From Morinoia aosen (lineage: Eukaryota > Arthropoda > Malacostraca > Amphipoda > Talitridae), in the NCBI GenBank assembly GCA_030386875.1, contig CM059566.1:37360068-37424067 (forward strand): 64,000 nucleotides of DNA. The letters run 5' to 3'. How positions within the stretch are numbered: position 1 is the first letter of the stretch; each line of letters begins with the position of its first letter. Position numbers and translations under genes: made by a program. Shown in pieces: positions 1-64,000 of this stretch. Under the pieces are notes generated by a model that ran no database searches, had not been told where the DNA came from, and was given only the letters and a program-made list of their open reading frames with translations.

Positions 1-779
1 ATTTTGTACGTCAAGTTTGATATGTCAAAGAACTAAAATATCAAAGTGAGACATTTGGTAATAATTCATTAAGCAATAATCTACGCCTATTTCCAAACAG
101 AAAAATCTATACCTTATGTCCCAAACAGTCTACCAACTGCTCAAATGTTGAGTCCTCGCTTTGAAAAGCTGTTCCTCATTTTAAAGATCGATATCTTTTT
201 ACGCAACAAACAGAAATTGTAAATACACAACTACTTTATAACGAAGAAGAAGAACGTGTTCTCATATTTCTGCAAAAAGAAGGCGTATGTTAGCGCTATT
301 GCCAGTTCCAAAGTACTTCCGAAAAAAATTGTTATCCCGGATATAATCGTAGAAATTTATAAAGTAAATCTCACTATTTTGGCATAAATAATAAATTTGC
401 GACGGGTCATGACAGAATTGCTGCTGAAAGTAAAGAATTTAGAATTTTCATCACCTATTTCACTGAAACGTTTATTGAAGCAATTTACGGTCAAACCTCG
501 TTTAAATTCTACGGTAAAAACACTTTATGTAATGGCCTGCATTAGAAATTCAGCTGTAGAAACTGTTTGAATTGTAAAATTGTGCATTTTATGACAAAAA
601 CTGCTCCCAATTACTAGTTTTCTCATGACAATGCGCGAGAATAATCAATTAGCTTCCAGCGGATAACAGAGTTTTAAGGCATGAACTAGAAATGTGTTAG
701 AGACTCATGATTTTCAGACGCTTTGCCTTAAATTCTACGGAAGATTATGCTGCTCATTTCCAGTATTTGCAGGCGTGGT
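1..779. other. AT-rich DNA without recognised features
   Basis: No open frame, repeat or motif here stands out. The stretch is AT-rich with stop codons in every frame and looks intergenic or intronic. Confidence 0.6.
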
Positions 780-965
780 GAGGCGTGAAAGATGGCCATG
801 TTTGGCAAGGAGCTGCCAAGCTTCTTCATTGTTTGTCCCCATTTTTTAGAATTACACAGCATTTTCTCTGCCGCGAAGTTGTCAACACAGGACTACATCT
901 GTCACGGGAATTCACGCGCGCTCGGATGTCGCACGTGGAGGCCGTTTTCTACCACGGATTTCATT
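780..965 (+). repeat. Interspersed repeat A, copy 1
   Basis: This block matches the reverse complement of about 12,885-13,066 over its whole length. Shared landmarks in the same order are CATGTTTGGCAAGGAGC, TAGAATT.CACAGCATTTT, AAGTTGTCAACA..GGAC.ACATC and a TCGCACG.GGA block near the end. Identity looks moderate, roughly three quarters by eye, so the two copies are old. Two short overlapping open frames cross it but neither resembles a known protein. It is more GC-rich than its flanks. I see no target-site duplication or terminal repeats, so its class is unknown; a transposon fragment is the likeliest explanation. Confidence 0.7.
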
Positions 966-2070
966 TTACGATGATGAAAATAAGGTTACTTTCTAGGAGC
1001 GTTATTTTAAGATTTCTTACTCAACACCGAAATGGTTTCAAGAAACGTGTGCTGATCTTCTCTCTACTTATTAATGGTGAAAATAAAGTGAAGCAATTGT
1101 TTAATTTATTTACAGTTCTAAGTATTTTCTCAACAAATAACCCGTAAGTTTGTTATTAATAATGGCATTCGATTGTAGAATTAATTTTTGTGAGTCATTA
1201 GTTCAGGGCAATTTGTTATAGTAGCTCGATGTTCAAATCGTTCAAAATAGTTCATTCATTTAGGTCTGTTTTTGAGGCCATATTTGAATTAATGTCATCG
1301 TGCACTTTAAAACACCACTTGTTCTGAATTATTTCTGATTAAAGGATTCATGAGGAATATGCAATTCTTCACTTATTTATAAGTCAACTGAAGTTTCAAA
1401 TTGCCTGCGCTCAAAGCATGCTGCGTCAGAATTCTACATTTTAGCCAGCCAAGATGCAAATTTTGACTGCAGTGAAGTTTGAAGTTGAGTCCAGTGCAAA
1501 ACCAAGTTTGATAAAATCAAAACTTGCCTCAAGACCCAACGTTAATGAGAGCAACTTAATGAGTTAATGAGAGCAACTCAAGTCAAATCAGTCATCACCT
1601 CTTCCCCTTGTATGTTACGAGACTGAATAGATGGTGTAATCCATCTGCGTCTGGCAGTCATGCATATTTTTGGCTCATGTTGCTGCTTAAAGAAAGAAAA
1701 CACAATTCATTTCATTTTTTTTAAAAGTAGCAGAAAATTTTTTCCGTTTAGTATCGTGACTGCTACTGCTGGCATGAAAAAAACCGACAAGAAATTGAGA
1801 ACCGTTGCTTAAACTAAAACAAGCATGTAATTTCCAGACGCTCTTAGATTCTTATCATACATTTTCTTTCAACTGAAACAAAAAAATTGTTAATAATTTC
1901 TTCACTCGAGCTCCAAAGGGTGCAGTGTGTAGGTGGAGTGTTGTTGGAGCTTTAACAAAAAAATATGCTGACTAAAAGTAACAAACTTTAACCATATACA
2001 TATGTGAACAATAAATAGAACGAAAGCGGTGCAACAGAAGAGTGTAGAAATAGAATCTCTATGAGAAGAA
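966..2070. other. Noncoding stretch with a small direct repeat
   Basis: Nothing gene-like was seen. A perfect 16-bp direct repeat, GTTAATGAGAGCAACT, occurs at 1541-1556 and again at 1563-1578 (22-bp spacing). The rest is ordinary AT-rich DNA with A and T runs. Confidence 0.5.
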
Positions 2071-2201
2071 ACATTTTATGATCTTAAATAACGAAACAAA
2101 GCAGAGTTTACAAAAACATTTTTTGATCCTAAATAACGAAACAAAGCAGAGTTTACAAAAACATTTTTTGATCTTAAATAACAAAGCAAAGCAGAGTTTA
2201 C
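2071..2201 (+). repeat. 45-bp tandem repeat, about 3 copies
   Basis: Units begin at 2071, 2116 and 2161, each opening with ACATTTT and containing GATC.TAAATAAC followed by AAAGCAGAGTTTAC. Copies differ at only a few positions, so the array is young compared with the other tandem repeats in the window. The last unit is slightly short. It is too short and too stop-rich to be coding. Confidence 0.9.
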
Positions 2202-3401
2202 CGGAGGGGAAATAAATTTTGTATCTTGTGTCGATTGCGCTTTAGAGGAAGCCTACCTTATTGGAAAGGGTGAATTAAATCCATTAAAAAAGTAGATTGA
2301 ATTTCATTCTTGCAAACTTGTTTCTATTTTAGGAACATCAAAGAGAAATTTGTTGACATGTTCCTACAATTCCTGGTCATGTGCAATAGAGCTCTGTTAC
2401 CTGGAGCAAATGTGATATTAGAGTTACAGAAATTCTTCCAGATATGAGGTTGAAGCTTGTACATACAGGGTGGAAAGGAAAGATATTTCATATTTAAACT
2501 GTACGCGTTCAATGTCCATTTTGTGAATTTATATATATGTATTACATATTATTGCATTTCCCGCAATTCACAGTAAAATTAGCATTTTATTTAATTCCAA
2601 AACCATAATGTAGCTTTCAATAGCTTTTCCTAATTCTTTCTGATGTTGAAAAGAACAGTTTTCCCGTTTTTATACTGATCAGTTAGATTAAGGATATATA
2701 TGACGTTTATCAAAAATTTCACGTTCGCCAACCAACGTTACATTGGCTTCTTTTTGATTTGAATTAGATGTAATTTTTTTGGGTTGTGTTGATAATATAA
2801 AATGCTCTAGGGTTAAATCTTACTCGGACAAATAAAGGTATCAATGCAATCTACGGAGCATATACGAATAATGATGACTTATAGTATTTCAATGCAAAGC
2901 ATCTTAAAAAGTTTTTAGACCAAATTTGGTTATGATGGTCGTTCAGTCCGAGAAAAAGATGCTTGCGTTTGAGGATGACCAGGTATGGGAGTTACCAGTG
3001 GTTATTTGCTCTAGTTAAGTAAGTTCGAGTGCGCAAGACTTGATTTTCATTTGATGTTCAGAATGTGATTGCAAAATAAGCTTGAGGAAACTCAAGATAG
3101 ATTGTTTCAAATGAATATACAAATACAAAAGATTTTCTATATTTGAGAAAACTTAATCAAAACATCGTAAATTTTACGGAACTCTGCGAGAAGTGCACCG
3201 TTTAATTTTACACCTAAGTAATTTTCTTCGCCAATGAAAATTTACAGCCTGCAACGGTTCCTTGCAGTTTATAAACAATATTCAGTCTCAATTTCCCACA
3301 CATATGCTCAACTGAAGGGTTTTTGAAATTTTCGGACATCAACGATATCTTCCCAATCCCACGAACGAACATTACAGACTTCTCTTATTGTTCGCATGCC
3401 C
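2202..3401. other. Noncoding stretch
   Basis: No supported gene. The segment CATACAGGGTGGAAAG near 2462 resembles the ACAGGGTG words often seen at the ends of insect repeats, but no second copy or terminal partner is visible, so it is not called as an element. Confidence 0.45.
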
Positions 3402-3590
3402 CACTCGCAGATACACTAAAGGACCTCGACGGAGACAAAAACGCTTTCAAAAGAAACGCGTTGGATGTTCTGGGGTAGTCCTGCCTGGCGGAGGCAGCTG
3501 AGGAATCTTGCTATTGTTTTCAGCTCTCTGGAGGAGAGACTTTTGATACCACAAGAGACTTGCCAATTGCACAGACTTCCTTCATAACTA
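3402..3590 (+). repeat. Interspersed repeat B, copy 1 (possibly from a coding sequence)
   Basis: This block matches the reverse complement of about 8645-8825. Shared words include ACCTCGAC, GACAAAAAC, GCAGCTGAGGAATCTTGC and TTTTGATAC, in the same order and spacing. Translated in one frame, the two copies share DLD-DKN, AAEESC and FDT-R--PI, and the frame stays in register between the blocks. That suggests both descend from a protein-coding repeat rather than a noncoding one. The frame is interrupted in both copies, so each is a relic. I do not recognise the protein, and no terminal repeats or target duplications are visible. Confidence 0.65.
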
Positions 3591-4935
3591 GATTAGGAGT
3601 AAATTTATCAAGGTTCGTATCAATATGTTACGTAGTGTTGAAGCTACACTGTTAATAGTTTACTCTTAACTTTTGAAAAATGGGTATAAATCCATTTTAC
3701 ATTGGGTAAGTTCTGATTTAGCCAGCACGTTGCATTTGCTTTCACATAGTTTAAAAAAATTCAGATTCAGTATCATTAAAAAAATTTTCAGCTCTCAATT
3801 TTGTGAAATTTTGACATCGTCAGAACAAAACAGCCTGCGTAATTATGTGTTCTTAGAAGTAAAGGGCAGAAATAATTTTCAGCGAATTTTTCCCATCATG
3901 GAACAACTCACAAATATCTAAATATTCATTAAAATAACATCTTTTTTTCATTTAGAGCTGTACTGGATAAGAACTTCTAATATATACCACACACCAGATA
4001 TGCATTGAGCGAAAAAAATGACACCTAAAATAATACCTCCCAGAAAAACACATCACACCGCAAATACTCGTATTCCATGACAAGAAATAATTACATTAGA
4101 GTGAACCCATTAATGAAAATCTTTATCTGAAAAACGAAGAAAATATAAGAAAGGCTGTTTTGTCAATTTGTATTTCTTTTAGCAAAAGTTGTTGATGGAA
4201 AATAAAAGACATGCGTTTACCGAGTACTGCTAAGAATGACTTACTGCTTAATCGATACCTTAAATTTGAAAGTTAAGAACTGTATGAACTCTGCCATACC
4301 ATGATGAATGTGATTGGACTCATTTTATATCGAATCAAAATTGTGAAAACTGACTTGAGAAGTTCATCGTTCAAATGTATCAATACTCAAGAGTTCAAAT
4401 AATTTTTAAAATCATGGTTTTGAGTAGGAATGAAAAGAAATTTTTGCTCCTGTAAAATTTATATAAGCTAAAATGTTGTGTTTTGAAATGTTTTCATAAT
4501 GTTAGCGTCAGAATACGCGCGTTGAAATATTGATATAATCATTTTTACAGTAACTCACGTCAATTATAAATCGGAAAAGCTTCTATTGGTGAAAAACAAT
4601 TCCAAAGCGAGAATTTCAATTTCTATAAGTGAAATATTCTTGTTCCTCCTCAGGTTCGGGGAAAATTATTCTAAATTGCTAATGTTAGTTATTTAGTTGA
4701 ATGAGACCACTAAATTTGAATGAAAAAAATTAAACAGATATATGTTTCAGTTATAAACTGGAAATATCATAAACGTTATTGAAACAAGGATCTGCATCGA
4801 CGTTTACACTCTTTCTAAAGTAGGAAAACTAGAATCATACTCAAGTTCAAGCATTTGACAAACGGCAGATTGGCGAAATTGATTCGGTAATTAGTAATCA
4901 ACTTAAAAATCAAATGCACTAAAGAAATTAAACAT
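3591..4935. other. AT-rich DNA without recognised features
   Basis: Both strands were scanned. Short open frames do not resemble proteins, and no repeated units were noticed. Confidence 0.5.
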
Positions 4936-5330
4936 ATAAGTCTTTCGGTAGAAGTCATTGCAAATAAAATCCTTGAGAAAGAAGTTCTTGTAACAGAAGT
5001 CCTAGACTCAGAAGCCGTTGTGAAAAAAATTCATCTAAACTGAGTCTTTTCATCTGAATTCTTTGTAAATTGAGTATTTTTGCTAAGGAATTCATCATCT
5101 TCACAGACGAAGTCTTTCAATAGAAACGTGTTGTTAATGAAGCACTTGTTGAGGAAATTCTTGTAATGGATATCCTTGAAAAGGAATTGATTGAACTTCA
5201 GTTAAAGTAGATGCAGAGAAAGTTATTGTAGAAGAAGTACTTGTAAGGAATGAACTTATGAAGGAAGCCCTGGAAATAAAACTCCCAAAAATGTAGCTCA
5301 GAACGGCAGTTCTCGTAGAAAAGTCTGAAG
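4936..5330 (+). repeat. Highly diverged 15-bp tandem repeat
   Basis: A 15-bp unit close to GAAGTYCTTGTAAAN recurs with strict phase from 4951 (starts at 4951, 4966, 4981, 4996, 5011, 5026, 5041, 5056, 5071, 5086). It continues less regularly to about 5330, giving about 24 units in total. The phase persists although individual units keep only about half of the consensus. Fifteen bases is five codons; one frame gives a degenerate EVLVT-like repeat, now crossed by several stops. It may be an old minisatellite or the remains of a repeat-containing coding sequence. Confidence 0.7.
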
Positions 5331-8300
5331 ATTTGAAATAAGAAATTAAACATTGTCAAAATATGCATCTCAAAGATAAGGATTGCCTTATAGAGGTCAG
5401 ATCACATTCAGCCTCTCCTTCACACTCATTATTATATACATATTTTTAAATATCATTGTCTGATGACCATTTCATCAACTGTTGTTCACTTCAATTTGAG
5501 AGAAAAATTTAAAACCAATCTATTGAATCATATTTCATACAACAACTCTTTTCTTTTCCTTTTTTTCTTTTTCACTAAATATTTTCATAATATAATCAAA
5601 GTATGTTTTGTTGCTCTTATTGCGAGAAATCAGTTTGCTAAAATAATGTGTTTCACTTAACGCTAAGCGCTCTTCTCCTAGCAGCCATAACTTGACTCCC
5701 TGCAGAGAATTTGATTTTTTTTCAAGAAATCATACGAAACTTGAACGCTCGCAACATCCCGTACGCTGAGGAGAAAACAATACAATGCCAGTTAATTGAA
5801 TCATTTGGCTCGCACACGTAAGTAATACTGACAACCCCTATCAAGATTTACAAAAATGAAATTATGCTATTGCTGACGTAAACTTTAAATAATGAATCAA
5901 AACATTCGGAACATGACAATTTTGCTAGTTCTGTGGGTTCAGTGAAGGGAAAATCAGAACAGAATTTTGATAGGATCGTGCTAGTGAAAAATAAAATACG
6001 GCAATTTAGGCCGAGTTAAACGAGTATGCTCTAAAAAATAACACTATAATTTCAAAGCTAGCAGCGTCTTCGTACAAGGTTTTCACTGTACGAAGTTCTT
6101 ACTTTATGAGTAAAGGTTGGACCTAAGAATTACATCTAAAAATTGTTAAATATTATTGGTGAACTTGTTTGACACCGTGCAGTTGTACTTCGAGCGGCAT
6201 TTATTTAGCGTGTTCGCTGAAGCAAAGCACTTTCAAAAGTTAGAGTTCCCAAGGAAAATATAAAAACTCCTCCTCTTACTGTGAATGCTTTTTATGCTAA
6301 GGTACGTATACAAACTCAGATTCTTAAATTCAAAACCTTCAGTTTAATTATATGATCTTAATCACCATCGATTGATACGTTTTTGAAGAAAATGAACGGC
6401 GTTCATTTTTGCTTCAAGTGTTAGAGCTTTTCTTACGTATATGCCTATGGTGTTTTTAACTTCAATATGATCTAGTTTCTTGGACAGATTCATATACACT
6501 TATGGTGACTGATTTTCGACAAAAAATAGAGCAGAACCTTCATTCTCGGCAAATTCGCATGGAGTTCAGAATAGCAGCTCTGAAATCATGGAATCTTAAC
6601 CGCACTCGCGAATAAGGCCCAGTGCTGCCATGCATCGCCTCCGTAATAGGTTTTCTCTGGCATTGTCACAGCCTGTCTCGTTCATAAAAGCCGCGTTTAA
6701 GGACGGCAGAGGCTCCTATTTTCTTGTCAGCAGCTCGTGTCGACAAGCGAGACGCTCCAAAGTTTTGTGATGGGATGCGCATATGATGGAGGACTCACAA
6801 ACTCTCCTCTGCGAAACAATCAGTAGCAGATTCTGCAGTCTGCAACATCGCGCGACACTGTATGGATTTACTATACCAACTCTATACTATGGTTGAAATA
6901 AAAACTTACTACGAAAGGAGTTTAAATCCACTGTAAAAATTGTAATTGTGGATTTAATGGTTCGAAAAATTTGTGAAGTAGCATATTCTGTTAAGAATTA
7001 AAGTTTGTCGTTATTTTTAGTCTAAAATGGTGCTTACCATGTTTGAAAGAAATTTGGTACTTTCCTACAACACACATATAACAATAAGCACACACATATT
7101 ACAATTAGTTTACCATAAGTATTAAGTATGTAACTGTACTTAAATATTCCAAGAATACGCTTGTACTCGAATTGCTTCTAATTTTCAGAACACCTATGCC
7201 AGAGTGAGAAATTCGAAAACCAAAACCGCTCGCAGATCAGACCGTAATACCTCAATAGCTCTTTTTACGATATGTTCAGCTGAGCGAACCAAAAAAGGCA
7301 AATGATGCAGAACTGCCCTCAGAGGAGCGATGATCGCTCTCAGTAGAAACAAGGCTGGCTGCAAGCTGTAGAACCGCGAAGATTTTCGACAACATAATGC
7401 CAGTGTCAGAAAAAAAGCACGGGGCGCAGCAGACCATAGCTCAAGAATTTACCTTCAGTACAAATGAAGCCTTCTGCAATCCAAAGACAGTACATGACTT
7501 TTTTGTGTGTCTGGTTTATGTAACAAAAAAACGCTACAAAGGCCAAATGTTTTTCTCCAACATTAGCAGTGCTCGCGTGATGAAAGGGTAATTTAAAATA
7601 TTTTTGAATTTATGGGATTAACATCTTAGGAATATTTTAACTGAATTGTTCTGCTGGAAACATTATGGAAAGTTTTCAAGAAGGGGCAATTTTAACCAAC
7701 ACTTTCTTAAATATTCAAAAGTTAATGTTGATGTAATATGTACATTCAAAATCAATTTTATGTGAGTAAAGATTTTCTTCACTTTTTACTCTGAGCTGTG
7801 ATTTAAAATTATACGAGATCTCAGGAGTCGATATACTCGAACGATGCATCTATCAAATCGTTTTTTGCACATTGCACTCCCCGTATTATGGGTAAAGTAT
7901 TCAATCTTATTCCCCTTGACACGGCAAGGTCATGCCGTCTATGATATTCCTGTCTAAGGCATCGATGTATCGATGAAGCACACAGGTGAAACTGAGCCAT
8001 TGAGGCCAACAGTGAAGGTGCTTAGCTGCTCCCAGTGAACGCGCATTTCTCGTTTCCCCTCAACAGCTTTTACGTAAATGAATGAAAATTAATTAACAAA
8101 ACTTTAATCTTTCCCATACATTTTTCAGAAGAGGATTTTTATCCATAGTTTAACTTTGACGCAATTAATTCTGGCGTTGAGAAATGTTTGTGATGTAAGG
8201 TGCTTCTGTGAGATGTTATTTTAAGTTCAATTCTTTTTCACTCAATTTTCATCGGGGATGTAATGCGTTTATAAAATATTTATTCTGCACGAGTTAAAAT

Positions 8301-8644
8301 TTAAGATGAAGTTATCTCAACAATGTCTTAGATATTTGTGCGTTGTTTAGAAACGTGGAGAGGTCGTTTAAATTGGTTTATGCCTAAGAACACATGTGTG
8401 ATCAAACTCTTTGGTTCCTGGAAGATGATGAAACTTTGAAAACACAAACAAAAGAACACATTAAGCCCCATTTTTCGTGGGAGATAAGTTGGAACTCTTT
8501 AATCTATAGTCGGAGCAGAAGTATTACGTCAGCTAAATTTGAAGTTATATATTTTCAAAGCGTTGTGAATACGCTATTGAGAGTTTTACTTCACCTTCAC
8601 GTTTTATACCGAAATGAAGCTTGGTTAATTTACACTTGCCTATA
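5331..8644. other. Noncoding stretch with GC-richer islands
   Basis: No gene can be supported. Segments near 6600-6860 and 7200-7390 are visibly more GC-rich than the surroundings. The first carries CATAAAAGCC at about 6684, which resembles a TATA element, but there is no convincing downstream coding exon. A minus-strand open frame at 7821-8009 is short and unrecognised. Confidence 0.4.
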
Positions 8645-8825
8645 GCAATGCAAGGAGTCTTCATGATTGGCGATTCTCTTGGAGTATCAAAAGGCTCCAC
8701 CCAAGAACGCAGTAAACAATGGCAAGATTCCTCAGCTGCTTTTGACGGCAGGAACTTCAAGGCATTCGACGTTTTTCATTCGAAAAAGTTTTTGTCACTG
8801 TCGAGGTCTTCCAGTGCGTCTGCTG
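8645..8825 (-). repeat. Interspersed repeat B, copy 2 (inverted)
   Basis: This is the minus-strand partner of 3402-3590, about 5.1 kb away in opposite orientation. The reverse complement carries GCAGCTGAGGAATCTTGCC, ACCTCGACAGTGACAAAAAC and CTTTTGATACTCC at matching spacing. Its best frame reads AAEESCHC and EPFDTPRESPIMKT at positions equivalent to copy 1. An open frame of 71 codons (8545-8760) covers part of it and runs beyond the repeat into unrelated sequence, so it should not be read as a gene. Confidence 0.65.
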
Positions 8826-9837
8826 CTTTGAGCTCGTGAACAAAAAGAAATGACTGTAACGATCATTGAGCAATTGAGAGGATATCTTTGATGTCTGAGA
8901 ACTACGAAATCCGTGTTATTGAGCATGCATCTGAAAAATTTACACTCAATATGCCTTGATATTTCTGCGTTAGTATTCAGGTTATTAATTTTTTATTGAC
9001 ATAGAAATTAACTCAGTAGTAAAACCGATTGTTGCATTGCGCAGAAAGTTCAGGAACAATTTTGCGACGGGTTTCAAAGCAGTAATCTCACAATCATACG
9101 ATCTTCAGCGTTCGTTTTCGTTTGAAACAGTGTCTCTCAAGTTTCTTTGCTCTGAATTTGCATCTACAGAATGAATTTCATATGAAAGGCGAGTCCAGAA
9201 CACTAGAACTCATAAACTGGAACATATCACTCCTGGAGTTTCCTGTAACTGCTCATCTTCTACCGTGAACAACTTCCTTCCAAATAGGAACACTTTCATG
9301 CCGTATAATTTTTCATCATGTTTTCCAAGATGAATCGCCTTAAAATATCATTACTAATCTCAATTATCTTCATACATTTTATAAATTGCATTTTTTATTA
9401 ATCAATAAAAAATATCAAAATATAAAAAAATCAATATTATATCAATGTCAATTTTTTTTGACAATATATATAACATTGTCTATATACCTATACAATAGCG
9501 TCTAATTCAAAACGAAAGCAATTGAATTTCAAATTGCTTTCACTTTTTTGGCAAATATACGAAGGCAAAGATTTTATTGTTCAAAATAGATACTACTGTT
9601 CAAATGAGTGCACATTAGATTGAAAAGACATATTTTTCAATACCATAAATACGAGTGATAAGCTATTGAAAGCTGCAGAATTTTTTACGAATGAAAAAAA
9701 GGGAAAGTTATACACTGAAATGTATACAGTGGGATAATATGCGATAAGAAAGATCCATGCACAGTTTGAAAAATATAATTGATCAAATTGAAAAATTTCT
9801 CCAATTTTTTTTGTCATGCTGAAGTGGCTAGCACTAG
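8826..9837. other. AT-rich noncoding stretch with small palindromes
   Basis: The segment 9360-9500 is extremely AT-rich and includes TGTCAATTTTTTTTGACA, an inverted repeat around a T run. A minus-strand open frame at 9593-9856 begins inside the neighbouring family relic, in a different frame, and then enters unrelated DNA. No gene is supported. Confidence 0.5.
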
Positions 9838-10778
9838 TCAGCCAACATTGCTGCACTCCATCGACCTTGATACCGTGACTTCATCACCGAGATGTGGTGA
9901 TTGCGTTCGCCGTGTTCGTCACTGACTAAATAAACTACGGTGTTAGGGGGAAAAGTCAAGATGTGAGTCGAGGAGATGAACTTTGACGGACATGCTGGCA
10001 CCCAACAGTTTCTGCGCTCTAATATAGTTCTTCACAACATTAACATGGTCAGAAGATTTATAATTTTCAAGGAAATTGGTTACAACTGATTTGAATGCCA
10101 TTACTTCAGTATCATCCCGAAAGTCTTGGAAGTCTGCGTCAGCAATTCCCCTACTTATTTGTGGACCAATCAACTTACTATATTTCACTATCGTATGACT
10201 CAACTCTGGAAACTTGGTGAAAAGGTACCGAAAAGCACCTGAGTAGTTTTCTAATGACCTCACAAAATTCTTTATGAGTCGCAGCTTGATATGAAGCGGT
10301 AGCACGGGAACTTTATCTCTGTCGATCGACGGTACACAGAGGATGTTTTTATTTCCTGGCTGTATTCGGTTCCTAATTGGCTAACTGTATCCAATTCCTA
10401 ATTGGCTAACTCTTTTCTATGTAGCGTTACTTTACATTTCTACAGTTCCACTCGCAGATGAAACAGCAGTACTTGCTTTACACTGTCTGTATTCCCATGA
10501 GAATGGTGATAACTTTTAAATCACCGTAGGTACACTATTTACACTCGTGAGAGTGTATTTTTCACCAACAATCGGCACAGTTTCAGATGTGTCTTTCAGG
10601 TGTATAGAATATCCAACGGGGCTAATGCATATTTTAATAATTCTACTTTTAAACTTATTTTAAATAAATCGATGAACAACCGCCGTGCTTCAAAGTTGTG
10701 CTCCACCCCTTGACTTGGCAATAGACCTTCAATGTCCGAACAATAGCAAATAGCATAACCCATTGTGAAGAATTTCAC
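9838..10778 (-). pseudogene. Broken copy of a multicopy arthropod protein family (LPLHIKL...DSHLDF)
   Basis: Three minus-strand segments in the expected order match a protein family that I recall from many arthropod genomes as multicopy, uncharacterised and probably mobile-element derived. The upstream piece (about 10,596-10,778) carries YCSDIEGLL and RRLFIDLFKISLK. The central piece (about 9943-10,345) carries DRDKVPVLPLHIKLRLIKNF, KFPELS, GPQIS and the signature MSVKVHLLDSHLDF. The downstream piece (about 9838-9926) carries SDEHGER, ISVMKSRYQGRW and MLAD. The copy is clearly broken, and part of the region expected between the first two pieces is not recognisable. A 25-bp tandem duplication (10,360-10,409) sits in that zone. 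The function of the family is unknown to me, and its identification rests on memory, not a search. Confidence 0.75.
10360..10409 (+). repeat. 25-bp tandem duplication
   Basis: Two copies of a 25-bp unit start at 10,360 and 10,385, each ending with TCCTAATTGGCTAA. It lies between recognisable parts of the broken LPLHIKL-family copy and probably arose after that copy lost function. Confidence 0.8.
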
Positions 10779-12884
10779 ATGTTCACTGTGTCTGAGTGAA
10801 AAATGTGAAGGAATCGCACCCGGTGTAGGGATATTTAATTATTTAAGGTGTGACCGTGCAGCTCAGCCTGACCTTTATCAGGGCCAGGTCCCGAACGAGG
10901 TAAGAAAGATCAGCGTTGTTAATTATATGACTACCGTCAACGGATCATTAGTCAGGGTCTTGATAAGTTGCTGGAAAATGAAAGAAAACTTTCTTCTAGG
11001 GGTTCTTCATCAACTGTCTATTCTGCTGGTGCTTTTGGTATCGGACAACTTTCAGGAGCATATGAAATTGGTTTGGAAACTGAGGGAAGGTCTGGGTACT
11101 TTACAGATACACGAGTTTCGTATGGAAGCCAGTGACATTAGCCGAACAAAACTAGCAGACTGTGGAGTGGTTACTTGACTCGCATCCTATCATTGGAACT
11201 CCGAATGCCTTGTGGATGTGCTTTTTTGGTTCCCATTATCTACCAGAGCAAGTTTCGCACTCACGTCAGAGAGTTGAAATGTGGTGCCCAGAATTTACCA
11301 GTATTCACCATTGAATCAGAATGTCGTTCATTAGCTTCCTTCAAAAATGGTGTAGATGTCTTCCAATGAAATTTTTCTGTTAAATAGATGCATTCATGGC
11401 AAAACAGATCTGATGAGTTTGTGAAATCTCTGGACACCATAATTTCAACTTGAACTGAAAATCAACAAGAATCGAATGGATGATTAGCAAGGCTGTACCT
11501 TGAATGTTTTGACACATCATCTCACGCGTAACTATTTTACAACCGACAATAATATTGTTTGGTGTTTCATAAAAAATTACTGAAAACAAAGAGGTAAAAA
11601 AATTATGAAAGGTATTTCATAAAAAAAATATTTTGGTCTAATCAAACCTGACGTTTAGGAGCAAATGATTTTAAATTTTGAAATCAGCACAAAAAACTTC
11701 ATTAGAAAAGTCAACACCCTCTCCAATGAAGTAGGCTTCCGCCAAAATACAATGTGCAACTAGTACAAAATTTATACCCATGTGGTAAAATTAAGTTTTG
11801 ATTTGATATTTAGGAATGAAAAAAGTTATTTCTAGCGAAGATTTTATTTCTACATCCTTCTGTTTCAACGGTCTCGTTCTACAGTATTTAGAGCGCATAT
11901 GTAAATTCAAAATTTCTAAATTATTTTCTGTAAATTTTCTCGGTACAACTTCAACACTTCAACAGCGCAGCAACAATAAGCTGCACCCAAAAAATCAAAA
12001 TTGAAAGATTTTTGCTATGAATGATTTTGTTTGAGTGTAAAATAAATTAATCATTAGAACTTGAGGACGTCGGGAAGGCATGAGCTTCTCTTGGTTTTAT
12101 TTATGATTATGTAGAAATATTCAACCTCAGTTTTTCGCGACAGCAGTAACATTACGATATTAGATAAAAAAATATTCTGCTTCTCAGAAAAAGGTTGTAT
12201 TATCTTTCTTGGAGCAGCAACATGCACCTGAAATTTGCATGACTGTACGAAGATGGATAACATCATCTATTCAGCATTGTACAAGGGAATGAGAGGATGA
12301 CTGATTTGATTTGAGCCGCCTCGGTCAATGTTGGTTCTGGAGGCAAGTTTTGATTTGACCAAACTTGGTTTGGCGCAAGACTGAGCGACAGACGTCCCGG
12401 CGGTCACTCTCTGCGTCTTCGCTCACTGAAATAACGAATTTTGACGTTGTATACTGTGAGTGCAGACGTTTTGGAACTATGTTGAACCAATAAGTAACTG
12501 ATCGAATGAGGGAATGCCTCAAATGATTTAATAAATCAGCAATAATGAAGACAGTTATTTGGTATGTTATGACGGAAAAAATAATTTTTAAATTAACATT
12601 TAACTCAGTTCCATGTTCTGCATAATTTTAACATCGAAAAGATGTTATGAATTAATTTAAATTTACGACTTGCCAAACCATTTTGATTCGAATGTCACTA
12701 ACGAGAAACAAACTTATTTGCTATTTGTATGTTTTCTATTTTAATATCGGGGAATAGGGTAAAAAACTATTTTACTTCAAAATCAGCCAAAATTTATGGA
12801 GAGAAAAATATCACAACTTGAAATATTTTTGGCGTTGAGTGAGTAGGCTGAAAATTACGCCGTTAGATACTTGCTTTATCTTCA
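10779..12884. other. Region upstream of the family relic; no gene supported
   Basis: A plus-strand open frame of 137 codons (10,765-11,178) runs through this region, partly opposite the upstream part of the relic. It has no recognisable domain. The minus strand may contain further, unrecognisable sequence from the same relic. From 11.4 kb on the DNA is AT-rich and empty. Confidence 0.4.
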
Positions 12885-13066
12885 CGATTAAATCTCTGGC
12901 AGTGAACAGCTTCCTCGTGCGATATCAGGCCGTGTGTGCGCACCTAAACTAGACTGATGTCGTCCGATGTTGACAACTTTGCGGCTGAAAAATGCTGTGG
13001 AATTCTAGAAAATGAAGACCCAAAATGAAAGAACGCGGCCGCTCCTTGCCAAACATGGGCGTGTTT
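12885..13066 (-). repeat. Interspersed repeat A, copy 2 (inverted)
   Basis: The reverse complement matches 780-965 throughout, including CCATGTTTGGCAAGGAGC, TAGAATTCCACAGCATTTTTC, AAAGTTGTCAACATCGGAC and ATCGCACGAGGA. The two copies lie about 12 kb apart in opposite orientation. As with copy 1, no ends or target duplications can be defined. Confidence 0.7.
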
Positions 13067-14018
13067 GTGCTGTGAGATGTAGTTTTGATATGCTTCGAGC
13101 CTTTTTGGTACTCTCGGGCGAAGGCGTAACTTACATTGTGAGGTAAAAGACTTGTGATTGAGTTAATTGTGCTGTGGACAGTAATGTGTTAGTCGGTTCA
13201 GTTCTGCCGAGTTAGTAAACTTTTTAAAGGAGGTCTCTGATGATGAATGGAATGTGGTGTCATATTTTTGGGCATAAAAGAAGCTATTTGGAATATTTGT
13301 TGACAACTGACCTAAGTGAGATAACAAAGAGTATCTTGGGAGTTTAAATACAGGTTTTTATTTGTTTTATAGTATCCAAAGAATTCGGATAAAAGTCTAG
13401 CGACAATTTTGTTATCAGCCACTTATGCTACTCAACGCTGTTCTAAAAAATGTAAAGAAGTTCTCTGAGATTTCATGTGGTGTAATAACTGCTTTTGAGT
13501 TTAAAGTCTAAAATAAACCATCATTTTTAGCTTATTTTGATCATCCAAATTTTTCTGTAGGTGTAATTAAAACTTCACTAAAAGAACAAAAGCTGCTACC
13601 CTAATAAAGCTTAACATTAGTCAAAACTTTTTCTAAGTTTAAAAAATAGCAAAAAATGTGTTTGCCTTTATGTCTCGTGTACAAAATTCAGGAACAAAAA
13701 AATTCAACACATAAGTAACAAGGATTTCCTCACGATTCTTAAACTAAGATTGTAGAATAATAGTTTTGAGTCGTTAAATGATCTTCAAGCCATTCTACTG
13801 GAAAGTAGTTCATTCTGAATCAAACGCATAAACCTATCGTACAAAATTTCCACACAACGTAAAATTAATGCACTAAATACGCAGAGCTCGATAGCGCACA
13901 ATGCTTGATGTATACTGCGAATTTTCAATTCTGAACATCCGTAGACGAAGTGGAGCTCTATTCTCGAGAGCATCATCACGCGAGAAGGGCTTAGTTCAGC
14001 TGGCTTCAAAGTTTGGGC
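13067..14018. other. Noncoding stretch
   Basis: A minus-strand open frame of 74 codons (13,785-14,009) lies just before the minisatellite but is not recognised. Nothing else was seen. Confidence 0.45.
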
Positions 14019-14456
14019 GACGTCGTCCTATGACTTCATGACGTTATATGACTTCATGACGTTCTATGACTTCGTGACGTTCTTTGACTTCAAGACGTTC
14101 TATGACTTTATGACGAACTATGACTTCATGACGTTCTATGACTTCATGACGTTTTATCACTTCTTAACGTTCTATGACTGCATGACGTTCTATAACTTTG
14201 ACGTTCTTTGACTTCATCACGTTCTCTGACTTCATCACATTCTTTTATTTTATGACGTTCTATGACTTCATGACGTTCTTTGACTTCAAGACGTTCAATG
14301 ACTTCATGACGTTCTTTGACTTCAAGACGTTCTATGATTTCATGACGTTCTTTGACTTCATGACGTTCTATGACTTCATGACGTTCTTTGACTTCATGAC
14401 GTTCTATGACTTCATGACGTTCTTTGACTTCATGACGTTCTATGACTTAATGACCA
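14019..14456 (+). repeat. 18-bp minisatellite with alternating 36-bp organisation
   Basis: About 24 copies of the 18-bp unit TATGACTTCATGACGTTC and close variants. From about 14,270 on, units beginning TATGAC and TTTGAC alternate, giving a 36-bp higher-order repeat. Every unit carries TGACGTT or a near variant. Because 18 is divisible by three, one plus-strand frame is open for over 100 codons (14,198-14,512) and would encode (MTFFDF / MTFYDF)n. I regard this as a consequence of the repeat, not a gene. Early units are more diverged than late ones, so expansion was most recent near the 3' end. Confidence 0.95.
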
Positions 14457-14614
14457 GTAATACGATAGCGCTCTCAGGAGCTCTGTCACAGCTACCGATC
14501 TGCTGGAGCTGAAGTTGTGTTGAGCGTCAAGTCAATGTTGTGAGTGTTGGGAGATGAATCCCTCATCAGAGAACAGGTGCTCAGTGCCCCCACCGACACC
14601 TGTGTCTTGTATGC

Positions 14615-14622
14615 TGACGTCA
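14615..14622 (+). promoter_or_regulatory. Palindromic CRE-like site TGACGTCA
   Basis: A perfect TGACGTCA, the consensus site for CREB/ATF-type bZIP factors, lies about 160 bp past the end of the TGACGT-rich minisatellite in a segment more GC-rich than its surroundings. An 8-bp match is expected by chance about once per 64 kb of random sequence, so its function is speculative. Confidence 0.3.
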
Positions 14623-14654
14623 TCATTTGTGTGCAGGAGATAATCCAAACGCAA

Positions 14655-14677
14655 TCAAGTGTTCAAGTGTTCAAGTG
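14655..14677 (+). repeat. Three tandem TCAAGTG sites at 8-bp spacing
   Basis: TCAAGTG occurs at 14,655, 14,663 and 14,671. TCAAGTG is the classic binding core of NK-2 class homeodomain proteins such as Tinman and Nkx2-5. The exact 8-bp spacing shows that the cluster arose as a short tandem repeat, so binding is only a possibility. Confidence 0.75.
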
Positions 14678-14699
14678 TTGTGTGCAGTCGATAGCGGTG

Positions 14700-17600
14700 T
14701 CGTTTTCTGCTCAGTCATGTTCGTGTGAAACACAGTTTGCCTGTAAAATATTTATGAAGTCATTGAGTCCGATTTATTATACATCATTGTAATTGAAAAA
14801 TAAACTTTCCCGCTGTGCGAAATTGAAAGGAATTTGAGCTGCCCAAGATGTTCAAATTTTCATTCGGTCTTCATTGTGTAATATCATGAAAATGCTTACG
14901 CTACGGTGAAGTTTTACGTGCAATTTCAGCGCAATTTTACGTGCCGTTCCTCAGTTCACAGAATCAATAGAGCTTCTCTATGAATATTTCAATGACACAA
15001 CCAATCTTTTATTATTTCAGCTTAACAACTTCCGAGCAGCTCAGCTTTAGATCCATAAAAACCTCCATACGATTCAAAAAAAATTTTGTTTCGACCTTAG
15101 CGCTCAGCATCAAAGCCTAATGTACTCCCTTGAGCTCACACTGCCGCGTTTGTAACGTTCTCCCATACAAAATACACAGTTTCGTGTTTCTCTATACGGG
15201 ATTCAGTAATGTGTTGAGCCTCTGCAGCCTCCATAATGATTCCGCTACACCTCACCTCGCCATCAAATGCTATAAATCAGATACAGGTGCTTTCGCAGAA
15301 CTCGAAGTAAAATTTCGTCGTATAAAATCCTAAAATCTGTTTTCTGTTTATATTTTGGAACTCGGTTCTAGAATGTCGTATGAATTGGAAGCTGATAGAA
15401 AATTCTCTCTCAGGGTCATCATGAAACCAATAACTGAGCGTCACTCATTGTCATGAAATGCACAATGTTTTGGCTTGAACAGTTCGTTCCTACGTCTGAA
15501 TTTTGAGTATAGATAGGTCATCAAGGAATGATTTTTGCACTCACCATTGAATTTAGACGAGGTTTGACCGTCAATTGCCTTGATAACGTTATGGTTGAAA
15601 ACATAATAAAAGTTTTGATTTATAGGCCTTACTATCAATTTTGACTTCAGCTGACGTAAATTTCAGCATTTCTGTCAAATAGCGAAATTTGTAAAGTCAA
15701 TTTCTATAAAAAATGGCTCTAGGTTACAAAAAACTGACATAAGTATTTTCCCTGCATAAATACCACTAAATGTTTTTTGCCATCATGAAACAATAAATTA
15801 TTTACATTCGCTCTTTGTAGCAGGAAAAGTTGTCTCTTTTTAAAGTTAAAAACAACTTTCCAAGTTGTGTATCTAACATTTAAGCAATTGCTGCAGAATA
15901 TATGAGATGATAGAAGTAATATTTTACACTGTGCCTTAAAAATTACTACAGTCCTGAGTTTTTGATTTTTGTCTCATTCTATAAGTTTATTCTCCTTAGT
16001 AATTAATTATGCTGGACACATTTCACTGAAAATAGATAGTTAAATCTCAGGAGTAAACTCCGTGGAGTTTATATATATGTAACTCAAGTCAATTCGACAC
16101 AAAATAGTTATTGATTTTAGATTTGCCTTTTGCATCTGACTAGCATGTAATTTATGCAACTTACTCGGCAAAAAAAGAGCGGCCATGTATTTCTATTGCT
16201 TCAGGGACATGACATCGTTACACGTCGCTGCGTAACATTAACGGTCGTTATCAAATGTTTTTGAAGCGAGCGCGGCCACCTCTTTCAATGGTGCAAAACA
16301 CTCGTGGTTTTGGTTACCCCATGTGATTCATATGCATGGTATACTTTTCCCGTGAAGGTTAAATAAAGGAATATCATTAGTCACTTCAAATAATGCGCAT
16401 AAAAAATATAAACCATATGTTGACATGAAATACTTCACATAGAATTCATATAAAAACGGTTTCATGCAGAACAAAGAATAAAGCTTATGTACATTTAAAG
16501 AAAAAAGGTCATACTTTAAACAAATCAAGTCATGGCTGGCTACGCAATCCCTGAAAGATAACTCGCTCTAAGTTAACAAAGAAGGGCTCAATTTCAAAGT
16601 AGTGTAAAGAAATCATTGAATTGTTATTAGCACATTCAGATATTCATTTAAAATAAAGTAAAAATAAATTTAATGGTTGTTTGGAAAGCAATAAGTATTT
16701 ATAACTGCCAACGAGCCTCAAAATAGATACATTCTCAGAAGAATCTTCACGCACACCATTCCAGAATGTTGAGGATGTCTTGAAAATGTGTTTAAATAAA
16801 AAATAATTAATATTGGTTTTTTTTAATTTATGTTCTAAATTTTATTTTTACTAAAATTTGTTTAAAAAAATATAATTTTTGACTATTGCCGATTCTCAAC
16901 TCACAATGAACCTACTGTTATCAATGGAAGTTACATCCGTCCCTCTGTAGTTCAGATGAATCTGTAGGGCCAGGTGTTGCTGCGTTGGCCATTGAGTTCC
17001 GTTTGAGGCGAATGAAGCAGCGTCCTTACTTATATACTTCTCCGGCAGTTGGTATCGGTTGCACGCAACTTGGAAATTGAAACATTTTGTTGAATAAATT
17101 CACATTGTTTCATATTACGATTACTGAACACAAAAAGACTAGAATTGAGATTTGAGAGGTAACTAAGGTAGAGCACTACAAATCAAAAGCCACAGCCTGC
17201 TAAACGGCAAAAAAGTTATGATAATGAAGCCTGCTTCTAAAATGCGTTGGGATAATGATCTTTAACTCGCCGTGAAAAACATTCTAGAATGTTGTGGTTC
17301 AAATACTTCTCTCTTAGAACTATTCGTTATTTCAAAAATATTTCCATCATGTTTTTTTGAGTCGATGCCGAAAACGCCTGTTTCAGGCTAATTTTCATGA
17401 CATCACGATAAAACTACAAAGAAGTCCAAAAATCTCAGCATAAAACTTTTAAATTCTTCAAGTAAAATATTCGAAGCTGCGATGTCGGTGTCAAATTTTT
17501 ATGTCGATAGAAGGTACCTTAAAAAGAATCGATACGTTGCTTTCGTTTGGCATTTGAAAAGCTACTCTGAGATTGATGCAAAAACTGCGTAATGATGTAA

Positions 17601-20600
17601 AAAAAAATCATTTCGGTTGTTAGCGAGCGATGCTGGAGATCTTCAGTGCGGTAAGTCCGCCAGTTGAAAACCTGTTAAAAAAGGATACTGCTTGTTTCCT
17701 TATTTTTTGCTCAGTCTAAAGACTCGTGCTTTCTCATAATTTTTCGTTACACGATAATCTGATTTAGCTTAACGGATCATGCTTAAATTTGATGGCATGT
17801 AGTTAATACCAATGTAGCTTTTACTTGAACTAAGCAAAATCTAAGGCGAAGTGCTTTGGCACTTTTGGGTTTGAGAAGTTATATAAATAAATCAATGTAT
17901 CTCAGGTTACTGCGACCGATGGACGAAGTATGGCTTGGAGGACAGTTTTCCCTTATTATCATTAAATTCATTTGCTCAATTTATATAGCTTCTGTCTCAA
18001 ACATTCCCAATAATTTAAATCTTTTTGAATGGTATCATAGATGTTCAAATGATATGAAAAACATAGCATCCACTCACTTATTTTTACCAGATAAAAAATA
18101 TTGCGGCAATGAAAATTGAATCTATTGTCCAAGAAAGTGCTACTTATTACGGGGAAAATGATGTAGCAATATTTTCAAAAATTTTAGACTAATGATAAAT
18201 AACAACACACAGTTGTTGCTTGCTTGGTAGGTTGATGCGTGTGTTTTTCACGCTAATACGGATGCCTACTGACCGTATCCGAGAATCACCAATGTACAAG
18301 TTCAAGAAAATTTTAATCGCGGGTACTGCGAGTATTAGGATGGGTATAAATATTTGTCATCTACATCTGGAAAATTTCTTTCAGGAAAATATCGAATCCT
18401 TTTATTTTTGACGGGCAGTGCACACTAGTATGGTTCTTGATCTTTGGCATCTGCGGTGGTCGTTCGTATTATTGAAAGTATAATATGAGGCATTAACGCA
18501 TTCTACGTATATGTGAAACTTAAAGGATGGCTCCTTGGAAGTTTGGCAAACTAATTTCGCTGGCATACAAATAAATGCTAAATATTTTGAAATTAAACAG
18601 TTTCAGTTAATTTTTCATTTTAAAATGAATGATATTTAAAATGGTTGTGTTTCAATCTTTCAAAAATAAATTTCCCTGCGTACAAAGACACAAAGGGGCC
18701 TACACTGCACTGAATTTTTACCTTTTTCATTATTTTATATAACCTTATTTCAGAATTCATTTATTTTGGGAGTACCATAATGTTGCATTACAATATTCGA
18801 GAAGTGTCTATCAAACAGAAATGCCCTGATTTGTGTACAAGTGGAATTATGCATTTTCGTTTACATCGGAAGAATGGAAATGACCTATCAGCATTTTTTT
18901 GACGTATCATTGGCTTTCATCAAAGTCAAATATCAACTCGAGTCATCTCTACAGTAACCAGAATTAACATCAAAAAGAAAGAAAAACAAAGGAATGCTGG
19001 AAACCCGACAAAATACCCTGTTCTTCTCGTGGAAATTGTGAAAGGCCTAACACTCTGGATGACAAAGGCAGATGCTCTTTGAAGGGATAGGGGCAAACTC
19101 ATACGACTGTGACTCAAAACTCTCGGAGGAATGTGTGCCTAGAACTGAAAAAATAAATTTAAACAAATTCAAATGCACCTAGAAGCGTTTAGTGTCGGTA
19201 AATAACTACAAAAAAGTTTGTTATTCGCTCGAAAACACCGAAATTGGACTGTCGAGAATTAGACTCATATGGTGTTAACTATTAACTCCAGATTCAGTTT
19301 TATCGGAATTTGTCTCAACTGTTCAGGCCTCTGGAGGGTAATGTTAAGGAGCTGTTTTTGGTGTGATAGACATGGCTTGGCTACTCTTTAGAAAATAAAA
19401 TAAGCTCTCACTACTTTCTCCAACGCAAGTACTCGTACTTTCCGACCGCGTTCATCACTCAATGGAATTTTATTTTTCCTGCTGACAAAGGGAATTTCAA
19501 GACGACATTCTCGGACCAGAAATGCTCAAGATGGGTTTATTATGAGCTAGGAAACATTTGAGCGCATGGACTGGCCAACACAATCTTCCACTGAAAATTT
19601 ATAGGACGAGCTTGAGAGGAACCTGAGTGACTCATCACCTCTTCCTTCAACATTTACTACCTTGGAGGGCAGGTTACTTCAAACATGGCCAAAAATAGAG
19701 CTACTGAGGATACAGAATTTTGTAGAATCAATGTCATGTAGAAGGGAAGCTGTTTGAGCTACAGGCGGTCAAATAGTTTTTTAATAAATATATGAAATCT
19801 GCAACTTTTTTGAGCCGCTATGTGCTGCCATTTTCTTTCGAACAAATTCCCACTTTAATTGATAACGTCATTATTTCACCAGCCATAAAAATCAGGTTCT
19901 TTTTACCTGGTTGATTGACAGGGCAGCGGGTGATCCCAAAACTTCATCCATTACAGCCTAAACCAAAAAGTTGTTGGTAAAGTTTAATAAAAACTGGTTG
20001 CATCGAACTTCGATGCCTGCAAACAGAAGGCTGAGGCTCGCTGCTTTGTGAAAAAGAAACTGATTTCTGTAATGAAAATAAGAATGTAAAACATTGCTAT
20101 GAAATAGAAATTGAGATGCGGAATTTAGTGTTTATTCCAACAGGAAATTCCTACGTACTATTTGGGCTATAATTATTAATTTCCTGAGATCATTTGAATT
20201 AATACTCTGATCGTAATTATTTTCTTATTGTTTCCATAAAAATTTTACGAATTTTTGTAATACTATGCACGGAATAGACACTATAACCTTTAGCTGAATT
20301 ATACTCTGAGGTTTTGAGAAATAATATTGATGTGAATTTTGGAAATTCTTTAATCACTGCTTATTTCTCCGAAATGATTTTTCAAAATGTATAGGTTTCT
20401 AATAGGACGAAAACAATTCAGCGATTGTTAATAACTTTCTATCAATCCAGGCTTATCGGCAAAGGTTTAATATTTCCTACTCTGATTTGTTTGTGGGAAT
20501 CCGGATGTTATTCATTACTTTAGCCTCTAATAATCTTGCACTCTTATCACCACATCGAAAATGAGTTTAGCGATTCAAAGCATTCACAAACATTCCAATC

Positions 20601-21629
20601 ACGCAATTATAATTAAAAAAGTTAATTTGGCGTTGATTCAAGGTGTTCCAAGAGGAAAAATAGTTCTCTTGAAGCTAATAGTACATGAACAGCATCCACT
20701 GAACACAGATTGATAGATATTTGTGAGTTGAGCAAAATTTTTGGTTTTCTGTTATGACCTGAACACAATGTTCAGATTTCATGCACAGATCCTGCTTAAA
20801 TACAGGAGTTTTGAATACTGAACTCTATTATAGAGACACTACCTTTTGTTCTAATACATTCTTGTATATATTGTAGTTATTTTAGTGCTCAAGTGAACAA
20901 TATCAATACTTTAATGCTCGTTGTACCTTGCAAATTATTATTTCTTTTCAAAAGAAAAAATTTACCACTCCTTTCTGGTGATTGATTATCATTTCATTAA
21001 AAAACGAAATTGGCCAAAATTAAACTAACTCTTATAATAGCTGGCTTAACCACTTCGAGTTACCTACTATGTTGAGTTACTATTTCTAAGCCATCATTGT
21101 TACGAGGCGCAATTGTCATTTGGGCTCTACAACGATTAGCTCTGAAACATCGCACCTTAGAGGGACCGTCTACCTCGTCTGAAGATGATTGAAACCTTTC
21201 ATTTTAGAATAAGCAGTGGTTTATGTTTTTATAAATTAAGTGTTTGTGTTTATATGATAAGAAATTTTATTTGTCTCTGAACATCTTGAACAGAAAATAG
21301 TAGTTAATCCCTTCTTAGTAAATGCAGTGTGCTCTACTGGAAATTCAGTAAAATCTTGAGATCAGGATACTATTAAGAGAATTATTCTGATCGTTTTTCT
21401 ATTTCTGATTTTGACAGTTGAAATGCAGCTAGAATTAATTTTCGTACCTAACAGGAAATCGTCGGCGACGTCTAAAAAATGCTTCATGAACACCATTCTA
21501 GTCCTTGAAATACTTAGCCGAGCATTCCTAGTCATTGAAAGGCTGCTTCTTTTCAACAAATTTGAAGTTTGCCATTCAGCACGCAAGCCTTGACGGGCTA
21601 CTTTAAGCTCGTTGTTTTCCAGAAAGCAG
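14700..21629. other. Long stretch without supported genes
   Basis: Seven kilobases of AT-rich DNA with scattered short open frames and none recognised. A segment near 16,180-16,320 is GC-richer (GAGCGCGGCCACCTC) but has no coherent frame. I saw no clear tandem arrays, terminal inverted repeats or RNA genes. It may be intronic. Confidence 0.45.
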
Positions 21630-21930
21630 TAAGCTGACGATGTCCTGGACGCGTCGTTATCGGTCGTTATTGGAAACGCCACAACAGCGCAAGTTTTCAA
21701 ATGTCGCAGCCGCGCTCTTGACGCTTCGTTCTTTTGTGAGAAATTCTTATCAACTGCGCCGCGTTATTGCTGTGACTGCTGCTGCTAGACTGTTTTTGAG
21801 AGGTATTTTTGACGCTGCGTCTCGCCGGCGTGATGTTTTCACGAGTGGAACAAGTAAAGCCTCGTCGAAAATCTATGAACGACAGCTTATGGGTTGTTCT
21901 GCTCTTAAGAATGGGAAGCACGGCTTCTAA
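21630..21930. other. GC-richer island with open frames on both strands
   Basis: A plus-strand frame (21,640-21,930, 96 codons) and minus-strand frames (21,697-21,921 and 21,362-21,700) overlap here. The composition is clearly richer in CG dinucleotides than the flanks. None of the translations resembles a known protein, and I cannot choose a strand. It could be a host exon, a promoter island or an old element fragment. Confidence 0.3.
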
Positions 21931-24900
21931 TAGTGAAGGCGAATATAATGATCAGGTAAAGGTACTAAATGGCTGCACTCATTGTTAACCCTAACATCAC
22001 AACTCAACAAAATGAATTTAAATGTTATTTTCTCACAGCGTGAAATTATAAATTTAAAAAACTAAATATTCGACTTATTAAATTTTTTACCCACATCCGT
22101 AAACAACTCTCATTTAATTGCAAGATTGTTTTCCTCACGAGGGAAATTGCAAAACTCTCAAAAAGTGGAAGCTCACAAAAACAGTATACATACAGTACAA
22201 ACAGCAACCACGGCCGAAGTTGACAACAAGGAACTAAACACACCAGGCAGAGCCTGTTAACAACAAGTACCTGCTTGCAATAGCATCAGAGAGCTTAGTT
22301 AGTCTTACTAGCACCCGACTGCAGCATGACTCAAGAAGATTACTGGCTGCGCTTCAGCCCTAATCTGACGAAACAACCGGGTCGTGATGCGAGGGTGAGC
22401 TATTCTTGGTACCTCTGGTTCTTGTTTCTAGGTGACTGTTTCTCTATCGTTCGCATAGACGTTAGCTCACGAATTTCATAATGTATTCACCTACAGAATC
22501 ATCCTGAAGTGATAAAGTTTTTGACAAATAATAGATGTGTAGCAGAACTTAAAAGTAAGTTTGATAACCCACGGTTGTCATAACCCTAGTTTGCTTTAGG
22601 TGTAGACTGTGGTGCCCATACTGAGCTTTTCAATCAGCTCGGATATTTATAACCCTCAAGCATTTTTCATATCTTACAGTCATTAAAAATTTTTTCCTAT
22701 CAAGGTTGCAAATCATTCCACTCCGTTTGCGCCATTGACAATTTTTTCCTATTGTGCTGCAAACCAATCTAGTTCCTTTGAGTATGTGAGTTAACTGAGT
22801 TCGAGTTCCTACACCACGTGAGCTCATCCCGGCAGCCAGCACACCCTAAGTCCCCACACACGAACCCGGACCCCTCACACGGCAGCCAGTATGGTCGCAG
22901 CCCCGTCCTCGTCTCCCCAAGTTGCCGAGAAAAATTGCCCAAGTTTTCTCAAATATTGCAGTCATAATGAGATTAATGCCTCCTCAGAAGTTTTTTTCAT
23001 AATTTGTTGCTTGAGCTCCAAAGTTGAACATAAAAACGCTCGGGAAACTTGCTTGAGGTCCGCGGGAATTGCATTTAGCTATAAAATATTTTACAAACTA
23101 TTATTCACTTAGAGAGTTCTGGAGAAATTATCAGTAAAACAAATATTTGTAATGCAATTTTGCTGTTTCTTACATGTCTTTCATTGTATTTTGTGTGAAT
23201 AGTTTACCTTTTTAGAGAATTTTTACGTAAATTGTCAGATTGACACCGCACAAGTCCACAGCTTCTACAGCTTTCTGATATTTCTCAGTTAAAGCGAGTT
23301 TAACTTCAGAATGCAACTAAATTTTGAAGGCAAGGTTCTGATAAGTAATTTTCGGAGCAGCCACTTACACTGGTCGCTACGTATAGAAGGCGTCGATGTG
23401 GGAAGTTCGAAGGAATTCCGTTCGTCCTTTCCTTGATGTGGTTACGATGAGTTCAAAGGACCTGTGGTGAACGATGGATCAGATTTTGCAGTTCATTGAG
23501 CATCGAAACGCACTGAACAACGCTACGATACCGTTCAAATTCATGACTCGTAAGCCGTTCCTCGTAGACATCACATTCTGTTTCTTTATATTTATGTACT
23601 GGAACTCTCCGGTGTCTCCCAAGGTGTGATGTCTCAAGAAAACTGAAGCTTCAGATGGCTACAAATTTTTGTATAATTTAGCCAGGAATCATAATTTCGA
23701 TAGGAACTAAAATGATAATTGATAAAACGTATAACAAGAATTTCAATTTCTTAAGCATCAACTAACTGATAAAAAACGAGTGTATTCCGAAATAAAATCA
23801 CTATTGCTGAATCATCATACATACTCATATGTGAGCGGTAATAGAAATTTCAGAGTTTCAATAACATGCTGAATTAAAATCATCTTTTAATGCCCTCCTC
23901 TATTAACAAAATATGGAATTATGGTTTACGCTAAATTACCAGAGAAGTGTTATAAAAATGAGCGAAGCAATTACTCCTCTCAAGGTGTTCAGAGAAGAGC
24001 AAGTGTCTAATTCTCCTGAGAGCTCCTTAACAATATTAAATGAACACTGGAATTGGCTCTAAGAAGTTAATCCTATTAGTGACAGAACTAATAAAGTTAA
24101 GGCTTCGGTGGCATTACGCCGTAACTTTGTGATATTTTCTCGGCTCATAACTAAAACCTTCTGCTTGCTCCGTGAAAAGTAACTCTCTAACCAACCCGAA
24201 AGCGGTCGCTGTTCTGGAGGATTAGAGTATGACTACAAAATGGTTCCGGAATAAGAGTTGGGAACATGATATTTCAAGTTAAAATATTTTACTTTTTGAA
24301 TGAACAATTTTAGAAAGAGTACACTTACATTAAAAAAAGTCAGGACCAGGTTCTGTTTAATTTGAACTTACCAACAGGGAAAAAGTTGGAAACGTTCTTG
24401 TAATTATTCTGCTCCTGTGAACAAGCAAGCGGTTTTGCATTTATGATGACGGTTTAACCTTTATCATGGAGCGAACATTCACTTTCAGGGGAGGAAAAGC
24501 CTCTCTAGGAATGGACTGACCCATTCAAGTGTATATTTTCTGTTCGAAGAGTTTTTCAAGCATTATCATACTGAGAAATCGTCGCGAGTGTGTTTATTCT
24601 TTGCAATGGTGCTCGTAAGATTGTGACTCAAGGTTACTGGGTTACGAAAGTTTAACCAAAAATTCACATAATTTGAAAGTTTTCCGAATTTTCATGTTCT
24701 CGTGTAATGAATTTCAAGTATAAAAGAACTGAAATGCGTTCTTTGTTTTTAATTGGTATGATCTTTTGTTGATAACGCTTTTTACACAAACAAATCATGC
24801 TGTTGCATACTATTACTCTGATCGAGAACCATAATCTATCAAAAGACGAAAGCACGCCTAGTTTGCTACTCTGGCGCCTTACCATCATGAACAATAGGCA

Positions 24901-25569
24901 TGCCACTAAAATGCGTCCGATGAATTCAACTTTTGATATCAGGCATCGTGCTCTTAGAATATACCTTATTAAAAATCTTTTTGTTATGTCTTTCAGTTAT
25001 CAAAGACATTTTTAGTGAAAAATTTAACTTTCGACATAAATAAAGTTATGCTATGCACACAAAATGAAAGCAATCAAAATTTTGTCGTCAATGCATAATA
25101 ATTAAAATTATTTCATTAAACAGCACGTCTTCCTGCCATGAATTTTCAAGTTGTTTTCCCCTATGGTAGGAAACAACTAAAATAAGAAATGAGATAAGGC
25201 AACTCTGATTAAGGACAAAATGGCGAGCAAAATTCCTGAGTCTCACTTCACAGAGAAGCCACGCGTGCGCCACAGCGAAACGGCTCAAATGAGCAGAACA
25301 AGTGCCTTATGAAAAATGAGGCAAATGAAATAAGACTGAAGACTACTTGAGCCACGTCCAATATCGTTCCTAGCACAGACGGAGGGAAGGGTTGCAAAAC
25401 AAGCGCGTCAAAAAAAAATACATTTTAGCATCTACTAACTTCATTATCGTACATTTACTTGGAAAGCAACTTCAGAGATTACGAGCTCATAGATCCGCGA
25501 AGTTTCAGGCCTAATATATCTGGAATAACAGGGCCAGGAGAGAGTTACACGGAAAATGGTCGTCTACCC
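21931..25569. other. Noncoding stretch with a second GC-rich patch
   Basis: The segment 22,790-22,930 is C-rich and includes GGCAGCCAG twice. A short plus-strand frame beginning at 23,474 reads MDQILQFIEHRNALNN and onward for 51 codons; it looks somewhat coding-like but is unrecognised. The remainder is AT-rich and empty. Confidence 0.35.
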
Positions 25570-25772
25570 CAGGGCTTCTCAACCTTTCTATTGTCGTGTA
25601 CCCCTAAGCTTAATGGTGAATCTTCATGTACCCCCAGCACAGTTAAAGGCTTAAGAAACTATAAAAATACAGTTAATGATTAATAATTATATATACGTAT
25701 CCAGCTATATGTAAATATGTATTGCACATTTTAAGGTATGAAGTATGTTAAACCCCCGATTGAGAAGCCCTG
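25570..25772. mobile_element. Non-autonomous hAT-type MITE
   Basis: This 203-bp element has 13-bp perfect terminal inverted repeats, CAGGGCTTCTCAA at the left and its reverse complement at the right. It is flanked by a perfect 8-bp target-site duplication, GTCTACCC, at 25,562-25,569 and 25,773-25,780. Eight-base duplications and CAGGG..TCTCAA termini are typical of the hAT superfamily. Subterminal GTACCCC-like words recur (TGTACCCCTA, TGTACCCCCA), as is usual for hAT MITEs. It encodes nothing. The intact duplication points to a fairly recent insertion. Confidence 0.92.
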
Positions 25773-25861
25773 GTCTACCCTACCACTGAATTTCCACTGA
25801 ACCATTTGCAACTCTAACACAAATTTATCGACTCCTTCTTTCCCACAGCTTCTGCAACGAC

Positions 25862-25990
25862 TGCTGTTGTATTATTCCATATTATTTTTTACTATATTTT
25901 CATTAGGTTATTTATTATATTTTTATTTCAATAAATTATTTTATTTTATATTGTTACATTATTTATTTATTGTATTATTTATTGTATAAG
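25862..25990. repeat. AT-only low-complexity tract
   Basis: A run of almost pure A and T built from TTATTTATT-like words lies just beyond the hAT MITE. There is no gene content; it is listed because such tracts mislead alignment. Confidence 0.8.
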
Positions 25991-27217
25991 TAAAAATATC
26001 GCTATCAATACTCTTTCACGCTTTCACCGTTGTAAAATTGATTCTTAATAGAAATATAATCAGAGCAATTTTGCTAGCACTTTGACAGTTTAGTCCTGCT
26101 GCTGGGATTCATCCCATTTCAAGCTACATCTTCACTATTTTAGGAATATTGTTATTTGCTAGATTATCATATTAAGATATTAATATTGCTATTAAGCAAT
26201 ACCGAATGCAAAGGTAATTTGTGCATGAGGTTTTGTTGCGAGAAGCAAGAGAAAGAACAATGCGAGTTCGCGCATCTTTTCAAGGACTTCAAGAAACCTA
26301 AGCTTGTTTTGAGTCATTCCAGGGTGCGTTGGCATGTTGACCGCGTTTCGGCTGTTGTAAGGGGTAAGTAGCAGAATAGGGGAATCAAATTTAATGTTCG
26401 AATACACTTTTACCCTTCCTATGAAATGTAAAACATACAATTGCACGAGACATTTCACCTCATAGGATTACAGTTATTTCTTAAAGAGGTTGCGAAACAG
26501 ATGAAATGTCATTCATTTATACCGGTTCGTGAATGAGCAATTGACCGACTAGTACACACATGGTCCAATACTCGGGGAACGTGTTCAGCATCACCTGTTG
26601 CATGGAAATTTACATGAAATACAACACGCGATCCGAATCCACACGAAACGCTGATCAAAATCACAGCTCAGTTAGATTAGGAGTCAGGGCTATGGCATCA
26701 ATGCAAGTATCAGATGGAGCTAAAACAGCAAGAGTTGCAACTTAGATAGCAATATTCATTGCCGAGCAGCTCTGTTCTATGCAAATTAGAGCACCGGAGA
26801 AAGCTACAGCGGGATATTAATGCCCCGCGTTGCATCCAACGCAGACTTGGAATAACACATACAAATTACTCCCAGTAAGCTATACAGAGTCTGAGAGCGC
26901 TCATTATATCTATGCTTCACTGCTGTTCATAATGTGGATTGTAATTAAGCTAATGTGACTATCTCTTCACGTTTTGAGAGTCACGGACATTCTGATCAAA
27001 GCCGCCACAGCATCAGATTAGACTATGTCACCTGGACCTCTCGCTAATGCATTTATGAACGATTTCCTATTGTAAGAAGCAAGGCTTCGGAGATGATACG
27101 ATGATACAGACAAATTTGACCGTGGCATCGTGATATTGAAACGCAAGCTTTGATCAACTTTCAATATCAGCATGTCATTTTAAATTGTTTGAGTGATAGT
27201 TTTTAGGTACTTGTGGG
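25991..27217. other. Unassigned DNA around the candidate exon
   Basis: Apart from the exon candidate at 26,210-26,365, there is only unremarkable sequence. A 61-codon plus-strand frame at 26,560-26,745 is not recognised. Confidence 0.4.
26210..26365 (+). CDS. Candidate internal exon, unrecognised
   Basis: The plus-strand frame is open and reads CKGNLCMRFCCEKQEKEQ, then FAHLFKDFKKPKLVLSHSRV up to VSAVVRG. It ends at a strong splice donor, AAGGG followed by GTAAGTAG at about 26,366. A possible acceptor (CTTCACTATTTTAG) ends near 26,144. Charged-residue content and the cysteine cluster look more protein-like than neighbouring frames. A competing minus-strand frame (26,192-26,458) overlaps it. 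No family is recognised, and both exon boundaries are inferences. Confidence 0.22.
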
Positions 27218-27485
27218 TTGTCTGTCTCCACTTGTGAAGGGGGAAAAGTGGTTTTAGGGGAGAAAGGGAAAAATGTTGTCGTTTTATGAATATTGAATTG
27301 ATGTTCTGGACAAAATGAATAGATTCTTCGTGTGAAAAGGTATCCTTGTTGGCTTATGTTTATTTGTAATGCAACTTTTTACCTTCCATATGCATAAAAT
27401 GAATCTCTGGGACCTTCCTCTTCAGTTCTTGGATGGTCCCCGAGATTCATTTTGGCCTGAAACAAAACAAAAATTAAAAAAAATT
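27218..27485. repeat. Interspersed repeat C, copy 1 (uninterrupted)
   Basis: This copy aligns with 29,763-30,340. Shared words include GATTGATGTTCTGGACA/GAATTGATGTTCTGGACA, GTGA.AAGGTATCC, TTTGTAATGCAA, ATGAATCTCTGG and CAGTTCTTGGA. It contains a strong hairpin (27,397-27,418 pairing with 27,431-27,453, two mismatches) and is followed by an A-rich segment, so the right side may be the 3' end. At the position where copy 2 carries a Helitron, this copy reads TATGTTTATTTGTAATGC without a break, so it is the empty site. The class of repeat C is unknown; a noncoding end of a larger element is plausible. Confidence 0.8.
27397..27453. other. Conserved hairpin within repeat C
   Basis: The left arm AAAATGAATCTCTGGGACC and its continuation pair with GGATGGTCCCCGAGATTC and its continuation around a 12-nt loop. 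The equivalent region of copy 2 (about 30,260-30,315) also folds, but with differences at other positions. An RNA or single-stranded DNA structure may have been useful to the ancestral element. Confidence 0.6.
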
Positions 27486-29762
27486 TTAATTTTTTGACAG
27501 TTCCTTTCTCATTCTGATGTGGGGCACTACCTGATGCCAGAGTAAGTCTAATGATGGTGGTTATGATCACGGTAATATGCGTAGTAAAATGCTAACGTTA
27601 AAGGTTCAAAATATATCACAAAATACAGATCACTGCTCCTTCAATATCAAAAAGTAAAAAACCTTCTCCTGAGAAACAACCTCTCAGCCTGTAGAACTGC
27701 ACGCTTTGTAAAATGAAAAGAAATAGCTCACTCGGAACAAGAAATAACGACCATGGTTAAGCAGATTCAACCAACCCATGAAAACTCGACCCGAAGACTC
27801 GCCAGCGCCATAGCAGGCCATTGTTCAGGGTCTCGTCCTCAGGAGATAATTACGCCACACACTCAATTGAGCGGCCGCCATCAAGTTTCATAGACTTATT
27901 CTGAAATGGAATTTACTTCTAAACGCGGATATTCTTTGAGTAATTAATCGCTGCAGGGCAACTTGATATGTCCCTGCCCAAAATGTGAAAACAAGCTTTC
28001 TTTGTCACTTGACAGCGAACACTTAAAGGAGTTCTTATGAATATACTACCATCTTCATCCTATTGAAGAAGAAAATGTCAGAATTTTACATAGCGTTCGT
28101 ATTTGAGCCAACCACCCCTTGGCGAGTTCTGGTCACTATTTAAAAGAAAAAAAGACTAACAGGCTTTGCTGTAGGATAGTGACTTCTTTTTTTCTGTATA
28201 CAAATTGTTTTTTGATGATCATCAGTTCCTCACTGAGTTTTGATTCTCCAGTGACTTTACAATACAAATTCTTATGGTGAATTTTGAATATTATTGAATA
28301 ATTAAAAACAGCACTTGTTTGACATATGTGCACATTTGGAAACTTAATTTTCACCGTTTTTATGTGCATTTTATAGTCGATACATGAACTTGGTAAAGTT
28401 AGGTGGAATGAATGATTCACTTTCGTACTAATGTGGATGATAGACTATTTTAACAGTAAATGTATGTCCTAAAATATAATTAGTAAGTTCCGACAGCCAT
28501 CGTTACCATCTCTTATTTCGGATTTACCTACAAAACAAGATTTTTGATAGTAGAATCAACTTCAGAGTCAATCATTTGACTAACGCAATTCGGATAAGCC
28601 ATTTAGATAATTAACTAAGTATAGAAAGCAAGGAAATTATATTGTACAGAGCTGAGAGATAACAAAAAAGTTAAAAAAAATTGCAAAATTTATCGATTAT
28701 CGTATTAATTGCACAATGACAGAAATCCTAATTGTAAAACAATAAAAAAGTGAAAGCAAACGCAATCGTTGCGTCAACGTAATTTAAAAATAACACCAAG
28801 TTGATGTACGAAATTATCTGAAAAGAGAAATTTGACGTTCTTTATGTTCCGATTAAAGAGTTTACTTGACAAAAAAACTTCACAAATTTTTTAGTTAGCC
28901 CCATACGAAATTTGATCGTATTGAGGGACAAGAGTTTTTTATTATCTTACAGCTTAATTGTTATCTTACAACAACAGAGCTGTTTTTCAAGATAAGAGTA
29001 TTATTATAATTATCCCCGAAATGGTTGACAGGCAAATGATCCTCCGTTACACTCACATCAGAAAAATATTTCAACGCGAGTTAAGCAACATCAACGGCTG
29101 GTGAGCTCCATTTAGTTCGTAAAAATAGCTTTTATTCCTGGCACAAATTAAAAATTTGATCCTAGGTGTCGCTCCCTAGGATGAAATTTCAGTATACAGA
29201 GTATTTAGGGAGTTATTCCTTCTCTTCTTGATCAAAGAACAAACTTTCTATCTGACCTTCTCATCCTTCCGTTAATCAAACGTCTGCTAGTCTTACTAAG
29301 AGCCTTTGTCTGTAAGCAGGCAAGTTGTGCCGAGCTACAAGGAACTCCAGGAAAACGATACTACAGGGATGATCAGGGTCTTTGGTTACGTTTGAAATTA
29401 CTTGTGATTTCGCTGTCAGGAAAACATGCGCTTTTTCTCAAGTCATATGCGTTAAAAAGTCAAACTAAGAAGTGGAGTTGATTGGTTAAACATATATTAA
29501 GTAAAGGAAGGAGTTTCACCGAAGGACCATGCATTACTGATTAATTATAAAGTCTGGAGTATTCAATTTATTAACAAGACATATTCGATCTGTTATTCCT
29601 GTTATATCTTTGAATAATACTTTCGTTTGTAAATTATTTTTGCGATCCATCACTACTAAACATTTGCATCAACAACGCTGAATTTCCAAATATGTCCCAG
29701 GAATATGAACGCATTCATTTATACGAATCAAATTTTTACGATCGAAGTATCATTGTATTGGG
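27486..29762. other. AT-rich DNA without recognised features
   Basis: No supported gene. A minus-strand frame of 94 codons (28,136-28,420) is AT-driven and unrecognised. Confidence 0.45.
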
Positions 29763-30340
29763 TAGTTGTCATCACTTTTTAAGGGGAAAAGTGTTTTTAC
29801 GGAAAAAAGTGAAAAATGTAATTGTTTTATGAACATTGGATTGATGTTCTGGACAGTATGGATAGATTTTTCATGTGAGAAGGTATCCCTTTTGTTTTAT
29901 GTTTACTATTCCACCCCCCTTTATTTGAAATAGGAAAGAAGACGAAATGAAATAAAGGCCGTAAGAAATGAAAAATTAAACCTTTCGAGAGTTGATGAGG
30001 CCGAGTGCACACGGCCCGTTAAAAATGAAAAATAATGTGGGAAAAATCACATGACACACGTTCCTACTTCCAAAGAATTCACGTGATATTCATTCCCACT
30101 TAAATCTGATGGATTAATGCGTTGGAAATTGTGGAGTTGATGTAGTTTGTATCACAGATACGCTCATCACACACTGCAGGCTGGCTTTGGAAAGACAGAC
30201 ACCGCTCTTATTATAATATAGATTTGTAATGCAATTTATTTACTTTCCATATAAATATAATGAATCTCTGGCACCTTCCCTTCAGTTCTTGGAAGGTCCC
30301 TGAGATTTATGTTAGCTTGAAGCAGAACAGAAATTGAAAA
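29763..30340. repeat. Interspersed repeat C, copy 2, split by a Helitron
   Basis: The two halves, 29,763-29,905 and 30,223-30,340, together match copy 1 at 27,218-27,485. Everything between them is the inserted Helitron. The sequence resumes after the insertion without loss or duplication of bases, so the older repeat was cut cleanly between an A and a T. The hairpin near 30,260-30,315 is retained. Confidence 0.82.
29906..30222 (-). mobile_element. Non-autonomous Helitron, copy 1 (317 bp)
   Basis: Read on the minus strand, the element starts TCTATATTATAATAAGAGC and ends with a short hairpin (TATTTCAAATA, plus coordinates 29,922-29,932), then a G-rich stretch and ATAG, followed by a host T. 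Helitrons start with TC, end with a hairpin shortly before CTRR, insert between A and T, and make no target duplication. All of these hold here except one change in the terminal CTAG. Copy 1 of repeat C supplies the empty site CAAA/TAAAC, which fixes both ends to the base. The interior shows no coding capacity, so it would depend on an autonomous Helitron's Rep/helicase. A GTCTGTCTTTCC motif near the 5' end resembles many insect Helitron starts, from memory. Confidence 0.88.
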
Positions 30341-31727
30341 TAATAGAAATTAATAATAATTTAATTAACCTAACTTAATCTAACCTTCACATCATAAGAA
30401 AACCATAAATTAAAAATGGTGACAGATAACCCACTAGTGCCATACTTTGTAAAATTTCCACTCGGCTTTCTGACACTTTTTTTATTTGTCAGCAAAGTCA
30501 ATTAACTTTTTGAGAGTCCATTGAAATAATTAAAATACACACTGAAGAATACATACAAACATTCCATTTATTTCAGAATCTTTGTATTGTATAGAAAAAC
30601 ATATTCACTCATGTATGAAGCCCTATAAAAAATGCTGATGTGCCCCGAAAGGGGCAAGATGTGATGTGAATTACCTAACAGGTAAGAGGGAGAAGTCGTG
30701 GATGGTTGTTCAAGCACGAGCTAACTTTTCTGTCAAATTAGGACGCAATATAGAGCGTTGAGAAATAATTAGTATTTTATATTTAATAATTTAATAAAAA
30801 AATTTACACTTATTATTAATACAACCTGTTTACTTCCCAAGTTCATAACGGCATAATCGCCCCTGGAGATCGCCCCAATGCTGTACAGGAAGGTAAGACA
30901 ACCAGGAAATACCTACCATAAGATTGAGCTCAGATTCGCCAAGCTTGTGCTACAAAATATAGGTTTTAAAGTAGTGCCCTCTACACACATTTTCGTTAAC
31001 AGGAAAACGATCACAGTTTTTGCGCAAAAACGTAAATGAATTATGTGTGTGTGCCAAAACTGCGAGGGTAAGAAGCAAAGAATCTCTGCAATAGCTTGTG
31101 GAAGTATTCCGGCGTTTCACGAAAATTAACGCAATACGAATGTAATACTGTGAAAGCTCGTATAATTTAGATTATTTTTCTTATATTGAAAAGCAGTACT
31201 GTTTACTTACAAAATAAAATAGACGTACGCTCGAAAAACATTTCTCCTGCTTACAGCACCATTGCTTTAAAGTAACATTTAACTTCCTCACAATTGCTTT
31301 TCGCTGGATGACGAGACTTCTGCTCTTCAAAAGAAATAGTATTTTAAATTTTTGTCACTGTGCATTGCAACTAAAGTAAATAAATTTTTCTGACGATCAT
31401 GGTGATTTTTTTTCATACCAAGTTGTCATTCTGCCGTTACACAAGGTCATTTTCTATTCTTTTTGCACTGACAATTACAGCAGCACTTCTCCATCCAAGC
31501 TCCTACATCGAGTCATTTTGATGCCAAACTTGTGGCCAAAAATGTTTGATTGTTGGTGTATATTTCAGGTTGCTTGCGTCTAAAGCGCTGCAAATTGCAA
31601 AAGTTTAGAGTGACAGCGCACTTGCAGCCGTGAGAATGCCGCCAGCTCAGTTGCGCTCTCACTTCCCCAGCGCCGCACTCAGTTAATGTACCTCCATTCT
31701 GGCGCTCACGTGTTGCGGTGTCCGAAT
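30341..31727. other. Noncoding stretch with a perfect small hairpin
   Basis: At 30,642-30,655 the sequence GCCCCGAAAGGGGC forms a five-base-pair stem with a GAAA tetraloop. A strong donor-like site (CAGGAAG then GTAAGACA, near 30,891) follows a short open segment reading HNGIIAPGDRPNAVQE. It could be a very small exon, but nothing links it to others. The rest is unremarkable. Confidence 0.35.
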
Positions 31728-32010
31728 TTAAGACTGCGGTTGGCTAAACTGAAGCTCAGTATCCAAGTCAAATTTAAAGTCGTAAGTTGTTACAAATTTT
31801 ATAAAAAAGCAAGTATTAACTGGGTATATAGCAACCTTGCGTGTGACTGATTTGGGGACGTCATTTTAACCCTCTATCAGTACGGTTCTTCATAATTTGA
31901 TTGCGATGGATTAAACTGAAGTTCAATATCCAAGTAAAATTAAAAATCGAAAGTTTTTAATAATTTTATAAAAAGCTAACATTTATTCGGTATATTGAAA
32001 ACCCTTAATT
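31728..32010 (+). repeat. Diverged direct duplication of about 110 bp
   Basis: The segment 31,728-31,838 recurs at 31,897-32,010, 169 bp downstream. Shared words are TAAACTGAAG.TCA.TATCCAAGT, TTTTATAAAAAAGC and GG.TATAT.G.AA.CCTT. The copies are well diverged, so the duplication is old. No terminal structure is seen. Confidence 0.8.
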
Positions 32011-34679
32011 TAAAAAGATTGTTATAAAATTTTCAAACGACTTATTGATGGGTCGTTTCGCTGCTGGAAAAACTTGAGCACGACCCACCGGTGAGTCGTA
32101 TCACAAGCAACGTATTAAGCGAGCGAGGGTACATTTTTTCATGGAAAAATTTCACGATTATTTCTCAAATATCAGCAAAACGGTGCTAGGGGTTCTTCAA
32201 TACTTAACACTTACAGGGCTTCTTGAAACTTGCTTGAGTGTTTGATTTATTATGAGCAGAAACGGACTTAATTTGGCATCAGAGTACTGTAAAACGAATT
32301 CGAAAAGTGCTTCAAGGCTTGCTTTTTTCCTGCTGTTCCAGTCAGATTTACATTATTTACCGCCACTTTTATCAAAGTTTATTCATCCAAACAACTTCAT
32401 GTTTGCATCGCACTCTAGTTCGTCTGAAAATGTAAGCGTTTGATAAGAATAAGACGTTCACATTTTCATAGCTATGCCACCAGCAATTCGACTCAAAACC
32501 ATAAAAAATTATTATTTTAACCGCTCCTGGAATATTTTCACGGATATGACAGTAAACATTTACCACTTTCGTATCATAATTTGCTAGAGTAGACATTAAT
32601 ACTCAGAGCACCTATTATAAAGAAACTTGTGAAGGTAAAACACATACTTGGAATGTTTAAAAGTAGAGTAGACATCGCACTTTCAAGACACAGTCAACGA
32701 AGAGCCAAGCTTGCACGACGGAGATCCATTCCAACTCGATTTCTTGAAGGATTGTTGAAGAACAATCACTGGCCTGGATTGATTTCCTACGAAGGCAAAA
32801 TTGCTTTTGCTTTTCAATTTGTTGTCTTCGAAACTCCATCAGCGTGACCAATTCAAATGGACTTTTAGAATGGTTGAAGAAAAGACCCCAGCAAAGTTAA
32901 ACAATTTCCAGAAAAGGCAAATTAGCATGGCTTCAAACTTTGATAATGAAAGCAGAGGAAAAGTACAGTCGCACAATTTGAAGTCAGAGGATTGCCCAAC
33001 TTTCGTACTGTTTAAGTCCACAGTCACGCCTCCTGAAACGCTAGAAGAAATCTCCCCTAAAGGCGAGGCCTAAGGAGCCGCTTTGCGCTAGGACAAGGTA
33101 CAAACCCATTTAAGAAATCTTCGCCTGCAAATTGCCTGGTAAGTGTACGGAATCAACTCTCTTTTGAAACAGAACTTGTATCAGAAAAAAACGTCTGCTG
33201 TAAGTTCTTTTGACGTCGGAAACGTAGTATTTTGACACCAGAATTGAGTAAAAAAATTCGGAATTACTTACGTGAGATGATAGAACGAATTTTGGCTGAT
33301 TTTTTTTCTTTCTTACTCACTCTTGGAAGTTGAAAGTGCCATATTATTTTCCAAACGACTTATGATTTGGAAGACTTTTCCGCAGCATGAAGGACTCGTA
33401 TACCTCAGGACCTCGGAAATATCCTCTTCAGAAGAATTCAAGCGCGAGTAAATGCAGAAATCTGGCAGGACTGCCACATTATACCTTCAACGCGGGATCA
33501 GCGGAACCTATATTGCCTCAAGACATACATTATGGCCAATTTCTCCCCCTAACTTCGAGGCTAAGACTACACAAGCCCTTTTGTATGAGTCTGAGCAGCG
33601 GAAGCCTGAATGAACGGCCCTGTACGAACAGGAAAATGAACTCCGCGCTCGAGAACAATAGTTCTGGTGAAGCTCAGGCCCACAGCACCTCCACCTTCTC
33701 CTGCGGTGGAGGGAAAATGGAATTGTAACATTAAGAGGGATTAAAGTGCAAAAAACAGAATGCAATTGTTCTGAGTTGGTGTACAAATTTTCGTTTATAA
33801 TCATGACTGTTCTCTAGCCACGATGTTAGATGAAAGTCTGTCGTAAAATTTGAATTCATTTTTCATCACTATCCACGCGCAATTTAACCATGAGAAGAAT
33901 AAGCCATCACCTTGCGCTTTGAGTTTTGCATAATTGTGATTCCTCAAAACTCAGCATTTCAAATTTCAGTTGTACAACAGTGTACATACAATGTCCGTTG
34001 CAGAATACATTAGTTGTTTAAGGCCGTGAGACTGGACTATTTCTGACACTGCGTCAAGTGACAGTGATCTAATACGCAGACACTATTTAACAGGACAAAA
34101 TACCCAGACACTATTTAACAGGATGAAAAAACGTTTAACGCATTCATGTGTCATAAAATTCGTACCCTTCTGCATTCTTTGAACAATAATTTGTATCATG
34201 GGCTTGGGATCAAGAACACGTTTCTTTTTGATCTATGTTACGCTGCATATCACCTATTACTAAAAAATTAACGGGCGCAATTCTGCTGTTTGAAGTAACC
34301 TTTTTGCTTAAGTAGGAATGCTCCGTAATGTCCACTCAGTTTTTCATCCATTGTGTGAAAGAAAAAAGGTGTAGTATTTTTCTGAGTCCTCTCAAATTAC
34401 TTTGATGCCATTTCAACACTATTGTTAGCAAATAATATTCCTCGAACGCAACGCAACAGCAACACAACTCGAAGCTTCATTCTTCAAACAGAACTAGAGG
34501 TAGTGAAATGTTACTTGTGGTGTGAAATCCGTTTAAACATTGAGTTGGAACCGATCACGAACCAAAATCAGGATCTCACTCTGCCTCCGATGGTGTCTCC
34601 GCTGATGCAGTCAGCCGTGTGATCAAATTTCACCCCAGAAGTGAGAATTTGCTAGAGCTTTTGGCAGCACATCGCACTG
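32011..34679. other. Region with weak coding impressions, no gene called
   Basis: Plus-strand frames at 32,629-32,847 and 32,801-33,073 overlap, as do minus-strand frames over the same bases. The second reads MVEEKTPAKLNNFQKRQ and is rich in lysine and glutamate, but it lacks recognisable domains or good splice boundaries. A good donor motif (CCTG/GTAAGTGT) sits near 33,139 without an attached convincing exon. A frame at 33,387-33,728 is equally ambiguous. Confidence 0.3.
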
Positions 34680-35275
34680 CTCCTGCTCTCTCACTCGTTC
34701 TTTCGCCGTATCTTCAGTCATTGATCATTCTTCATTCACCACCTCATCCTTCCTTTTTTCTTACTTGATTTGCATTTTTTTCCTTCTGCAATATAACCAA
34801 TCCTTCCCTTTCCCTTCTCTAATCTTTGCTTAGTCACCCTGTCTTCTTCTCCTCATCTTCATGCGTGTTCATTATTTTGCCACTTTTGGTTTATTTTACT
34901 TTATCCATTCTTTATCCTTTATCCTTCCATTATCCATCCATCCATCAGCATCCTTACCCACTCTTCCTTTTCCTATACTTCCCTTATCCCTTTCCATCTC
35001 TTTTAGCATCTTTACACTGTCCCTTCTCTATTCCAACCTCGTCCTTCACTCATTCTTTCGCACCCTCATCCATTTTTTCAGTCTTTCCCTTTCTCTCCTC
35101 TATTTTTCCTCCATTCGACTTTATTCAGTCTTAATCTATTCTCCATCGTTTCAAAATCTTCCCCTAATCGTCCCCTCATCTTCCCGCGTTTTTATCGTAT
35201 TCTTCCCTATTGTTTCCTAATCTTTCCCACATTTTTTAATTTTTCCCCTATAATTTCCTCAATATTTCTCGAAAC
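34680..35275 (+). repeat. Pyrimidine-rich low-complexity tract
   Basis: About 600 bp is dominated by C and T on the plus strand, built from words such as CATCCTTCC, CCCTTCTC and TTTTCC, with several ATCCATCCATC-like runs. Two long overlapping open frames here (34,826-35,134 and 34,861-35,220) translate to leucine, serine, phenylalanine and proline repeats and follow from the composition alone. Such tracts can adopt triplex structures, and shorter ones act as splice-site polypyrimidine tracts; neither use can be shown here. Confidence 0.85.
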
Positions 35276-35764
35276 TCTTCTTGCCTCAGCCGAGAGCATC
35301 TGAGGTCCCTTGAATCATAAGGGTGCCAAGCGCAGTCTTTTAAAAACAGTTTCGATGCTTAGTGATTCTGATACCTGTGTTCTCAACAACCAATAGAGAC
35401 ATTTGACCATTTTGTGATTATTTCTCTGTACCCACGACTCACTTCCCAGACAAAAAAAGGTTTGTGGACGACTGTGCGATTTTAGGAACTAGGAGCCTCA
35501 TGTGGCCTTCAGTGCCCAGGTCACCATCTCGTGTTTATGCAAACGCGTCGTCGTCGCTCACAGCCTGCACTTGGCAACTTAGGCCCTTCCTCTGCTTCTT
35601 GATGCGGCACAATTTCCTGGTGTACTTCTTTCTTTGTCGCTTAATCATAAGTGCGAAATACTGAAGAACAGTGAGCAGACAAATCGAGCGTACGATATTA
35701 TCCCAGGCTTACTGATGCCATAAAAATCGATAACTTAAATTTCGTGCTAATATTTAGTTTTCAT

Positions 35765-36250
35765 GCACCAGCTACAAGAGCAACGGTTACACCACTGCAA
35801 CTGTAAACAACCGTATCAACTTTTATGTTTCAACTACAAGAATAACGGTTGCACCAGCCACAGGAGTAAAGGGCCGTTTACACTAGGGGACATTTCGGCT
35901 GTGAGGCGCGACACGTGTGTACGAGGCTCACCACTGAGGCTCATATTTGTGTGTGTTTATACAAAGTTTCCTATTCGCTCTGATCGAATTCGCAATGCGC
36001 GACACTCATGAGCCTCGTAACTACCGTGGCGAATAGGGAACTTCGTATAAGCGCACGCAAATATAAGTCTCAGTGGTGAGCCTCGTATACACGTGTCGCG
36101 CCTCACAGCCGAAATGTCTCAGTGTAAACGGCCCTTAACGGTTGCACCTGCTACAAGAGTAACGGTTGCACCTGCTACAGGAGTAGCGGTTACACCTGTT
36201 TTCAAGAGTAACGGTTACGCCTGCTACATGAGTAACGGTTGCGCCACTAA
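35765..36250 (+). repeat. 24-bp minisatellite, interrupted by a MITE
   Basis: A 24-bp unit containing GAGTAACGGTTGCACC and GCTACAAG recurs on both sides of an inserted element: about four diverged units before it (35,765-35,869) and about four and a half closer ones after it (36,136-36,250). The units run in the same phase on both sides once the element is removed, so the insertion happened inside an existing array. Confidence 0.85.
35870..36135. mobile_element. Long-TIR MITE, probably PIF/Harbinger type
   Basis: The 266-bp element is nearly a complete inverted repeat: a left arm at 35,870-35,978 and a right arm at 36,029-36,135 around a loop of about 50 bp. Termini begin AGGGCCGTTTACACT. 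The element is flanked by TAA on both sides (35,867-35,869 and 36,136-36,138), while the undisturbed minisatellite unit has a single TAA at that place. A 3-bp TWA-type duplication is the mark of PIF/Harbinger transposons. The arms differ at about ten or so positions and by a 2-bp indel. There is no coding capacity. A transcript would fold into a long hairpin. Confidence 0.88.
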
Positions 36251-37373
36251 GCTTGGATTGTTATACAACAGTCATAACTACATACATAAAGTCCGAGTAG
36301 AGCAGAGTAGCTTCAAATACGTCGCGGCCGCCGCTCAAGCTTAACAACAAGCCAATGCTATTTTATTCATTTGACAGCGAAGTGAAGCTTCCAGTCTCCG
36401 GAGCATGCCGAACAACTAACAGGAATGTAGCACATACGGGAAGCTATAATGTCTCTTTTCAAACGGCCCAGCTAAGTCAGGATTGCGGTACATTCAAAGC
36501 CGTGACTTAATCAGGCTTAGTCCGACTTAGTTCTAAGGCGCGTATGGCTGCTAACACTGTGAGCGCAACTGTGTTTGCAGCTATTCCCTATTTTTCATTT
36601 TGATACTTCTTTAAGGATTGCTGCGTATGTAGCACGAAATTACGCTACGCTGCATCATTGCAAGACTCATAACTCAAAAATTGCACAGAGTTACAATGTT
36701 TATAAGAATGCTGAATTAATTCAGCGTCTTTTGGCAGTAAAGTCGTAAGTCTAAGGGCATTTTTGACCGAGAGATGGCGCTGTTTGATCCGCGTAAAGTT
36801 ATTAGTTACATAACTTAGATACTCTAAAATGGTTCTCCTGAAAAATCACATAATTTCAGTCACGACAGTATTGCAATGATGTAGCGACTTCTTCTTCTTT
36901 AGTTGCTGCACACAACCAAAATTTAAACCAAAGTTTGAGCTGAGAGTCAGATTAACTGAGCTGTTAAGGTTCATACGGCACTTCGCTGTGCCAACTAAAG
37001 TCATATAAACTGATCCCTGTTCCCAACTCCCATCTACGAGTATGCGGGATCCCTGTAGCGCCTGTCCCATCCATACTGGGATTACCGTGACGACAGTAGA
37101 AGAAGTTTCTAACATCAGTTTCACCGAAGTTAGGAGACTTTGATTCTACAAGCAATAATTAAAAGTTCCTCTTTTACCTTTTACCAGCACTTACTCCTGT
37201 ATGGACATTGAAAGTGATATTGAAAAGTAAGTAAATGTTGTAGTGGTTTACCCGAGAAACATGGATAAGATTTTTTGCCAAATATCACCATAAAGATGTT
37301 ATTTGGACTCTGATAAGAAACTTTGCGTCTCAAATTGATCGACAAATTTCACACCATCAGAAGCAAACAGAAA
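36251..37373. other. Unassigned DNA with a two-frame open minus-strand segment
   Basis: Between 36,846 and 37,155 two minus-strand frames are open over the same bases (one reading SSTVVTVIPVWMGQALQGS, the other SPNFGETDVRNFFYCRHGN). The segment contains a small hairpin, GGCACAGCGAAGTGCC, and ends in a purine-rich AAGAAGAAG stretch. It may be the end of an unidentified repeat. The flanks show nothing. Confidence 0.35.
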
Positions 37374-37520
37374 GATGTTTTCTGTTCATGTGAAAGATGA
37401 AAGAGGAAAAGTATTTTACATGGAATTTCAAATCAACCAAGCTGATGGATGTTACGCTGCGAAATTGATGCAATCTTGCTATAATTTCATCGAATCACCT
37501 GATCTTGCAATGTGTTTTTA
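37374..37520 (+). CDS. Candidate short coding segment, unrecognised
   Basis: A 48-codon frame starting at ATG reads MFSVHVKDERGKVFYMEFQI, then NQADGCYAAKLMQSCYNFIE and ends SPDLAMCF with a TAA stop. It is open a little further upstream, after a stop. Residue use looks coding-like and not driven by AT bias. No splice sites are convincing and no family is recognised. It could be a terminal exon or a relic of an element. Confidence 0.22.
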
Positions 37521-37859
37521 ATGACTGCCTCTTTTTTGACATGGTTAAAAATTTTGCCATGATTAAGGATTTTCCAATTTAAAGCATGATTATATGGAAG
37601 TTCAGGTAAGTTAAGTCACCTGGAAGCATACTCAGAATCGCCCGACGTATGCAATATTCCTTGTTCATTAAATACAAGGCTTGGTCATAAAATAAAAAGA
37701 AGCGTTCCGATAATATGCAGCCCGGGAACTATTTGAACAAGCTTTAATTAAACTCAGAGGCGGGATGAAGTGAGGCAGCATTTGTATCGGAGTTTTGGGC
37801 CGGTCGATTTTTGCCATCTCCGCGGGGGCAGACGACAGGCAAGGTGAGACCTCTCTCTG

Positions 37860-38238
37860 TGTCAAGGTGAGCTCTTCTTTGATCATAGGGAAGGTACACA
37901 AGAGAGAGAGCGAATAAAAGGAGATACAACTCAACGACATTCAAAGTGTTATACTCTCTTTCAGAGTGAGTTCTTCTTTGATTATAGTGGTTATTTGATT
38001 ATGTACAGAAGAAAGAATAAAAGGAGATACAACTCAACGACATTCAGAGTGTTACGTTCTCTGTGCCAAGGTGAGTTCTTCTTTGATTATAATGAAGGTA
38101 CAGAAGAGAAAGAGAATAAAAGGAGGTGCAACTCAACGACATTCAAAGTGTTACACTTGGTGTTAAGGTGAAATCTTCTTTGTTCATAATGAAGGTACAC
38201 AAAAGAGAGAGAATTAAAAAAGGTACAGCTCAACCACA
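37860..38238 (+). repeat. Tandem repeat of about 100 bp, 3.7 copies
   Basis: Units start near 37,866, 37,965, 38,070 and 38,168 (periods 99, 105, 98). Each contains GTGA..TCTTCTTTG, GAA.GTACA..A.AGA, AATAAAAGGAG and AACTCAACGACATTCA. Three of the four starts read AAGGTGAG or near it, which is also a good splice-donor match. The copies are only moderately diverged. There is no coding frame. Confidence 0.92.
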
Positions 38239-39660
38239 GGCAATGTATTGCAGTAAACTGCTTTTAAATTAAGAGTAAGACTGATCTCAAGCACTTGCAC
38301 CGATTCTAGTACGGATTTCAATAGCATCTTATGAATTTAAATGGCAAAACTGCCCTAGAAAAATGATAAATAACATTGTTTCTACTGCTGACCCATCCTT
38401 TTGTTATTTAGTTGACTCTACAATCAGTTGCTCAATCAACCCTCAAAAATAGATAAATGTACGATACAGTTTATTGCATAATATAGTAAATTTGGCTTGA
38501 ATAAATACGATGAAAATAAGTTTTGAAGGTCAAATTGGAATGGAGGAAACACAATTACGGTGAGACCGCTCTGAGAATTTTGTTATCCACTAAATTTTCT
38601 TACATTATATATATATATCACTGGTCAACAAATTTTGAAAAGTTATAGGCTTCTTAAACGATATTAGTTGATACTTACGTATTTTCATTCAATGAATCCA
38701 AATATCACGTTGAAACGTGTGTATTGCTACAGGTTCAAAGATACGAGGCATGCAATATTTGATGAATTTATTTTAGTATACAGTATACGTCATTATGTTT
38801 TAAACTCTAATCCATATCTACTCTCTGCCTTTTTGCATGACGCTTATGATAGGTTGAAGAGTCGTCTCTTCACTGAGCGTAGTGACTGAGACTGAGCTTC
38901 AGAATGAGCGTAGTGAGAAATATACACGTTCGCCAGCCTGTAGAAACGGGTTGAGACATGTTGGCGTATCACGAAAATTATAGCTACCAAACAACTTTAA
39001 CCATGATATTTGTTACCAGCAACCTAAAATTATAATAAAATTGCTACTTTGGTCTCCGAAGCATTTTGGTTGTTGACCTAATTATTAGAAAGATTGATAC
39101 TTCAGAAGTCCGAATCCATTTCCCGATGATTTGAACTTTTTCATGATTTGAGCTTAGAATACGTTATCACATTGATGGTAAGCCCAGAGGGAAGTCGGAC
39201 ACAGAAATCTTTGTTCAGACTAAGAGTTGATATTACGGGTATAAGTGCCATTAAAACAGGTATCGGTACCATTAAAAAGCATTTAAACCCATTCATTCCC
39301 TATACAGCGTTACTGAATTTTGTAAAGCCAAAAGAGCTGAAAAAACACTTAAACCAAAGATCGCCAAGGTCTTCAGTTTGCCTCGATTAGTTCGGCAAAA
39401 ACTAATTTTTTCCCATTAAACTGTTGCGCATACTCACGGAGTTCTCTTTCTTTCGATAGTGTTACTGTTGTTCGCCAAGAACAAGGAAAATATATCTCGT
39501 CAAGTTACTTCCAGTGCCATTTTTCATTAGGTCTGTTTTATAAGAATTCAAGTGAAGAATTTCTTGATGAGAGAAAAAGAATGAAGCCAAATATGGAGGG
39601 AGCATAAAAAATAAGAATAAAAGCATGTGAGCATCCTATTCAAGAACCGTCCTTTTGAAC
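38239..39660. other. Noncoding stretch with a TA microsatellite
   Basis: A short (TA)n tract lies at about 38,605-38,618. GAGCGTAGTGA occurs twice near 38,876-38,914. The open frames seen are short and unrecognised. Confidence 0.45.
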
Positions 39661-39962
39661 TTCAGTACTGACGTTCTCCATGGGTACCAAAAACTCGTAA
39701 CACCAGTCAAACATCTCTGCGGATATTATACGAAACTAACGGAATATTGATTTTGAAATTTAGTCGCTTTGAAGTCGATTTCGATACCCTCGTGTCAGAA
39801 GCACAATAACTTCAGTACTGATTTTCTCCTAGGGTACCGATAAGTCGAAAAACAAGTCAAACATATTTACAAATAGACGTATTCTAAAACTAACGGTATA
39901 TTGATTTTGTAAATCTACTCGCTTTGAAATCGATTTCGATACCCTCTTCTAGAAGCATAATT
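39661..39962 (+). repeat. 150-bp tandem duplication
   Basis: Two copies start at 39,661 and 39,811, both opening TTCAGTACTGA and sharing GGGTACC, AGTCAAACAT, AAACTAACGG.ATATTGATTTT and CGATTTCGATACCCTC. A few substitutions and small indels separate them. No protein is encoded. Confidence 0.92.
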
Positions 39963-41346
39963 AACATGAAAGATTGAATGTACAAATCCCAGGGAAGAGT
40001 CACTTGCCAGCAAAGTCCCACAAGGGACGACGAGGAAATAACGGAAGGCTGCGGGCTGCGGCGCTTGCGTGCTTCTCACTGCTTCTGCTCAATTTCCGGC
40101 CGCGAATGCGATGCCGAAAATGCTGAATGAGGTCTAAGGCGAGTAAATTGGATACGCAGGAATAAATCCTGTTACACCCAGAACGGACGACTTACTAAAA
40201 ATATCAGTATTTCGTGATGAAGCAATCAAGGGTCGTTTTGATACAGGTCTACACACATCCGAAGTAGATTCACTTCTGACATTATCAAAAAGTTTCGCTG
40301 CGCTCGCTAAAGAGTTATAACTGACTCATGTGAAGCAGTGAAATGAAGCAATCACAGCAGTGCACGAACACTGCAGTACTTCGGGCTATGAGGTGTCAAG
40401 AAAGGTGCTCTGATATATGAATTACTGAACTTGGACTGTTTGACAGTGCGATTTTTTCACAGATCTTAATAATATCTTCTATATGGGGGTCTGATTTGAA
40501 CACACAAATCTAAGAGACTTAAGTATTTAGCTCCAGATAACTGCGATCCACGAGCTACGGTCGAACTTATCCTTCTTCAAGCGTTTGTACCCTCGGAATA
40601 AAATTATGCAAAAAAAATTCGATGCTCTAAGTAAAGTTATAAAATAAAATTCGATTCACTAAAAAATTATGGAACTAAAGTTCGATTCTGTTCTTATGTG
40701 CCTGTAAAACACGTCGTAGCAGCTGTTACACACGCACATCATGAATGCTAAAATTTGACTTTTGATACCACCGGTAAACACCAAAGAGCAGATTTTGACT
40801 AACGTAAGTACCTGAAATTTATGCTTGAAAATTGCATACTCTAGTGGATTCATGTAAGCAAGAAAGAGCATGACTACAACCTATTTTGAATTTCGTCATT
40901 ATTTTTATGCTTTTGAAGCAGTGCTTTTCAAAGAGCATTTCACTTAAACTTCTTATTATGACTCACGACTTTTGACGTAGTCAATCGCTAAATAATTAAC
41001 TTCTTTTGCACCAAATTCAGAATTTTATATAATAACTTGCAATCAAATTGATTCCTCAGCTGCTTGATTATGGCACAATAATTGAAGAATTTCTCACGTC
41101 AAAATAGTAAAGTAACAAAATAACTTGAAATCCAATTGATATAATTTTTCTGTGTATTCCTTTTTATTAGATATTACCAATTACCCTGCAATTCAAACTT
41201 ATGAAACCCTAAAGGAATTGCAACAATTTGTAAAGCATTCCAACTTGCTCATTTCCTGATATCGAAGGGAATCTCCAGATGATAAAACAGAATTGAAATG
41301 AAAATTTGAATATTATAAGGAATCATTTTCATTACGGTTCGCCCCC
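39963..41346. other. Noncoding stretch
   Basis: A GC-richer segment lies at about 40,010-40,130. A loose repeat of AAANTTCGAT words occurs at 40,590-40,690. Nothing gene-like is supported. Confidence 0.45.
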
Positions 41347-41362
41347 CAACGGCCAATCAGAG

Positions 41363-41451
41363 GCATTATTTTTACATTCAATTACTTTCCGGAAGGCAAA
41401 AACTGCCGCTGCAAGAGTTCGCTGTGCTACCGAAGCGATAATTACTACGAG
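41363..41451 (+). CDS. Candidate internal exon, unrecognised
   Basis: An open segment reads GIIFTFNYFPEGKNCRCKSS then LCYRSDNYYE and ends in a strong donor, TACGAG followed by GTAAGATT. A possible acceptor, a C-rich run then CCAATCAG, ends at about 41,361, and the frame is open further upstream to about 41,300. The base composition rises above the surroundings exactly here. The CRC...C spacing is suggestive of a cysteine-containing protein, but no family is recognised. Boundaries are inferred. Confidence 0.25.
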
Positions 41452-43197
41452 GTAAGATTAATGTTACGATATTGGTAATTTTCCCGATGGAAGCAACACG
41501 TAGAAAAAAAGGAAGTCAAAAAATGTTTGGCATGGTTTTATGATTATGATTGATAGCCTGATGATATGCTGATGATTTCAGCATAAAAGGAAAATATCAC
41601 AGCTACAACTATCATGCAAAGTTCTTAAGAACACGAGCACCGGACGACTTTTTTAGCTGTGATTCTAAATTACATTTAGGAATTGAAAAAAAAGAATTTA
41701 ACTTACGATATGATCTCAAAATAATCTACAGATACTAGTAGGGTTAGGTCAACAAAGAGCAGAATCAAATTTCTAGTGCGCACAAGGATTTAAAAGCCTT
41801 GTATCACGATTTCTACGCCGCATTTCTAGAAAAAATGGAATTCATCAAGCGAATATTACTGTAAAATTCCTAATCGAAAATTCTTTTTTATTTAAAACTT
41901 CCACTGAGTAGTTTACGGGTCAAATTTCGAAAAATAACAGAACATGAGCTTGAAAATGGCAAAATTCGTATTTTCATTGTTGAGAGCGATGCAACAAAGA
42001 CGGTACAAAGCAAAACGAAGTGTAATGTAAGCGTCTACCTGCTTGCCTAGTAGAAGCACACAGTCGAGAAACTGGCGTTAATTTCACTGATGGAATACAA
42101 AAAGCTCTTTAATTCATAATTCTATGGAGCACATAATATAATTCCATTTGCATTTAGATGGAAGAAACTCGCGAACATCTATTACCTTCATGAAGGTTTT
42201 CACGGAACTTTCCTTGCAGCCGTAGACCTGCTCATTAAATCAGAAGGAAGCCCCACGAACTTTAGAATCGGCAAGGAACTTCAGACATCACGAGTTGCTG
42301 GGCCACTTTGAACTTTAATGTTATGGAAATTAGTTCCATGGCGTAAACTCTTGTTAAAATGCTGGGCGTTTAGCAATGCGATGCCCTTAAGTACGATCCC
42401 AATTAATACTGAGCAAAGTCTGAATTTACAGCTCGGGAAAGTGCAGATTTCATGTGCTAAATATTTCTTTAAAGTTATTAGCCATACATGCTCACATGCA
42501 AAATAGTAAATTATAGTTATTTATTTTGGCAGATCGCAAAATTATAGAAAAGTATTTGAGTACCTCAAAAATCATTACATATTCGATCAAGAGTACCATG
42601 ATTAAAATTCATGAATTTCATCACTATAAGCTCTCAAAGAAATAATTACGGCTCATTTAATTTGAAATCAAGACTGTAAAATGAAATGAGATTTAGAGAT
42701 GTGAAAATGTAATTCTTTTGCGAAGATAAATGCCATCGTGGCCTCCAGAAAACTCAGATCGACTGCACTCCTCAGGGCAGTGCGAAAGGAATAGCTACCC
42801 GAACGTTACGAAAACTATACCCAAAATACCTACATTCGGAAACATTTTTACAGAACTTCACGTTCCATCACACTCTACTCGTACAACTCCTGCCCCTCCA
42901 TAGCACAAACAACACAAACACAAAATCCCACAGAGATATACTCTGCGCACACAGTTATGCAAAGTGGGCTTCATTGCATAATTTATATTGTCATGCTCAA
43001 GACTGCAAAATTCAGAAGAGCGTATCTATACAAATGCTAGTTTTTATAATATTTTTGTTTCTCACATTCACACGCAAGCAAGCTTCGACTTTAATTTTCA
43101 ATTCAAATTTGAAATCCCACTTTCGTCACTGCGTCCTTCTTTCGAGTCCAGTTCGAGCTCCTCTAACACAATAGAGCTGCATCTGCTGTAGCGACGG
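41452..43197. other. Noncoding stretch
   Basis: No supported features. Short frames at 42,318-42,506 and 42,974-43,191 are unrecognised, and two of them overlap in different frames. Confidence 0.45.
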
Positions 43198-43393
43198 TCA
43201 TTTGCCTTTAATTAAGGACAGAGGCAGCGACGGAATTTTCTGCGCATATATTTCTGCCTCAATTTGCAGGCGAGACAAGTCTGTTTGTTGCAGCATAACC
43301 CGATATTTGGAGAGTTCTTCTGTCGGTGGGCGCGAGCGAAGCTTCAGAGCTAGTCGCGTCAGCACACACTCTTTTGATAGAGCTCTAGAGTCA
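43198..43393 (-). CDS. Candidate exon with an RPEL-like motif
   Basis: On the minus strand a frame ending in TGA at 43,198 reads LTRLALKLRSRPPTEELSKY, then RVMLQQTDLSRLQIEAEIYA. The core LALKLRSRPPTEEL...VML fits the actin-binding RPEL motif (RPxxxEL with a basic, leucine-rich lead-in), known from PHACTR and MRTF proteins. A plausible acceptor, TCTTTCCCAGCCCAGCAG, would begin the exon at 43,393. The segment is GC-richer than its flanks. The opposite strand also has an open frame (43,202-43,474), which is probably a shadow. Only one RPEL copy is seen, whereas known families usually carry about three, so this could be chance. Confidence 0.27.
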
Positions 43394-43904
43394 CTGCTGG
43401 GCTGGGAAAGATTAACAAGCCAACTACAACGGAGGAACACACACATATACTCACATTTGACGAAACGTGTGTAGGATGTTCGATCGTAAATGTTTTCCGT
43501 TTCCATCCGTTTATTCAAAACTGAAATTCCCGTTTCCCAGAATGTAATAACTGTAAATTATTATGAAACGAGAGGCTGAAAAATAGACTTGCTGTTTAAG
43601 TTAGACAAGGTGATTTTTTTAAATCTGTTGATAAGCTTCTGATTGTTTTCTAACATTCGTACAATAAATTCGCTGCTATTAAACCTGGGCATGAAATGTT
43701 TCAAATTAAAATGCCTTTCAGATATTTCTTCGGAGGCAATTGCTCAAACTTGACTGCACAAAAGTTCATCTTTATAATCTAGACATTAAAATCATCTTAT
43801 TAATGCAGCCATTTAATAACTTGCATTTTCATCTTCTTTGTGCTTGATTTATGCGTGCATCATTTTAAATAATAAATTGGCATAACTACCAAGAAAAGAG
43901 TTTA

Positions 43905-44057
43905 TCAAAGGTTTTCTCTCGGTTCTTGATATTCACAAAACGTAACTATAGCGGGAAATTCATTCCGTTCTCTCCATACGATATCTCCGGTGCCAAGACG
44001 GTAAGTGTGTGCGCCCAAGTCCAGTGTCACAAAATAGTATTTTAAGGTAATTTGACC
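43905..44057 (-). CDS. Candidate terminal exon of a two-exon minus-strand gene
   Basis: A minus-strand segment begins after a strong acceptor, a long pyrimidine run ending CCTGCCTGAG, and reads GQITLKYYFVTLDLGAHTYR, then LGTGDIVWRERNEFPAIVTF up to a TGA at 43,905. It starts in phase 0, matching the phase in which the upstream candidate exon (45,794-46,063) ends. Composition and residue use look coding. Against it, a plus-strand donor-like site (GACG/GTAAGTGTG, near 43,998) lies in the same bases, so strand choice is not certain. No family is recognised. Confidence 0.3.
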   Translation of the reverse strand, partial: GQITLKYYFVTLDLGAHTYRLGTGDIVWRERNEFPAIVTFCEYQEPRENL

Positions 44058-45793
44058 CTCAGGCAGGACACAAAGTAAAAGCAAGGAAGATTTTGTGAGA
44101 TCAGTTGCATCCATAAAGTTTTTTTTTTCAATACGATAGTCATTCCTCTTCATTTATCATTAATTTACAACAAAATGACACTCATCTGTTCGTAATGCAT
44201 TCTAGAATGCATATTTTCTTTTAAGCAATCCGTCGTGTTGTTGCAAAAGTAACTTCGAATTTTCAAAACGGATGTTTAAAATTAGCTTTAATAATAATTT
44301 ACATGTTTTTATAAGTGGAATATATTTATGTAACGAAATTAGACGATTTCCTTTCGGATAATCTCTATTACATTCAGATTTTCTATAAATATCGGCATCC
44401 ATTTTGGTCCTATCCAAAGATCGTATATGATATGTTCTACTGTACGAGTTCCATAAGGGGGTTAATGCAAGTGCAGAAGAAAAATCTATTTAGAACACTG
44501 ATAGGGGATGATTGAGTGAATGAAAGTAGTTGCAGGAGATAGTTTTTTCGTTTTCGAAGTGGGTATTTCAACTTTTAAGGAAGATAAGTCAAAAAATTAC
44601 GTCACAGAACACTTGATTCCAATTAGTTGAATGTTCTTGCGTCTGAACATCCTACTGCAATCACAAGCGAAAGTGCAAGCCAGTTAGACATGGCCCATAC
44701 AACCTGCTTCTGATTTCCATTTGTTCAGAGGACTACAGAATCATTTCAGGGGACTTTGGTAAACAGCAAGAGAAGCGATCGGAAAAGAGTTGAATTTGCA
44801 ATTTGATTCTAAGCCAAATGAATTTACGACCGAGAAATCTACAAGCTTGTTGCAATAAGAAATGAGGTCATTGAAAGCCATGGGTATATTAATGAATAAA
44901 AATATCCATAGTCCATACTTGATCATTTTTACCCAAGATCTTCGTATCGGACCTTACTTTTGCACCATCCTGACGATTGAGACTTCTTCATTGTTAATTC
45001 ATTCGAGTACTGCTTAGTCTTACTCTAAATTTAACTTGTGAAGTAAAAATCAGTGACGTACCTGTTTTTGTTCAATAAATCATGTCTTGTTCAGCAAACC
45101 ATTTTAACAGCATCATATTTCTCATTGATCACGAAAACGTAAGTTAACGAAGAGGAAATAACCCATGCTAGAGCAATTTTAAATCATATCGGGGAGCTGA
45201 TAACTTCAAGGTTTTTTTAACAGTGTTAATAATATTGCAGCGATAGAATTGAATCAGGCCACCCTAAGCAACAATAGAGAACAAGAAATTCGCATGTTCA
45301 AGTAGTAGGTAACTATACCGTTTCCTATCTTCTCGATGAAAAAAGCTCAGACCCCAAATAATACACATTCGATCGTTATTAAGCATGAAAGTTTGGACCA
45401 ACTTTGCTAAACACGAGATGTTAAAATATTCTCATTTGTTTTTCGAGCTGGAATGGAAGGAGGCTTGAATTTAAACTAAATCTACCCTACACATCAGCAC
45501 TATATCAAATGAATTTCCGTCAGCACTAGCCAATGCCATGCAATCTGCATGAGCTTAAAAAACTCCACTCATCAGGCAGATGAGACGTGTAACCTTTTGT
45601 CGCTTTTTTGGGGGGAATTGTGAAGTCAAAATTACTGCGAAAGATGAAATGCTTTTTAGACTTCTTAATTTTCTTATGGGAGACAGTTTTGTTTTAAGAA
45701 ACAATTTTTGGCCCTCATTACTCTATAGTCACCTTTTTCTCTCTCACATGTACTCTCAAGTAGAATAGTTAACGGAAATTGAATTTGAATTAC
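44058..45793. other. Possible intron of the minus-strand gene
   Basis: This stretch would be a 1.7-kb GT...AG intron if the two flanking exon candidates are real. It has no recognisable internal features. Short frames at 44,202-44,417, 44,741-44,926 and 45,580-45,768 are unconvincing. Confidence 0.3.
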
Positions 45794-46063
45794 TTGGTTT
45801 TGTAAATCGCCTCCTCTTTTGCACCAGTGCACGTCCATCACGTTCTCATTACCCGAGACAACGATTTTCATTTTTTTGGAATCCTTAATGTCTATTAAAG
45901 TTTCTTTAACATTGGAACAAGATTTTCTGAAGGCTTCCCGCTCGTTAGTCGAATGATTGACTGATGGGCTCGCGTAAGACTCTGCATCAACGTGAATGAT
46001 GGGACCAATTTTGGGGGCATTTACGAGGAGTTCATGATCGAGTACCGCTTGCATATTTTCCAT
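45794..46063 (-). CDS. Candidate first coding exon, unrecognised protein
   Basis: From ATG at 46,063 the minus strand reads MENMQAVLDHELLVNAPKIG, then PIIHVDAESYASPS and continues to VMDVHWCKRGGDLQNQ, 90 codons. It stops at a GTAATT donor after CAA at 45,794, leaving phase 0. Third codon positions vary widely and acidic and basic residues are balanced, which is unlike the AT-driven frames elsewhere. Beyond the donor the frame stays open for about 39 more codons but looks noncoding. An in-frame TGA sits just before the ATG, and a GACTTGCAG acceptor lies about 70 bp upstream. I do not recognise the protein; it has no signal peptide or membrane segment. Confidence 0.35.
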
Positions 46064-46268
46064 TCATTAGCGCCGCTACGAGACGTAACGCTAATTTTCG
46101 ATGGTATTACTTAAAAAAATTTCTGCTGCAAGTCACAGCTCCTATTTTCCTGATGAGCCAACTCCACGTTTTCAATTAACCATGAAACCTTATTGGCACA
46201 AGCTTTAAAAGTACTCATGCGCTGTCAAGGTTTTGGTTGGAATGAGTTTTTATCTGTCACTTCTGTCA

Positions 46269-46457
46269 CTAGTCCACCCTCCCTCATTTGAAATGAGAAA
46301 GAAGAAGAAATAAAAGAAAGGCTGTAAAACAAAAAAAATCAATCTCTCGAAAGTTGACGCGGCCGAGGGCACACGGCCCGGATCACAGATACGCTCATCA
46401 CACACTTTTGGCCGGCTTCGGACAGACGGACGGACGCGGCTCTTAATATAGTAAAGA
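46269..46457 (-). mobile_element. Non-autonomous Helitron, copy 2 (189 bp)
   Basis: This is a shorter relative of the element at 29,906-30,222. On the minus strand it starts TCTTTACTATATTAAGAGCC, with an A before it, and ends with a perfect 7-bp-stem hairpin (CTCATTTCAAATGAG, plus 46,283-46,297), ten bases, CTAG and then T. Both flanks share blocks with copy 1, including CACACGGCCCG and ATCACAGATACGCTCATCACA. The 132 bp found in copy 1 between these blocks (30,019-30,150) are absent. The ends are the canonical TC and CTAG with A/T target bases and no duplication. It is noncoding. Confidence 0.88.
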
Positions 46458-47057
46458 TTTTGCTATTTACAGTGACACACTTCTGGATTAACGTCAAAGT
46501 TTGATGAAAACCCAATCAACAGCGAGGAGAACCGTAAAGATTTTCTCCGATAAATATTGCTGATCGAAAGGTAGTTTTCTACTAGCTGTGCAACTTCTAC
46601 TCTGCACATTGATGGCACTAACTATATAGTGCAGTTGCGGTGTTCAAACTGACGGGGAAAATCACTGAACTAAAACGAAGTGCTTCACTAGGATTCGATC
46701 TGTGAAATTACTGCAGTAATTAATATGAAATACTTCAGGGGATGAGGTGCGTGTCCCAATGTGACCAAAATTTAAAAATTGCTGCAATTTGTCCCATAAA
46801 TTATAATGATTAGTTCATGAAGAATGTAGAAATGAGGTCAAAATTTGTATACGATATTAAGACGGTTTTACTTGGTGATTATCAGAAATAACACGAAGTA
46901 CAACAGTTTGAAGTTAATAACTTCTTCGAGAGTCAGTTTATTGCTAGATTTCTGGTCTCTTTTTGAGAAATTTATTATCATTTTTGTAACCAAATTAGTT
47001 TTTGAAAACCCCTGCAGAATCGTTGAGCTGCAGCACTGTTACGAGCGCTGAGATCCT
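46458..47057. other. Noncoding stretch
   Basis: Nothing is recognised; one 68-codon plus-strand frame (46,845-47,051) is AT-driven. Confidence 0.45.
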
Positions 47058-47275
47058 ACACTGACACTTGCCATCACTTGCACAAACACTGCGACGCAAC
47101 ACTGACACCTCAAACAGTGGTACGTTCAGTAAGATGCAAAATTGATACCTGCTAACACTGATACGTTAACTGAATAGCAACACTGACACCTATCAACACT
47201 TGTACGTACACTGCGGTGCAATACTGATGCCTGTCAACACTGGTACGCGGAACACTACACTGACCCCTCCCAATA
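47058..47275 (+). repeat. Tandem repeat of about 41 bp, roughly 5 copies
   Basis: Units contain AACACTGACACCT, then CAACACT.GTACG and ..CTG...GCA. Recognisable starts lie near 47,058, 47,099, 47,138, 47,180 and 47,220, the last units shortening toward 47,275. Divergence between units is considerable, including indels of one or two bases. Confidence 0.8.
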
Positions 47276-48204
47276 CAGAAACTTACAAGTACTCACACTG
47301 AACTCAGATCCTCTCATTGCATATGAAAGCAGGATGAAGGAGATTTCGGCACGCAGACTCGTTATAAAATGCCAATAATAAAGGTGACCATAGCAAAGGA
47401 ATATCGTGTACTGAAATGAAATGCGAACTCTGGGAATTAGGTGATGATAGTAGCCGGCCTCATACAATCTAATTATGTAATTATTTGTCCGATTTTGGTT
47501 CTTCCGTGAACACTCATTAATGTTCATGCAGTCGATGAAACTGTTGTCAAAAGAAACTCGTATTTTAAAACAAGCCATTTTAAATTTTTTAATTTTTTAA
47601 CAAACGAATGTAAATTTCAAGAAATTTTTAAACAAATGTATTTTAAAACAAGCTGCTCTTTCAACTAAACACATTGTCTCTAAACTGGCTGAAATAAGCG
47701 ACTAAGAATTCTTCAGAAAGGATGTTAATTCTGATTCAATACGTAGCGATACTCCTATTTTTGGCGTATTTTTTCAATTAAGAGCCGCGCTTTGGTTTCA
47801 TTATCTCCGGTGCTAGGCGGACGAACTCGACGATGGACATGCAAAGGCTCGTATTCGACCAGCCTGCCATTTAATTACGGGGCTGTCGGGGCTTTGTTTC
47901 TGCCTTTGATCAAATCCAGAACAGACAGAACGCCCACGTGACTGCGCGTCGTTCTGTTCTTTGCTCTCACCTGGACATGCCCCTCATTGGCAACGGCACA
48001 AGTCGGAATTCTTGATTTTCCAGGGGTGATTTCAACTTTGTCAAGTGCTTTACGGAATTAGTTTTGATCGAGGAAATGAATCCTTCTTCTCGGTTAATTT
48101 GGAAGGTACAGGTATGATGGTTTTACCAAAATATGTAGAACGAAATGGTGAATTTAGCAGCATCTGCTTTCAATTTTACAAATTTTCGAGTTATGACTTT
48201 GTTC
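47276..48204. other. Noncoding stretch with a GC-rich patch
   Basis: The segment 47,790-48,010 is GC-rich and contains CCACGTGAC, an E-box core. It also holds TTCTTTGCTCTCACCTGGACATG, partly matching the 104-bp repeat that follows, so an outlying partial unit may be present. Confidence 0.4.
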
Positions 48205-48490
48205 TTCCTTATGAGCGATGTGATCTGTCCCAAAATTGAAAAATTTCGTGTTGAAGCATTTTAAATGTTTTTACATTTTTTCCTGAAAGTAGATTATTCT
48301 ATTCTTTGCGGCGACCTGAACGTGTGGTCTCTCCCGAAGCTGAAAAATCTCGTTTTGAAGCTTTTTTAATGATTTCATGACTTTTTCCTGACGGTAGATT
48401 AATCTATTCTTTGCTCTCACCTGAGCATGTGCTCTGTCGGGAAGCTGAAAAATTTGGCGTTGATATGTTTTTCATGATTTCACAATTTAA
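48205..48490 (+). repeat. 104-105-bp tandem repeat, about 3 copies
   Basis: The landmark TGAAAAAT(T/C)T starts at 48,237, 48,341 and 48,446. Each unit also has GAGC or GAACATGTG.TCTGTC-like sequence before it and, after it, GTTGA, a T-run and CCTGA..GTAGATTA.TCTATTCTTTG. The first unit is the most diverged. Confidence 0.85.
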
Positions 48491-49859
48491 GTTAGATCAG
48501 AATACTATTGCTAATCTTTTATGATTGACACTCTCGATGAGTGTACAATGTTTTAGATACACATCAATAATATTCCCTAGAATCAACGTTCATTTTTACA
48601 TGTTATGTTGCACCTCGAATGATTTACTTCAGACGCGATTTTAATCCTACCATAGTTTCGGAGTGAAACATATGGTGTTTACAAAACTGTATACTCTCCA
48701 ATACAGTTTATTGGGCTCTATAGTTGTGCGCATGGAGACAAGGTTATCAATAGTTCGAAGATGTGGGCAATCATTTTTAATCGAATATTGGTTTGAGGTA
48801 AAATAAAGTGAGTTTGTGCTTGTTGAGCGGACGACTACACGTTACGCTCACAAGTATGCATGCACATATGTTCAAAAGTATACTCTAGCAGGTGCAGAGT
48901 TTTCACTCAAAATAATGAGGCTGTCTGATGTTATCGTAATACCAGAGCTTCAGATTGCATTTACTCTTAACGCAATTGATACTCATTAGCATTTTCTACT
49001 CCAATTAACGACAAAATTTTAACATTCTGATCTCAATACGATTAAACTGATTTTCAAAATACAACTCAAATTTAACCGCAATTGTAGGAATCAGTTTTGA
49101 AAATCACAAATATGAACCGAATCTTGCCTTCGTTGAGCTTTTATTCAGTATTTATAAAAATTGAGTTTACTTCTATAGGTCGATAAGCAGTATTTTCAAA
49201 ATTCCCTCCGTGGATACCGGCAGCTCACATCGTGACCAACGTGTTAAACTATTTGAAGGACGCTTATTTGTGAACGCACGGTTTGAAAAAGTCCATCAAT
49301 GGTGCCCGATAAATAGCACTTATGAATCATTAAGCGTATTAAAATATCACGAAAGCAACATGGGAAGTCCTAAATCTCCCGCAAATCCGCAGTTCAAGTC
49401 ATCAACACAACGCCGCACCGCGCCAGCCACGGGAAAGTTCTGTCATAGTGCAGTTTGCAGGCCGCTGAGGCAATCGTTAAAGTACTGCGGCGTTTGCCTT
49501 TTTTGAGGCTCACTAAAAACGGAAGGAACAATTGTTGTGGGGCTAAGGGTCTGCTTCGAGCGTCTGAGACTCCGTTGTTGCCTGCATTTTGGGACGAGTT
49601 TTGGTTTGTCCTTGTTATTTCCCCTCGCACTGGAATTTATCACTTCAACTTAGGCAACAGGGTTTAAAATCGAAAAAATACTCAAAAGAACCACAATAAT
49701 GATAACCTCCATGGTAGTTTTGGCCCTACAGGCACATGTTCATTACTCGTTAATTTGAACGAACCAAAGCCTAACTCCCTTAATCCATCCTATACTTACC
49801 TACGAGTAACTTAACCTTCAGTCATCTGCTGGGTTGCAACATTAAACAAACCATGAAAA
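48491..49859. other. Noncoding stretch with a CG-containing island
   Basis: The segment 49,200-49,640 is GC-richer and has overlapping open frames on both strands (plus 49,210-49,506; minus 49,394-49,630 and 49,443-49,643). No frame resembles a known protein and no strand can be chosen. Confidence 0.35.
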
Positions 49860-50311
49860 ATCGCTATCTTGCACACGAATCGCTGTCTTGCACACAAATC
49901 GTTATCTTGCACACGAATCGCTATCTTGCACACGAATCGCTATCTTGCACACGAATCGCTATCTTGCACACGAATCGCTATCTTGCACACGAATCGCTGT
50001 CTTGCACACAAATCGCTATCTTGCACACGAATCGCTATCTTGCTCACGAATCGCTATCTTGCACACGAATCGCTTTCTTGCACACGAATCGCTATCTTGC
50101 ACACGAATCGCTATCTTGCACACGAATCGCTATCTTGCACACGAATTGCTATCTTGCACACGAATCGCTATCTTGCACACGAATCGCTATCTTGCACACG
50201 AATCGCTATCTTGCACACGAATCGCTATCTTGCACACGAATTGCTATCTTGCACACGAATCGCTATCTTGCACACGAATTGCTATCTTGTACTCGAATTG
50301 CTATCTTGCAC
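49860..50311 (+). repeat. 19-bp minisatellite open in all three forward frames
   Basis: About 24 copies of CTATCTTGCACACGAATCG. Most units are identical; variants such as CTGTCTTGCACACAAATCG appear at about 49,882 and again at about 49,997, showing that blocks of several units were copied together. Because 19 is not divisible by three, three units (57 bp) encode a 19-residue repeat, HTNRYLAHESLSCTRIAIL. The same peptide repeat appears in every forward frame, with no stop in any of them. The long frames at 49,853-50,419, 49,869-50,324 and 49,888-50,331 are therefore by-products of the array. The last units (TTGTACTCGAATTG) are diverged. Confidence 0.97.
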
Positions 50312-50850
50312 TCAACATACATAAATTTTGACGTTATGCTTAAGGTCGTCCTCTGCTCGGAGCGCCTAAGTACCAGTAGTGGGCGGGCGGTAGTCCTAGT
50401 ACAAGAAATTTTGGCGTGATAGGATTTCTTAGAAAAATATTAGGAAATTATTAACAAAATCAGCTTCAACTCAACTATCAAGGTTAAAACCTAGAGATAG
50501 AAGTAACACAACCCATTGTAATAAAACTTTTCAGGTTTCAAACCTATATATAACTCGATATCTTGTTTTATCTTTTATAGCAATTCTTGGCAAAATGAAT
50601 TAGAAAAAAAAAATTCATTGTACATTGTAAACCATGAATGAGAGAGAAATTGAGGTGAAAACTATTTTTTTTCTTATTTTACTACTGGATTAGGCATTTC
50701 AGGAGACAACTAATGAGTTTATTTGAACTATTTACTCAATTATAATATCGGTACACACATACACATTTCAGAGTGAGCCAATGTCCTACGATCTTCAGTG
50801 GCTTGAAAATTTTTTTTTGCTGGATCGTGAACTTCAACAAAAAAAAAGAA
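50312..50850. other. Noncoding stretch
   Basis: Sequence beyond the minisatellite, AT-rich, with nothing recognised. Confidence 0.5.
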
Positions 50851-50985
50851 ACATTTTGAAACTCTTGCTTTAGGATACATTCACCTAGACACTTCTATTG
50901 GAAATACTTCACGAAAAGAAGGTACATTTTAAAACTTTCGCGTTAGGATACATTTACCTGGACACCATTATTGGACGAGGAAGCC
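50851..50985 (+). repeat. 73-bp tandem duplication
   Basis: Copies start at 50,851 and 50,924 and share ACATTTT.AAACT, TTAGGATACATT.ACCT.GACACC/T and TATTGGA. The second copy is slightly truncated. Confidence 0.85.
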
Positions 50986-53900
50986 ACTGAAGTCAGACCA
51001 GCAGGCAGAAGCCAGCGGCCTTCAGTATAGAGCGCTGCGCTTTGTCTGACAGATCAAGGCTCGCCAGTCCGCTGTGATCCCTGTATTTAAAAATAATTAA
51101 AGAGAAGTGTTCTTTTCGCTGCTCTTCGCTCGTCGGATTGAATGCAAACAAACTTTATTTTGCTTTCCTGTTTCCATTGTTGTATGTGAAATCAGGTTTT
51201 CAATGTTATTTCAGTCAAAAATTTCGCAGGCCGGTAACAGAGTTAATTAATCACTGTAGGTTGTCATAGGACGTAGATATGATACGTATTAATTAAAGAA
51301 GTATCTACAACATGAACAAAGTCCTCAGAATAAGATAAATGGTTATACATTAACAGTTTGATTTTGTAACGAAACGAAAATCAAGCTCTCATTAATTCCC
51401 CAAAAACCATTAAATGAAATAAAAGTTAATTTGATTCATTTTTCAATGTACTCTCGTTTTGCTTTGATTACTCTTAAAGTCTTCTTCTCAATCTTTCAAG
51501 TGAGCCACGCAGTTTCTCTTACGGCATTTTACCCCATGCCCTCTTTAGGTACGCGCTCATATCGTCGGCAGGGGCGTGGGATGATGCTCGGACTTCTGTC
51601 AGTAACAGTGACAAAACACTGGAATTCAGGGTGTTCCTATCAGGCGAAGATGAAGGCTACATTGGCGCTCACTCATTTTCAGAAAACAGCACAAAGTTTC
51701 AACTGCAAATTTGGTCAGAAATAATAAAATCAGAAATCAGGAATTAATTGAGTATAATTTTGTTTATGTGAAGGCATTGCAGGTTCATCAGGAGCTTCTA
51801 TCTCAAATTGAAAAAGAGTCCTGGGGCTTTTTCCCCCCACTGATGTTGAACTCACATATTTTCTCTTTGCTCCGAACAGTGAACGTTCTTTGAGATACGG
51901 AAATGTGAATTTTTTAGCAATGTCTTGAAAACTTTTTGGTCGTTTCTGTGTAAGAGAATCCAAGGCAAAAAATAATAAGTATGTTATTCTCGTGAGTACA
52001 GGATGTACGCAAAATAAAAGAAGAAAATGTTTCTGAATTTTTCAGAAATTCCACCCATAAAACTAATGACGAATCGAAAAATAATGAATTATTCTTAAAC
52101 TGGAACATTGTTTCGTTGAATTTTGAAGCCCCAGCCCCAAAAAAGTAGAAACACTTGTCAATATGCTGTACTATATTTTCAGAAAAAATGTCAACATTTT
52201 CATTTAAACGCAAGATATCTCTCGCGCTCTCTACACGTGTTCAGTGTTCAGGGGATGCAAAGTTAAAATATGATTTCGACAAGTGAGGCGCAAAAATATT
52301 TTTCGTAACTATTTCACTCACGGTTTCTTAATCAAAATCGCAACGTGGGATTTCATTTTTTAAACCATTCACCGAACCCTCGGTGCGGACACAGAGCTTC
52401 AAGCGAATGTTTAAATGTTATACAAGAAAATCTCCGCTGCTTCATTTGAAATTAGAGGTTATTATCAATCTAAAAATCCTGCTAAGTAAAATACTGTATA
52501 CTAGATTAGTATTTTCAAAAGTCTCAGCATTATTTAATAGCAGCAAGAACACAAACCGTTCACAAAAGCGAGCTAACTCTCATACGGAGTATCATCTTCG
52601 TGGCCTTGAAAATACCATCGTTTGTGTTGGCACCCACTCTAGTGCTGGCTGCAAAGTGTATTGTGTGGATATTTCCTTCATTCCAAATGAAAGACAGTTC
52701 TCACAAAGTTCTCACAAAGTTCGTTCAGGAAAAAGAAGTCGTCAGTTTGCTAGCCTCCTGTCGCACTCTCACTCTATGCTAGAGAACTCAAACTTTTATT
52801 CGTGTGTAACAGCTCTTTCTCGGCCTTCTTGTTGCAGGATAGAAATTAAAAAAATATATTTGCTACTGAAGGTTGTACCTCCAGCTATTTTTGATCCATA
52901 GAAAATTTGTTTGTCTGATTTTTTGAGCTCAAAATATTTCAAAAGAGATTTGATTTGGCAATATTAGATCACAGCTCGATCTCAGCAGCAATATTCGTTG
53001 TTTTGTAGTAATGACCATTTTTTTAGCATTGCAGGTTAATCTATTTCATGAGAAAAATGTTGAGATTCATTATTTTGCGTCAAAACCGCTGTGAGATAGA
53101 AATTCTTCTTTTTTAACATGGATCATTGTTAAATAGAGCCAGTACTATTTCCTGAGAAACACGAAAATCTCCTGCCTACTTTGAATTGCTCCTCTTCAAG
53201 TTCTTGTAAAGCATTTCGACTTTATCTGCACGTGATAAAAAGCTTTGACTTGGAAGTTTGAAGGACCGTTTTTCCAACTGTCTACGTTGGTTTTAGGGAC
53301 GAGAAGAAATGCGCTAAACTTCTCTCGGCCAGGCGGGACGCAAGTTTTGTGCGGCGATTGGAAGAGAAAACCAAATAAAAGCAGCGGAAAATGACAACGA
53401 CTTAACTTTAAACATTCAATCTCGTAAAATCTTTTGCAAGATTTTCGTAATTTTTTAATTCAATCTCTGATCTCAAAGCCTATTTTATTAGAGGAGTTTT
53501 ATCTCTCTGTGTTTGTAAGTCCATTGCATCGGACAACTCTTGCTGCGTATGTTATCTTCGTAGTCTATGCATATATGTATAAATGTACACATGCATGTGG
53601 TTTGATATTCTTAATCGAAGTCATAATTACTGCCAACGCTAAAAATAAAGTGAGAAAGGTGCTCACGGTCAGTCAGTTACTTTCAGTAGAGAACGTTAAA
53701 AATATTCGTAAGACGAGAGAAACAAGAAAACGAATGTGGATTAATGTTCGTAAGTGAAAAGTCTTTATATTTAAGTTCAAAACGCTGTAGGAACAAGTTT
53801 GGAGACATATTGGTTTTTACGCTAAATTTTTTATTATTCAAATCGTTAAAAGCTTCATATCCTATTTCCGAAATATTTTGAAGCAGCATCAAAAAACGAT

Positions 53901-55430
53901 GCGAAATGCCAAAATCTTGTACAACACCTACTATGTACTGTTAGAGCAAAGGTAGACTTACAGAGCAAAGGCTATAAGTCTACGAAAAATCTCTTTTGAT
54001 ATATTGTACAGTTGATCGTTAGGACGACGCATAAATAAGAATGTTTCGAAGAGCCTTGGTCACGTGTATTTTGTGATGCGCAGAAGACTCCGTTAATTAC
54101 ATCGACCCTAGAGAGTTATACGATCAGCCCGTCTTTGTTAGATCCCCCCGGAAGTTCTGGAGCACAAGGACCCGTTCCTCAAAAACATGGCGCTTGTCAA
54201 TAGCATTTTCAGAGAACGAGGCCCTTGAGAGACAACGGACAGCAAAGAGCTTCCGGTCCTTTTTCTTGGAGCCAATGAAAGGATTATTGGCACCGCTTGA
54301 AAGTTGAAGGCAAAAATATCTTGAATGTTGCCCGAAATTGTTCGTTCAATAATCAAGGCATTATTCGAGCTACTTTGGAATCTAGCTCTAAAATCGGAGG
54401 TAAAAATTATGAAGTTATTTTACGACTTTAAACTCCGAGTAAAGAGACAATAAAAAGTTGATCGACGGAGATGAAAAACTTATGCTCTTGCAAACTTTGA
54501 AGGTTCCTGCAATACCGACAGTGCCCTCGTGAGGATACTTATATCAATGTCCAAGCCATTTATGCAGAGCAGAAGAACAAAATATCAGCCTCATTAAAAC
54601 TTTCGTGCAACTATTAAACAAGGAAAAAAGCACTGGAATGTGCGAACCAAAATCTCATGTTTTTAGCTAAAACTCAAAAGTTTTGCACACACCGTTGAAA
54701 AATATTTTAGCCAAAAAAACTGGAGGGTCTTTTATATCTGTATCTGCTCCTCTGGAGATATGATATTGATGATGCTAATCTCGCAGAATAAAATTTTGAA
54801 TTACAGTATTGAAAAGCAGTAACAATGCATGTGCGTACCCTATTACTTTATCCTTTAACTATATAAATTTCACAGATAACTTAATTTTATGTTATTGTGA
54901 TTAAATTTCCAAAAGTTGTTCAACATGCTCTCAAATGTGGTGAAATCTTGTACATCAAGACGAAAAGAAAAACATTTCCCTTACATCTTTGAGTTATAAG
55001 TACAGGGACAATAGGAAATGAGCAGCCTGCATGACGTTCGTTATTGTCTGTAGGAATGATTAAATATGAAAGCTTCGTTTAGTTGAAATGAAACCTTCCT
55101 TATAACACAGGTCTCATGCAAGGACTTAAGTGCCATGAAAAGGTAACATCTCACACAACATTCATGTCGTTACGTTATGAAAGTACAACTTTACAGTGCA
55201 ATTTCGGTTACCCTAGTGTTAGTTCTAAAGATATTGACAATAAATTCTGGCTGAAGCCCGTAAAGCCTGGGCGGAACAATGAGATGACAGAAATTGAGCG
55301 ACCATTGAAGCAAGCCTCTCTGTTTAGGGAATTATTGCTATTAGTCTATTGGTATTAATTATTGTTATTGTGTTATTAACATGAAATAAAAGATCTTCCT
55401 CTGGATACATTTATAAACATCGAAGTAGCT
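50986..55430. other. Long stretch without supported genes
   Basis: The longest frame outside a repeat, 52,383-52,901 plus (172 codons), lies here. It is rich in serine, lysine and leucine, has no domain I recognise, and is crossed by other open frames, so I do not call it. A perfect AGTTCTCACAA duplication occurs near 52,696. A GC-richer patch at 54,125-54,340 is open on the minus strand but unrecognised. Confidence 0.35.
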
Positions 55431-55433
55431 CGT

Positions 55434-55505
55434 ATTGTTAAAGTGGTTAGTGCGCTGACCTCACACTCTTCACTTCCCTCTGCTGACTTGAGGCCCAGAA
55501 ATCCT
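55434..55505 (+). other. tRNA-like or SINE-head-like segment
   Basis: The sequence GTAGCTCGTATTGTTAAAG followed by TGGTTAGTGCGCTGACCTC resembles the D-arm and box A region of a tRNA (TAGCTC..TGGTTAG.GCGC). About 50 bases on, GAGGCCCAGAAATCC is a poor match to box B. The cloverleaf does not close, so this is not a functional tRNA. It may be the head of a tRNA-derived SINE or an old tRNA pseudogene. No second copy was seen in the window. Confidence 0.3.
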
Positions 55506-58500
55506 TCAAAAGCAAGTGCAAGAAATTCAATAGTGACAAAAGACACGGAATTCAGATGAGAGAATGTAGCTATTTAAAATTTTCTACAATGCATGTACAA
55601 CTAAAATAAAGTTTCTCAAAGTGAGGAAAAGATTTCAGTTTATACGAAACTCGAATACTGTGGTATCTGACTTGCAGATGGTGAACCTTGAAATACACTT
55701 CCATGTTTTTAAAATCTTGAATTAGCTCGCATACATTTCCAGAAAAGGAAATACGTCGGTGGAAAACTATGATATTAATCGTTTTCATAACTGTTATTCT
55801 TACATACATTCGAAATATTTTGGTTACGTTGAACTTATAGTAGGTTATTACAATTTACTAAATGTGTGAGATGAATGCCAGGATTTTAATGTCCAAATTC
55901 AAACAAATTCATTCTTGTATCAATTCACGGTAAAAACTACGTTATCAAAAGCATGTGGGGAGAAATCCCACATTTTTGCGCTTAAAATTTAAGTCAAAAC
56001 AAACATTTAGTCCTTGGCATGGCATAATTCGAGCGCATACTCAATGTCGAGCTCATTAATCGTCAGAAAAAATTCATATGCGATTGAAATTTATATTCCC
56101 ACATGAACGCTCATCAATATGTCAGTATTTAATGACACAGTATTTCATAATACACACGAAAGACACACCGCACAGATGTTGTTGATCTTAATGTGATGGT
56201 GATATAAGTTATGCTCGCTGCCTCTATGTAAAAAAAGTAAATATTTTTTGTTCCCAATTCGCTACCAAACAACTATTCTAGGTTAAGTTGATAACATGTC
56301 GCTGTCCACTAAAAAGAAAAAATTCGGTGATAATTGTTAGTTTATTTTTTCAAAAGTCTACGGTGTTAGCTCTCACTATTCAAATGCTCGTTAACCAGAG
56401 CAAATGCAGTATGTTTCTATTTTATAATAAGAGTTTCATACTCTCAAATTACTATGAATTAAGCTGTAAAATTGGTCAACTACTTTTAATTATATTGCAG
56501 TTTGATTAAAAAGTGACGAAAATCCCTATTTATCGACTAGCTGCTTCCTAAAATAAAAATTTGACTTCAGTTACCTTATTCCAGCCAAGGCACGGCAAGA
56601 TTGTTAAGTTTGTACGACTATTGCCTCCTAATAAGGAGTGCAGTTAAGCGAACGACTAGAAAACATTCACACGAGAGTTAGATGGAAGTAATACCGCGTC
56701 TATTGATGCGCAGTCTATTATTATCCTGCCCGATATCGTAATTAAAACGACCAACCAACCATGACAACCTGACTCGTGCGTTCGTCAGGGAGTGAAGCAG
56801 GAATATTCTCGTCATACACAATAAAAATGATGTGGATTTGGAAAAAATGCTGAAAAAATTAAAGGAATGGCTCAAGGTTTATAATGAGATACTGTGTCAT
56901 TAAATATTGCCACCTTGAAGAACGTTCAGGGGAAAATGTAAGTTTCAATCGCATATGAATTTCATCAGACGATTCTTCTAGCTTGATCTTTTGTTTCCGC
57001 TCGAGTTATGCGATATAAAGGACTACATTTCTGTTTTAATTTGAATTTTTGTGCGCAAAAATAAGGTCTCTTTTTTTTCTCAACATGCTGTTGATAGCGT
57101 AGTTGTTTATTATCGTGAATTAATATAAGCAACAATTTGTTTGAATTTAACACTCATTTACGTACACCACCCAGCATGAAGATGAGTTTTTTCGGTGGGT
57201 AAGGAAGAGGGAAGGATTTTGTCGTGTCCCTTGTGATACCTTCAATCGCTTCATTTCACCTCCAGGCAAGTATTTCTAAGCCCTACCGATGCTTGCTGGC
57301 ACCAGTATGATATCGTTTAGTTAATGATATAAGAAAATGAATAGAGAGAAAAATAATTTTGAAATACAACGTGTTACTTTGAGCTTTGTTTTTAATGCAT
57401 CCGTGCCGGTGTATTAGATTTGAAAAATATCGAACGAGACCAACAAATGTAATCTGTTTGTACTTGAGAGCATGACCAGTTTGTAATCATTTTAACTAAG
57501 CTATTTGCCTTTTTATAAGCTCATGAGCATTTTTTGATCATGCAGAATTTATATTTAATACAATAATTTCAGTAGGAATTTTAAGCGAATTTTTACAGCA
57601 TTTCTTTATCAGCCCCGAATTTGAAACGCACTATCAGAAAGGTATGCGCCGCAGATAGGAAGCTGGTCCTGCAATTCAGAGGAGAGTGGCGGAGGGCTTT
57701 CTCTTCAAGGCTGCATCAAAGACCAGCAAGAAGGGCAGTTTGGGCGGCGCTTTGGCTTATCTGAGCCTCGAGACGGCTTAGCTTTGCTCTGAAGTTCTCT
57801 GCCGAGAGCGCGAATTGTCTGACGGCGCTCCGAGCCGCTGAGATTGAAGAGTTAGACTTACGCTACCCACATTGGGTAAGAGGGTCTGGACTGGGTGTAG
57901 GTACCATTGGGTGTTTGAATGGAGCAAATACAGCTGTAGTGTTGCGTGTGTGGCTTCCAAACAGCGTAGATGGCTTCTGCACAGGATGCGAGGCTCGTGA
58001 GTCTGAGAACGGATGACACAGTGCAGCTTGTGGGCTAGACTGCCATTATCAATCTAGAGTGAATCATCCAAGGTTGTTGTGACGTAGCGAACTTTAAGAC
58101 AGTGTGTTAAGGTTGCTAAAATAGGTGGAACTCGGCAGCAGCCGTGAAGGATGCTTGAGAATGATTACGAATGTGACGATACATTGCTTTGCTACGCAAG
58201 TCAGACTATGGTGCATAGCGTCACTATTTGCTGAATGTTTGCAATTTTGGGTCTTGATGTTGGTTGGTTTCTTTAGTGTAGTATCAATAGCTAGAGGAGA
58301 GCGTTAGAGCCAAGGAAGTTGGATACTCTTAAACCTCCTTGGTTAGAGCAACAATGATGTGAAGTTGTAGTTAATATCTCAGCATAATATGATAAAAAAA
58401 CTTCCCACTGGAGAAAAGAATTCAGTCTATAAGCAATGAGTTATTCACCCAAATATGCTTCAAATCTTAATACACAAGTTTATGATCACAGAATGACTTA

Positions 58501-59084
58501 AAAAACATTTCTTAGTTGTTCGTTTGTAGTCCAATTAATGTCATAGAAAAATGGAAAGTCGTTCATCTCTAAGCAAAAGTCACTCAGTTTCCTTTTACTA
58601 TGCACGTCCACATTTGTCTGCTTGGTGAGCATAAATCTCCTCTGAGCTGAACTGTTAATCACGAACACAAGTCCTCACTCGCACAGTCGATAAATAGCAT
58701 ACTGCACTTCACTAAATGCCCCGGCGCAAAACACTTTCAAGTAGCTAAAGTTACTCACAAACTTCACCTGCTGGCCAAGTATCAACTTCAACATACGATG
58801 CGTTCGACACTGGAGTCATGACTTCTAACGCGAGAAGTTCTGTCGCCAGATGCTGCTTTCGTGACGTTTTCGCGAACAGTTTGCATGTTGGTCCTAAGAT
58901 TACTTAGCTTTGTTTCCTAAACTTAGGAACTGACCGAGTTACAGGCTTACCAGCTATTATGGATTAGCGTTTGTCAAACTCACCGAAGTTTCGATGCCAC
59001 TAACTTTGAAGTAGAGCTACGCAGAGCAGGGAATGGAAGCCTAAATTTTGCTACAAACACGTTAGAGAGAACTAAACTGGTTTT
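55506..59084. other. Noncoding stretch with a GC-richer patch
   Basis: The segment 57,620-58,020 is GC-richer and contains several short frames on both strands, none recognised. The remainder is AT-rich. Confidence 0.4.
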
Positions 59085-59235
59085 TACCCTGTATGTATAT
59101 ACGCACAACCGTCGAGCTGGTATTCATATTTAGGTAAATTTAAGTATATTTAGGCATGTATGAGTATGGATACATGTAGGTATGTATATAGAGTATATAT
59201 TTATTGTATTTACATGTACATACTCATAAACCTAT
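59085..59235. repeat. Degenerate TGTA/TATG-rich simple sequence
   Basis: Words such as GTATGTATAT, GGCATGTATGAGTATGG and TACATGTAGGTATGTATA follow one another, indicating an old tetranucleotide microsatellite. Confidence 0.7.
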
Positions 59236-62125
59236 GCATTCATTTGTATTTTATATTTCTATTTCGCTACTCTCCGTCACTCACGCCCTTCCTCGTTTCC
59301 CCACCTCCCATATTCCCCAAGTCAGGATTTCTTATGTAAATTACCTGAATAATGCTTCAAGCCAATGTATTATTTTAGGGTTTTATCGCACTATAATTTT
59401 AGAAACATCCAGAAAAAAGTTTGACCTTCTGTCTACACAAAACGTTGCTCGGCAAGAGACATTTCGCTCATCATTCCTTATTCCTTATTTTTTTTCCTTA
59501 TTTTAGCCAAACATCTGAGTAGATGTAGGGGTAGTAAAAATGTTTGTTAGATATTTTTCTCAATTCAATCTCAGAATTAGACAGCATAACAATTGGAACA
59601 TCACTTCCCTGTATCGGTTTTTAAGAAAAACTTCCCCGTGCACTGCAGTGATATGCAAACTTAGTTGTGCGTATTGTGCATCGGACATCAGTGCTACAGG
59701 TTCCCGTGTGGCTGTTTATCGTTGTAGAAATTCTGTAGTTCTTTCGTTTTTAGTAAATTAAGTTAATCGTTTGTAGTTAATAATCTCAACTGCTGTGCAT
59801 GTGGAGACCAAGCAGAAAGTGCAGTACTGCCATCAACTTTAAAAGCTATAAAGTGGGATAAAAAAAACAGGTGTAGTGCAGATCTGCGTTTTTCAGAATC
59901 GCTGTCAATTTTCAAACCAAAACTGGGATCAATCTTTTCGGGTCTTGCTCATTCACATTGTTTTGAACATTTTTCAGATGACCTTTGTTTTATCATGCCT
60001 GATGATGCCGGAATGCAAAAATGTTATTTTTAAATTTCCATTGCGTTTCGGCCTAAATGATGATTTTACAAGACTTCTCTGGTTCTCTAAATCTTATTAA
60101 ACATCCAGAAGATTCCTACGCTAATGAACGATAAGTATCGTCACGCACTGTGAGTGAATATCTGAGCACATCACACTGAGTTGAAAATTCATTTTTTGAA
60201 TTTAATTATTTTATTTTTAAGTTAAGCTCGCAGGTTTTAAGTAATTCATGTTATTTTGATTAGAAGTAAAAAATGTTCACACACTCTGTCGAGCAAATTC
60301 AAAACCAGCTTTCCACGTACGTAAGCTGCTTATTTAATATTTTCTCAGTAGCGATAAAATATGCACGTAAGAAAACGTAGGAGTAAGTTCTGTGTTCACA
60401 TACATGATTCAACTCTTTTATTTCGAAAATATTTTTATTTTTCCTCTGCGTTGCTGACGTCACAGGGGCATGCCATGCGGATGCGCTATTAGATGTCAGA
60501 AATGTTTCAAGTTTTTCACGTGTTAAAATATAAATAAAATCATTCATTATTGGCATTGGTGCATTAAAACAAGCTTAGTAATTTCATTTTTATTTAGCAA
60601 TTAAAGAACTTGAAACATTTCGTAGAGTTTATTTCGTACAGCAGACGTAAAAGAGACAGGAATGCTCCTGAATGTATAATTAATAGTTAGTATTATATGC
60701 AAGATTTGTGAACATTAGTCTCCAACAAATTTACTCATTAAAGCGTAATGTTTTTTGAGATTGGATATGGTGTGCTAAATAGGAATAAAAATTTTTTTAC
60801 ACAAGCAGATTGATGAGCAGATGCTGTAAATACGAGTAAATTCTGACTGAGTTTTCAAAAGCAAACTAACTGGAATTTCATCAATTTTTTGTTGGAGTTA
60901 TTGGTTCAACTTTCAACGTGACTCTAACTCTAGCCTTGCACACTTGTTAGGTAGTTAGTTACAAGCCGCTGAAAATCTTAAGCCCAATGACACGTTAAAA
61001 AAAGAATACATTGTCAAAAAAAGAGCATGCATTTCAGTGTTTATCTTAGATGGAACTTTTTTGGTACCTAAACAATGAATGATGACAAACAGAGAAGCAA
61101 TGTCTGTTTTAATAAGCAGTTCTTATTTTTTCTTCACAATCTGTAGTTCATACAATCGTGTATTGTAAAATTACAGGAAGGCCTTTTGTCCAGGTTCAAA
61201 ACATTTTATAGTGAAAATTCCAGACCGCCACCTTTGAACAGCATAAAATCTTGTAATTCTTCCCCTAACTTAGAACAGTCGAACGGACCAAAACAAGCGA
61301 ACATATAACAGCATTCTATGAAATCTCATTTATCTTCAGCTTAGCTTTGTGCTCAACATTCAACAGGAGCAGAAATAGGTAACAACAAAAACCGCCTCGT
61401 GTTCAATGGCCCGAAAAAACTCTCTGATGCAAATTGAAGCTACATTTCGAATATAATAAAATTAACCAGTTGACAGATGCCAATTACCTCGAGTCTTTCT
61501 GCACTAGTGTGACAGTCCCCGCAAGTAACCGAAATTGCATACGGAACGGCGCAGATTTAATCTCATCCCCATTAAAAAAAACGCCGTGAGACAATTCAGG
61601 TGGTTGGCGGTGCCGACATTGAGAAAAAGATGCGTAAAAAACTTAACTTGACTGCTGTAGCTGTCTTAAGCGTAAATGCTGTGCGTAAAGCGACGCAGTT
61701 TTTTTTACCACACAGCGGTGGTTGTATTATACTGAAGTTACCTATCGTTACGATTGCAAAGATGTTTCTAGAGAGGAAAGAAGAGGAGCAGTCTAATTTG
61801 GACAAAAAAAACCGTGAAATCTATACTCGAGGTACGTTTCCACACAGGATACCCTGCGCAGAGAAATAGAAAGTAAAAAAAGAAGAGGAAGAAAGGACAA
61901 ATAAAATACAGCAAAGAAACCATTAAAACTGAAAGAAGCAAAGTGGGCACTAATGATACAAGTTCCGAAGGCCTATCTATGGCTGAGGTAACCCAACAGT
62001 ATCCCTCCTGAAGACGCCACAATTGCATGCCAGCCTCGTCAGCTGAGATGTTAGGGCGATCTGCCAGACGCGAGCGTTGCAGCACTGAACTGCACTGAGC
62101 GGTCTTTCCGTCCAAATTGGCGAAG
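59236..62125. other. Noncoding stretch
   Basis: No repeats or genes are supported. Frames at 59,204-59,506, 59,540-59,761 and 59,876-60,100 are unrecognised. Confidence 0.45.
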
Positions 62126-62219
62126 ATGGGAGAGGCGATTTTCAAATGGAATGTAAACTTTTTGGATGCGGAGCCTCAGCATGGCCTCGGTAGAGACCCG
62201 AAACTATTTTTAGATCCAG
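62126..62219 (+). CDS. Candidate first coding exon, unrecognised protein
   Basis: An ATG in a good start context (GCGAAGATGG) opens a frame reading MGEAIFKWNVNFLDAEPQHG, then LGRDPKLFLDP. It is followed by a near-consensus donor, CCAG then GTATGTAGG, at 62,220. An in-frame TGA lies upstream of the ATG, so the start is well placed. The exon is 94 bp and leaves phase 1. It sits in a local GC-richer patch (62,000-62,220). A minus-strand frame (61,768-62,145) overlaps its beginning and is a competing interpretation. I do not recognise the protein and found no certain next exon. Confidence 0.3.
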
Positions 62220-63901
62220 GTATGTAGGAGTAAATTAAGTTTATTCGTTCTGAAAGTACCCGTAGAGGTGCGGTTATTTTAATACGGCTTCTCTATCATG
62301 TCGAGGATGTCCATGAGCAGAAAGACAAGTTTGCGTAACTAATTTAAATGAGATAATTCTTAACTACCTAAAAATATTAAACAGTACGAATATATTTTTT
62401 ATTTTTTGAGTACCCCTACCTGCCGCTAATTATGGCATTCCCAGGTTATTTTTAAAGACCTCTAGAGCTTGCAAACTGTACTCTCATGAGCAGTGTATTA
62501 TCGAGACGCCGAATTTTATTTTTTAATGAAAAAGACGCAGTGCTGTAAACTGATTTTCAATCAAAAAGTACACTACACTCAAGAGTTTGATAACGTTATG
62601 CCTGTTAGAACACTAAGAATAACTATCTGGTCTTCTAGAAAAAGTAAAAATAAGGACTGAGTAACGCACTTACAGAATTACAAGTCTCCAAGTGCTGGTG
62701 GAACTCATTATATTAAGTTGAGAAAGTTAACAGATTCTTCTTTGCTGCCAAACAGCAACAAGATCAAAGAGCGATGTCACTGAAACATCACTCCATTTAT
62801 AACATATTCCCACTGTGAAGCTTAACGGTTTGATTTTAATCTTTATGGTGATATACTCGAATAATATCAGCGAATTGGAATACAATAGATGGATATAAAC
62901 AGAACAGTACCGAACATAATGACAAATTTAGAAATGACCAAAAATTTATTCCTGCCTTACAGTTCCCCAGATGTTGAATGCAATTTGCAATTAGGATACA
63001 TCCATAATTTTTCACATGCTAAGTACAATTGTAAGCTTTTATTGTTAAAATACTTTAATACCTTCTTGGACTATAAATACACATTGGTAAGGGTAGTTGA
63101 TTTGGGAATTTATATGAATATTATGTTCCCCAAACCAAAGCTTTACCGTGAATAAAATTGTAGACTGCACTATAAAAGAGCAATCGATATTATTGATCGG
63201 TTGGCACTAAAGGACTATTATTAAAGGATCATTGGCGTTTGATAGACCTGTGCAGAAACGTGCAACAGAGCATGCATGAGAATTTGTGAGCTCCAAGAAT
63301 GCGCTTTGATCCATTCCGTCACTGGACGGATCTGGAGATATCGTCACAGAGAGATACGTAAACGAGATACATTCCATTCAAATGCTGTCGTACTGGGCAC
63401 TGAAAAAGTAAGCCAAATATGCATATTATTTGTCAGCGCTATTTCGATATCGACTTGAAGTTCGGGAGAAGTTTTGAAAGGTCTCAACTAAGGGAAAAAC
63501 GCAATTGCAGGCGGTTGGAATTCTTCTCTTTTTTGGGGAGCCATCAAAGAGAACTCGTGTTAAAAATTCGGATGATCGACACATCACTTCCTGAGATTGC
63601 TTTGATGCCGCCGAGCAGCCTCGCGCCGGGAGACTGGACAAGAAAATGAATATCCCTGAACAATTTCTGCAGCATACCAGCCTCTTTTGTTCTCTGCACG
63701 TTCTAAACGTGCGAGCGAAACTAATGTGTGCGGGACTTCCAGGACGTGCGTTCAAATGTGGAGTGAAACAAATATCTTTTTTTTTGCTTTACCTGCCTGT
63801 TTCCCTACCTGTATTTCAAGCGGCATTGTGAATCGGAGCCTCCGGTCGACTGCTGTTAGGATAGGTGAAAGCTCTCACGTCGATCAGTTTACCGGTACAC
63901 T
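62220..63901. other. Possible intron and downstream DNA
   Basis: If the exon at 62,126-62,219 is real, this begins with its first intron. Frames at 62,889-63,155 and 63,419-63,649 are unrecognised. A weak acceptor (CAATTGCAG, near 63,509) is the nearest splice-like site. The segment 63,460-63,750 is GC-richer. Confidence 0.35.
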
Positions 63902-64000
63902 AGCAGCAGAGGACTGGTGCGTACGGTATACAAGCAGCAGCGGACTGGTGCGTACGGTATGCAAGCATGAGCGGACTGGTGCTTGCGGTGGGAAGTGCGC
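63902..64000 (+). repeat. 31-bp tandem repeat reaching the window end
   Basis: Units start at 63,902, 63,933 and 63,964, each containing GGACTGGTGCGTACGGTAT or close. The array may continue beyond the window, so its copy number is unknown. Confidence 0.9.

Follow-up and report, generated by a model that had tools for sequence, protein, structure and literature searches.

One stretch of DNA from the amphipod Morinoia aosen raises the question of how 317 bp came to lie inside one of two neighbouring copies of the same repeat. The window, by which is meant the whole stretch of 64,000 nucleotides that was analysed, had been the subject of an earlier note made from the letters alone, in which the 317 bp were taken for a Helitron and the neighbouring copy of the repeat (repeat C) for its empty site. 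It is almost certain that the 317 bp are a canonical non-autonomous Helitron insertion in repeat C (5'-TC, 3'-CTAG, target A/T, with a slash marking a border here and below), one of thousands of copies. The insertion itself is an ordinary one and its mechanism is already published.

The filled and the empty site

The features that the comparison of the two repeat copies depends on are the following.

27206..27490, no strand assigned: repeat C, uninterrupted copy, the natural empty site; a terminal repeat could be found on one side only
~29751..30441, no strand assigned: repeat C, interrupted copy, an inverted-repeat element holding the Helitron; the left end is degenerate and that boundary approximate
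29906..30222, minus strand: non-autonomous Helitron copy, 317 bp, TC...ATAG, sitting between A and T of repeat C
30205..30222, minus strand: 5' terminal motif TCTATATTATAATAAGAG, commoner form TCTATACTATAATAAGAG
29906..29929, minus strand: 3' terminal motif ending ATAG, commoner form TTCAAATAAAGGGGGGTGGACTAG

Repeat finding places two copies of repeat C (~280 bp) in the window, ~2.5 kb apart, with the halves of the second copy 317 bp farther apart than those of the first. The interrupted copy matches the uninterrupted one at 82% over 29759-29905 and at 85% over 30222-30344, with the 317 bp between these two stretches. Read on the minus strand, the empty site is ...TTACAAA/TAAACATA... (the uninterrupted copy having TTACAAATAAACATA), and the filled site reads TTACAAA, then the 317 bp TCTATATT...GGAATAG, then TAAACATA, so that between the two no base is gained by duplication and none is missing. 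That there are two copies, one of them split at the critical place by 317 bp, is thus borne out by direct reading as well as by repeat finding, and the comparison agrees with the earlier note that the insert starts with TC and lies exactly between A and T without duplication. The same note held that the termini were fixed to the base; the pair is indeed clean, but a slide of one base remains because insert and target both start with T, and the pair alone fits either A/TC...ATAG/T or AT/C...ATAGT/A. Helitron biochemistry favours the first of these.

The insertion point can also be followed outside the window, with all 30 uninterrupted repeat C loci (29 others and the window copy) aligning across it without a break and 25 of the 30 having A/T there; these loci were retrieved with an uninterrupted query, hence they illustrate the empty state and give no true frequency, and some may be segmental duplicates.

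Repeat C is a mobile element in its own right, present in many copies. When 29 further genomic copies were aligned with their flanks, it was found to have 28-bp terminal inverted repeats (GGTACTTGTGGGTTATCTGTCACCACTT; ends GGTACTTGTGGGTT...) and a strong inner hairpin, with a length of 358-387 bp in the 26 copies that have recognisable ends on both sides. The extent first given for the uninterrupted copy, 27,218-27,485, was therefore too short; this copy starts at 27206. The flanks of repeat C match one another at 8 bases in 67% against 33% when shuffled (z 9.0), and at other lengths from 2 to 12 z is at most 2.3; both values come from 25 of the 26 two-ended copies, L040 being omitted as its left end is out of register. 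As the match is specific to 8 bases, repeat C makes 8-bp target duplications.

The window has repeats of another kind as well, with tandem arrays at 49859-50311 (19-bp unit) and 14024-14454 (18-bp unit), each of ~24 copies and each overlapping repetitive open frames.

Copies, ends and target across the genome

The genome searched comprises 1.99 Gb in 29 contigs. It has 15,492 matches to (TTAGG)6, a figure in which overlapping matches of one array are counted more than once, and an abundance of (TTAGG)n is in keeping with an arthropod. The 317-bp insert is found nearly full length at 39 other places with 86-90% identity, among the best 40 of 2,935 candidates that were scored, and the aligned ends give the common family form TCTATACTATAATAAGAG...TTATTTCAAATAAAGGGGGGTGGACTAG. 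The exact 18-mer of the 5' end, TCTATACTATAATAAGAG, occurs 2,827 times, a count that includes elements irrespective of how they terminate on the 3' side, and the exact 24-mer of the 3' end, TTCAAATAAAGGGGGGTGGACTAG, occurs 728 times, with the reversed-pattern control giving 0 in each case. The earlier note had asked whether other copies also lie between A and T, and they do: the exact 5' end is preceded by A in 2,527 of the 2,827 cases (~805 expected from base composition) and the exact 3' end is followed by T in 705 of the 728 (~214 expected). The two ends also go together, with the window type of 3' end found downstream of the matched 5' end in 27 of 30 loci (L061-L090), L063, L080 and L081 being those without it.

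Copies with two ends were collected by a script from the loci and the window, which gave 59, of which 48 have unique flanks; these are not every copy in the loci, as the script missed a second window copy that was found by BLAST.

46269-46457, minus strand: second, shorter family copy, 189 bp, TC...CTAG between A and T (BLAST)

Within the 48 copies with unique flanks, a TC start is found in 42, a CTRR end in 38 and a CTAG end in 36, while ATAG ends only 2, the window copy among them. With CTAG being usual in the family, the ATAG of the window copy is a decayed CTAG. The flanks of the 33 copies that have both TC and CTRR are A/T in 27, G/T in 3 and other in 3, and A is also frequent at position -2 (28 of these 33). 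The earlier note had regarded target duplications in other copies as telling against a Helitron; none was found in the 33 copies, where the flanks match at 1-2 bases in 2 and at 3-6 bases in 0. A second pair of filled and empty sites gives the same picture, in that L068 has a copy of 197 bp, and its flanks when joined align to L062 free of gaps with 116 of 120 bases the same, again with A/T and again without duplication.

Two further observations concern the structure of the copies and their surroundings. Directly after the 5' terminal motif there is a GTCY-like tetranucleotide run that differs in length among copies (L001-L030, L061-L090). The copies L004 and L007 lie on C9, ~138 kb apart and on opposite strands, and have a common 5' flank and different 3' flanks, as if a rearrangement had broken at the 3' end of the element.

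The one part of the proposed structure that fares less well is the hairpin.

29922..29932, minus strand: weak palindrome of A and T, candidate 3' hairpin, upstream of the 3' end; its folding is no better than shuffles in the window copy

The insert had been described as ending in a hairpin plus ATAG, and the ATAG is present, but the hairpin is weak and in the window copy is unsupported by folding. The family-type 3' end has the palindrome TTATTT-C-AAATAA (6+6) 11 nt before CTAG, which is equalled by 41 of 2,000 mononucleotide shuffles; the arms in the window copy are 5+5 bases only, equalled by 227 of 2,000. The stability of folding has no excess in the last 40 nt of the window copy (z 0.04), with z of -0.45 for the family-type 3' end and -0.93 for the whole 317-bp element.

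The Rep- and helicase-coding relative

A family of short non-autonomous elements leads to the search for a relative with Rep and helicase, which the earlier note had suggested should share the ends. The Helitron_like_N profile has at least 150 matches above the cut-off (150 of 289 candidates scored), and one such Rep match is preceded, 1,460 bp upstream, by an exact family 5' end. From that 5' end this element, L091, runs for 5,295 bp to a CTAG, itself between A and T, and contains a Helitron_like_N domain (198 bits) and a PIF1 helicase domain (226 bits). The first of its frame pieces matches Helraiser (7lcc) with an E of 2e-147 across most of its 839 residues, and the alignment takes in both HUH histidines. 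The window copy and L091 agree over ~100 bp at their 5' ends, and in the 189-bp window copy the first ~76 bases are 94% identical to this RepHel-coding relative. The association is not limited to one place: no fewer than 20 of 26 places that have the L091 leader are followed within 20 kb by a Rep match in the same orientation, several of these being segmental duplicates; the comparison covered 93 of the 150 Rep rows and 26 of the 84 leader rows (query start 1-3), which makes 20 of 26 a lower bound.

L091 has a Cys at the position of the second catalytic tyrosine of Helraiser (Y731), and its reading frame is interrupted by in-frame stops, both of which suggest that this copy is presumably dead and hence not itself a working source. 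In Helraiser the change Y731F is described as abolishing cleavage (PMC4778049).

The sharing of ends was thus confirmed for the 5' end, but the 3' end of the relative differs. The 3' end of L091, ATAAACTTACGGGCATGTACTAG, has 5 exact occurrences only, and 3' end regions of this type lie downstream of Rep matches at C21:106.1M (~8 kb) and at C4:47.57M and C5:57.6M (~13 kb), with a mutated form at C21:93.14M. No RepHel copy with the 3' end of the window family (...GGGGGGTGGACTAG) was found, as all 5 RepHel loci that could be judged carry another end, and an exact window-family 3' end lies within 15 kb of a Rep match in 0 of 14 cases in the stretch compared (the comparison took the 25 nearest of 100 listed 3'-end places). 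A RepHel source with that 3' end may lie elsewhere. Two candidates for such a copy were rejected: L093, which lies 1.3 kb past a Rep match from a different group, did not show that end, and L094 carries the other type of 3' end, with CAAG as its last four bases. In the C21:106.1M copy the Rep match is followed, ahead of the 3' end, by a segment (L092) whose translation resembles reverse-transcriptase sequence when judged by eye only.

What the abundant short family has in common with the RepHel lineage is the 5' end and not the 3' end, and it would appear that the 3' end has been replaced relative to the RepHel-coding lineage. A common 5' end with divergent 3' ends is consistent with what is published for two other systems, as Helraiser is described as requiring its left end, with the right end able to be bypassed and new 3' ends formed (PMC4778049), and the insect Hel1 Helitrons as having common 5' ends and diverging 3' ends (PMC6544945). 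Because exemplars with divergent 3' ends are grouped by their 5' end in the account of Hel1 (PMC6544945), the mismatch at the 3' end is not counted here as defining for a non-autonomous copy.

The window copy was probably mobilised in trans by the RepHel transposase of the relative that shares its 5' end. The transposase would nick at the 5' TC, rolling-circle copying of the kind suggested by published Helraiser work would follow and would stop near the 3' hairpin and CTAG, and one strand would be joined between A and T with no duplication left behind. The landing place would then have been one copy of the inverted-repeat transposon repeat C, with its empty copy 2.5 kb off.

The relative also bears on what else the insert might be. 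The T common to insert and target makes a 1-bp duplication formally possible, and along with the weak hairpin this would allow an element of the cut-and-paste or MITE type, which either duplicates 1 bp (T) or has T/A as its target. This is very improbable, as direct reading of the insert ends (TCTATACT vs CTAGTCCA) finds no terminal inverted repeats, and the same 5' end opens elements that code for a Helitron Rep and a PIF1-type helicase.

Helentrons include small rolling-circle elements that are non-autonomous and carry repeats in their cores, and the GTCY run after the 5' end could be a repeat of this sort, so that the element might belong with the Helentron-type (Helitron2) relatives instead of the canonical Helitrons. 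The A/T target and the TC...CTAG ends are canonical however, the Rep piece of the relative follows Helraiser over the greater part of its length, and Rep is the only nuclease domain reported for the three L091 frame pieces scanned, which leaves a Helentron highly unlikely. That repeat C originally contained the 317 bp, which the uninterrupted copy then lost by deletion, would fit the presence of filled and empty states in one window, but is extremely unlikely given that the segment, which the earlier note would have expected in most repeat C copies if this were so, is missing in 29 of the 29 others (retrieved with the uninterrupted query) and that the family recurs at 39 further scored places, where the ends stay the same and the flanks are of many different kinds.

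Carriage by viruses was also considered and rejected, as viral contigs contain the 18-base 5' end at a single place (L095), where the sequence beyond it is unlike the element and the match is put down to chance; no relatives of the Rep protein were found in viral contigs.

Head-to-tail junctions and known systems

Copies of the family are not always alone. The exact junction GGACTAG/TCTATACTATAATAAGAG, in which the 3' end of one copy abuts the 5' end of the next, occurs 106 times in the genome. Of all exact 5' ends ~4% lie in such a junction, and of the 300 without a preceding A ~1/3 do. Random insertion at AT would give less than 1 junction in each of six settings, with the observed number more than 100 times greater. 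Triple arrays also occur, as 7 pairs among the 100 junctions listed have a spacing of 219-228 bp. The 106 junctions are not a count of events, as some look copied by segmental duplication.

How such arrays arise is discussed in work on adjacent Helitrons, with both concatemers and secondary insertion at an A/T made of a host A and the first T of the element put forward (PMC2267711), and tandem Helitron arrays in plants and bats are also cited (PMC5876387). At the two tandem loci compared the paired units are not near-identical, differing by 10 mismatches at L062 and by 14 together with large gaps at L083, and the units of L062 differ from those of L083 by 11-20 mismatches. The comparison of units leans towards separate insertions at these two loci rather than concatemers, although the pairs may be old concatemers that have since diverged. 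A more specific idea, which is possible but rather doubtful, is that resident copies are preferred landing sites for new ones: the A/TC at the 5' border would be both the cut site of the transposase itself and a canonical AT target, and later copies would be aimed there. Such a preference would account for the 106 CTAG/TC junctions.

Several known systems resemble this family in the parts of their descriptions drawn on here. Helraiser/Helibat1 of the bat Myotis (PMC4778049) is alike in its 5'-TC, CTAG-3', A/T target, palindrome near the 3' end and RepHel, and also has de novo 3' ends and abutting copies; the present family differs from it in sequence and host, in its weak A- and T-only palindrome and in having a RepHel relative with another 3' end. 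By description only, Hel1 of 27 insect genomes (PMC6544945) is similar in its many short exemplars (from 162 bp), with copy numbers from the hundreds into the thousands in many species, in conserved 5' ends with divergent 3' ends that define subfamilies, and in A/T insertion without duplication. Likened equally by description only, BmHel-2/MITE01 of Lepidoptera (PMC4344730) is a non-autonomous Helitron of ~250 bp with TC...CTAG, flanking A and T and internal tandem repeats. The terminal sequence TCTATACTA has a literature match in maize, where Helitrons are given as beginning TCTATACTAT or TCTATACTAC (PMC10095026). The adjacent Helitrons of maize and bat (PMC2267711) share the CTAG/TC junctions and a G/T instead of A/T neighbour, with one maize case described and several bat cases cited in the portion of that paper used here, compared with 106 exact junctions in the one genome of M. 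aosen.

A non-autonomous Helitron insertion could thus be recognised in a single raw window by means of a paralogous empty site and then confirmed across the genome. CTAG/TC junctions are as a kind already published, and what M. aosen offers is ~100 natural examples of them in one genome, a set that could help to choose between concatemer integration and targeted secondary insertion.
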